IMG/VR virus record: IMGVR_UViG_3300034112_001420
Span: 1 to 37,085 of that record
DNA from: a virus
Length of the DNA stretch: 37,085 nt
Strand: one strand, 5' to 3'
Shown here: one piece after another, positions 1 through 37,085 of the stretch
Numbering within the stretch: the stretch's first letter is position 1
Layout: every line of letters starts with the position of its first letter
Notes under the pieces: model-generated
Told to the model about the DNA's origin: nothing
Databases searched by the model: none
What the model saw: only the letters and a program-made list of their open reading frames with translations
Translations under genes and position numbers: made by a program

Positions 1-1
1 G

Positions 2-325
2 ATGAAACCAGACCTAGAACAAGATTTATTTGCTAATTCAACAATAAAAGATAAGTGTAAATATAGCAAAGTTTATAGCCAAAATTTATATGCGGCTATG
101 TGTAATAATCGTTTTTTTTATGGTGAACACGAATGGACTTGTTCGTGGAGAATGAGTGGTGGAATAGTAGCAGACCTTAGAGATTGTGGAGAGGATTATC
201 TGAACTACTACTGTTCTGGTATGATTAATCTTGATGGTTCTGTTAGTGAAAGTGTTGTAACAGATGAAATACGATTAGACTTGGCAAAAATGGGCTGGAT
301 TATTAAGCCATATGAAAAACGATGA
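2..325 (+). CDS. Conserved-looking phage protein of unknown function
   Basis: 107 residues from the first ATG in the window; bases upstream are not visible, so the start could lie further left. The protein has five scattered cysteines and a tryptophan-rich core (EWTCSWRMSGG) followed by an acidic, aromatic stretch (GEDYLNYYCSG). It ends in a compact segment with TDEIRLDLAKMGW. There is no signal peptide or membrane segment. I have the impression that this layout recurs in environmental phages, but I cannot attach a function. The next small gene begins inside its last codons, which suggests co-translation. Confidence 0.7.
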   Translation: MKPDLEQDLFANSTIKDKCKYSKVYSQNLYAAMCNNRFFYGEHEWTCSWRMSGGIVADLRDCGEDYLNYYCSGMINLDGSVSESVVTDEIRLDLAKMGWIIKPYEKR

Positions 326-428
326 AACAACTCCACCAATCTTAGGATCAGTTATTAATGATGGAGAAAATGCTCCGTTCGCTGATTTATATTATGACAT
401 TTTCCCAGAATGGTATGATGTAGAATGA
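312..428 (+). CDS. Very small acidic protein, unknown function
   Basis: A 38-residue frame starts at an ATG inside the end of the preceding gene and stops with TGA overlapping the next ATG (ATGA at 425-428). The product is acidic and proline-containing (ends FPEWYDVE). Support is positional: it fills the exact space between two genes with the 4-base overlap typical here. No family recognised. Confidence 0.5.
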   Translation: MKNDETTPPILGSVINDGENAPFADLYYDIFPEWYDVE

Positions 429-622
429 TTTTTGAAGAATTCCTAAAACTAGTAGATCAAACCTACGATAGTTTTAACTGGCGTTATGGTCAATGCTTAA
501 TGAATGTTCTTTATTCTGTAGATAAAACTAAATATGAAAATCTACTAGCCACGGAAAACGATTGCTACTATGATGATAGTATGGTACGCATCACTCTGGA
601 TAAATTACAAAAAGAATGGTAG
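425..622 (+). CDS. Small protein, unknown function
   Basis: 65 residues, beginning at the ATGA overlap with the upstream small gene. The product is rich in aromatic residues and acidic, with no membrane segment and no motif I recognise. Its stop overlaps the next ATG at 616. Coding status rests on the tight overlaps at both ends. Confidence 0.65.
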   Translation: MIFEEFLKLVDQTYDSFNWRYGQCLMNVLYSVDKTKYENLLATENDCYYDDSMVRITLDKLQKEW

Positions 623-798
623 ATATAGACGATTATATTAATAAATTACTATCAGAGATTGAGCATTTAAAATCTGTGAATGAGTCTTTACGCAAAGAAA
701 TAAGAACTCAAAGAGCAGAAATTGCACAGTATAGAAATACGATCAATGTATTACTAGATAGTGATAAACCACCAATGTATCAGGCTAGGACAGCATAA
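616..798 (+). CDS. Small coiled-coil protein, unknown function
   Basis: 60 residues. Residues 8-45 show heptad-like spacing of Leu/Ile (INKLLSEIEHLKSVNESLRK and onward), so most of the protein should form one coiled coil. The stop codon overlaps the following ATG at 798 (TAATG). A short dimerising accessory protein is likely; the role is unknown. Confidence 0.65.
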   Translation: MVDIDDYINKLLSEIEHLKSVNESLRKEIRTQRAEIAQYRNTINVLLDSDKPPMYQARTA

Positions 799-1418
799 TG
801 CTAAATATTAAAAAACAGCCATATAATAGCGTTTGGATTTGGGCCGATTCTCAAGATGAATTAGGCTTAACCTTTATGCGTTTTCAAGAACACTATGAAA
901 GTGATAATCCTAAATTTCGTAATAATATTTTCACTGTAGGACAATTACGACACTGGTATTCTGAAACATATGGGGCTAATAATTATCATAATACATGGAT
1001 TGGATTTAATTTTCCTAGTAAGGTATTAATTCCTTTTAAGGAGGGCTTATTTGATCCATTAACTCCAGAAGAAAATAGACTGTTAGAATTGTTACGCTAT
1101 CGTAAAGATGAATTCTATATTATAGGCGCTCAAAATAATAGCGTTTTACGACATGAACTATCTCATGCCTTATATGCCAGTAATCCAAAATATAAAGCAG
1201 AAATAGATAACTTTTTATACAAACATAAGTCTAAATTAACTAAAACAAATCAATATATCTTGAATAAGGGCTATTGTAAAGATGTATTAAATGATGAAAT
1301 ACAGGCTTATATTACAGATAATGATGACAATGAATTGATCAATGTTACTTGTCCAACAATAATTGCTGGTATCAATCAAATATTTAATAAATATAACAAA
1401 GCAAAGGTGAAGAAATAA
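798..1418 (+). CDS. Predicted zinc metallopeptidase (HExxH)
   Basis: 206 residues. RHELSHALY at about 118-126 contains the HExxH zinc motif (H119, E120, H123). NDEIQAY at about 165-171 could supply a third ligand (E167), giving a gluzincin-like arrangement. The N-terminal half is mixed and aromatic-rich, with no signal peptide, so it should act inside the host cell. Cysteines are few. It lies in a run of small genes of unknown role, so the substrate is not indicated. What I see is the motif; proteolytic activity is inferred. Some phage proteins keep the fold without activity. Confidence 0.65.
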   Translation: MLNIKKQPYNSVWIWADSQDELGLTFMRFQEHYESDNPKFRNNIFTVGQLRHWYSETYGANNYHNTWIGFNFPSKVLIPFKEGLFDPLTPEENRLLELLRYRKDEFYIIGAQNNSVLRHELSHALYASNPKYKAEIDNFLYKHKSKLTKTNQYILNKGYCKDVLNDEIQAYITDNDDNELINVTCPTIIAGINQIFNKYNKAKVKK

Positions 1419-1594
1419 TGGAAGATATTTGCGATGAAGAACGTAGTTATAATGACTGGGTATCTTATAACCTAGACTATATTAATCAGAACAAATCGCA
1501 CATTAGTGTTATGAAAAGATTATATATGGAAGGATTTGCTGCTGGTTATGTACATCACGGTAAAATCAACATTGAGGAACAACTACAAAAATGA
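1418..1594 (+). CDS. Small protein, unknown function
   Basis: 58 residues; the ATG overlaps the previous stop (TAATG) and its TGA overlaps the next ATG (ATGA). Rich in Tyr, Asn and acidic residues; no motif recognised. Its C-terminal half (RLYMEGFAAGYVHHGK) resembles a short helical segment. Support is from precise packing between neighbours. Confidence 0.6.
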   Translation: MEDICDEERSYNDWVSYNLDYINQNKSHISVMKRLYMEGFAAGYVHHGKINIEEQLQK

Positions 1595-1890
1595 GTCCAA
1601 TGTATAATCCAGATGATTGGAGTGAAGAATTTGATATTGTATTAAAGTACGAACCAATGAGTAGTAGTACAATTAATAAAATACTAACTCAATATAAACA
1701 TGATGAAGTTTTAAACTATATCAAAGAATTGTGGAATCTCATTGATTATCAAAGAAAACTTCTGAACGAACAAACAAAACAAATTGTTGCCCTAAAACAT
1801 AAAGAATCTTGGAAAAGATATGATCTACCAGAACAATCTTTTAAAGTCTCTGTTGACAAACCGCCGAAATCTGGTAATATGAGTTGTTAG
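1591..1890 (+). CDS. Protein of unknown function with central coiled coil
   Basis: 99 residues, starting in a 4-base ATGA overlap. A helical, partly coiled-coil stretch spans about residues 30-75 (VLNYIKELWNLIDYQRKLL), followed by a basic, proline-containing tail. There are no catalytic motifs. The Shine-Dalgarno site of the next gene lies in its last codons. Confidence 0.6.
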   Translation: MSPMYNPDDWSEEFDIVLKYEPMSSSTINKILTQYKHDEVLNYIKELWNLIDYQRKLLNEQTKQIVALKHKESWKRYDLPEQSFKVSVDKPPKSGNMSC

Positions 1891-1904
1891 GAGTATCCAC
1901 CAAA

Positions 1905-2156
1905 ATGTTCGTTTGGACTGAAATAAGACGTTGGGCCAAGTCTCATGGCTACGAAACATTAAAAGACAAAGGCGACGAAGAAAACGGAGACAAAGTACAG
2001 TATTATTGGAGTAAAATTGACGATCCATCTTGTAGTGGCGTCAGTCCTAGTGTGAGTAAACTCGCTAGAGATATATATAATGATATTACTGATGGTGCTT
2101 GGATTGACCATCAAATAGCCCATAAGGAATCAGTAGATGAACGTAAAATTAGTTAG
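1905..2156 (+). CDS. Small protein, unknown function
   Basis: 83 residues counted from ATG 1905. The frame can be extended to a TTG at 1884, but TAGGAG at 1888-1893 sits at a normal distance from ATG 1905, so I chose that start. The sequence begins MFVWTEIRRWAKSHGYE, which could be one short helix plus a loop, and has a central WSKIDDPSCSG segment. No family recognised. It overlaps the ThyX start by 20 bases. Confidence 0.65.
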   Translation: MFVWTEIRRWAKSHGYETLKDKGDEENGDKVQYYWSKIDDPSCSGVSPSVSKLARDIYNDITDGAWIDHQIAHKESVDERKIS

Positions 2157-2784
2157 TGTAACTCCAGACGCAGAAAAAACTATGGCTTATTGTGCCAGAG
2201 TGTCCAACCCAAACAACCAAGGTTCAGATAATTATGCTAAATTACTGAAATATTGCATTGACCATCAACATTGGAGCATATTTGAGATGGCATTTGTTAC
2301 TCTAGAAATTAATACTACAAGAGGATTAGCAGCACAGATTCTCAGGCATCGTAGTTTTACTTTTCAAGAATTTTCTCAAAGATATGCTGATACAACTCTT
2401 TTAGCAGAAGATATTCCGTTGTTTGAGTTGCGTAGCCAAGATCATAAAAATAGACAAAATAGTATAGATGATGTTTCTCCAGAAATTAAATCTAAATGGA
2501 CTATGCAAGTTCGTGAGCATTTTGCTAAGGCTAAAGTGTTATACGATGGAATGATAGCAGATGGTATCGCTAAAGAATGTGCCAGATTTATTCTTCCTTT
2601 AGCAACTCCAACCCGTCTTTATATGAGCGGTAGTGTTCGTAGTTGGATTCATTATATTAATTTGCGTTCTGGTCATGGAACTCAAAAAGAACATATGAAT
2701 ATTGCTAATGAATGTAAGCAAATTTTTATTGAACAATTTCCTACTATTTCAGAATCTCTTGGGTGGAAAAATGAAAACATTTAA
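2137..2784 (+). CDS. thyX: FAD-dependent thymidylate synthase ThyX
   Basis: 215 residues, the usual ThyX length. It converts dUMP to dTMP using methylene-tetrahydrofolate, FAD and NADPH. The diagnostic RHRX7S motif is present: R70-H71-R72, then S80, followed by QRYAD. The conserved early segment (RVSNPNNQGSDNYAKLLKYC) and C-terminal SGSVRSWIHYINLRSG, ending with the polar residues that bind dUMP, are intact. Phage ThyX supplies thymidine for replication and is unrelated to the ThyA type. Its start lies within the preceding gene and its end overlaps the next, so it is translated as part of the small-gene operon. The deaminase-like protein at 4636 could feed the same pool. Confidence 0.95.
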   Translation: MNVKLVSVTPDAEKTMAYCARVSNPNNQGSDNYAKLLKYCIDHQHWSIFEMAFVTLEINTTRGLAAQILRHRSFTFQEFSQRYADTTLLAEDIPLFELRSQDHKNRQNSIDDVSPEIKSKWTMQVREHFAKAKVLYDGMIADGIAKECARFILPLATPTRLYMSGSVRSWIHYINLRSGHGTQKEHMNIANECKQIFIEQFPTISESLGWKNENI

Positions 2785-2953
2785 TATTACAGCACAGGTT
2801 TACAAGAATAATGATCGTTCAAAACAGAATCTATTAATTTGTGAATTTCATACTGGTTCATCATCTGATGAAGCATTATCTAATTTTAAACTACATTTTC
2901 CTGTTATAGAATATTCTCTTGTAAAAGTTCTCTCAGTTGAAGAAATTGTTTAA
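2771..2953 (+). CDS. Small protein, unknown function
   Basis: 60 residues from ATG 2771, which overlaps the thyX end by 14 bases. A longer frame reaches 2702 but lies deep inside thyX, so I prefer 2771. The product looks like a small alpha/beta domain (FNITAQVYKNNDRSKQNLLI, then SSDEALSNFKLHFP). No family recognised. A new promoter begins 9 bases after its stop. Confidence 0.6.
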   Translation: MKTFNITAQVYKNNDRSKQNLLICEFHTGSSSDEALSNFKLHFPVIEYSLVKVLSVEEIV

Positions 2954-2961
2954 GAACACGC

Positions 2962-2989
2962 TTGACTCTGGCCGATAATCTGATATACT
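2962..2989 (+). promoter_or_regulatory. Sigma70-type promoter for the UvdE gene
   Basis: TTGACT at 2962-2967 and TATACT at 2984-2989, 16-base spacer, with TG one base before the -10 box (extended -10). Predicted start is near 2996, which leaves a leader of about ten bases holding the AAGGAG site. The spacer carries GCCGAT, a word shared with several other promoters here. Confidence 0.8.
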
Positions 2990-3006
2990 GCGACCAAGGA
3001 GATTTT

Positions 3007-3924
3007 ATGAATAGATTCGGCCTCTGTTGTATTTCGCTCAAACTCAAAGAGCAAGGTATTAGTCATCAGACAATGACTTTTAAGCGTTTTAATAGTTTGC
3101 CAAGAGAAGAAGCACTAACTATTCTTGGCGAACGTATTCTTAATAATCTTGTTACTACTCGTAAGACTATTGAATTTTGTGGCGAGAATAATTATGTTTA
3201 TCGTGTAAGTAGCGATATTTTTCCGCTCATTACATACAATGAAGCCAATGTTAATCTAGATGATTTGCCGAACCATGATGATATTCAAGATGAGTTCGAC
3301 AATATTGAACAGAGCATTAAGGATGCTGGTGTTCGCGTATCTTGCCATCCATCAGAGTTCAATGTTCTTGCTTCTACAAATCAAAAAGCAGTAGATAAAA
3401 CTATTACTGAACTTAATTTTTACAGTAGTTTTTTTGACAGAATTGGTTTGCCTGCTAATTATGATTCCCCCATGAATCTTCATGTGCATAATAAAAATGG
3501 AACACACTCTGAAATCATCGAACGCTTCATGCAAAACTTTAATCGCCTGGACGATAATTGTAAGGCTAGGCTTGTTATTGAAAATGATGACAAAATCAAC
3601 TGCTGGAGTGTGAGAGAATTGATAACTCATTTTCATCCAAAAACTAATATTCCTATCACTTTCGACTATCTTCATCACAAGTGCCATCCAGATATGCTGG
3701 ATGAAGAAACTGCTATTAAGGCTTGCCATGATACATGGCATGGACATAAGCCATTATTTCATTATAGCGAAAGCAGAGAAGGGAATAATCCTAGAGCGCA
3801 CGCAGATTATGCTTATAATAAATTTCAGACGTATGGACTAGAGTTTGATGTTGATATGGAACTAAAAGCAAAATGCCTCGCTATTGCTCAATATGAGTCA
3901 TCGGTGCTATGTCAAGAAGTGTAA
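3007..3924 (+). CDS. uvsE: UV-damage endonuclease (UvdE/UvsE family)
   Basis: 305 residues from ATG 3007, chosen because AAGGAG lies 5 bases upstream and because the longer frame (2962) would begin inside the -35 box. UvdE enzymes nick DNA 5' of UV photoproducts and other lesions with a TIM-barrel, metal-dependent active site. Family motifs in order: start MNRFGLCCISLKLK, RVSCHPSEF at about 108-116, MNLHVHNKNGTH, RLVIENDD, FDYLHHKCHP and FHYSESRE, supplying the His/Glu/Asp metal ligands. Length matches the bacterial enzyme. It has its own promoter and CGT/GTT-rich codons, suggesting strong expression. Together with ligase and AlkB it indicates a DNA-protection programme. Confidence 0.93.
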   Translation: MNRFGLCCISLKLKEQGISHQTMTFKRFNSLPREEALTILGERILNNLVTTRKTIEFCGENNYVYRVSSDIFPLITYNEANVNLDDLPNHDDIQDEFDNIEQSIKDAGVRVSCHPSEFNVLASTNQKAVDKTITELNFYSSFFDRIGLPANYDSPMNLHVHNKNGTHSEIIERFMQNFNRLDDNCKARLVIENDDKINCWSVRELITHFHPKTNIPITFDYLHHKCHPDMLDEETAIKACHDTWHGHKPLFHYSESREGNNPRAHADYAYNKFQTYGLEFDVDMELKAKCLAIAQYESSVLCQEV

Positions 3925-4355
3925 AAGAAACTATAATCAAAAAATTAAACAACTTTAAAGGCCACAGAGATAATTATAAAAAGAAACCCAAATACATCCC
4001 TGTTCCTTCTAAAGAAAAAGATATACACACAATACTAAAAAATAAAATTGTTCGATTTCATAGAGATAAAAAACTGTGGAAGTATCCTCCTATGACATTT
4101 AAAGTAAAAGATTTATTGGAGAAAATTGGTGACAATCCAGTGTGCTACTTAACTGGTAGAAAAATAGATTTATTAGACGGTAAATCGTATCATTTGGATC
4201 ATATTATACCAAAGAATAAAGGTGGTACTAATACATTAGATAATTGTAATATTGCTTGTAAGGATGCTAATCAAGCAAAAGGTAATTTATTGTATTCTGA
4301 ATTTATTCTGTTGTGCGAAACAGTATTGACTCATCATAAAAATAAAGGAAATTAA
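3909..4355 (+). CDS. HNH endonuclease, free-standing
   Basis: 148 residues, starting inside the last codons of the UvdE gene. The N-terminal 75 residues are highly basic (KKKPKYIPVPSKEKD). The HNH core follows: CYLTGRKIDLLDG, then LDHIIPKNKGGTNTLDNCNIACKDANQAKGN at about 98-128, with the DH pair, the central Asn and the terminal segment. Such phage proteins are commonly homing endonucleases. No intron or split gene is visible around it, so it is a free-standing copy. The codon mix (AAA, TTA, AGA) differs from the UvdE gene just before it, consistent with separate acquisition. Confidence 0.85.
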   Translation: MSRSVKETIIKKLNNFKGHRDNYKKKPKYIPVPSKEKDIHTILKNKIVRFHRDKKLWKYPPMTFKVKDLLEKIGDNPVCYLTGRKIDLLDGKSYHLDHIIPKNKGGTNTLDNCNIACKDANQAKGNLLYSEFILLCETVLTHHKNKGN

Positions 4356-4356
4356 T

Positions 4357-4503
4357 ATGAGCGGATGGTTAATAGCATTAACTGGTTGCGTCTACGCATA
4401 CGTTAGTTTAGAACAATTTATGAAAGGTAATATAGGATTAGGCATAGCATATGCTGGTTATAGTTTTGCTAATGTTGGTCTTTATATGCTAGCATCAAAA
4501 TAG
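4357..4503 (+). CDS. Small hydrophobic membrane protein
   Basis: 48 residues, ATG 4357 one base after the previous stop. GGAAAT upstream provides a weak ribosome site. Almost the whole chain is apolar with Gly, Ala and Tyr (LIALTGCVYAYVSLEQ, then LGIAYAGYSFANVGLYML), giving two short membrane-spanning segments joined by a loop with one Glu and one Lys. Similar two-segment miniproteins are common in large phages; role unknown. Confidence 0.6.
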   Translation: MSGWLIALTGCVYAYVSLEQFMKGNIGLGIAYAGYSFANVGLYMLASK

Positions 4504-4511
4504 GTAATTAT

Positions 4512-4691
4512 ATGGACGAACTACCACCTGTTCCAAGAAATACTGTTGGTGAAATAAAAGTTAAATACATGAGTGGAAAAACTATACTTCCTACTCCTTA
4601 CGATATTGAAATGACAGATGATATTTGGATAAAAGATGAAGATCATAACCAAAACAATTCGCAAAGCATATCAGAATTGGAGTCCTTGTAA
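4512..4691 (+). CDS. Small acidic protein, unknown function
   Basis: 59 residues. Acidic and proline-rich at both ends (MDELPPVPRN; IEMTDDIWIKDED). It overlaps the next gene by 56 bases in another frame. That is long for this genome, so either this stop or the next start may be mis-set. No motif recognised. Confidence 0.45.
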   Translation: MDELPPVPRNTVGEIKVKYMSGKTILPTPYDIEMTDDIWIKDEDHNQNNSQSISELESL

Positions 4692-5094
4692 AGAGATTCG
4701 TTGTTGGCATTATGCGGGGTGTTTTGATGGAACAAAAATGATTTGTTTCACCCAAAATAATCCTATTAAAACACACACTGGTGCTTATCGCATAGGAGAA
4801 GATTTTAATCTCCCCAAATATAAGGAACATCCATTTTATCATGCTGAAAGTCATCTTATTTCTAAATTACTTGATCGCTATAATACCATTGATCCTAATT
4901 GGACAGTATGTGTGCTTAGAATTAACCGAAAAGGATTAATTCTTGGAAGTAAACCTTGTGAAAATTGTAGCAAACTATTGAGTGCTGTTGGATTGAACGA
5001 TATTTATTATAGCACTGATGATGGAAATTTTAGTGATAGTTTTGGAAATTTGACTACAGTAGACGAGTTGACAATGCCGACACTAGTGGTATAA
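4636..5094 (+). CDS. Cytidine/deoxycytidylate deaminase-fold protein
   Basis: 152 residues. HAESHLISKLL at about 69-79 gives the H-A-E zinc/proton-shuttle motif (H69, E71). PCENC at 107-111 gives the PCxxC zinc pair (C108, C111), followed by a helix and IYYSTDDG. This is the cytidine-deaminase fold signature. Known family members deaminate free nucleosides or nucleotides, tRNA or DNA. A dCMP deaminase making dUMP for ThyX would fit the context, but the substrate-binding region (CWHYAGCFDGTKM) is not the standard phage dCMP deaminase form, so the substrate is open. The start overlaps the preceding small frame. Confidence 0.7.
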   Translation: MKIITKTIRKAYQNWSPCKEIRCWHYAGCFDGTKMICFTQNNPIKTHTGAYRIGEDFNLPKYKEHPFYHAESHLISKLLDRYNTIDPNWTVCVLRINRKGLILGSKPCENCSKLLSAVGLNDIYYSTDDGNFSDSFGNLTTVDELTMPTLVV

Positions 5095-5095
5095 T
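5068..5095 (+). promoter_or_regulatory. Sigma70-type promoter
   Basis: Perfect TTGACA (5068-5073) and perfect TATAAT (5090-5095) with a 16-base spacer, and TG at the extended -10 position. The -35 region lies within the end of the deaminase-like gene. GGAGG and ATG 5115 follow directly. The spacer starts ATGCCGA, as in the promoter at 5769. Confidence 0.85.
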
Positions 5096-5114
5096 CCGCT
5101 CTACGGAGGCAACT

Positions 5115-5333
5115 ATGAACTGTATTTACTGCAAAAATTGTGTTGGCGTTGATCGTTATGAGTTTCTTGTTGAAACTGGTCGCAAAATTATCTGCAAAGA
5201 TTGTAGCGTAGAAAAGAAAGCCGTTGGCTTTTTAGATTGGTCGCATAAAACAGCACCAGCATTGGTTTTGGTTCCCGCTAATGCTACAGAAACTATTCGT
5301 AAACTTGATAGAGCAAACCGGAGGGCTAGATAA
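5115..5333 (+). CDS. Small cysteine-motif (zinc-binding) protein
   Basis: 72 residues with a strong GGAGG at 5105-5109 and its own consensus promoter, so probably abundant. Cysteines are at 3, 6, 9, 27 and 30. The CxxC pairs at 3/6 and 27/30 would form a zinc knuckle of the treble-clef or ribbon type. The C-terminal 40 residues are helical and basic (TETIRKLDRANRRAR). A nucleic-acid or RNA-polymerase-binding accessory protein is possible; nothing more specific can be said. Confidence 0.7.
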   Translation: MNCIYCKNCVGVDRYEFLVETGRKIICKDCSVEKKAVGFLDWSHKTAPALVLVPANATETIRKLDRANRRAR

Positions 5334-5537
5334 ATGACTTGGCTTGATCTTTATAACTTTCTTTATGAAAGAGCAAATGATGTTAAAAACCCAGGATCTT
5401 TTCCTTGGCAGGAAGAAGTGGCAGTATTTGATTTTGAAACACTAGAATATTATCCTATAGATTTTATAGAAATGCCAGATGGAAAAATTGGATTTGAAAT
5501 AGACACATATCAATCGGAGACTGCTAATGGATCTTGA
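5334..5537 (+). CDS. Small acidic protein, unknown function
   Basis: 67 residues with GGAGGG 8 bases upstream of ATG 5334, directly after the previous stop. Acidic and aromatic (WLDLYNFLYERANDVKN, then FDFETLEYYPIDF). No motif recognised. Translationally linked to the zinc-knuckle gene and to the next gene by an 11-base overlap. Confidence 0.65.
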   Translation: MTWLDLYNFLYERANDVKNPGSFPWQEEVAVFDFETLEYYPIDFIEMPDGKIGFEIDTYQSETANGS

Positions 5538-5772
5538 AATTGAAAGTTTGCTTTTTAAGCAAGTTGAAAAACCTAAGCATTATCTTATGACTCGTATTAT
5601 TAATGTATGGGAGAATAGGTATCGTATTAATGTATATATTGAAATTGAAGAAGATAATCTGACTAAGAAACGTATTCATAGCAGTTATTTTTGTCATTAT
5701 CATCCTGGCAAACTCACTATTTTTCCAGACAAAGATAAAAAAATCGAAGAACCACTAAAGAAACGCTCTTGA
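5527..5772 (+). CDS. Small beta-rich protein, unknown function
   Basis: 81 residues, GGAG at 5516-5519 before ATG 5527. Alternating hydrophobic residues (LMTRIINVWENRYRINVYIE) suggest beta strands. The tail is lysine-rich. The stop lies within the -35 box of the next promoter. No family recognised. Confidence 0.65.
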   Translation: MDLEIESLLFKQVEKPKHYLMTRIINVWENRYRINVYIEIEEDNLTKKRIHSSYFCHYHPGKLTIFPDKDKKIEEPLKKRS

Positions 5773-5796
5773 CAATGCCGATTGCTATGGTATGCT
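5769..5796 (+). promoter_or_regulatory. Sigma70-type promoter
   Basis: TTGACA (5769-5774), 16-base spacer, TATGCT (5791-5796) preceded by TGG (extended -10). The spacer begins ATGCCGAT, nearly the same as the promoter at 5068. It drives the zinc-ribbon gene through a leader with AACAGGAGA. Confidence 0.75.
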
Positions 5797-5826
5797 TAGA
5801 GCATCACTTTAACAGGAGAACAGAAC

Positions 5827-6234
5827 ATGGCTAAGGGTCAGAAAACTTGTGACAACTGTGGATCGTCTACTGGGCCGCGAGCATATATTTGTAAGAAATG
5901 CAATACACCTTTTGTGTTTAAGGTTAAGAGCAAAGAGAAGCGAAATACTAAAATTATTCGTGATTTTAACTGGAGAGAATTGGTTAAAGGTGACAGAATC
6001 AAGGTTAATGGCGGCCCATATTTTGTGAGTAAGGGTGAATTTATTCCTATGGGTTATCGTGGACGTTTTGTGGTTGATTCTATTGACGCTAATGGTATTC
6101 TTGCATGGGGATTGGATAAGCACCAGGGATTTTGTCATATTTATATGTCTGGAGATATTCAAAATAAAGAGACTGGCGTTTGGAAAACTGCCCATAAACT
6201 TCTTAAACTTAAACCAAAGGAAGTTCAGGTATGA
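5827..6234 (+). CDS. Zinc-ribbon protein, unknown function
   Basis: 135 residues. An N-terminal zinc ribbon has cysteines 8, 11, 22 and 25 (CDNC, then CKKC). A basic linker follows, then a beta-rich domain of about 85 residues (WRELVKGDRIKVNGGPYFVS, MGYRGRFVV, GILAWGLDKHQGFCHIYM) that resembles a small SH3-like barrel. Known proteins of this shape bind nucleic acid or RNA polymerase; that is inference. It has its own promoter and CGT/GTT-biased codons, implying good expression. Its stop overlaps the next start. Confidence 0.75.
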   Translation: MAKGQKTCDNCGSSTGPRAYICKKCNTPFVFKVKSKEKRNTKIIRDFNWRELVKGDRIKVNGGPYFVSKGEFIPMGYRGRFVVDSIDANGILAWGLDKHQGFCHIYMSGDIQNKETGVWKTAHKLLKLKPKEVQV

Positions 6235-6503
6235 TGTTGAATAACGAACAGAAACATCAGTTTGCTAAATTTATTGATCATAGAAATGAAATTAGTAATA
6301 GTTTATTTCATATGGAGCGTATTCTAAAGGAGTATTTTCCTAATGAATATGATTTGGCCTATCAACACTGGATTCCTCAAATATTGACCGCACTACATGA
6401 CGATGATAGATGGTTGTCTAGAGGGCAGTATTGTGTACAAGATACGATTGATCATATTAATGATATTGATTCTGGTTCTGGTGTAAATAAGTATATCAAA
6501 TAA
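6231..6503 (+). CDS. Helical protein, unknown function
   Basis: 90 residues in an ATGA overlap with the zinc-ribbon gene; a second ATG at 6234 is an alternative start. The predicted product is mostly helical (FAKFIDHRNEISNSLFHMER) with several His and Trp residues. No recognisable motif. Confidence 0.65.
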   Translation: MMLNNEQKHQFAKFIDHRNEISNSLFHMERILKEYFPNEYDLAYQHWIPQILTALHDDDRWLSRGQYCVQDTIDHINDIDSGSGVNKYIK

Positions 6504-6519
6504 AATATTGGAGATCATT

Positions 6520-6924
6520 ATGTCTGAAGTTTATGCAATTGTTGATGTTGATGGATATGCTATTCAAATGCGTGATGCTGCGGCACAAAGTATTTCTTCA
6601 GATACTAATGAAAATCTAGACGAATATATTTCATTGAAACAAATGACCAATTTGGTAGAAGAATTTTGTCTTGGTCACGATGATGAAGATAGACCTTTGC
6701 TTGATGAAGATACTAATGAAAAGATTTTTGAAGAAGCGGCATTGTGGATTCACGATGTTGGATTGGCTAAACTTGCAGCAAAAGATTTGGTTGAATGTGC
6801 TTGGGATAACGAAATAAATCAAATGGTATTTTGGAGTAAACCCGAAAAGCAGGAGACTAAAAATGTACGAACTAAGTCCAGAGGAAAGAATAAAAAAACT
6901 AAAGGATCAGATAGCGGAATGTAG
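6520..6924 (+). CDS. Paralogue of the 19515 protein, possible winged-helix domain
   Basis: 134 residues from ATG 6520, chosen because TTGGAG sits 6-9 bases upstream; an in-frame ATG at 6508 lacks this. The C-terminal half (about 72-110) reads LAKLAAKDLVECAWDNEINQ followed by MVFW, very close to LNELVKKDIIESGFDNESND followed by FVFW in the gene at 19515. The helix-helix-strand pattern suggests a winged-helix-like domain. The basic tail (RTKSRGKNKKTKG) may touch nucleic acid. Function unknown. Confidence 0.7.
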   Translation: MSEVYAIVDVDGYAIQMRDAAAQSISSDTNENLDEYISLKQMTNLVEEFCLGHDDEDRPLLDEDTNEKIFEEAALWIHDVGLAKLAAKDLVECAWDNEINQMVFWSKPEKQETKNVRTKSRGKNKKTKGSDSGM

Positions 6925-7027
6925 AGATTATATATCCTCTGACTTTTGTAAAAGTTGTATGGATATGTACGATAAAATTACAAAGTATGAAGAAGAATTA
7001 TACAGACTACAAAAACAAATGAATTGA
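6863..7027 (+). CDS. Small coiled-coil protein with cysteines
   Basis: 54 residues starting at ATG 6863, inside the end of the previous gene, with AGGAG at 6851-6855. Two helical stretches (EERIKKLKDQIAEC; ITKYEEELYRLQKQ) flank a FCKSCMDMYD turn. Cysteines 29 and 32 form a CxxC, so it may be a zinc-hook-like or redox hairpin. It ends inside the next promoter. Confidence 0.6.
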   Translation: MYELSPEERIKKLKDQIAECRDYISSDFCKSCMDMYDKITKYEEELYRLQKQMN

Positions 7028-7052
7028 CACAGGCTTGTCAATAGTGTAGAAT
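7024..7052 (+). promoter_or_regulatory. Promoter of the tRNA/tmRNA segment, with inverted repeat
   Basis: TTGACA (7024-7029), 17-base spacer, TAGAAT (7047-7052). The start is predicted at about 7059-7060, only two or three bases before the tRNA. ATTGACA (7023-7029) is mirrored by TGTCAAT (7036-7042), giving 7-base arms around CAGGCT, a candidate operator covering the -35 box. Confidence 0.75.
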
Positions 7053-7061
7053 ACATCATAC

Positions 7062-7141
7062 GCTCCTGTGCCAGTGGTTCCTGGCAATTACTCTTATAAG
7101 GTAATCCGAAAGGGGACTTGGTTCGATTCCAAGCAGGAGTA
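7062..7141 (+). tRNA. tRNA, probable anticodon UAU (Ile, AUA codon)
   Basis: A cloverleaf is visible. The acceptor is GCTCCTG (7062-7068) with CAGGAGT (7134-7140), including one G-U pair. The T arm CTTGG-TTCGATT-CCAAG is perfect (7117-7133). The D arm GCCAG/CTGGC (7070-7085) has a loop containing TGGTT. The anticodon stem 7088-7092/7100-7104 has loop CTTATAA (7093-7099), so U33 is present and the anticodon is TAT. The variable region is about 12 bases and contains CC-GAAA-GG, longer than a class I tRNA. CCA is not encoded; the discriminator is A7141. The tRNA call is firm. The anticodon and amino acid are less so, because the D arm is slightly off standard. Confidence 0.8.
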
Positions 7142-7171
7142 TTCGATTCATTGATAATATCAAGGAGATTT

Positions 7172-7396
7172 ATGACAAATCGTTCAAATCATTTAACAGT
7201 TTATTCTTTTTTATTTGGTCTATTGTTTGTATCACTATTATTTAATATTCATTTCTATGATAGGTTGTCTAATTTAGAATCCGATTCTGTATTGTGGCGT
7301 TGTGGAACTAGTCAATTAGAATTTCAACAAATTCAAAACGAAATTAAGAGACTAGAAAATGATCCATTTTTTAATGCTTGTGATCCACCAAAATAG
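7172..7396 (+). CDS. Small single-span membrane protein
   Basis: 74 residues from ATG 7172 with AAGGAG at 7162-7167; the longer frame from 7118 would overlap the tRNA and is rejected. Residues 12-28 (SFLFGLLFVSLLFNIHF) form one membrane span after a short positive N-terminus. A helical, acidic outer part with two cysteines (WRCGTSQLEF; NACDPPK) follows. It could be an envelope or lysis accessory (spanin-like) protein, but there is no lipobox and no holin or endolysin neighbour. Function unknown. Confidence 0.7.
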   Translation: MTNRSNHLTVYSFLFGLLFVSLLFNIHFYDRLSNLESDSVLWRCGTSQLEFQQIQNEIKRLENDPFFNACDPPK

Positions 7397-7411
7397 TGTA
7401 ACTTAATATAA

Positions 7412-7765
7412 GGGGGCGTAATGGTATCGACTGGATATGGAAGATTGTATTAGCAAGTAGTGGTTAATCGACCGGCCACTTTAAAAGTCGATTAAATGCT
7501 TTAACTGGCACAAATCAGTTAGCCCTTGCTGCTTAATTAAATAGCAGCAACAATCTTAGAAAGCGATGAAGGTAGCGTTCAAAAGATTGTCGTAAAATCC
7601 TTCGGCTGCTAGAATAGCCAACGGGTTCTAGCCTGAGATTAGTTGGTACGGAAAGATGAATGTTGTTTGTTCTTTAATCTTTCTTAAAATTTATGAATAA
7701 AATAAACTTGTAGAAAATGTAATTAGAAATATCACAGCACGGCAGTTCGACTCTGCCCGCCTCCA
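7412..7765 (+). ncRNA. ssrA: Transfer-messenger RNA (tmRNA)
   Basis: 354-base one-piece tmRNA. The acceptor GGGGGCG (7412-7418) pairs with CGCCTCC (7758-7764). Its third pair is G-U, the alanine identity element, and A7765 is the discriminator. The T arm GGCAG-TTCGACT-CTGCC is at 7741-7757. The 5' tmRNA consensus GTAATGGTATCGACTGG is present. A pseudoknot stem TTAATCGAC/GTCGATTAA precedes the tag frame. The frame ends GCC CTT GCT GCT TAA at 7522-7536 (peptide ...TNQLALAA), and its stop sits in the hairpin TGCTGC/GCAGCA. The first codon is GCT 7498, GGC 7507 or ACA 7510; I cannot decide. tmRNA with SmpB rescues stalled ribosomes. CCA is not fully encoded. No smpB gene is in the window. Confidence 0.93.
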
Positions 7766-7770
7766 CTTTT

Positions 7771-8157
7771 ATGCCTAAAACAAATAAACAAATACAAAAT
7801 TTTAGACACGCCGCTGTTGATATTTACAAAATATCAGTCGGTTGTTGTATTTGTGGCTATAATAAACATCCATCAGCACTTTGTTTTGATCACTTACCAG
7901 ATACAGATAAGTCTGATTTGATAAAAAATGGATATGCTAAAAATAAAGTTGGAGTTGGTGGTGGTATGTATAATATGTATTATAAATCAACAAAGGTTGA
8001 GGATTTGATCAAAGAAATTAAAAAATGCAGAGTTGTCTGTGCTAACTGCCATATGGAATTAACGCATCAAAATAATACCAGAACTAAAAATAATATTGAT
8101 TTCAGTATCAATATTCAGCAACTAGAAGAATCTCTAGTTACATTTGAAAATGAGTAA
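7771..8157 (+). CDS. HNH endonuclease adjoining the tmRNA
   Basis: 128 residues. Two zinc-binding pairs frame the nuclease core: CCICG at about 27-31 and CANCHMELTHQ at about 91-101, with FDHLPDTDKSDLI between them (the DH of HNH). The start lies 5 bases after the tmRNA 3' end and no Shine-Dalgarno site is visible, so translation may be weak or need unprocessed transcript. A homing-type endonuclease placed beside a conserved RNA gene is a known pattern for mobile nucleases. It differs from the other HNH protein (3909) in having the full Cys4 framework. Confidence 0.85.
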   Translation: MPKTNKQIQNFRHAAVDIYKISVGCCICGYNKHPSALCFDHLPDTDKSDLIKNGYAKNKVGVGGGMYNMYYKSTKVEDLIKEIKKCRVVCANCHMELTHQNNTRTKNNIDFSINIQQLEESLVTFENE

Positions 8158-8815
8158 CTATCTAAATATAGATATTCCAGTTTTTATAGCATATATAGAT
8201 ACTAGTTTTTTCTATAATAAACCACCAGATATTAACGCTAACAGAATTCCTGTTGAAGTTTTTAATTTTACTAGCATACCACAAAGATGTGGTTTGTTTT
8301 CTGTAATGACAGAATATGGCAGTCAACACGCTAGAGTGCCTATTCATTATTTAAGAGTAAATGAATCTGGAGGCACAGACTATCCTTTAGATTGGATTCA
8401 ATTATGGGATAGTATGAGTTATTATGCAAGTGTGAAAATTGATCAATACTCTAAAAACAGAGCGGCCAATGTTCTACTTAAAAATAAAACATTACATAAA
8501 GTTAAATATTTATTTACTATTGATTGGTGTTTAGGGCCACAGTATCAATCTGGATATGGAGAAATGTCTGCTGGTCATAAATGCGGTCATGTATTTGAGG
8601 GTGATGGACAATATTTTATTCAACCAAATAATAGAGTATTGTGGATGGATGGCGGTGCTTTTATAAGTAAAAAATTTGATAAAAAACCAGATTGGAAAGT
8701 ATTTAGTCAAGAATTTAGTTGTGAACATACTGGTAGTAGATGGGTGAGTGAAAGTCATGAAGAATTATTCTTCTATGACTTTAAAGAAAAAGATCAAGTT
8801 CCAGAAAACGAATAA
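8150..8815 (+). CDS. Protein of unknown function
   Basis: 221 residues from ATG 8150 (a TTG at 8144 is also in frame); it overlaps the HNH gene by 8 bases. No signal peptide or membrane span. Early strands contain VFIAYIDTSFFYN, and a central WIQLWDSMSYYASVKIDQYS helix follows. The C-terminal half is rich in Gly, aromatic and His/Cys residues (GEMSAGHKCGHVFEGDGQY, LWMDGGAFISKKF, EFSCEHTGSRW). Conserved-looking Cys and His suggest possible metal binding. I do not recognise the family. Confidence 0.65.
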   Translation: MSNYLNIDIPVFIAYIDTSFFYNKPPDINANRIPVEVFNFTSIPQRCGLFSVMTEYGSQHARVPIHYLRVNESGGTDYPLDWIQLWDSMSYYASVKIDQYSKNRAANVLLKNKTLHKVKYLFTIDWCLGPQYQSGYGEMSAGHKCGHVFEGDGQYFIQPNNRVLWMDGGAFISKKFDKKPDWKVFSQEFSCEHTGSRWVSESHEELFFYDFKEKDQVPENE

Positions 8816-8821
8816 CGATAC

Positions 8822-8850
8822 TTGACAACAGGAATAGCGTATGATATACT
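8822..8850 (+). promoter_or_regulatory. Sigma70-type promoter for DNA ligase
   Basis: TTGACA (8822-8827), 17-base spacer, TATACT (8845-8850) with TG at the extended -10 position. The short leader contains ACAGGAGA, the same leader word found ahead of the genes at 5827 and 12315. Confidence 0.85.
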
Positions 8851-8875
8851 ACGCTAAACACAGGAGACTATTTGG

Positions 8876-10189
8876 ATGATTCACGATTTTAATTATGTTA
8901 TGGGAATGGTTCGTGATCTTCGTGCCACTAGTAGCACTAAGGATAAGGAAGGTATTATTCTGGATTATTGTGGACACAATAGTGCCGCAGCATCTTTCAC
9001 CAAGAATATTTTGCTTTATACCTATCATCCGTTGTGGCAATACAATGTTACTAGTGATAATCTCAAGAAGAAGAATCATCTTGTAGCCAGAAAAAATGAA
9101 TACAAAAATTTCTTTGATTTGCTTGATGCTCTAAAGAGTCGAAAGATTACTGGACATGACGCTATCTCTGCTGTGAATAGTTTTATCGAACACTATTCCG
9201 AATACGAAGAACTTATCCATTGTATTATCGACAAAGATTTGAAAACCCGTGCTGGTGATAAGATTATCAATAAGGCTATTCCTGACCATATTCCAGAGTT
9301 TAGTGTTGCTCTGGCAGATAAGTACGAGCCTAAACTTGTAGATTGGAAGGATGGGTGGTATGTTAGCAGAAAAATTGATGGTGCTAGATGTGTTGCTATT
9401 GTTGATAGCAATGGTGATGCTACCTTCTATTCCCGCACGGGAAAAGAATTTGATACTCTTGCTATTGTTAGGGCCGGTATTAAGGTTCTTAACATTACTA
9501 ATGTAGTATTTGATGGCGAACTTTGTCTTGTTGATGATGATGGTAATGAGGACTTTCAAGGAGTTATGAAACAACTCAAGAAGAAGGATCATACTATTTC
9601 TAATCCTTCCTATAAGATTTTTGATATGATTAGTCATGACGAATTTTATAGCAAGCAAGGACAAAAGAATAAGCCATATTCTATTCGCTATAATAATCTA
9701 GAGGCAGTTATGAGAGATAATACTTGTACTTGTCTTAGTTTGCTTGGTCAAGAACTTATTAAAGACGATGACCATTTTGCCGAATGGACTAAACGAGGTA
9801 ATGATTATGGCTGGGAAGGTGTAATGCTACGAGCAGACGAACCATATAAGGGAAAGCGTAGCAAAGACCTACTAAAAGTTAAGAAGTTTTTTGATGACGA
9901 ATATGAAGTTATTGATATTGAAAATGGGCCATTTCGTTATGTATTAAATGGTAAAGAACACGAAGAAACTATGCTTTCTTGTGTAATGATTAAACATAAA
10001 GAGCATATTGTTCGTGTTGGTAGTGGATTCGCTATTGATCAACGACAAGAATTTTATCAAAATCCTAAAAAGATTCTTGGTAAAATTATCACAGTTCAAT
10101 ATTTTGAAGAAACTAAGAATCAAGATGGTGGTATTAGTCTAAGATTTCCAACATTTAAAATATTGCATGGTAGCAATCGTGAAATATAG
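8876..10189 (+). CDS. ATP-dependent DNA ligase
   Basis: 437 residues. It seals nicks via a lysyl-AMP intermediate. The nucleotidyltransferase motifs are in order: motif I KIDGAR with the adenylated lysine K166, then FYSRTGKEF, FDGELCLVDDDG (motif III), YKIFDMI (IIIa), WEGVMLRADEPYKGKRSKDLLKVKKF (IV/V region), followed by an OB-fold domain (VIDIENG; VRVGSGF). The first 150 residues form an all-helical N-terminal domain typical of larger phage and archaeal-type ligases. Start 8876 is fixed by CAGGAGA upstream. CGT/GTT-biased codons and a dedicated promoter imply strong expression. Partners in repair are UvdE, AlkB and the HhH glycosylase. Confidence 0.93.
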   Translation: MIHDFNYVMGMVRDLRATSSTKDKEGIILDYCGHNSAAASFTKNILLYTYHPLWQYNVTSDNLKKKNHLVARKNEYKNFFDLLDALKSRKITGHDAISAVNSFIEHYSEYEELIHCIIDKDLKTRAGDKIINKAIPDHIPEFSVALADKYEPKLVDWKDGWYVSRKIDGARCVAIVDSNGDATFYSRTGKEFDTLAIVRAGIKVLNITNVVFDGELCLVDDDGNEDFQGVMKQLKKKDHTISNPSYKIFDMISHDEFYSKQGQKNKPYSIRYNNLEAVMRDNTCTCLSLLGQELIKDDDHFAEWTKRGNDYGWEGVMLRADEPYKGKRSKDLLKVKKFFDDEYEVIDIENGPFRYVLNGKEHEETMLSCVMIKHKEHIVRVGSGFAIDQRQEFYQNPKKILGKIITVQYFEETKNQDGGISLRFPTFKILHGSNREI

Positions 10190-10475
10190 ACCAAATAAAT
10201 ATAGTAAAAGTGCTGAGTTTAGAATAAATCGTAGAATAGTTCAGGAATATGGTTTGCAGGAAGCCAAAAACATTGGTGCTTTGGATTCACTTATCGAAGA
10301 AAAACAAAAACATAAGAACCTGAAACAGAGCAAAAAGAAGCAGTATAAAAAGCAAAAACTTCAAGAAAAACAAAAGTCTCAAAAAAGCGGGTTGCATACA
10401 GGCACTGAATATGAAGAAAAATATAAACAATTTATTGCTAATGGTGGCGATCCTAACAGTTGTCCATTTGATTAA
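10167..10475 (+). CDS. Lysine/glutamine-rich helical protein, unknown function
   Basis: 102 residues, overlapping the ligase end by 23 bases. The middle third is a run of Lys, Gln and Glu (KKKQYKKQKLQEKQKSQKSG) that must be helical or disordered. The C-terminus reads YKQFIANGGDPNSCPFD. It is strongly basic, so nucleic-acid contact is possible. No family recognised. Confidence 0.6.
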   Translation: MVAIVKYRPNKYSKSAEFRINRRIVQEYGLQEAKNIGALDSLIEEKQKHKNLKQSKKKQYKKQKLQEKQKSQKSGLHTGTEYEEKYKQFIANGGDPNSCPFD

Positions 10476-10477
10476 TT

Positions 10478-11137
10478 ATGCTACAGATTTGTAGTTCCGG
10501 TAGTTGTTATATAGATAAGTTTATTATCTATGGTGAGAGACATTCTGGAACTAATTTTATAGAAGAATGTTTTAAGCAAAGATTCGGTTTGCATCGAACC
10601 GGATTTTATGGCAACAAACATTTTTTTGGTTGGACAAAACCAGAAACAATATCCTATAAAGATAAACATGTGTTATTTATTGGTATAGTTCGTAATCCTT
10701 ATGATTGGATTATGGCTATGATAAACCAACCCCATCATATAGAACCATATAGATTACAAGATATTAAATCATTCTTATTAAATGAGTGGTATTCTACTGA
10801 TTATCATAATAATGAAATAATTCAAGATAGAAATTTTATTACTAAAAAAAGATATCAAAATATATTTCATATGAGAAATACAAAACATAGATTTTTATCA
10901 GAAATTATGCCAGTTATTGCTCCTAATTATGTGTTATTCTCGTATGACACATTTCTTAAAAATTATGATAATTATTTGAATACTATATCTAATAGGTTTT
11001 ACTTAAAAAAAGTTGGTTCAGCACCAGAACCTGTCAATAAAATACCCTATGTCGTACCATCATATATCAAAGAAATTATAGACAATAATATTGATTGGGC
11101 AGTAGAGGAAAGTTTGGGATTCTCTAAAAGAATCTAA
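10478..11137 (+). CDS. Sulfotransferase-like P-loop protein
   Basis: 219 residues. IYGERHSGTNFIEECF at about 17-32 resembles the 5'-phosphosulfate loop of sulfotransferases. IGIVRNPYDWIMAM at about 68-81 matches their 3'-phosphate (RxPxxW) motif. Known members transfer sulfate from PAPS to sugars, proteins or lipids. Here the acceptor is unknown, although the phage carries a glycan cluster from 24644 on. No signal peptide, so it should be cytoplasmic. No Shine-Dalgarno site is obvious at ATG 10478. The codons (TTA, ATA, AGA) differ from the ligase before it. Other P-loop families are possible. Confidence 0.65.
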   Translation: MLQICSSGSCYIDKFIIYGERHSGTNFIEECFKQRFGLHRTGFYGNKHFFGWTKPETISYKDKHVLFIGIVRNPYDWIMAMINQPHHIEPYRLQDIKSFLLNEWYSTDYHNNEIIQDRNFITKKRYQNIFHMRNTKHRFLSEIMPVIAPNYVLFSYDTFLKNYDNYLNTISNRFYLKKVGSAPEPVNKIPYVVPSYIKEIIDNNIDWAVEESLGFSKRI

Positions 11138-11147
11138 AGAACGGGTC

Positions 11148-11176
11148 TTGACAAGACGATACTGGTAGTGTAGAAT
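11148..11176 (+). promoter_or_regulatory. Sigma70-type promoter for the HhH glycosylase gene
   Basis: TTGACA (11148-11153), 17-base spacer, TAGAAT (11171-11176). The bases GTAGTG before the -10 box resemble those of the tRNA promoter at 7024. The leader is about 25 bases, ending with TTGGAG before ATG 11207. Confidence 0.78.
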
Positions 11177-11206
11177 CGTAGTGTTGTCTCTAACATTGGA
11201 GTGTTT

Positions 11207-11911
11207 ATGATTGTCGAGAATACGGTTATTCCTGTTCAGAATACTACGCTTGATAAGACTAAGGCTGATACTTTTTTTGCTACTTTTCCGCGAGATAAAG
11301 TAGTAGCATACAAAGAATATTGGGAAAGTGTGCGTCCTCAGAATGTTGAGGATATTTTTCGTCGCTATCTCTTCGCCTACACAAGCGTCCATACCACTTG
11401 GCAGGGTAATGTGAAGGGTTATAATGCTATCAAGAATTTTGATGAATGGATTGACGATGAAAATGTTTTGAAAGAAAAACTTCACAAGAGTGGAGTTGGT
11501 CTGCACAATAATCGTACAAAATATATTTGGGATTTTGCTACTAAGTTTTGGGCCAATCCTAAAGACTTTTATTTCACAGCAAAGAAGGGTCATGTTAAGA
11601 AGCGTGACGCTATTGTTAACAAAATTAATGGTATTGGTTTGGCTAAGGTTAGTTTTGCTCTTGAAATGATTCATCCTAATGAGGCTAGAGCATTGTGTTT
11701 GGATGTTCATATGCTTAGGCTTTACGACATGGAACACTTGAAATATAATAAGAGTAAGAGTGGCTCGACAACCTACAAGAAGGCTGAACGTCACTGGATG
11801 GTTAATTGTGGCAAGCACAAGATTCCATCATATATTGCTCGTTCAATCTATTGGGACGCTCTGCAAAAGAAAGAAGATAGTCGGTACTGGAGTTTTGTTC
11901 TTGAGGATTAA
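11207..11911 (+). CDS. HhH-GPD-type DNA glycosylase (base excision repair)
   Basis: 234 residues from ATG 11207, with GGAG 5 bases upstream; a GTG at 11201 is in frame but lacks a site. The helix-hairpin-helix NKINGIGLAKVSFALEM is at about 138-154, followed at the family's distance by CLDVHM with the likely catalytic Asp (D166). A preceding helix contains HNNRTKYIWDFATKFW. HhH-GPD enzymes flip out and remove damaged or mismatched bases. No Cys4 iron-sulfur cluster is present. A lysine in the hairpin (K147) could make it bifunctional, as in OGG-type enzymes; that is inference. Own promoter and strong codon bias. Target base unknown. Confidence 0.75.
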   Translation: MIVENTVIPVQNTTLDKTKADTFFATFPRDKVVAYKEYWESVRPQNVEDIFRRYLFAYTSVHTTWQGNVKGYNAIKNFDEWIDDENVLKEKLHKSGVGLHNNRTKYIWDFATKFWANPKDFYFTAKKGHVKKRDAIVNKINGIGLAKVSFALEMIHPNEARALCLDVHMLRLYDMEHLKYNKSKSGSTTYKKAERHWMVNCGKHKIPSYIARSIYWDALQKKEDSRYWSFVLED

Positions 11912-11913
11912 TT

Positions 11914-12024
11914 ATGAGTCAAAATGGTAAAGGTAGTAAACCAAGACCCAAAAGTGTAGATCAAAAAACATGGGAAAAAAATTATGACCGAATCTTTGGT
12001 AAAAAAAGACCAAAAAATAAATAA
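11914..12024 (+). CDS. Small basic GKGSxPRP-motif protein
   Basis: 36 residues starting 3 bases after the glycosylase gene. The sequence begins MSQNGKGSKPRPKSVDQ and ends with a basic tail after NYDRIFGKKR. The pattern GKGSxPRP followed by W..NYD.IFG is one I recognise from many unrelated phages and some bacteria as a tiny conserved protein of unknown role. That recurrence makes it believable despite its length. It overlaps the next frame by 41 bases. Confidence 0.65.
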   Translation: MSQNGKGSKPRPKSVDQKTWEKNYDRIFGKKRPKNK

Positions 12025-12265
12025 CTATCGCACACTATTTATTCGTTGTGATTGCCATAGTGAAGTTTTAGTTATTGATTATGATGGATCATTTAAAATG
12101 ATTGAACTATCTATTTTTAGTGCATTTGTGTCATCAAAAATGTCTATATGGCAAAAGGCTAGATACATATATCAGATACTCAGATACGGTAGACCATATA
12201 CTGATCAAATTATTTTGCATCAAAAACAAATAGATGAGTTGAAAGCATTTCTAAATAGTATATAA
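11984..12265 (+). CDS. Small conserved-looking protein, unknown function
   Basis: 93 residues, overlapping the previous small gene. It starts with two or three strands (TLFIRCDCHSEVLVIDYDG) including CDC, then a helical part (SKMSIWQKARYIYQILRYG; IDELKAFLNSI). It could be a small metal-binding or host-interaction protein. I recognise no named family. Confidence 0.6.
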   Translation: MTESLVKKDQKINNYRTLFIRCDCHSEVLVIDYDGSFKMIELSIFSAFVSSKMSIWQKARYIYQILRYGRPYTDQIILHQKQIDELKAFLNSI

Positions 12266-12266
12266 T
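12239..12266 (+). promoter_or_regulatory. Candidate promoter
   Basis: TTGAAA (12239-12244), 16-base spacer, TATAAT (12261-12266). It falls across the end of the preceding gene and precedes the coiled-coil gene at 12315 by about 50 bases. The -35 box is weaker than elsewhere and the AT-rich context raises the chance of coincidence. Confidence 0.5.
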
Positions 12267-12314
12267 GGTGTACTTAATACTGTGCCTATAAGCCCTTATA
12301 ACAGGAGACACATA

Positions 12315-12485
12315 ATGATAATGAAGAATTATGTTGCTGACGAGTTAAGTAATAAGGTCTATCATCTACATAAGGCACTAGAAAAAGCACAGGAAATTAT
12401 TTCTATTCTAGAAACAGAAAATAATAATCTAAAAAAACTTATCGAAAATATTGAACATAATAAAATGGAACCTGTGGCCGCTTAA
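12315..12485 (+). CDS. Small coiled-coil protein
   Basis: 56 residues from ATG 12315, chosen for GGAG at 12304-12307; ATG 12321 is the alternative, and the longer frame to 12282 lacks a site. Residues 10-50 are one amphipathic helix with Leu/Ile heptads (LHKALEKAQEIISILETENN). Probably a small oligomerising protein; no function can be assigned. Confidence 0.62.
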   Translation: MIMKNYVADELSNKVYHLHKALEKAQEIISILETENNNLKKLIENIEHNKMEPVAA

Positions 12486-12503
12486 AAATTCAAGTTGAGG
12501 GTG

Positions 12504-12531
12504 TTGACAAGCCGATAACAGATGATACAAT
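12504..12531 (+). promoter_or_regulatory. Sigma70-type promoter for the HTH gene
   Basis: TTGACA (12504-12509), 16-base spacer starting AGCCGATAACA, TACAAT (12526-12531) with TG at the extended -10 position. The transcript has a longer leader than its peers, about 70 bases before ATG 12609. Confidence 0.82.
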
Positions 12532-12608
12532 GAGGATACAAAGCAGGATTGAACTGATCGCGTGATTGGTACTGTTTTGTGGATTTTGGATTGAATTGGA
12601 GGTTGATT

Positions 12609-12890
12609 ATGGCTGAAGTTAATCTGGTTGAGAAGCAGAAGCGTGTTCGTTGCTCTGATGAGCAGTTTCTTGAGGCTGTTTTTTCGTCTAAGACTTATGC
12701 TGAGATTGCCCATAAGACGGGTCAAAAGGTTGCCACTACAATGGCTCGTTTTGCTCGCACAAAGGCAGCGTTGGCTAAGAAGGGTATGGAACTTCCCGCT
12801 ATGGAACGTGCGAAGCCAGCCAAGACGGTTGATAATGTCGAGGCTATGGCAGAGGTTGTTCGTCGCCTAAAGGCTCACGCGAACGGCTGA
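12609..12890 (+). CDS. Small HTH-type, probably DNA-binding protein
   Basis: 93 residues from ATG 12609, with GGAGG at 12598-12602. A helix-turn-helix-like segment spans about 27-58: TYAEIAHKTGQKVATTMARF with the AEIA...G turn, followed by basic residues. The tail is Ala/Lys-rich. The gene has visibly higher G+C and CGT/GCC codons than its neighbours, plus its own promoter, suggesting an abundant product. A regulator or a nucleoid-like DNA-binding protein fits; targets are unknown. Confidence 0.7.
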   Translation: MAEVNLVEKQKRVRCSDEQFLEAVFSSKTYAEIAHKTGQKVATTMARFARTKAALAKKGMELPAMERAKPAKTVDNVEAMAEVVRRLKAHANG

Positions 12891-12911
12891 GAGGGTTTTT
12901 AAAACCAATAG

Positions 12912-12992
12912 GCAATCGGCTACAAGAATCTAAATGGCAGAGGCACAACAAGACGTAATCAACCTCAAGTCAGTGGTTTTTGTAGTCGATTG
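12912..12992 (+). other. Structured non-coding segment closed by a 13-base-pair stem
   Basis: Between the HTH gene and the UAA tRNA. CAATCGGCTACAA (12912-12924) pairs with TTGTAGTCGATTG (12980-12992), every base paired with one G-U, enclosing 55 bases. Inside, AAATGGCAG resembles a tRNA D loop (compare CAATGGCAG in the neighbouring tRNA), and AACC/GGTT can pair. I cannot build a standard anticodon or T arm. TTTT follows the stem, so a terminator, a degenerate tRNA, or a 5' processing leader for the tRNA are the options. Confidence 0.5.
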
Positions 12993-12998
12993 TTTTAT

Positions 12999-13071
12999 GG
13001 GAGCGTAATCCAATGGCAGAGATAAAGGACTTAAAATCCTTCAAGTGTGGGTTCGAGTCCCACCGCTCCTA
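12999..13071 (+). tRNA. tRNA with anticodon UAA (Leu, UUA codon)
   Basis: A clean cloverleaf. Acceptor GGGAGCG (12999-13005) with CGCTCCT (13064-13070), one G-U. D arm ATC/GAT with loop CCAATGGCAGA. Anticodon stem AAGGA/TCCTT with loop CTTAAAA and anticodon TAA at 13032-13034. T arm GTGGG-TTCGAGT-CCCAC (13047-13063). Discriminator A13071; CCA not encoded. The variable loop is only 5 bases (13042-13046), so the body is class I, whereas bacterial leucine tRNAs are class II with a long arm. It should read UUA, a codon heavily used in the glycan cluster. Confidence 0.9.
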
Positions 13072-13107
13072 TTCATTTATCAATTAAATTCTATAAAGGA
13101 TATATTA

Positions 13108-13326
13108 ATGAGTAAAAATTCTCTGGAACTATATAAGATCGGCAGCAAGGTGAAGTTGACTGATGATGTTTATGGAACTATAGTTAGTGCTACTATTAGT
13201 GCTGACAATCATATCTCGTATAAGTGTGGCTGGTGGAATGGTCGTAGTTATTCTACTGAGTATTTTGCGCCAAATGAATTAGAAGTTACTGTTGTGGAGA
13301 AAACTAAAATTGGGTTTGCTTCATGA
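13108..13326 (+). CDS. Small SH3-like beta protein, unknown function
   Basis: 72 residues from ATG 13108, with AAAGGA upstream; the longer frame from 13045 would run through the tRNA and is rejected. The pattern IGSKVKLTDDVYGTIVSATI, then YKCGWWNGRS and FAPNELEVT is that of a small five-strand barrel (SH3- or KOW-like). Such domains often bind nucleic acid or a partner protein; which one is unknown. It overlaps the next gene in ATGA. Confidence 0.7.
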   Translation: MSKNSLELYKIGSKVKLTDDVYGTIVSATISADNHISYKCGWWNGRSYSTEYFAPNELEVTVVEKTKIGFAS

Positions 13327-13619
13327 ATGAATATTCTGATCCATTAGACTATATTTTGAACTGTGCCGAACAAGGTATTGTTCCTAAATTATTTACAATT
13401 CAAAATGCCAAAGATGAACTTAAAAAACTTCGACAAAAATTGGAGTCTTTTAAAGTAGTTGCTTATGGTAGAATTAATACCAGACATGATTTGTATGGAC
13501 TAAGCATCAATTATAATCCATATCTAGATCAAGATACCGTTGTTCCCCTCTATTCTAATAGAGAAGAATTCTTGAAAGAGGATTGGAGAGGATACCAATA
13601 TGGTCGCTCTACCAAATAG
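13323..13619 (+). CDS. Small protein, unknown function
   Basis: 98 residues. An N-terminal helical region (LDYILNCAEQGIVPKLF) and a short coiled segment (AKDELKKLRQKLESFK) are followed by a beta-rich part with many Tyr and Asn residues (INYNPYLDQDTVVPLYSN). That layout resembles small phage accessory proteins, but I recognise no family. It overlaps the next frame by 20 bases. Confidence 0.62.
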   Translation: MNEYSDPLDYILNCAEQGIVPKLFTIQNAKDELKKLRQKLESFKVVAYGRINTRHDLYGLSINYNPYLDQDTVVPLYSNREEFLKEDWRGYQYGRSTK

Positions 13620-13926
13620 ATTTTATCGTGGAGTCGTTCATAGTCCACAAAATCCAAAGCATCCTAATTTTAAATTCTTAATTGTTGATACGGTTTATGA
13701 GAAGCAGGATGAAAATGGAGAATACTATACGGACTCATTCAATAGTTACGAAGATTTTCTATTCCACAATCCAGACCAAGGAGATTCTTTTTATGGAGTC
13801 TACGGTTCATATTGGATTGATATACCCAAAAACTGTATAAAAATTACTGAAACCAATAATTTAAATGAAGCAATTCTTATTGCAGAGTCTATAATGGGTA
13901 ACAGTATAATTGAAACTACATTCTAA
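13600..13926 (+). CDS. Small protein, unknown function
   Basis: 108 residues. Aromatic- and acid-rich (FDSFNSYEDFLFHNPDQGD is approximate in register), with strands near the N-terminus (RFYRGVVHSPQNPKHPNFKF). The C-terminus is a helix (LNEAILIAESIMGNS). Its stop overlaps the next ATG (TAATG). No motif recognised. Confidence 0.6.
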   Translation: MVALPNRFYRGVVHSPQNPKHPNFKFLIVDTVYEKQDENGEYYTDSFNSYEDFLFHNPDQGDSFYGVYGSYWIDIPKNCIKITETNNLNEAILIAESIMGNSIIETTF

Positions 13927-14456
13927 TGATTAATACTGATTACGAAATTGATTATAGTGATTGGTTTGATGAAGGTGGGTGCTGTCAAGTATATCCTATA
14001 AAGAATAATAAAGATCTTGTATTTAAAGAATTTAGAAGCAAAAAGAAAGCACAAGAAGCATATTCTATTCAGAAAAAATTAGCCAAGTTTGATTTTGCCC
14101 CAAGGGTTTTGGATAAAGTCTGCAAACTTAATTTTGCAAAAGAAGATGGTGTTGTATTTTATAATAGCAGCGATTGGGGATATATTACAGAGTATGCAAA
14201 AACCTGTCAAGCCAATACTATAATTAGTATGCAAGATATTCAAGATTTAGTAGAGAATATCGCAGCAAAAACAGGGTTAAAGTTTTGGGATTGTCATTGG
14301 TATAATGTGGGCATCATAAATAGGAATGGATCAAAAAAATTAGTCTGTATAGATACTGGAAAAGAAAGTTTTAATGGAGATGCTAATGCTTGGGGGAATA
14401 TTGATCCTGGGCCAAAATGTTCGTATTGCTTAAAATATAACTGTAAATGTGAGTAA
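13926..14456 (+). CDS. Protein-kinase-fold protein with C-terminal zinc knuckle
   Basis: 176 residues. A small kinase-like arrangement is visible. A Gly-containing loop GGCCQVYPI (17-25) is followed by VFKEF with the candidate ATP lysine K34, a hinge-like GYITEYAKT (85-93), a catalytic-loop-like WDCHWYN (121-127, D-x-H-x-x-N) and CIDTGKES (141-148) in the DFG position (D143). The chain then ends with cysteines 165, 168, 173 and 175, a probable zinc knuckle. It is shorter than a full kinase and lacks a clear C-lobe tail. Activity, and whether the target is a host protein or a small molecule, is unknown. Confidence 0.6.
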   Translation: MINTDYEIDYSDWFDEGGCCQVYPIKNNKDLVFKEFRSKKKAQEAYSIQKKLAKFDFAPRVLDKVCKLNFAKEDGVVFYNSSDWGYITEYAKTCQANTIISMQDIQDLVENIAAKTGLKFWDCHWYNVGIINRNGSKKLVCIDTGKESFNGDANAWGNIDPGPKCSYCLKYNCKCE

Positions 14457-14461
14457 ATATT

Positions 14462-14773
14462 ATGCCTTATATCAAAGAAGATGATAGAGAAGAATTAGAT
14501 GTTTGTGTTGACCAATTAATCAACTGTATTCGTGATATTAAACATTCATTAAATAATCCCCATGATTTTAGTATATATTTAGGTAGGATTAATTATTGTT
14601 TTTCTAGAATTGTTAGCGGACTTATGGGAAACCCATCTTATAATAAGATAGCAATGATTACTGGTGTATTAGAAAATATTAAACAAGAATTTTATCGCCG
14701 TGTTGCTGAACCATATGAAGATAATAAAATATTGGAAAATGGCGATATAAAAGAATATAAAAGACTAAAGTAG
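14462..14773 (+). CDS. Helical protein, unknown function
   Basis: 103 residues, nearly all predicted helix (ELDVCVDQLINCIRDIKHSL; IAMITGVLENIKQEFYRRVA), with an acidic C-terminal tail. It probably forms a small helical bundle. No family recognised. GGAGG for the next gene overlaps its stop. Confidence 0.62.
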   Translation: MPYIKEDDREELDVCVDQLINCIRDIKHSLNNPHDFSIYLGRINYCFSRIVSGLMGNPSYNKIAMITGVLENIKQEFYRRVAEPYEDNKILENGDIKEYKRLK

Positions 14774-14781
14774 GAGGTTTT

Positions 14782-15120
14782 ATGTCAAAAGATATTGATC
14801 ATATTATGAGAGAAGTTATGAAGAATAATCAAGAAATACATAATATGGATAAAGATTTATCTAAAGACATAGCAAGTCTACAAAAAAGCGTTAAAAATAT
14901 AGAGAATAAACTCAAGAGCATGGACGAAACTCTGGAGAAATTACTAGATATTTTAAATACTATCACTGTTTTTATAGAAGAAGCAGACGAGGGTGAATTA
15001 GATTTAAATGATGGTGATGAGACTGAAGATTGGACTCCTTATGATGAACGAGGATTTTCCTATGAAGATGATGAGTATGAAGAAGAAGATGAGTGGAATA
15101 ATCATGAGGATGAAAGTTGA
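14782..15120 (+). CDS. Coiled-coil protein with very acidic tail
   Basis: 112 residues, GGAGG at 14773-14777. Residues 10-70 form a long coiled coil (LSKDIASLQKSVKNIENKLK). Residues 75-112 are mostly Glu and Asp (YEDDEYEEEDEWNN). This is a parallel-helix oligomer with a DNA-mimic-like tail, a form sometimes seen in inhibitors of DNA-binding proteins. No direct evidence of function. Confidence 0.65.
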   Translation: MSKDIDHIMREVMKNNQEIHNMDKDLSKDIASLQKSVKNIENKLKSMDETLEKLLDILNTITVFIEEADEGELDLNDGDETEDWTPYDERGFSYEDDEYEEEDEWNNHEDES

Positions 15121-15365
15121 TGGCTAGTTTAGCATTATTAGTAAGCATAATAGTGTTATTCACAATATTAATTGGGCCAATCTCATATTTTTTAGCAAAA
15201 CTTAAATTCCCTAAATTTTTCATCTATCTATTAAGTATTATTAGTATACTGTGTGGAATAAGTTTTTGCTCTATACCAATTCCAGTATGGTATATTGGAC
15301 TGATACCAGTTTATTTTGGCTATATTAGTATCCAGATTGCCAATAAAAAAGATAGTGGAGGTTGA
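15120..15365 (+). CDS. Small integral membrane protein
   Basis: 81 residues from the ATG in TGATG overlapping the previous stop. Three hydrophobic stretches are visible: about 2-24 (LALLVSIIVLFTILIGPIS), 33-50 (FFIYLLSIISILCGISF) and 55-73 (VWYIGLIPVYFGYISIQI). A lysine-rich KKDSGG tail follows. A membrane-remodelling or holin-like role is conceivable next to rIIA/rIIB, but no lysis cassette is visible. Confidence 0.68.
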   Translation: MASLALLVSIIVLFTILIGPISYFLAKLKFPKFFIYLLSIISILCGISFCSIPIPVWYIGLIPVYFGYISIQIANKKDSGG

Positions 15366-15390
15366 CAAGCCATCTTGCCGATGGTATACT
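15362..15390 (+). promoter_or_regulatory. Sigma70-type promoter for rIIA
   Basis: TTGACA (15362-15367), 17-base spacer, TATACT (15385-15390) preceded by TGG (extended -10). CCATC (15371-15375) and GATGG in the spacer form a 5-base inverted repeat. Predicted start is near 15397. Confidence 0.85.
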
Positions 15391-15397
15391 TGGGCTA

Positions 15398-15420
15398 TCA
15401 CAGGAACGATTCACAGGAAC
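15398..15420 (+). repeat. Tandem direct repeat in the rIIA leader
   Basis: TCACAGGAAC occurs perfectly at 15398-15407 and 15411-15420, just after the predicted transcription start and before the true ribosome site GGAG (15423-15426). Each copy contains AGGA. They could be ribosome standby sites or a binding site for a translational repressor. Confidence 0.75.
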
Positions 15421-15434
15421 TTGGAGACTAGAAA

Positions 15435-18107
15435 ATGAAGTTGGCAGATCGTGTTATTGATACTCATAGTGCTGGCGTTGCTAGTAGCAATCAGTTTAAT
15501 ATTGCTCAAACCAGTAAAATGTTTAAGATCCTTTCGGACTCTCTTTATTCCGACAAGGTTATGGCGGTTATTCGTGAACTGTCTACAAACGCTTATGACT
15601 CTCATATTTCAGCAGGCAATAAGAATCCTTTTAAGGTAACTTTGCCAACCGCTGCTAATCCTAATTTTGTGGTGCGTGATTATGGCACTGGTCTTAGTCA
15701 GGCAGATATGGAGAACCTGTATACTACATACGGGGCTAGTAATAAGAACGATAGTAATGATTTTGTTGGTTGTCTTGGTCTAGGGTCTAAGAGTCCGTTT
15801 GCTTATACCAAGAGTTTTACTACAACTTCTTATTTTAACGGTAAGAAATATACTTATATCGCCGCTATTGATGATAGTGGTGTTCCCACCCTTAATCTTT
15901 TTAATTCGTGCGACACAGACGAGCCTAACGGTCTTGAAATTGGTTTTGCTGTTAAGCAGCATGATTTTCAAGAGTTCTCCAGTAAGGCCAAGCGTATTTA
16001 TCACTATTTTAGAATGAAGCCCATTATTGAGGGTGGAATTGGTGGTAATCTACAAGATCATAAGTATAGCAATACTAATATTGTTATTAGTGGCGACGGT
16101 TGGAGAGTTTGCCGTCTGAACAATGACAATAATTACTTTCCTAGTAGTTATCATCGTATTGATAGTGGCGTTATTGCTATTATGGGCAATATCGCATACC
16201 CTGTAGAAACCGCCCAAATTATTGGCGAAGAAAAGCAGGAAAGTCCCGATCATATTCAACGATGGAATCGTGCTTTCCAAAAGGCAGACATTGATAGTTG
16301 GAAGAATTTTGTTCATGAGATTATCAATTCTGGTCTTTATCTTGAGTTGGATTTTGGTATTGGCGAACTTGAAATGGATGTTTCAAGAGAAGGTTTGCAG
16401 TATACCAAGCAAGTCAAGAAAAGTCTGAGAGAAAAGACTCAGGAGATTTTTACTGAACTCAAGAGTATGTTTAGCCAAAAGATTGCTGATGCTAAAACTA
16501 AGATCGAAGCAATTACCACATATTATACCCTGAATGAACTTGCTGGTGGATGGGGAGTTGGTGCTTCGTGGACAGACAGCAAGGGTAAGAGTCATTCTAT
16601 TAATTCTGGTAATGATCTAGAATATAAGATTCCTGCTGGAAAGAATCTGTATGTCTTTAACTATAAGAGTTCTGGCTATAGGTCACGCAGACTGATTGCT
16701 CTTACGGATAAAATCCATAATGAGACACTAACTGGTAAGGGCTATGGCTACTACTATAGTGCTAAGAAAAATGGCAAGATCGCTTTCTTTGTGTGTGACG
16801 TTAAGAGCGAAGAAACAGCAAAGAAGATTGTTACAAAGTATTGTAATCAAAACGATTGTTTCGGTTATATGATTCTTGATACCAAGGATCATACCAAGAG
16901 TAATGAGGGTTTTGATAAGTTGATTGAGGATGTTGGTCAGGATAATCTGCTAAAGGTTTCTGATTATAAGCATCTGAGCCAAAGTAATACTCCAAGAAAG
17001 AAAAGCACAAGAAGTAGTCAGGGTAGTGTTAGTGATCAAGATGTATTCTTTATTTATGGAGCATCTAAGGATAGCGGAGATATTACTAATCAGTATAACG
17101 ACGCTAAATTTCTAAAGACACTGACACAGACCGAACTTGATGATTTTAGTGATAGTGAAGATATTGTATATATTCCTATTACTCGTTACAAGAGTAATGA
17201 CAATGAAAATCTGCCCATGATTTCTGACTTAAACTATATGATGACTGATGCTTCAATGAAGAATCTAATCAAGGATATGTTTGGCAATACTAAGATTTAT
17301 GCTATCAAGAGTAGTCTTGTAAAGAAAATGTCTGACGATGGATACAATATGATTCCGTTTAATGACTTCTTTATGGATAGCCTAAAGAAAATCAAGAGTC
17401 GTTTTGATAGTGTCATATCTTATAACGATCTTGTGGAATATTGTCGCAAGCAACATCAAGATAGTGATACAACCATAAATACTTATAGATACTATAATCA
17501 TGGCACAGTCCTACACCAATTCGCATACCATATGTTGAATATTTTTGGTCTGGACTATGCTAAGTTTATCAAAAATCAAGATATGGTTGATGCTGTCAAT
17601 TATTACTTGATTACAGAATTTTTTGCCGATACTATTCATAGATTTAAGTACGACATTACAAAGTTTACTAAAGAAGCATATTTTGATCATATGAATACTA
17701 TTCTACAAACGATTGGTATTGATCAGATTGATAGTGAAAATATTCGTACTACTAATGTAGAGTACCATAGTCTACTTAATATGATTAATGATCGTATCTA
17801 TAGACTTGATAGTGATAAGTATGTTAATATTATCAAGTCACAGACTAAGACTAAGTATCAATTGCCAAAAGCATCTGAAGTCAGGAAAACGATTAAAGAG
17901 GCTATTGACAAGAATCCGATGATCAAGTATATTATGGGAACGAACCAAGTAACTGGTATGATTAGAGAATTGACCGATAAAAATCCTATCTCTAGTCTTG
18001 ATAATCGTGCTAGTTATTATACTAATAGTGGTAAGGATTGGTTTGCTCAAATGGATAGTGATAGCGTTGATCTGTTCAAGATTCAGTTGAGTAGTTTGAT
18101 TAAGTAA
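15435..18107 (+). CDS. rIIA: RIIA-like protein with GHKL ATPase domain
   Basis: 890 residues; T4 RIIA is 725. The N-terminal GHKL ATP-binding domain shows IRELSTNAYDSH (46-57, N box with E48, N52), VRDYGTGLS (80-88, G1 box) and GLGSKSPFAYT (115-125, G2 box), matching the T4 protein closely. In T4, RIIA and RIIB are membrane-associated early proteins affecting lysis timing, exclusion by lambda and genome stability; the molecular role is still debated. The remaining 600 residues are a poorly characterised body with a basic Ser/Lys/Arg linker near 515-530. Strong promoter, GGAG site and biased codons indicate high expression. rIIB follows after 32 bases. Confidence 0.92.
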   Translation: MKLADRVIDTHSAGVASSNQFNIAQTSKMFKILSDSLYSDKVMAVIRELSTNAYDSHISAGNKNPFKVTLPTAANPNFVVRDYGTGLSQADMENLYTTYGASNKNDSNDFVGCLGLGSKSPFAYTKSFTTTSYFNGKKYTYIAAIDDSGVPTLNLFNSCDTDEPNGLEIGFAVKQHDFQEFSSKAKRIYHYFRMKPIIEGGIGGNLQDHKYSNTNIVISGDGWRVCRLNNDNNYFPSSYHRIDSGVIAIMGNIAYPVETAQIIGEEKQESPDHIQRWNRAFQKADIDSWKNFVHEIINSGLYLELDFGIGELEMDVSREGLQYTKQVKKSLREKTQEIFTELKSMFSQKIADAKTKIEAITTYYTLNELAGGWGVGASWTDSKGKSHSINSGNDLEYKIPAGKNLYVFNYKSSGYRSRRLIALTDKIHNETLTGKGYGYYYSAKKNGKIAFFVCDVKSEETAKKIVTKYCNQNDCFGYMILDTKDHTKSNEGFDKLIEDVGQDNLLKVSDYKHLSQSNTPRKKSTRSSQGSVSDQDVFFIYGASKDSGDITNQYNDAKFLKTLTQTELDDFSDSEDIVYIPITRYKSNDNENLPMISDLNYMMTDASMKNLIKDMFGNTKIYAIKSSLVKKMSDDGYNMIPFNDFFMDSLKKIKSRFDSVISYNDLVEYCRKQHQDSDTTINTYRYYNHGTVLHQFAYHMLNIFGLDYAKFIKNQDMVDAVNYYLITEFFADTIHRFKYDITKFTKEAYFDHMNTILQTIGIDQIDSENIRTTNVEYHSLLNMINDRIYRLDSDKYVNIIKSQTKTKYQLPKASEVRKTIKEAIDKNPMIKYIMGTNQVTGMIRELTDKNPISSLDNRASYYTNSGKDWFAQMDSDSVDLFKIQLSSLIK

Positions 18108-18139
18108 TTCACAGGTAAGTAACACTAAGGAGTTTAATC

Positions 18140-19003
18140 ATGTCTGTTCCGTTTATGTTTGTTGATGGTAATTTGACGCTTGTTCTTAATAACAAGAGTT
18201 ATCAGGTTTTGCCAGATCATATTAATTACAAGATGATTCTGGAGAGTTTGCCAACTGCAACCGTTGATGAGTTGCTTGAGATTGTTGATGTTGAAAAGGC
18301 TGTTGCTGCATTTAGCGATGGTCTTGTTGAGATCAAGAATGGTCAGGTCACTTATGAAGGTGAGGTTGTTCATGGTAGTATTAGTAAGCGTATTCTAGAG
18401 TTTATGAGCAAGGGTCTGCCTTTCCAGCCTCTTGTTAATTTCCTGAATAATCTTATGGAAAATCCTAGTATGCAGAGTCAGAAGGAACTTTACGATTTCC
18501 TTGAGCATGAACATCTGCCCATTACTGAGGATGGTCATTTCCTAGCCTATAAGGCAGTCAGGAATGATTACAAGGATAAGTATCGTGGAGTATTTGATAA
18601 TAGTGTTGGTCAAGTTGTTAAGATGCAACGAGCCAAAGTTGACGATGATCGTGCAAGAGGATGCTCTGATGGACTTCATGCTGGTGCATTGAATTATGTG
18701 GCCGGTTATGGGTCTGTGGAATCTGGCGACCGTATTGTGATCGTCAAGATTAATCCGCGTGATGTTGTTAGTGTTCCAAGTGATTGTAACTGCGAGAAAC
18801 TTCGCACTTGCCGATATGAAGTTGTCGGAGAGTATCAAGGCGAACTTCTGAAGCCTCTTTATTCGTCTGATTTTAGTTATGACGAGGATGAAGATTATAA
18901 TGAAGATAATTATGATCTTGATGAATCATACTGGGATCAGTTTGATGACGAGGATGAAGATGTAAATTATGATGACGAGGACGATTACGACGATCAGTAT
19001 TGA
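18140..19003 (+). CDS. rIIB: RIIB-like protein with acidic C-terminal tail
   Basis: 287 residues with AAGGAG at 18127-18132. The middle contains the conserved RIIB block: LYDFLEHEHLPITEDGHFLAYKAVRNDYKD, then YRGVFDNSVGQVVKM, RGCSDGLHAGALNYV, IVIVKINPRDVVSVPSDCNC and RTCRYEVVGEY. These match T4 RIIB almost word for word. The N-terminus (about 1-110) is a strand-plus-helix region. Residues 245-287 are almost all Asp, Glu, Tyr and Asn, an unusual tail that I do not recall in T4 RIIB. It acts with RIIA. High GTT/CGT codon content suggests strong expression. Confidence 0.93.
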   Translation: MSVPFMFVDGNLTLVLNNKSYQVLPDHINYKMILESLPTATVDELLEIVDVEKAVAAFSDGLVEIKNGQVTYEGEVVHGSISKRILEFMSKGLPFQPLVNFLNNLMENPSMQSQKELYDFLEHEHLPITEDGHFLAYKAVRNDYKDKYRGVFDNSVGQVVKMQRAKVDDDRARGCSDGLHAGALNYVAGYGSVESGDRIVIVKINPRDVVSVPSDCNCEKLRTCRYEVVGEYQGELLKPLYSSDFSYDEDEDYNEDNYDLDESYWDQFDDEDEDVNYDDEDDYDDQY

Positions 19004-19013
19004 TCGTTGGAAG

Positions 19014-19070
19014 AAAGTGGGCCGCTGGGCGGATACTAGTTAAAGGATGGTTCGATTCCATCACCACTTT
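19014..19070 (+). ncRNA. Shortened tRNA-like sequence lacking a D arm
   Basis: AAAGTGG (19014-19020) pairs with CCACTTT (19064-19070). The T arm GATGG-TTCGATT-CCATC (19046-19062) is perfect. Between them only 25 bases remain. They can form a five-pair stem GCTGG/CTAGT (19024-19028, 19036-19040) with a 7-base loop GCGGATA and a 5-base variable loop TAAAG, leaving no room for a D arm. Position 33 would be C, not U, and A19063 is unpaired, so it is not a normal decoding tRNA. An alternative fold is CCGC/GCGG. It fills the gap between rIIB and the next gene. It could be a decayed tRNA or a functional tRNA mimic. Confidence 0.6.
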
Positions 19071-19083
19071 TAAAGGATATATC

Positions 19084-19506
19084 ATGCACGAAGATTATGA
19101 TGATAATGAATATGATGATGATCAGTATGATTATGATCATCCATCATTGAATCCATTTCATTACTATTTCAAATTTGATATTGGGCCAGATACTCCGTTG
19201 TCTCAGTGGCTTTCTGATATTATTAAAAATACTAACTGGGAAGATATTGGATTTGCTTATAAACCTATCAATCTGCCCGGTTGGCCTGCTGTTTCGTTAC
19301 CTGTGAATAGTTGGAATCCCAATGCTGGCAAGGATAATTCCTTCCAGTATTTGGGATCCAATTATGCTGGCAATCCAATATGGAAAAAGAAATATTTTAT
19401 ATCAGATCCAATTAATCAAGAATATAAACTTCATATTCAAGCACATGCTAAACATTTTGTTTTACAACCGGATTATTATAATGGATTATTTGAAATTCTT
19501 AATTAG
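19084..19506 (+). CDS. Protein with acidic Asp/Tyr N-terminus, unknown function
   Basis: 140 residues from ATG 19084, with AAAGGA upstream; the longer frame to 19000 crosses the tRNA-like sequence and is rejected. Residues 1-20 are Asp, Tyr, Glu and Asn only, closely resembling the tail of RIIB just upstream. The rest is Pro/Trp/Asn-rich (INLPGWPAVSLPVNSWNPN) with a final beta/helix part. It is not a family I know; the N-terminus may derive from duplication of the rIIB tail. Confidence 0.65.
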   Translation: MHEDYDDNEYDDDQYDYDHPSLNPFHYYFKFDIGPDTPLSQWLSDIIKNTNWEDIGFAYKPINLPGWPAVSLPVNSWNPNAGKDNSFQYLGSNYAGNPIWKKKYFISDPINQEYKLHIQAHAKHFVLQPDYYNGLFEILN

Positions 19507-19514
19507 GAGTTATT

Positions 19515-19928
19515 ATGAATGAATGGTTTGTTATCAATGATCTAAATGAGTTTACTGATAAAACAAGGATTATAGTTTATAATAATTTTGGTAAATGGGA
19601 GAGTAATAATCCAATCAATGATACTATGGATCTCATTGAAGAATCTGATACAAATGATATGAATAAAGTATTGTCTCATGAAGAATCACTAACAATAGTT
19701 AAACAAGTAGTCAAGAAACAGAAACATAAAAAGTCTGATAGAGTTAGATATATTTTAAACGAGACATTATTCGCTAAAATTGTACAAGACTTAAATGCTA
19801 GAATGGTTAGTAATGTTCTTAATGAATTGGTAAAAAAAGACATCATAGAGTCAGGATTTGATAATGAGTCTAATGACTTTGTGTTTTGGATAAAAAAAGA
19901 CAACAATGAAACACCAGAAACCGATTGA
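19515..19928 (+). CDS. Paralogue of the 6520 protein, possible winged-helix domain
   Basis: 137 residues with TTAGGAG ahead of ATG 19515. Residues 75-127 (RYILNETLFAKIVQDLNARM, then LNELVKKDIIESGFDNESND and FVFW) match the C-terminal half of the protein at 6520 in spacing and key residues. The N-terminal halves differ. The helix-helix-wing order suggests a winged helix that reads DNA or a partner. Function unknown. It overlaps the next gene by 23 bases. Confidence 0.68.
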   Translation: MNEWFVINDLNEFTDKTRIIVYNNFGKWESNNPINDTMDLIEESDTNDMNKVLSHEESLTIVKQVVKKQKHKKSDRVRYILNETLFAKIVQDLNARMVSNVLNELVKKDIIESGFDNESNDFVFWIKKDNNETPETD

Positions 19929-20316
19929 TCACGACGTTCATCTAAAATATTTGTGTAATAAATGTGGATCAATCCATTGGCTTTCTTTTAAGGAAGCATC
20001 AACAGATCAATTTAAAGTTGTTTGTGATTGTGATAATATCTTTACAGTTAGGCGTGTGTCTGGTTTTAAAATCAAGTATTTTGATCAAGAAAATAAACCA
20101 AAAATACAGAAAGAAAAACTAGAATCATCACCAAAGACTAGTAAACAAATACCAGAATTTTTATTAGCACAAACTATAAAAGCACTAATACCATATGGAT
20201 TTACTAGTGCTGAGGCTAGAGAAATTATAGTTAAAAGTTATAATGAACAGCCTAATGATAATCCATTACTTTTGGTTAAACAAACTTTGGCATCTTTAAG
20301 GAGTACAAATGTCTAA
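19906..20316 (+). CDS. Zinc-ribbon protein with RuvA domain III-like C-terminus
   Basis: 136 residues. The N-terminal ribbon has CNKC (17-20) and CDC (40-42). A charged linker follows (60-82). Residues 88-132, IKALIPYGFTSAEAREIIVK then NPLLLVKQTLASL, match the three-helix pattern of RuvA domain III (AL..LGY...EA...V........LI...L..L). That domain is the part of RuvA that contacts RuvB. The gene overlaps ruvB by 8 bases. I infer an adaptor that recruits or activates the phage RuvB in place of full RuvA, whose tetramer-forming domains are absent. The similarity is short and needs a profile search. Confidence 0.6.
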   Translation: MKHQKPIDHDVHLKYLCNKCGSIHWLSFKEASTDQFKVVCDCDNIFTVRRVSGFKIKYFDQENKPKIQKEKLESSPKTSKQIPEFLLAQTIKALIPYGFTSAEAREIIVKSYNEQPNDNPLLLVKQTLASLRSTNV

Positions 20317-21205
20317 TAATATTATGAGGCCCACTAAGTTCAGTGACATCATTGGTCAGCAAGAGGTTATAGACCGTCTGCAAATCATGGTGAAGGGCTG
20401 TTTAAGTTCTGGTGGTACGATGCCTCATGTTTTAATTGACGGGCCTCCTGGCCTTGGTAAAACGACAATAGCGAGTGCTATAGCCAGCGAACTACAGACC
20501 AATCTATATACGATCAATGCGGCCAATGTTCGTAGTGTTAAAAATTTACTACCATACCTCATGGGTATTGCACCACAGTCCGTACTTTTTATTGATGAAA
20601 TACATAGACTTCCTAAACTAGTAGAAGAATTCCTTTATCCTGTAATGGAAGATTTTGTATTAAATATAACTCTAGAGTCTAAACCAGAGACTATTGATCT
20701 TCCAGTATTTACTCTTGTTGGGGCTACTACTAGTGGTGGCAGTTTAAGTCAGCCATTCTATGATCGTTTTGCAATTAAAGAGCATTTGTCTTTTTATACA
20801 CCAGATGAGTTAGCCAAACTAGCAGGATTGAACGCACAAAAGCTCGGACTAATGATCTCTGATTCTAATCTATTAGAAATTGGCAAAAGAAGTAAAGGAA
20901 CACCAAGAATTTTAAATGCTAGACTACAATGGTACAAGAACTATATTGCTTATCATCAAAATAAAAATATAGATATTGATGTTGTATTTAGTAGTCAGGG
21001 AATTGATAGTATGGGTTTAGATGTGTATGATAGAATGTATCTTGATATACTTCGTAAGAATAAGGGCAATCCTTTAGGACTAAAAAGTATTTCATCATTA
21101 ACTGGAATTGCTATAGAAACTATTGAAAACAGTATAGAGCCATATTTGATTAGACAAGGTTATGCTGTTAGAACACAAAAGGGAAGAATCATAGGTAATG
21201 TATGA
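20309..21205 (+). CDS. ruvB: RuvB-type Holliday junction branch-migration helicase
   Basis: 298 residues (host RuvB about 330-350). AAGGAG precedes ATG 20309. RuvB hexamers pump DNA through Holliday junctions with RuvA. Visible motifs: PTKFSDIIGQ near the start, Walker A GPPGLGKT (45-52), Walker B VLFIDEIH (92-99), sensor 1 GATT (138-141), arginine finger YDRF (R153), sensor 2 GTPRI (197-201) and a C-terminal winged helix ending IEPYLIRQGYAVRTQKGR. All catalytic residues are present, so it should be active. Generic clamp loaders share the AAA+ core, but the DR.YL and winged-helix parts point to RuvB. No RuvC-like resolvase is in the window. Confidence 0.93.
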   Translation: MSNNIMRPTKFSDIIGQQEVIDRLQIMVKGCLSSGGTMPHVLIDGPPGLGKTTIASAIASELQTNLYTINAANVRSVKNLLPYLMGIAPQSVLFIDEIHRLPKLVEEFLYPVMEDFVLNITLESKPETIDLPVFTLVGATTSGGSLSQPFYDRFAIKEHLSFYTPDELAKLAGLNAQKLGLMISDSNLLEIGKRSKGTPRILNARLQWYKNYIAYHQNKNIDIDVVFSSQGIDSMGLDVYDRMYLDILRKNKGNPLGLKSISSLTGIAIETIENSIEPYLIRQGYAVRTQKGRIIGNV

Positions 21206-21501
21206 ATAATATATATACTATTATTGTTATTATATTAGTAATATTAAATATTTTATCTTTTATTTTAGGATTCTTGCTAGGAAAAATATTATCAATATCC
21301 GGTGTATCTATAGTTAATAAGCCAAAATCTTTTATGCAATCTCAACCATCAAATAATACTATTAATATTGATGAGAAGATTCATATTACAGATATTAAAA
21401 CTGATGGTATGATTAAGAAGTATGAAAATCTTGGCGAAATTAAAAATTCTAATGAAAATATTACTAATTCAATAGATAAACTAAAGAGAATGAAAGGATA
21501 A
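21202..21501 (+). CDS. Single-span membrane protein, N-terminal anchor
   Basis: 99 residues in an ATGA overlap with ruvB. Residues 5-30 form a strong membrane span (IYTIIVIILVILNILSFILG), then LLGKIL. The rest is soluble, polar and weakly coiled-coil (NENITNSIDKLKRMKG). Lying directly before the actin-like gene, it could anchor that protein to the membrane, as MreC/RodZ-type partners do for MreB; this is inference from position only. Confidence 0.65.
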   Translation: MNNIYTIIVIILVILNILSFILGFLLGKILSISGVSIVNKPKSFMQSQPSNNTINIDEKIHITDIKTDGMIKKYENLGEIKNSNENITNSIDKLKRMKG

Positions 21502-21505
21502 TTTT

Positions 21506-22507
21506 ATGGCAGTCGGCTTAGACGTAGGAACAAGTTTTATTGTTTTATCCAAACAAACGCAAGAAGGAATAGAATATAAAGATTTCAGAGATGCGTTTTA
21601 TATTATAAAGCCAACAACACCAGTAGCCACAAAGATGATTGAAAAAGGATTAGCAGGAAAAGTCTTTATTAAAGATACTGATGGTTCTTTTATTCTATTA
21701 GGTAAAGACGCTATTGAAAAAGCAATAGAAAGAAACGATACTGCAAAAAGACCAATGTATAAAGGAGTAGTATCTTCTAAAGAAAAAGATGCAAAAAGAG
21801 TTTTAGCTTTTATTCTAAAAGAAGTAGTCGGAACAGCCTCAGAGTCCAGCGAAAAATTAGTATTCTGCATCCCTGCTCAACCAGTAGATCAAGAAGATGA
21901 AGATTTTGATGTAGGATATCATGAAGATGTTGTTAAAACAGTATTAGGTGAATGTGGTTATGATGCTCGTGCAATCAATGAAGCAGAGGCTTTATGCTAT
22001 GCTGAATTAGATACTGAAGAATATACTGGTATTGCAATTAGTTGTGGTGCTGGTATGACAAATGTTTGTGTCATGTTAAATGGTGAACCTACAGTAGTCT
22101 TTAGTACCACCAAGTCAGGCGACTGGGTTGATCGTATGAGCGCTGTGGCGACCGGAGAGCCGGATAGTGTTGTTCAGGCAGAGAAGGAGGCGGGTGGTTT
22201 TAAAATTGGCGAACCCAATGAAAATCCTATTCTTGGTGCAGTATCTGCATATTATGAAAGACTGATTGATTATACTACTAAACAATTAAGTATGGCCTTA
22301 AATGGTCATAAATCTTTACCAAAATTTAAAAATCCTCTTACTATAGTTATTGCTGGTGGAACATCTCAGGCTAATGGTTATGTAGAAAAATTTATAGAAA
22401 AATTATCTGGTAACAACTTTCCATTAGCAATTAAAGAAGTGAGACACGCTAAAGATCCATTACATGCGGTATCTAAAGGTTGCTTAATTGCTTCTCAAAT
22501 TTTATGA
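21506..22507 (+). CDS. Actin-like / Hsp70-fold ATPase (MreB/ParM group)
   Basis: 333 residues, the length of prokaryotic actins. Actin-fold signatures: phosphate-1 GLDVGTSF (4-11), connect-1-like INEAEALCYAEL (157-168), phosphate-2 IAISCGAGMTNVCVM (176-190), AEKEAGGFKI (225-234, like the AE..K helix of MreB) and the adenosine motif IVIAGGTSQANGY (280-292). Such proteins form ATP-dependent filaments that segregate DNA, position phage assemblies or shape cells; Hsp70-like relatives do not polymerise. The preceding membrane gene may be its anchor. A G+C-rich patch (22120-22200) sits inside the gene. Confidence 0.82.
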   Translation: MAVGLDVGTSFIVLSKQTQEGIEYKDFRDAFYIIKPTTPVATKMIEKGLAGKVFIKDTDGSFILLGKDAIEKAIERNDTAKRPMYKGVVSSKEKDAKRVLAFILKEVVGTASESSEKLVFCIPAQPVDQEDEDFDVGYHEDVVKTVLGECGYDARAINEAEALCYAELDTEEYTGIAISCGAGMTNVCVMLNGEPTVVFSTTKSGDWVDRMSAVATGEPDSVVQAEKEAGGFKIGEPNENPILGAVSAYYERLIDYTTKQLSMALNGHKSLPKFKNPLTIVIAGGTSQANGYVEKFIEKLSGNNFPLAIKEVRHAKDPLHAVSKGCLIASQIL

Positions 22508-23013
22508 CAGATTTATATAGTCTAGGACTAATTTTAGTTCCAGATTTTTTAACAGAATCTGAGGAACAAGATATAGTCTCTAGAATACCAGAATCTAAAG
22601 GTAAAAAAAGATCTTCTGAAAGAAATAGTGTAAGACGTTTTGGATCTAATACTCCTTATAAAAATCAGATAGAGTCTAGTATTATACCAGACTATTTAGA
22701 TAGGATTGGACAAAAATTAGTTGAAAGTCAATTATTATTAGTCAAACCAAATTCTATATCCATTAATGAATATTTACCTGGTAATGCTATTGCCCCACAT
22801 ATAGACAGTATTGAAAGTGGTCCAATTATTACTATCCTTAGTTTATTATCAGATGCAACTATGGTTTTAAATCATCCAAGACAACAAGAACAACAGATTT
22901 TAGTGCCTAAATTAAGCATATTACAACTTAAAGACGAAATAAGATACTCTTGGACTCATGCTATATTACCAGTTCAACATAAAAGATATTCTATAGTATT
23001 CAGAAATGGATAA
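22504..23013 (+). CDS. AlkB-like 2-oxoglutarate/Fe(II) dioxygenase
   Basis: 169 residues from ATG 22504, overlapping the actin-like gene by 4 bases. AlkB-family signatures: SINEYLPGNAIAPHIDS (86-102) with iron ligands H99 and D101, the second His in WTHAI (H152), and RYSIVFR (161-167) with the 2-oxoglutarate-binding R-x-S-x3-R pattern. Family members remove alkyl groups from DNA or RNA bases, or hydroxylate bases and proteins. In a phage, it could repair methyl damage or modify its own or host nucleic acid. Shorter than E. coli AlkB (216), lacking some N-terminal lid. Confidence 0.85.
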   Translation: MTDLYSLGLILVPDFLTESEEQDIVSRIPESKGKKRSSERNSVRRFGSNTPYKNQIESSIIPDYLDRIGQKLVESQLLLVKPNSISINEYLPGNAIAPHIDSIESGPIITILSLLSDATMVLNHPRQQEQQILVPKLSILQLKDEIRYSWTHAILPVQHKRYSIVFRNG

Positions 23014-23068
23014 TATTGGTGTATTTAATTAGGTTAATTAAAACTCCTTAATATAATAGGAGATTATG

Positions 23069-23821
23069 ATGAAATCTATTTTAACTTATCTAATATTATC
23101 TTTTTGTTTGATTTCATATGCTATTGCAGGAACGATAGATCCGTCAGTACCAGACCATAAATATATAGAATATGGTTCGCATTTTAAATATATAGTTAAA
23201 TTATGTGGAATGTATGAGGACAAAACTCCATTTTGTGCGTCTGCTGTAGTGATTACAGAAAATGTTATATTAACAGCAGCGCATGTTGTAAAGGGATATA
23301 AGACATCAGTAGTAAAATTAGATACTGATACTATAGAGGTAAATAATTTTATTTGGCCAAAAGATTATGATGCTGATAAATATGGTACTAATGATATTGC
23401 TATTGGATTTTTACAAAAACCAATCAAATTAGACTTTTATCCAGAATTGTATGATAAAGAAGATGAGCTAGATAAATTATGTTGTATAGCTGGTTATGGT
23501 GTTACTGGTAATTTTATTAATGGAGCGAATATATTTGATGATAAAAAAAGAGCAGGATCTAATATTATAGAGGCAATTGATAGACAACTATTAGTTTGCA
23601 AACCATCCAAATCAACAGATAAAAGAAGAACATCATTAGAATTTATCATAGCAAGTGGCGATAGTGGAGGTGGTCTATTTATAGATAATAAATTAGCAGG
23701 AATAAATTCTTGTGTTAGTGGTAATGGAAAAGAATCATTAAAGTCAACATATGTAACAGAATCGTGTCATACCAGAGTGAGTATACATAGAGAATGGATA
23801 CTAAAGAATATAAAGAAGTAA
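23069..23821 (+). CDS. Secreted trypsin-like serine protease
   Basis: 250 residues from ATG 23069, 6 bases after AGGAG; the ATG at 23066 is 3 bases away and less well placed. A Sec signal peptide is clear: a Lys, then LTYLILSFCLISYAIAG, with cleavage near the AIAG. The chymotrypsin-fold triad follows: LTAAHVV (H72), TNDIAIGFL (D109) and SGDSGGGLF (S199), with several cysteines. It should be exported to the periplasm or medium. The substrate may be a host surface or competing protein; no inhibitor or partner gene is visible. Known phage proteases are mostly capsid-maturation or ClpP types, so a secreted trypsin is unusual. Confidence 0.88.
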   Translation: MKSILTYLILSFCLISYAIAGTIDPSVPDHKYIEYGSHFKYIVKLCGMYEDKTPFCASAVVITENVILTAAHVVKGYKTSVVKLDTDTIEVNNFIWPKDYDADKYGTNDIAIGFLQKPIKLDFYPELYDKEDELDKLCCIAGYGVTGNFINGANIFDDKKRAGSNIIEAIDRQLLVCKPSKSTDKRRTSLEFIIASGDSGGGLFIDNKLAGINSCVSGNGKESLKSTYVTESCHTRVSIHREWILKNIKK

Positions 23822-23892
23822 TATCACCCGACCTGCATAATAAATATATCGTAACTAGTCTGTTGTCAAGGCAAATATTTTTTATATACAAC

Positions 23893-23920
23893 TTGACTAC
23901 CTCTCAGGGCGATATATAAT
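23893..23920 (+). promoter_or_regulatory. Sigma70-type promoter
   Basis: TTGACT (23893-23898), 16-base spacer ending GCGATA, TATAAT (23915-23920). It lies in the 132-base gap after the protease gene and should transcribe the three small genes from 23954. A CTTGAC/GTCAAG inverted pair (23892-23897 with 23865-23870) lies across its -35 region. Confidence 0.75.
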
Positions 23921-23953
23921 AGAACGAGTACACTTTATAAAATTTCAAAAAAA

Positions 23954-24133
23954 ATGCTAGATCCAGATAAAAAAGACCTAAGAAGACAAAAATTTGTGGA
24001 TAAAACCTATAAAAAACCACGAGTATCAGAAGAACAAAGATTTGTTTCTAAAACAAAAAAACAATTCAAGAAAAAAATAGAAGATATCAGAGAAGAAGAA
24101 CTATGGGAAGATTGGGATAATGAAGTATCTTGA
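23954..24133 (+). CDS. Small, highly charged protein
   Basis: 59 residues. The first 45 are strongly basic (KKDLRRQKFVDKTYKKPRV), the tail acidic with two Trp (ELWEDWDNEV). The Shine-Dalgarno region before ATG 23954 is only AAAAAA, so translation may be weak. Placement after the promoter and its overlap with the next gene support it. Role unknown. Confidence 0.5.
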   Translation: MLDPDKKDLRRQKFVDKTYKKPRVSEEQRFVSKTKKQFKKKIEDIREEELWEDWDNEVS

Positions 24134-24359
24134 AGAATTAAATATTGGAGATTCTTTTTCCTATCAAAATCAACTATTTGTATTAACAAGTGATTTTAAG
24201 AGTAATGGGAATAAATTATGTTATTCCTTAAATACTGGATTTCCTACTTGGTTAAGTAGTCAAACTATAGTTGAACATTGTCCAATATATACTTTGGATA
24301 AAGACAATAATATTATACCAGTGAATACAACACCTAAGCATGATACTTTTTCTAATTAG
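24120..24359 (+). CDS. Small protein, unknown function
   Basis: 79 residues, overlapping the previous frame by 14 bases. Begins LEELNIGDSFSYQNQLFVLT, a strand-turn-strand start resembling small beta domains, and continues with FPTWLSSQTIVEHCPIYTL. No motif recognised. Overlaps the next frame by 20 bases. Confidence 0.6.
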   Translation: MKYLEELNIGDSFSYQNQLFVLTSDFKSNGNKLCYSLNTGFPTWLSSQTIVEHCPIYTLDKDNNIIPVNTTPKHDTFSN

Positions 24360-24594
24360 ACTTAAAACTTTTGTAAAATCATTACTTTGGCATATCAATA
24401 AAGGTCTACCCAAAAGTACACAACATCAAATTAATGATAGATTTGCTATCTGTCACTTATGTGATAGTTACGATAAAGAAAATACTCAATGTCTTGAGTG
24501 TGGATGCAATATTAATAATAAAAGAATATTTCTGAATAAATTAGCGTGGGCAGATCAACAATGTCCTCTAGGAAAATGGAATAGTCTGGTGTAG
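24340..24594 (+). CDS. Small cysteine-rich (zinc-binding) protein
   Basis: 84 residues. A basic, partly hydrophobic start (LIRLKTFVKSLLWHINKGLP) is followed by CHLCDSYDKENTQCLECGCN, a further stretch of about 18 residues, and CPLGKW near the end. The CxxC...CxxCGC...CPxGKW pattern occurs in small proteins of phages and bacteria whose role is not established; I recall it often sitting close to sugar-modification genes, as here. Six cysteines should bind one or two zinc ions. The stop falls in the inverted repeat before the macro gene. Confidence 0.65.
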   Translation: MILFLIRLKTFVKSLLWHINKGLPKSTQHQINDRFAICHLCDSYDKENTQCLECGCNINNKRIFLNKLAWADQQCPLGKWNSLV

Positions 24595-24616
24595 GTGTTG
24601 ACTTTTGGACACCAGA
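24585..24616 (+). promoter_or_regulatory. Inverted repeat across the macro-domain promoter
   Basis: TCTGGTGT (24585-24592) and ACACCAGA (24609-24616) are perfect 8-base arms around 16 bases that contain the whole -35 box. It is a candidate operator for a repressor, or a hairpin ending the upstream transcript; no T tract follows, which favours the operator. Confidence 0.6.
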
Positions 24617-24625
24617 TGATACAAT
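24598..24625 (+). promoter_or_regulatory. Promoter of the macro-domain/glycan cluster
   Basis: TTGACT (24598-24603), 16-base spacer, TACAAT (24620-24625) with TG at the extended -10 position. It starts a nearly unbroken run of genes from 24644 to beyond 33455. The -35 box lies between the arms of an inverted repeat. Confidence 0.78.
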
Positions 24626-24643
24626 AGGATATTAGAGGACATT

Positions 24644-25180
24644 ATGAAAACATTATCTCGTCATATACCAATAATTTACGATAATCTTTTTACTTCTGTG
24701 GAAAGTATTATTTATGGTGGATATCATGGTTCTTCTATTATAGTACCTCATGTATGCAATAATGTGAATGTATTCGGTGGTGGTTTTACTGCCGGTATTA
24801 CTAAATACTATCCTATAGTTGGAGAAAATTATTCTTTATTAGGAACACATTTTCTAAAAAACAATCTGGGATATGTACAGTATGTTGAAACTACAAAGGA
24901 TAATACTTATGGGCATAAATTAATATTTGCTAATATGATTGCTCAAAATGGTATAATATCTAAACAGAATCCTAGACCGTTAAACTATGGTGCATTAGTA
25001 AAATGTATGTTGTCAGTATCATCCTATCTGCATAATAATTTTGATAAAGATAGTCCGGTACAAATTCACGCTCCCAAATTTGGTAGCGGCTTGGCCGGTG
25101 GAAACTGGTCTTTAATAGAGGAATTAATTTCAGATATTTGGTCTAAATATAATGTTTTTATATATGATATTAGAAAGTAA
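24644..25180 (+). CDS. Macro-domain protein (ADP-ribose binding)
   Basis: 178 residues, first gene after the promoter, with GAGG before ATG 24644. The macro-domain signature is present: IIVPHVCNNVNVFGGGFTAG (32-51) with the Asn and glycine loop, and HAPKFGSGLAGGNWSLIEEL (142-161) with the GSGLAGG phosphate loop and the following W..IE helix. Macro domains bind, and many hydrolyse, ADP-ribose or ADP-ribosylated targets. In a phage this could remove ADP-ribose placed by host defence toxins or neutralise ADP-ribose-derived signals; that is inference. Substrate not shown. Confidence 0.85.
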   Translation: MKTLSRHIPIIYDNLFTSVESIIYGGYHGSSIIVPHVCNNVNVFGGGFTAGITKYYPIVGENYSLLGTHFLKNNLGYVQYVETTKDNTYGHKLIFANMIAQNGIISKQNPRPLNYGALVKCMLSVSSYLHNNFDKDSPVQIHAPKFGSGLAGGNWSLIEELISDIWSKYNVFIYDIRK

Positions 25181-25185
25181 GTAAT

Positions 25186-25797
25186 ATGAGCGATTGTATG
25201 TCAGAATCGGATATTCATAAAGAAATGGATTTTTGGATCAACTATACTCAACCAACTAAAGACTTTAAACATAAAAATTTTTATGTTAATTTTTTTGATT
25301 TTTTACAAATTAAAAATGAGGTACTAGAAATAGGCTGCGGAGGTTCACCATTTATAACTTATGTCGATAACTATGATAATACTATACAATTAAGTCTTTT
25401 AGATCCATTAATAGATCAAATTTCATCAATACCTAAATATAGTTTTCTGACTAATTATACTAGATATAATCAAAATCTATTGGATAGTTCAATCAATCAG
25501 AAATATGACTATATAGTTTGTCTAAATGTTTTAGATCACTTTCCAAATTCATATACTAATTTCCTAGATAAAATTAAACATATGTTAAAGGATAATGGTA
25601 AAATCTTTTTATATTATGATATTAGAAGAATAAATAATGATGGGCATTATGCTATTAATCATAATGAAATATATAGCTATATTATTAATAATTTTAACAT
25701 AATTAAAGAATCCTTGGACGTGAACCCCGTACACCATAATTGGTCAACAGTTTATCAATCTTATAGAGCGGTGTTGGAGGTTGATACTATTTTATGA
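25186..25797 (+). CDS. Class I SAM-dependent methyltransferase
   Basis: 203 residues. SAM-binding motif I VLEIGCGGSPF (46-56), an acidic end of strand 2 (LSLLDPL), motif IV-like YDYIVCLNVLDHFPN and the post-motif LKDNGKIFLYYDIRR define a Rossmann-type methyltransferase. The methyl acceptor is not shown, but location at the head of the glycan cluster suggests sugar or lipid. ATG 25186 and 25198 are both possible starts. Overlaps the FkbM gene by 4 bases. Strongly AT-rich codons. Confidence 0.82.
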   Translation: MSDCMSESDIHKEMDFWINYTQPTKDFKHKNFYVNFFDFLQIKNEVLEIGCGGSPFITYVDNYDNTIQLSLLDPLIDQISSIPKYSFLTNYTRYNQNLLDSSINQKYDYIVCLNVLDHFPNSYTNFLDKIKHMLKDNGKIFLYYDIRRINNDGHYAINHNEIYSYIINNFNIIKESLDVNPVHHNWSTVYQSYRAVLEVDTIL

Positions 25798-26360
25798 AAT
25801 ATTTAATAGATTGTGGCACACATTTTTTTGAAGGTCTTAAAAAATTAAATAATATTTATAAATTTGACGATACTTGGATGATATATAGTTTTGAAGCAAA
25901 TCCAATTACCTTTAATGCATCTCATAAATATAAACCTAGTTATATTAATTTAATACATATAAATGCTGCCGTATCTACACAAGATGGCTATAAAACCATA
26001 AATTGTGAAGGTAGTCAGAATGGCTGTGGTGAAGGCTCGAATATCTTAGAATTTCCACCACAGAGCGATACTCTTTATGGGCATAGTTTTCAATATCAGA
26101 AGTTACAAACCCCAACTTATGACTTGTGTTCTTTTATATTAAATTTATCTAATATAGATTTTTTAGTTATAAAAATGGACATAGAGGGTGAAGAATATAG
26201 TATCCTTCCACAAATACTAAATAGTAATATCAAAATTGATGATATTTATATTGAATTTCATGAAAGGTTTTTTGAGGATACACAGTACTATGCTAGTCTA
26301 AATTCTTCGTTTATTTCACAATTACATAATAATAATACTAATGTGATAGTTTGGCATTAA
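25794..26360 (+). CDS. FkbM-family methyltransferase
   Basis: 188 residues. SAM-binding features of the FkbM group: LIDCGTH near the start (motif I with a changed glycine pattern), YSFEANP (31-37) and FLVIKMDIEGEEYSIL (118-133, the LKIDVEG-type motif). FkbM enzymes O-methylate sugars or polyketides. It is shorter than typical (about 230-250), with a compact C-terminus (YIEFHERFFEDTQYYAS). Within the glycan cluster, sugar O-methylation is the natural reading. Second methyltransferase in a row. Confidence 0.8.
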   Translation: MKYLIDCGTHFFEGLKKLNNIYKFDDTWMIYSFEANPITFNASHKYKPSYINLIHINAAVSTQDGYKTINCEGSQNGCGEGSNILEFPPQSDTLYGHSFQYQKLQTPTYDLCSFILNLSNIDFLVIKMDIEGEEYSILPQILNSNIKIDDIYIEFHERFFEDTQYYASLNSSFISQLHNNNTNVIVWH

Positions 26361-26362
26361 AT

Positions 26363-27046
26363 ATGAAATTATATACCTTTTATACAGATAGTCATTCTAT
26401 ATTATTTGATAATTTTTTTAAACCCTCTCTGTCTATAGTAGATAGTATTGATCTAATTTATAAAAAAGAACCTCAAAAGTGTACAACCGCATCCTATATG
26501 GATAGTGGTTGGCTAGAAACTATGAAGTCTAAGGTTCAACTGCATATTGAAGCGTCCAAACAGTTTGATGATCAACACTTTATTTATTCGGATTGCGATA
26601 TTATCTTTTTAGATTCCAATTTAGTACAGATATTACTTGAAGAATTAGATGATAATGATATTGCTTTTCAGGATGATGTCGAGCCTTATGGCAATAGACC
26701 AACGTGTTGTGCTGGTTTTTTTATTAGCAAAACTAATAAATCAACATTATCTATATGGGAAAATGTTTTAGATATACTTAATAAATTACCACAAAATACT
26801 AATCAAAACGATCAAACATTATTAAATTTGATACTTAATAATACTGGATCTAATATTAAATATAAACTTTTATCTCATAAATTTTTTACATTAGCACAGT
26901 ATAGAAAAGAATTATGGGATAAAAAAACAAATTTTTTTGATTTCGATATACCGACTAATATAGTAACATATCACGCTAATTGGACTCATGGAGTGTCCAA
27001 TAAAATTAATTTACTCAATATGGTTAAATCTAAAAAACAAATATGA
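26363..27046 (+). CDS. Glycosyltransferase (nucleotide-diphospho-sugar transferase type)
   Basis: 227 residues from ATG 26363 (a TTG at 26351 is in frame). A GT-A fold is suggested by the DxD motif in FIYSDCDIIFLDS (73-85, D77 and D79), which binds the metal and sugar nucleotide. QDDVEPYGNRPTCCAGFFIS and NDQTLLNLIL, the acceptor-side helix seen in this group, follow. The donor sugar is not identifiable. Overlaps the epimerase gene in ATGA, so they should be translated together. Confidence 0.75.
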   Translation: MKLYTFYTDSHSILFDNFFKPSLSIVDSIDLIYKKEPQKCTTASYMDSGWLETMKSKVQLHIEASKQFDDQHFIYSDCDIIFLDSNLVQILLEELDDNDIAFQDDVEPYGNRPTCCAGFFISKTNKSTLSIWENVLDILNKLPQNTNQNDQTLLNLILNNTGSNIKYKLLSHKFFTLAQYRKELWDKKTNFFDFDIPTNIVTYHANWTHGVSNKINLLNMVKSKKQI

Positions 27047-27909
27047 ACATACTGATTACAGGACATAAAGGCTTTGTTGGTGGATATTTTTTAAAAAAAT
27101 ATAGTAATCATAATATCTTAGGTATAGATATAAAAGAAGGTAATGATGCTAGAGATTTTTTTAAACAAGACAATTCTGCTTTTGATTTAGTAATACATCT
27201 GGCTGCTGTCGTTGGTGGTCGCCAAACAATTGAAAACTCTCCTATATCTGTGGCTGTGGATTTATCCATAGATGCTGAATTTTTCGCATGGTGTTTACGA
27301 ACAAAACCAAAGCACATCATTTATTTCTCATCCTCTGCCGCGTATCCTATAGAATACCAATATAGAGATTCTGGTATTTTATTACGAGAGGATATGATAG
27401 ATCTCGATAATATCAAGTCTCCAGATTTGACATATGGTTGGGCAAAATTGACAGGAGAATATCTTGCTAAATTTATATCTAATGAAGGAATAAATACTAC
27501 AATTTTTAGACCATTTTCTGGTTATGGTACAGATCAAGATTTGTCTTATCCCTTTCCTTCATTTATACAAAGAGGATTATTAAAAAAAGATCCTTTTGAG
27601 ATTTGGGGGGATGGTTGTCAAGTAAGAGATTTTATTCATATGGAAGATGTGATGAATGCTGTAGACATATGTGTACAAAATAAAATATATGGTACTTATA
27701 ATTTAGGTACTGGCCGACCGATATCTTTTAATCAGTTGTGTCGTATGGTGTGTGAACAGAGTGGATATAATCCTACTATCAACCATCTGCCAGCAGCACC
27801 AACTGGCGTAATGTATAGAGTATGCGATCCATCTCTCATGTTAAAGTTTTATCAACCTAAAATTAGTTTAGAAGAAGGCATATATAGAGCATTAAAAGAG
27901 ACTATTTAA
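27043..27909 (+). CDS. NAD-dependent sugar-nucleotide epimerase/dehydratase
   Basis: 288 residues, extended short-chain dehydrogenase family. The NAD loop GHKGFVGG (7-14) fits GxxGxxG, and an Asp ends strand 2 (LGIDI). VIHLAAVVGGRQTIENSP gives the second nucleotide contact. FSSSAAYP (95-102) with YGWAK (131-135) supplies the Ser-Tyr-Lys catalytic set, then IFRPFSGYG, and GDGCQVRDFIHMEDV binds substrate. Enzymes of this shape make UDP-, dTDP- or GDP-sugar donors. The fucosyltransferase-like domain in the next gene makes a GDP-fucose-type product attractive, but substrate is not proven. Starts one frame junction (ATGA) after the glycosyltransferase. Confidence 0.88.
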   Translation: MNILITGHKGFVGGYFLKKYSNHNILGIDIKEGNDARDFFKQDNSAFDLVIHLAAVVGGRQTIENSPISVAVDLSIDAEFFAWCLRTKPKHIIYFSSSAAYPIEYQYRDSGILLREDMIDLDNIKSPDLTYGWAKLTGEYLAKFISNEGINTTIFRPFSGYGTDQDLSYPFPSFIQRGLLKKDPFEIWGDGCQVRDFIHMEDVMNAVDICVQNKIYGTYNLGTGRPISFNQLCRMVCEQSGYNPTINHLPAAPTGVMYRVCDPSLMLKFYQPKISLEEGIYRALKETI

Positions 27910-29709
27910 ATGGCTATAGCCAAAGCTAAAAAAGAAAATATTCAAAAAACTAATACAATGTTAACAACACAGAAAAATATTATTATATATAATACTTCAG
28001 ATATTGAGGTAAAATTTAATAATATAAATTTATTGACTACTAAAATCTTAATACTATCTTTAGTTAAAGACCCAATAGAGAGTGCCAAATATTTACATAA
28101 TTTTATAAACAATATTTCATCAAAAATTCCAAATACTAAATTTAGTTTTTTTACTAATAATAATAGTAATAATGGACAATTATTTTTAGACTTAATAATA
28201 TCTAAACATAAAAATGTACAAATAATTAAATATAAAAATGAACATGTTGATCTAAATAATAGAATAAATAAATTTGCAGAATATCGTAATTTAAATTTTG
28301 AATATGCTATTAAGACATTGGGTACAGATTTTGATTATGTTATAATTTTTGATTCTGATCTATATAGTGATTTGCCTGTAGATAACATAATTCAAAGCTT
28401 ATCTTTAGATGAAAAATGGTCTTGTATATCAGCCAACTGCACCTATGCTAACTCTAATTTTTATTATGATGAATTAGCTTTGAGGTTTAAAAATAACTCC
28501 AAAGACATTACTCATCTACATCCACTATTTAAAGAATATTATGGTAGTAGTCAAAAATGGCTAGAGTCTCTTAGAATATTCAATGCTTGGACAGAGACTG
28601 ATAGTGCTTTCGGATGTTTAAGTATATATAAAATGAGAGAACTATTGGATATTTACGACAAATATGGTAAATTATACGATCTGACGAACTACCCAGAATA
28701 TACAGCAGAGCATATATCTCTGCATGATAAATTGCCGCACAAGAAACTAATTAGTCCAATAATTAATTATAGTAATAATATAAATATAGAGGATAATATG
28801 ACGCACACAACAGCTTTTGTTCCAAGAGATGCTGGTTTTTTTTCAGTCTTTAATTTTTATGTTGGTTGTTTGACACAAGGAGCTAGATCATATCCTCTAT
28901 GGAATAAACAAGAATTACTTAATATGCACGGTACAAATGCTCATTTTGCATATTGGACAGAAAATTTTAATTGTTGGTTTGATTATTTTGAACCAGTACA
29001 ATTTTTTGATAATGACACAACGCACGTTACAGAGGAATATGTAAAATTACCACGATATTCTGGCGAACAAGGACCGGAAGAGTTTAGACTACCCAATAAA
29101 ACTAAAGAACTCTTAAAAGGAGATAAAGTCAAATTCCAAGAATGGCGAAATAATGTTCATAAATTTTTCAAAACTTTTATTAAGTTCAAACCTGAAATTG
29201 TCGATACTGTAGATAAGATCTGGTATGATCATTTTCGTGATAGTCAGAATATTATTGGGATCCATTACAGACATCCAAGTCATTTTATAGAAAGTGGTAA
29301 AATATATTTAGAAAATTATTTTGATAAAATAGATAGTATTCTAAAAGAATATCCAAAGTCAAAGATATTTTTAGCTTCTGATAGCCAATTTGGTATTTAT
29401 TCTTTTATAGAGCGTTATGAAGATAGGGTTTTTTATATTAAAGATATTGACAGATTAAGTATGGCTGAATTTTTACAGTGGGCTTTTGGATTAGCAGATG
29501 GTCAGGCTGACCATGTGGGATTTATTAATGGTAAAGGCTATGAATTACATCATAAAAGAGTAGGAAAAACAGATAATAAAAAAATGACCTTAGATCTTTT
29601 AACAGAAATACTGTGCCTATCTAGATGTAATCAAATTATCAATAATATTTCTAATATACCACTAGCTATTAGTTATATCAATCCAGAAATTGAGATTATT
29701 ACATTATGA
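27910..29709 (+). CDS. Two-domain glycosyltransferase (GT-A plus fucosyltransferase-like)
   Basis: 599 residues. The N-terminal part (about 40-300) resembles CAP59/GT69-type transferases: ILILSLVKD, FSFFTNNNSNNG and a DxD in FDYVIIFDSDLYSD (141-153). The C-terminal part (about 420-599) has GIHYRHPSHF near 450, IFLASDSQFGIYSFIERY and LTEILCLSRCNQI, the spacing of alpha-1,6-fucosyltransferase-like (FUT8/NodZ-type) enzymes that use GDP-fucose. The fusion suggests sequential addition of two sugars. TTA, ATA and AAT are extremely frequent. Fold assignment is by motif only; the C-terminal call is the less certain. Confidence 0.7.
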   Translation: MAIAKAKKENIQKTNTMLTTQKNIIIYNTSDIEVKFNNINLLTTKILILSLVKDPIESAKYLHNFINNISSKIPNTKFSFFTNNNSNNGQLFLDLIISKHKNVQIIKYKNEHVDLNNRINKFAEYRNLNFEYAIKTLGTDFDYVIIFDSDLYSDLPVDNIIQSLSLDEKWSCISANCTYANSNFYYDELALRFKNNSKDITHLHPLFKEYYGSSQKWLESLRIFNAWTETDSAFGCLSIYKMRELLDIYDKYGKLYDLTNYPEYTAEHISLHDKLPHKKLISPIINYSNNINIEDNMTHTTAFVPRDAGFFSVFNFYVGCLTQGARSYPLWNKQELLNMHGTNAHFAYWTENFNCWFDYFEPVQFFDNDTTHVTEEYVKLPRYSGEQGPEEFRLPNKTKELLKGDKVKFQEWRNNVHKFFKTFIKFKPEIVDTVDKIWYDHFRDSQNIIGIHYRHPSHFIESGKIYLENYFDKIDSILKEYPKSKIFLASDSQFGIYSFIERYEDRVFYIKDIDRLSMAEFLQWAFGLADGQADHVGFINGKGYELHHKRVGKTDNKKMTLDLLTEILCLSRCNQIINNISNIPLAISYINPEIEIITL

Positions 29710-30557
29710 ATATACAAGAACTGTTACCTCCATCAAAAGAATTTATAAATAAATATAATCAATATATTAATGTTGGCAAAAACTTTCTATCAACTAAAAA
29801 AATAGTAATACTTGGTTTAGCTAGAAATATAGGTTCTTCTATAGAACACTCTATAACCAAATTAGTTGATTTTGCTAAAAATTCCAAAGAATATAAAATC
29901 ATTATCTTTGAAAATGATTCTGAAGATAACACTAGAGAAATACTAGATAACTTAAAAAAAGACAACTCCAATATTATAACTATTTATGAGACTCACAATA
30001 GACCACAATTCGGCCCAGTACAAGATGCTGAACGAACAATGGCTTTGGCGGAATATAGAAATACTCTGAAGGAGTATGTCAAAACACACCTGTCTGATTA
30101 TGATTTTGTAGTGGTTTCTGATATGGATTTTATTGACTTTAGCGACCTAGGATGCTATAACTCATTCGGATGGTTTTCTACACACAATAACACCATTGAT
30201 GCTATAGCAGGAAATGCTTTTGAATATAAAAATGTAACATTAGCTAATCAAAAAAGCTTATGGAACTATGATAGTTGGGCCTTTAGGTATACTTGGTGGA
30301 ATCAGTTGCCTATTTTAGATTCTATGACTTATAGTGGAATGTTATGGTTTGGATTTTTTATTATGCCAGTTGGATCTCCTATTATTCCTGTCAATAGTGC
30401 TTTTGGTGGTATGACTATTTATAAAATAAACTCGTTTATTCAGGGAACATATGATGGCTTTGATTGTGAACATGTGTGTTTTCATTATGATCTTAAGCAA
30501 AAAATTCCATCATTTCAATTAGTAATAAATCCTTCACAAACAATGTTAGTTATATGA
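29706..30557 (+). CDS. Glycosyltransferase, GT69/CAP59-like
   Basis: 283 residues, starting in an ATGA overlap. VILGLARNIGSSI (34-46), IIIFENDSEDNTREIL (66-81), an arginine-rich helix (ERTMALAEYRNTL) and FVVVSDMDF (134-142, DxD at D139/D141) match the fungal-type CAP59 mannosyltransferase pattern. It is similar to the N-terminal domain of the gene before it, so the two may be old paralogues. The C-terminus contains GFDCEHVCFHYDL. Acts in the cytoplasm (no signal or membrane span). Donor and acceptor unknown. Confidence 0.75.
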   Translation: MNIQELLPPSKEFINKYNQYINVGKNFLSTKKIVILGLARNIGSSIEHSITKLVDFAKNSKEYKIIIFENDSEDNTREILDNLKKDNSNIITIYETHNRPQFGPVQDAERTMALAEYRNTLKEYVKTHLSDYDFVVVSDMDFIDFSDLGCYNSFGWFSTHNNTIDAIAGNAFEYKNVTLANQKSLWNYDSWAFRYTWWNQLPILDSMTYSGMLWFGFFIMPVGSPIIPVNSAFGGMTIYKINSFIQGTYDGFDCEHVCFHYDLKQKIPSFQLVINPSQTMLVI

Positions 30558-30691
30558 TATTTTTATTAATTCTTGCAATTATTATTGGCTTAATGCAATC
30601 TCAACAAGCAATTTATAATGTTAGAAATGGCTTAGAGATTGGTGTCCCAGAATCAAATAGTTTAATAGACTTTACATTTTTAAACAGATGA
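30554..30691 (+). CDS. Very small membrane-anchored protein
   Basis: 45 residues between two ATGA overlaps. Residues 1-14 are fully hydrophobic (MIFLLILAIIIGLM), then a short soluble tail (SQQAIYNVRNGLEIGVP). It could be a single-span miniprotein. Support comes from the exact overlaps at both ends. Confidence 0.55.
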   Translation: MIFLLILAIIIGLMQSQQAIYNVRNGLEIGVPESNSLIDFTFLNR

Positions 30692-31230
30692 ATAATAGAC
30701 TAAATAATCAAAGAGTATATTTAGCGGGTGCGATGGATAGAGTCGCAGATCGTGGCACAGGATGGAGAGATAGTATAACTCCATTTTTAGAAAGTTTAGG
30801 AATAGTTGTCTTTAATCCAATTAGTAAACCTACGGATATTGGATTAGAAGATCATGATACTCATCAAATCAAAACCAAGCTCAAACAAATGGGCAGATAT
30901 GATGAATTAAGTGCTATGATGAAAACTATTCGTGCTGTAGATTTACGATTGGTAGATATAAGTGATTTTTTAGTAGTCAATCTAGATTTAGATACCCATC
31001 CATGTGGAACATATGAAGAAATTTTTTGGGCTAACCGTCAGAAAAAACCTATAATAGTTCATATGGTACAAGGTAAAAACAAAACACCAGACTGGCTATT
31101 TGGTACAATACCACATCAAATGATTTTTTCTAGTTGGGAAGAAATCCAAAACTATCTAGAACATATTCATACTTCAGAAAATATAGACACTCATAAACGA
31201 TGGTACTTTTTCAATGCAAAAAATAATTAA
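30688..31230 (+). CDS. Nucleoside 2-deoxyribosyltransferase-like protein
   Basis: 180 residues. The family pattern is visible: RVYLAGAMDR (9-18), WRDSITPFLESLGIVVFNP (26-44), an Arg/Asp region (IRAVDLRLVDISDFLVVNLD, 81-100) and CGTYEEIFWANRQKKPII (106-123), whose Glu corresponds to the catalytic nucleophile. These enzymes move deoxyribose between bases or cleave deoxynucleosides and nucleotides. The gene overlaps GMP reductase by 17 bases, so both may act on purine nucleotides. Precise substrate unknown. Confidence 0.78.
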   Translation: MNNRLNNQRVYLAGAMDRVADRGTGWRDSITPFLESLGIVVFNPISKPTDIGLEDHDTHQIKTKLKQMGRYDELSAMMKTIRAVDLRLVDISDFLVVNLDLDTHPCGTYEEIFWANRQKKPIIVHMVQGKNKTPDWLFGTIPHQMIFSSWEEIQNYLEHIHTSENIDTHKRWYFFNAKNN

Positions 31231-32353
31231 TGAAACTAAACTAGATTTTGATGATGTTCTTATTAGGCCAAAAAGATCTTTTCTAACAAGTAGGAAACAA
31301 GTGTCCCTGCTAAGGGATTTTCATTTTGTTCATTCTCCTAGACAGTTAAATTGCATACCAATAATGGTGGCTAACATGGATACTGTTGGTACGCTTGAAA
31401 TGGCAAAAACCATAAGTAAACATAAAAGCATAGTTTGCTTACATAAGCATTATTCTGTTGATTCTCTTGTGGATTTTTATACACAATACTCTGATCTTAG
31501 AGATTATGTCTTTTATTCTACAGGAACTTCTACTAAAGATATTGAAAAAACAACAGAAGTATTTAATAAGCTCAAAATACGCAACACCCTACTGCCTAAT
31601 ATTTGCCTAGATGTTGCTAATGGATATACAGAACAATTTGTTAAAACAGCAGCACAATTAAGAAAATCTTTTCCAGAAGTTATTATTATGGCTGGAAATG
31701 TTGTGACTCCAGAAATGGTTGAGGAACTTATACTGCATGGAAAAGTAGATATAGTCAAGATTGGTATAGGGTCAGGTAGTGTATGTACCACTCGTTTAAA
31801 AACGGGCGTTGGATACCCTCAATTGAGCGCTGTGATGGAATGTGCCGATGCTGCTCATGGTCTGGGTGGTCATATATGTTCTGATGGTGGATGCAAAGTG
31901 GTCGGAGATATTTGCAAAGCTTTTGGTGGCAATACTGATTTTGTAATGTTAGGTAGTATGTTTGCAGGAACTGACGAATGTGAAGGAGAATGGACATACG
32001 AGTATCGTTGTGCAATAGTTGACAACGATAGGAAAGTAGTCCAAGAATGGTGGCAACCTAGCGATCCTGGTTATAATGATCAAAAACGTAAAAAAACATT
32101 TCAATATTATGGTATGAGTAGTAAAAATGCTATGGATAAACATCATGATGGAGTAGCCAATTATAGGACAGCAGAAGGTAAATGTGTTACTATATCATAT
32201 AAAGGATCAGCAGAAGAAATATTGCAAGATATTTATGGTGGTCTCAGAAGTGCTTGTACTTATATAGGCGCTACTAAAATAAAAGATTTCGGTAAAAAAA
32301 CAACATTTATACAAGTTAATAACACACACAATAAAATATATGAAAAACCTTAA
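31214..32353 (+). CDS. guaC: GMP reductase
   Basis: 379 residues (E. coli GuaC 347). It reduces GMP to IMP and ammonia with NADPH. The TIM-barrel IMPDH/GMPR family signature is nearly verbatim: GIGSGSVCTTRLKTGVGYPQ with catalytic C191, then SAVMECADAAHGLGGHICSDGG and DFVMLGSMFAGTDECEGEW. VGYPQLSA and ECADAAHG are the GMPR rather than IMPDH form, and the IMPDH CBS domains are absent. The C-terminal flap region (KGSAEEILQDIYGGLRSA) is intact. It converts guanine to adenine-branch nucleotides, plausible for a genome this AT-rich. It lies inside the glycan cluster. Confidence 0.93.
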   Translation: MQKIINETKLDFDDVLIRPKRSFLTSRKQVSLLRDFHFVHSPRQLNCIPIMVANMDTVGTLEMAKTISKHKSIVCLHKHYSVDSLVDFYTQYSDLRDYVFYSTGTSTKDIEKTTEVFNKLKIRNTLLPNICLDVANGYTEQFVKTAAQLRKSFPEVIIMAGNVVTPEMVEELILHGKVDIVKIGIGSGSVCTTRLKTGVGYPQLSAVMECADAAHGLGGHICSDGGCKVVGDICKAFGGNTDFVMLGSMFAGTDECEGEWTYEYRCAIVDNDRKVVQEWWQPSDPGYNDQKRKKTFQYYGMSSKNAMDKHHDGVANYRTAEGKCVTISYKGSAEEILQDIYGGLRSACTYIGATKIKDFGKKTTFIQVNNTHNKIYEKP

Positions 32354-33455
32354 TTTATTTTGTCCGATTAATAGTACTGGCTACGGTATTACCTCATTAA
32401 ATATTACTAAAGCTTTATCTCAAGATTTAAATATATGTTTATTTCCTATTGGAAATAGTATAGAATGTAATACTGAAGATGATAGTAAAACTATAAAGCA
32501 ACTACTAGATCGTAGTTCATCCTTCGACTATTCTGCCCCATGTTTGAAAATATGGCATCAGTATGATTTAGCGACTAGAATAGGAAATGGCCACTATTAT
32601 ACATTCCCATTTTTTGAAGTAGATAAACTAACTCCTAGAGAAATTCATCACTTAAATTATTCTGATTTTATATTTGTTGCATCAGAATGGGGTAAAAAGA
32701 TTTTACAACAAAATAACGTAAATAAACCGATATATGTAGCTCCATTGGGAGTGGACGCTAGCATCTTTCGTATTCCAGAAAATAAAATATTAATAGAAAA
32801 TGATAATTATCGTTTTTTTCACATAGGAAAATGGGAACATAGAAAATCACAAGATATTTTATTAAAGGCTTTTGATGCTGCTTTTGATATTAATGATAAT
32901 GTAGAACTATATTTATTACCATTTAATCCATTTTTAACAGAACAGGAAAATAATTATTGGTTTAATTTAGTAGAAAATTGTAAATTAAAAAATAAGATAA
33001 AAATTTTTGGTAGACTAGATACACAATACCAAGTAGCAGAATTTATTAGCAGATGTGACTGTGGCGTTTTTGTGTCTAGGGCTGAAGGATGGAATAATGA
33101 AATTATTGAAAGTATGGCAATGAATAAGCCAGTTATTGTTACTAATTATTCAGCTCATACTGAATATTGTAATAAAGATAATTCTTATTTAGTAGATATT
33201 GATGAAACAGAACCGGCTAACGATGGTAAATGGTTTAAGGGTTTTGGTAATTGGGCTAAAATTACGGATAAACAAATAGAACAAATTATTCATTATATGA
33301 AATATGTGTATCATAATGGTATATATTCTAATCCTAGTGGTGTAGCAACAGCTAATCACTATAGTTGGAATCATACTGCTAATATTATTAAGTCTACTTT
33401 TATTAGGAATAATAGCTATTATGCCAATACCAAAGCCAAAACAAAACGAAGATAG
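32340..33455 (+). CDS. Glycosyltransferase family 4
   Basis: 371 residues. GT-B fold: N-terminal domain with a Gly-rich acceptor loop (NSTGYGITSLNITKAL), a linker PIYVAPLGVDASIF (130-143), then the nucleotide-sugar domain with FFHIGKWEHRKSQDILLKAF (the GR..K region), FGRLD and CDCGVFVSRAEGWNNEIIES, the E-x7-E motif of GT4 enzymes, followed by MNKPVIVTNYSAH. A cytoplasmic retaining transferase. It overlaps the GMP reductase gene by 14 bases and the next gene by 35, so the glycan operon runs straight into the structural-type genes. Confidence 0.88.
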   Translation: MKNLNLFCPINSTGYGITSLNITKALSQDLNICLFPIGNSIECNTEDDSKTIKQLLDRSSSFDYSAPCLKIWHQYDLATRIGNGHYYTFPFFEVDKLTPREIHHLNYSDFIFVASEWGKKILQQNNVNKPIYVAPLGVDASIFRIPENKILIENDNYRFFHIGKWEHRKSQDILLKAFDAAFDINDNVELYLLPFNPFLTEQENNYWFNLVENCKLKNKIKIFGRLDTQYQVAEFISRCDCGVFVSRAEGWNNEIIESMAMNKPVIVTNYSAHTEYCNKDNSYLVDIDETEPANDGKWFKGFGNWAKITDKQIEQIIHYMKYVYHNGIYSNPSGVATANHYSWNHTANIIKSTFIRNNSYYANTKAKTKRR

Positions 33456-34089
33456 TACAAAGTTTGTTTCTCGTTGCATGAGTAATGAGACAATGAAAAA
33501 GGAGTATCCTGATCAAAAACAAAGAGTAGCTATTTGTCTTGGTCAAACACGCAAAAAAAGTAAAAGCGGATTATTTTCTAGTGTTTTAGATATTTTAGGT
33601 TTTTCGTTATCGTATAACGATTGTGAACAATGTGGTGATGTTGAAGAAGTGAATGCAAACAATATTATTATTCCTGATAACAATGATTATGTAGATTTTG
33701 GTGAAGCAACTGAAGAATTTATATTTTTATCACAAGCTAGTTATGAATATATTGATCCAGTAACATATGAAAAGTATTATTTTGAACGTAGAGGAAATTA
33801 TAAAAAAGATGGCAGATATCTTAGATATGAAGGAGAAGCCAAAGGAGCAGAATACCAAGGACGCAAAGTTACTCTTAATAAACCATTTAGAACATCTAAT
33901 GGGCCTAAAAAATTTGCAGTATATACCAAAAACGAAAGTGGTAATGTTGTAATTGTAAGATTTGGTGATCCTAATATGAAAATTAAAAAAAATATTCCTG
34001 AACGTCGTAAAAGTTTTAGAGCAAGACATAATTGTGATAATCCTGGCCCCAAATGGAAGGCCAGATACTGGTCTTGCAAAGCTTGGTAA
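33421..34089 (+). CDS. Phage protein with conserved N- and C-terminal blocks, probably virion-related
   Basis: 222 residues. The N-terminus KFVSRCMSNETMKKEYPDQK with RVAICLGQ is a block I recognise from the starts of many phage head-maturation or structural proteins. The C-terminus IVRFGDPNMKIKKNIPERRK followed by SFRARHNCDNPGPKWKARYW and SCKAW is another block common in large phages. The region between has KYYFERRGNYKKDGRYLRYE. No protease catalytic residues can be assigned. It starts inside the GT4 gene. A virion-assembly role is inferred from resemblance and from the genes that follow. Confidence 0.65.
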   Translation: MPIPKPKQNEDSTKFVSRCMSNETMKKEYPDQKQRVAICLGQTRKKSKSGLFSSVLDILGFSLSYNDCEQCGDVEEVNANNIIIPDNNDYVDFGEATEEFIFLSQASYEYIDPVTYEKYYFERRGNYKKDGRYLRYEGEAKGAEYQGRKVTLNKPFRTSNGPKKFAVYTKNESGNVVIVRFGDPNMKIKKNIPERRKSFRARHNCDNPGPKWKARYWSCKAW

Positions 34090-34102
34090 TTAGGAGCTTA
34101 TA

Positions 34103-34999
34103 ATGAATCGTTTTCATACAATTTTAAATTCAATCAATAGTACAGTAGCAGATGCTATGCAAAAAAAGAATGAAGATAAAACCAATATTATTCATGCCGA
34201 AGAAGTAGAAATGAATGACTATAAAGAAAGTTTTTATGACATGAGTGTTGGCTCATTAAAAGCAATAGCAGCACACGCTCAAGATATTATTAATAACTTA
34301 GAAAATGAAACTGTGAAAAATAATCTAACAGCACCACACTTACAAGGTATGATAGCTGTTGCTGAAGATCATATGCGTAGTATTCATGATTTTGTAATGT
34401 ATGTAGAATTTGAACAAGAAGAAGAGATGGAAGAAGAAACAGAACCAATGGAAGAAGAATCAAAAGTTGAACCCATAATGAAAAAACACAAACAAACTAA
34501 AAGAGTAAGAATTAAAGATCTTCCACATTATACATTTGTTATGCCAAATTCTCCAGTAGAAGCAGATTCATATAATGATATCAATATGTTCGAACTTGGA
34601 CCATCTACTATGAAGAATTTAGATGATCTATATGGAGATGATGAAGAAAACACTAAGTTAAATGATACTAATGCTATGAAATCTATGATGGAACTGTATG
34701 CTAATATTTATTCTATAATAGAAAATGTAAGCGATCCTGTTGTAAAACAGAAGTTGACAGAAGCTATGAAAAATGTTAGAATGAGCGGCATGGTAGAGGC
34801 TATGAAAAAATTTGAAGACTTTCTAATGTTTTTACCTCTTTCTGACGATGATAAGACTATGTTTGCGTCAGAAAATCGTCCTGGTTTATGGGAAAATATT
34901 CGTAAGAAAAGAGAGCGTATGGGTAAGAAATATAAGCCAGCAAAGCCAGGAGATAAAGGCAGACCAGATCCAGAACAATGGAAAAAACTAACTAAGTAA
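34103..34999 (+). CDS. Acidic helical protein, possible scaffold or virion component
   Basis: 298 residues with TAGGAG ahead of ATG 34103. Helices (VGSLKAIAAHAQDIINNLEN), an acidic Glu/Met tract near 105-125, a basic KKHKQTKRVRIKDLPHY and a second helical part follow. The end RPGLWENIRKKRERMGKKY and its KPGDKG tail is a C-terminal pattern I recognise from phage structural proteins. A long acidic helical chain fits a scaffold or core protein. No enzymatic motif. Assignment tentative. Confidence 0.6.
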   Translation: MNRFHTILNSINSTVADAMQKKNEDKTNIIHAEEVEMNDYKESFYDMSVGSLKAIAAHAQDIINNLENETVKNNLTAPHLQGMIAVAEDHMRSIHDFVMYVEFEQEEEMEEETEPMEEESKVEPIMKKHKQTKRVRIKDLPHYTFVMPNSPVEADSYNDINMFELGPSTMKNLDDLYGDDEENTKLNDTNAMKSMMELYANIYSIIENVSDPVVKQKLTEAMKNVRMSGMVEAMKKFEDFLMFLPLSDDDKTMFASENRPGLWENIRKKRERMGKKYKPAKPGDKGRPDPEQWKKLTK

Positions 35000-35015
35000 T
35001 AATTCGGTAGGATTT

Positions 35016-35342
35016 GTGAACCAGGATAAGATTGAATTTATAGAATGGCTAATTAATAGAATGCAATTTAAATATAATTGCAGTCGTGATGATATTATCA
35101 TATCTCAACTATTAGAAATTATAGAATTTTTAAAACCCAAGCCATTCCATTTAAGTCTTTCTGATATAGACTTGGACAAGATACTTAGTAGATATTATGT
35201 AGATTTTATGCTCGATAAATGTGATGATATGCAAATTGGTTTTTCTGATGAAGAAAGGATAACATTCAGAAATAACATTAAAAATATTGTCACAGACATT
35301 ATTAATAATAATATTCCCAAGGACTTCTTAATTAAAGGATAA
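35016..35342 (+). CDS. Helical protein, unknown function (GTG start)
   Basis: 108 residues starting with GTG 35016, after GGTAGGAT at about 35005-35012; no ATG serves in this frame nearby. All-helical, acidic (FIEWLINRMQFKYNCSRDDI; YVDFMLDKCDDMQIGFSDEE). It is placed 6 bases before the sigma factor gene, so it may be functionally linked, for example as a sigma partner; that is position only. Confidence 0.62.
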   Translation: MNQDKIEFIEWLINRMQFKYNCSRDDIIISQLLEIIEFLKPKPFHLSLSDIDLDKILSRYYVDFMLDKCDDMQIGFSDEERITFRNNIKNIVTDIINNNIPKDFLIKG

Positions 35343-35348
35343 GAGAAC

Positions 35349-36008
35349 ATGCTATTACAACTAAATGGTGTAGGTAATCAGAAAATTCAATATAAAGACC
35401 ATTCAACACTAAGTTTTGACAGTTTAGACAATTATATGCTTTTGGCAAAAAAGTCTATATCAAAATTTTCTAACCAATTCTATAACGGCCTATCGGCAAA
35501 AATGCTCAAAGATGAGGATGCTATATCTTCTGTTGCTAATGCTATTATGATGGCGGATTGGAGATGGGATGAAAATTATCAAAATACTAAAGGTACTAAA
35601 AAGACCAAGTATTCATATCGTAATCAATGTGCCTTATGGGCCATACAAACCTATGTATCTAAAAACCATAAGAAAAATAAAAAATTCAAAAATAAAGTTT
35701 ATTCTTTAGATCATATTGTAGAAGACCAAGATGATTCTACAGTACATAGTTTTACACAAGATACAAAAAGTTTGTCGCCAGAAGAAATATTAAGCAACAA
35801 GGAGAATAAGGAGCAACTGTCTTCACTCATAGAATCATTGCTCAGTTTAGAGTGTTTAAGTCCTAGACAAAGAGACTATATTAGATTATATTATTTTGAG
35901 TCTTATACTTTTGAGAAAATTGGCCAAAAATATGGTATTACTAGAGAGGCAGTAAGACAAGGCTTAAATAAGGCTATTACCTTAATAAAGGAATCTATTA
36001 ATGTTTAA
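35349..36008 (+). CDS. Sigma70-family RNA polymerase sigma factor
   Basis: 219 residues. Region 4 is clear: LSPRQRDYIRLYYFESYTFE then KIGQKYGITREAVRQGLNKA (170-209), a helix-turn-helix of the sigma kind (T-x-E-I-G-x...G-x-T-R-E-x-V-R-Q). Region 2 is the weaker block around residues 56-104 (DAISSVANAIMMADWRWDEN; YRNQCALWAIQTYVSK). Sigma factors of this small form direct late transcription in T4-like phages (gp55) or act in ECF systems. With structural-type genes next to it, a late sigma is likely. AGAGAA precedes ATG 35349. Confidence 0.82.
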   Translation: MLLQLNGVGNQKIQYKDHSTLSFDSLDNYMLLAKKSISKFSNQFYNGLSAKMLKDEDAISSVANAIMMADWRWDENYQNTKGTKKTKYSYRNQCALWAIQTYVSKNHKKNKKFKNKVYSLDHIVEDQDDSTVHSFTQDTKSLSPEEILSNKENKEQLSSLIESLLSLECLSPRQRDYIRLYYFESYTFEKIGQKYGITREAVRQGLNKAITLIKESINV

Positions 36009-36384
36009 TGTCAATATTCACTGTGTGGTATTTGGGGTCAATGCGTCTTTAAACAAAAGGTGTGTTTTATCTGTAGATAATGATAAATTGGTTTTACCAA
36101 AATTTATTTTAGAAAATGATCTATTAAAAAATCTTAATGAAAATATTATTAAATTTCTCAAACAATATGTTTTTGTTAATGATCTCGAATTATTGCCACA
36201 GCTTATTTCATTAAATCATGTTTCATTAAATCAAGAACAAGATACTCTTGATATTGTTTATGGTTTTATTATAGACTATAATAGTAGTATAGATAATACC
36301 AAGGCATATTGGATTGATTTTGATATTTTGAAAGAGCAGCCATTAAGTTTAGTATTACTTGAAACTATTCAAAAGCTATCATAA
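36001..36384 (+). CDS. Protein of unknown function
   Basis: 127 residues, overlapping the sigma gene by 8 bases. Alternating strands and helices (VNIHCVVFGVNASLNKRCVL; LDIVYGFIIDYNSSIDN) with a final short helix (LSLVLLETIQKLS). The order of strands faintly recalls NUDIX-like domains, but the Nudix box is absent, so I do not call it. Role unknown. Confidence 0.62.
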   Translation: MFNVNIHCVVFGVNASLNKRCVLSVDNDKLVLPKFILENDLLKNLNENIIKFLKQYVFVNDLELLPQLISLNHVSLNQEQDTLDIVYGFIIDYNSSIDNTKAYWIDFDILKEQPLSLVLLETIQKLS

Positions 36385-36386
36385 TA

Positions 36387-36758
36387 ATGATTAATTATAT
36401 ATCAAAATTTTTCAATAAACAATCTAATAATATAACAGCAAAAGAAAATATTAATAATGGTATTTTATTTGAAATAGATCAAAATGAAAAAACAGATGTT
36501 ATTTTTCAAATTGGTAATATGGATGCTAATGCAGCATCACAATTTGGTTTTTTTCTATTTTTATTAAACGAAGGATATTATGTACAAACTATGACAGATA
36601 TACTATTGGGAATGGCTAAAGAAGGTGGAGAAAAAGCGGCTTTTAGTCAAAATGCTATTTCTATGTGGTCTAAAAAAATATTAGAGAGCGAAAAATATAA
36701 TGCAGAAAATAGTGATCCTATTATTAAACCGACACAATTTCATGTGGCATATAAATAA
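36387..36758 (+). CDS. Protein of unknown function
   Basis: 123 residues, two bases after the previous stop. A basic start (INYISKFFNKQSNNITAKE), then a strand (DVIFQIGNMDANAASQFGF) and helical regions (LLGMAKEGGEKAAFSQNAIS). The ISKFFNKQ and GNMDANAASQFG parts give no family match that I know. It lies in the probable virion region. Confidence 0.6.
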   Translation: MINYISKFFNKQSNNITAKENINNGILFEIDQNEKTDVIFQIGNMDANAASQFGFFLFLLNEGYYVQTMTDILLGMAKEGGEKAAFSQNAISMWSKKILESEKYNAENSDPIIKPTQFHVAYK

Positions 36759-36763
36759 AATCT

Positions 36764-37085
36764 ATGAATGAAAATAAACCAATGGTTGTGTGGGAAAAAT
36801 GGATAGATCCTTTTGGTAGAGATACTGATGAGGCTAAGTGGACTGACTATAATAATAATATTGATGATCTTAATGAAATATTGCCAGAATCTAATGATCT
36901 AGATGAAGATAATCATAAACACCTGGTAAATAATCCTATTAAAGTTATAGCTTCTCCACTAGGACTCATACCATACAATGAACACACAGCAAGTAGTAAA
37001 ATTTTTAATTTTTGGCTTGGTCATACAAATTTCAATATAAGTAATGAAATTAAGGATTTAATTGAGCGGTCTCATGGTGTAGAAA
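36764..37085 (+). CDS. Phage protein, cut off by the window end
   Basis: About 107 residues are visible from ATG 36764; the frame is still open at the last base. The first part is acidic (WEKWIDPFGRDTDEAKW). The visible end reads SPLGLIPYNEHTASSKIFNF and then WLGHTNFNISNEIKDLIE with ERSHGVE, a pattern I associate with a short conserved protein in T4-related and other large phages, but without a known function. The gene continues beyond the window. Confidence 0.7.
   Translation, partial: MNENKPMVVWEKWIDPFGRDTDEAKWTDYNNNIDDLNEILPESNDLDEDNHKHLVNNPIKVIASPLGLIPYNEHTASSKIFNFWLGHTNFNISNEIKDLIERSHGVE

Follow-up and report, generated by a model that had tools for sequence, protein, structure and literature searches.

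The question raised by this locus is whether a large uncultured phage carries a working tmRNA gene of its own and, if so, what the phage would gain from it. tmRNA is a bacterial RNA which releases stalled ribosomes and tags unfinished proteins for destruction. In the initial annotation, made from the letters of the linear 37-kb virus record analysed here over its whole length of 37,085 nucleotides (hereafter the window), the stretch at 7412-7765 had been read as a complete phage-encoded tmRNA.

A complete one-piece tmRNA gene

Using ARAGORN on the window, we identified a one-piece tmRNA at 7412-7766 on the plus strand (the strand of all its structural elements given below) with the tag GTNQLALAA, in agreement with the significant Rfam match to the covariance model RF00023 at 7412-7768, which runs end to end (model positions 1-374) with 124.3 bits (E 2.2e-48) and clears the gathering threshold of 47 bits. 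The mature part of this ssrA gene, without CCA, was assigned to 7412-7765 from ARAGORN, RF00023 and covariation, and its last nucleotide is exactly the discriminator A, as the annotation had placed it. A two-piece (permuted) tmRNA (RF04321) was ruled out by both ARAGORN and Rfam, since the window gene lies in the standard 5'-to-3' order.

All the elements named in the annotation, the acceptor with G3-U70, the T arm, the pseudoknot before the tag, the frame ending in LALAA and a stop, and the hairpin around this stop, were found to be present. The acceptor stem of 7 bp, GGGGGCG/CGCCUCC, is formed by 7412-7418, including G3, and 7758-7764, including U70; the discriminator A (A73) at 7765 is followed by CUU, and as CCA is not encoded, the window tmRNA depends on a CCA-adding enzyme. 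The D-loop region at 7419-7433 (TAATGGTATCGACTG) is of the G18G19 type by its sequence and by the elbow classes described below, and with the T arm at 7741-7757 (GGCAG-UUCGACU-CUGCC) it gives an elbow of the ordinary GG/UUCGACU type. The tRNA-like domain of the window thus has G3-U70, A73 and the T arm, and the tag region has a resume codon, the conserved A at -4, a stop within a hairpin and a hydrophobic end. The tag frame with its UAA stop occupies 7507-7536 by ARAGORN and translation, starting from the resume codon GGC, and is preceded at 7502-7506 by UAACU, whose bases include the counterparts of U85 and A86 in E. coli. In E. coli the U85/A86 context sets the tag frame, with a role for A86 (PMC2481249), and the window sequence U-A-A-C-U fits this context. 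The window RNA has the same tRNA-like domain, helix P2, four pseudoknots, tag frame, hairpin H5 and G3-U70 as the bacterial one-piece tmRNA (RF00023), but differs from it in being phage-borne, in not encoding CCA, and in that no smpB was found in its clade.

The accuracy of this structure, which was read from the window sequence, was examined by covariation in 107 distinct relatives, using 99 pairs in 15 stems. Standard pairs fill 9,996 of the 10,546 cells, and compensatory changes were found in all 15 stems, the four pseudoknots included, with at least one two-sided change in 75 of the 99 pairs; the sequences share ancestry, so that shuffles serve as a guide only, while controls with slid partners retain the relatedness. 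Against such slid partners the acceptor is paired in 96.3% of cells (53-64% when slid) and the T stem in 99.2% (53-67% when slid), all five T-stem pairs being double-changed. Helix P2 (5' strand 7434-7458, 3' strand 7706-7733) is 88-100% paired in its parts P2a, P2b and P2c, with compensatory changes, and hairpin H5 at 7526-7550 (UUGCUGC/GCAGCAA, 7 bp), which contains the stop codon, is 96.8% paired. The pseudoknots, with 87-100% of cells paired, all lie far above their slid partners: pseudoknot 1 at 7459-7495, made of AGUGG/CCACU and UUAAUCGAC/GUCGAUUAA, is paired in 100% and 96.5% of cells with 9 double-changed pairs; pseudoknot 2 at 7551-7603 switches among relatives from GAAGG/CCUUC to GAGGG/CCCUC, and its second stem is 100% paired with all five pairs double-changed; pseudoknot 3 at 7604-7649 is paired to 98.9% and 91.6%, and pseudoknot 4 at 7650-7701 to 91.7% and 95.5%. 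As compensatory changes back every stem in the 107 relatives, the match of the window to RF00023 is not due to chance. The acceptor and T-arm pairs, whose lack of conservation in related phages would have spoken against the annotation, are kept, and their changes are compensatory.

G3-U70 is present in 113 of 113 tmRNAs, including a few from outside the clade, and the rest of the acceptor occurs in 11 fully paired versions, GGGCGAG/CUCGUCC and GGGUGCG/CGCAUCC among them. The resume codon is preceded by TAACT or TAATT in 94 of the 113; another 17 were scored as TAAAT, mostly because scoring began 9 nt early. The clade tags follow, with few exceptions, G-x-[N/T]-Q-L-A-L-A-A, mainly residues 2 and 3 being variable. 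At the level of sequence, the covariation and the invariant G3-U70 give strong evidence for what would be a working, alanine-charged tmRNA.

The carrier phage, its clade and the tmRNA neighbourhood

The window encodes ThyX, RIIA, RIIB, an ATP-dependent ligase, a clamp-loader-like ATPase and a sigma factor, as identified with PHROG profiles. Forty-three of its ORFs match a 187-kb record (G014), mostly in the same order, and from this collinearity the window belongs to a phage of roughly 187 kb; the virus record, the collinear phage with its terminase and RIIA/RIIB genes, RF00023 and the covariation together bear out the annotation of a complete phage-encoded tmRNA. The terminase of the 187-kb record (phrog_2) finds in cultured phages only distant matches, at about 25% identity over 70%, the ligase is about 31% identical to those of cultured phages, and a DNA search of the window against 50,697 phage records gave no match; judged by these comparisons, the clade has no close cultured relative, and in the open papers we found no description of it. 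The window also encodes an actin-like volactin at 21506-22507 (PF25216, 1e-60; 87% identical in the 187-kb record) and, at 24644-33455, a run of ORFs which by eye from the translations have the look of macro-domain, methyltransferase, glycosyltransferase and epimerase genes, together with an IMP dehydrogenase/GMP reductase-like ORF by PHROG profile.

For the identification of relatives, the ATP-dependent DNA ligase at 8876-10189 (+; phrog_114, 3e-81) was employed as a syntenic marker, taking the best 80 of 325 related loci. Among these best 80, a tmRNA was found in 62, including all 31 loci whose upstream DNA extends to 6 kb or more; one ligase locus with 4.5 kb upstream is without it. In nearly all loci the tmRNA ends 0.2-5.3 kb upstream of the ligase. 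Of the 49 records tested, RF00023 matched 48, among them two with a short T-arm-like match only and one (L112) with a sub-threshold match to an interrupted gene, and the sole record without a match starts 370 nt before the ligase. The tmRNA is thus nearly universal in the clade. The rarity stated in the initial annotation holds for phages in general, since tmRNA genes are present in 402 of 18,146 phage genomes, or about 2% (PMC9004378), but not for this clade of large uncultured phages spread over hundreds of metagenome contigs, in which the tmRNA is nearly fixed and no curiosity. The fixed genome place, the compensatory changes and the intact tag and acceptor in more than 100 variants also stand against a captured host gene in decay and without function, a reading which we regard as scarcely credible even though phages can acquire ssrA pieces used as integration sites (PMC9004378).

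The window tmRNA is a new clade member of an already known kind of phage tmRNA. Complete tmRNAs are likewise carried by Bacillus phage G and by mycobacteriophages Bxz1, Wildcat and others (PMC4131195), whose cultured hosts are known; the window had no DNA match in the 50,697 phage records. Marine-phage two-piece tmRNAs, such as that of OM43 phage Melnitz (PMC9004378), are also phage-borne ssrA but permuted, whereas the gene described here is in one piece. Certain two-piece phage genes from metagenomes agree with the window tmRNA over the first 23 nt and over a large part of the 3' end. One such two-piece gene, with the tag GVENYAMAA and a rIIB-UvdE neighbourhood, was found around 19973-20289 of G051:C7 (locus L193), a phage-like contig assigned by binning to a SAR202 MAG and distantly related to the clade; its first 23 nt are 100% and its last 34 nt 88% identical to the window. 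The gene form, two-piece or one-piece, thus differs from one related phage to another.

Upstream of the tmRNA lies a tRNA-Ile (UAU) at 7062-7141 (+), predicted by ARAGORN, with none from Rfam at the gathering threshold, and ahead of the tRNA-Ile/ORF/tmRNA run a possible promoter, TTGACA-17-TAGAAT, at 7024-7052 (+) with 11 of 12 consensus matches, such promoter-like sites showing as a class no excess over shuffles. A tRNA-Leu (UAA) is found further along the window, at 12998-13072. Starting 5 nt past the tmRNA is an HNH endonuclease ORF at 7771-8157 (+; PHROG HNH, 4e-16), which, being present in few relatives only, is probably a recent homing-type insertion.

A single clade tmRNA (L112:5942-6923) is broken inside pseudoknot 1 by an insert of about 625 nt that holds an endonuclease VII-type ORF at 6101-6640 (PF02945, 2e-19) and ends in 26-nt inverted-repeat arms with 88% complementarity; both pseudoknot 1 stems, the acceptor and the tag GNTQLALAA are still intact. 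No group I intron was detected in this insert with Rfam, and no second interrupted gene was found among the other full or partial clade tmRNAs. Known tmRNA introns all sit in the T-loop (PMC11915505).

The fast-changing tRNA-like domain and its elbow

The tRNA-like domain (TLD) is the part of tmRNA which binds SmpB, AlaRS and EF-Tu, and in bacteria it is normally the most conserved one. Among bacterial tmRNAs of Verrucomicrobiota and Chloroflexota, a set biased to high-scoring genes recognised by ARAGORN, the TLD was the more similar part in 599 of 599 pairs with at least 50% identity in the rest of the molecule. The phage clade shows the opposite at short distance: where the rest is 90-100% identical, mean TLD identity is 79%, and the TLD exceeds the rest in similarity in only 57 of the 351 pairs. 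Between the loci L141 and L145, for example, the ligase genes are 96%, the tmRNA bodies 98% and the TLDs 68% identical. This reversal of the bacterial pairs tested was unexpected and is the new point of this tmRNA group.

The variation includes the elbow, where D-loop and T-loop, at opposite ends of the gene, vary in step: GG D-loops are accompanied by T-loops of 7 or 6 nt of the UUCGA type, and AG D-loops occur with GGCAGAA, UGCAAAU or similar T-loops (9/9 versus 0/98). With tRNA numbering as assigned in this analysis, contact 19-56 is kept and contact 18-55 turns from G-U to A-G. Placed on the ligase tree, the AG type takes 6 changes to explain, and well-supported branches force at least 5; some of the changes may stem from recombination between tmRNA genes. 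We put forward tentatively, as a possibility short of an even chance, that the TLD is under diversifying selection and that in its D-/T-loop contact G18-U55 has repeatedly given way to A18-G55, the two gene ends changing in concert. As to the source of such selection, escape from nucleases, integrases or homing endonucleases acting on the ends of tRNA and tmRNA, or else the fit to different host SmpBs, would be a guess. The odd T-loops of some relatives, from which the window is excepted, might impair charging or the binding of SmpB. The more than 100 natural variants, in which the SmpB-binding elbow has repeatedly undergone coupled changes, constitute a ready-made mutational scan of tmRNA.

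Tag, SmpB and the proposed function

The window had also been proposed to carry its own tag with a different degradation signal, and this part of the annotation found no support: the LALAA end is common, and one of the bacterial phyla sampled has tmRNAs with tags of the form GxxQLALAA. As LALAA is the standard degron, nothing suggests that the tagged proteins would meet a new fate. This ordinary ending, together with the variation mainly at tag residues 2 and 3, argues against a selective role in which the phage RNA would confer an unusual fate on tagged proteins or take the place of a host tmRNA that a defence has destroyed; the retention of an own copy across the clade and a TLD changing as if to escape from something acting on it would suit such a role, which we nevertheless hold to be improbable.

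A PF01668 search for SmpB, positive in 10 of 14 control genomes, gave no match in 66 related or similar phage records, many of them 120-330 kb long and the 37-kb window fragment not among them. Huge phages, also large and uncultured, have been reported to carry tmRNA and also SmpB (PMC7162821), in contrast to the 66 records searched here. The phage presumably uses host SmpB and, with none found in the clade, its tmRNA would still depend on this host factor even if it replaced the host tmRNA, as the annotation had suggested it could. The lack of SmpB would suit a decoy, that is, a phage RNA binding SmpB through its TLD and damping host trans-translation in the manner proposed for DS6A, a mycobacteriophage with a TLD-only RNA, as would the variable elbow and the finding that TLD-only RNA inhibits tmRNA (PMC4131195; PMC11915505). 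A decoy, however, needs no tag, stop hairpin or four pseudoknots, all of which are under compensatory selection, nor the G3-U70 kept throughout, and we consider it very improbable.

The gene, its structure, its tag, its conservation and the lack of detectable SmpB in related phages were all observed directly, and the window very probably carries a one-piece tmRNA that is functional in a large phage, acting in ordinary trans-translation with host proteins. Processing, charging, SmpB use, proteolysis and benefit are deduced from the known biology of tmRNA. The tmRNA is probably co-transcribed with tRNA-Ile, and its precursor would be trimmed by RNase P and 3' nucleases, receive CCA from the host enzyme and be charged with alanine by way of G3-U70. 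Host SmpB and EF-Tu would then deliver it to stalled ribosomes, which would move to the GGC codon, append (A)GTNQLALAA and stop at UAA, the tagged protein passing to host ClpXP-type proteases. During infection the phage tmRNA would most likely supply extra rescue capacity for ribosomes stuck on broken mRNA, such as host mRNA being degraded. A tmRNA nearly fixed without detectable SmpB argues that ribosome rescue by a phage-own RNA matters in infection.

A Chloroflexota (SAR202) host is a candidate only. GxxQLALAA-like tags are present in Chloroflexota related to a SAR202 MAG, and two contigs assigned to this MAG carry phage genes that are distantly related; the distribution of DUF1501, which is common in Verrucomicrobiota with no match in 200 other Chloroflexota, points away from this host, and BLAST of the window tmRNA against 400 Chloroflexota genomes gave short matches only and no donor. 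In one relative (L113; G014:149279-152409), proteins of the DUF1501 (356 bits) and VWA types are encoded between tmRNA and ligase. The DUF1501 protein shares 64-66% identity with a counterpart on the phage-like contig G051:C7, and its identity to Verrucomicrobiota proteins, taken over its length, does not exceed about 41%; DUF1501 is a cell-type gene in phages.
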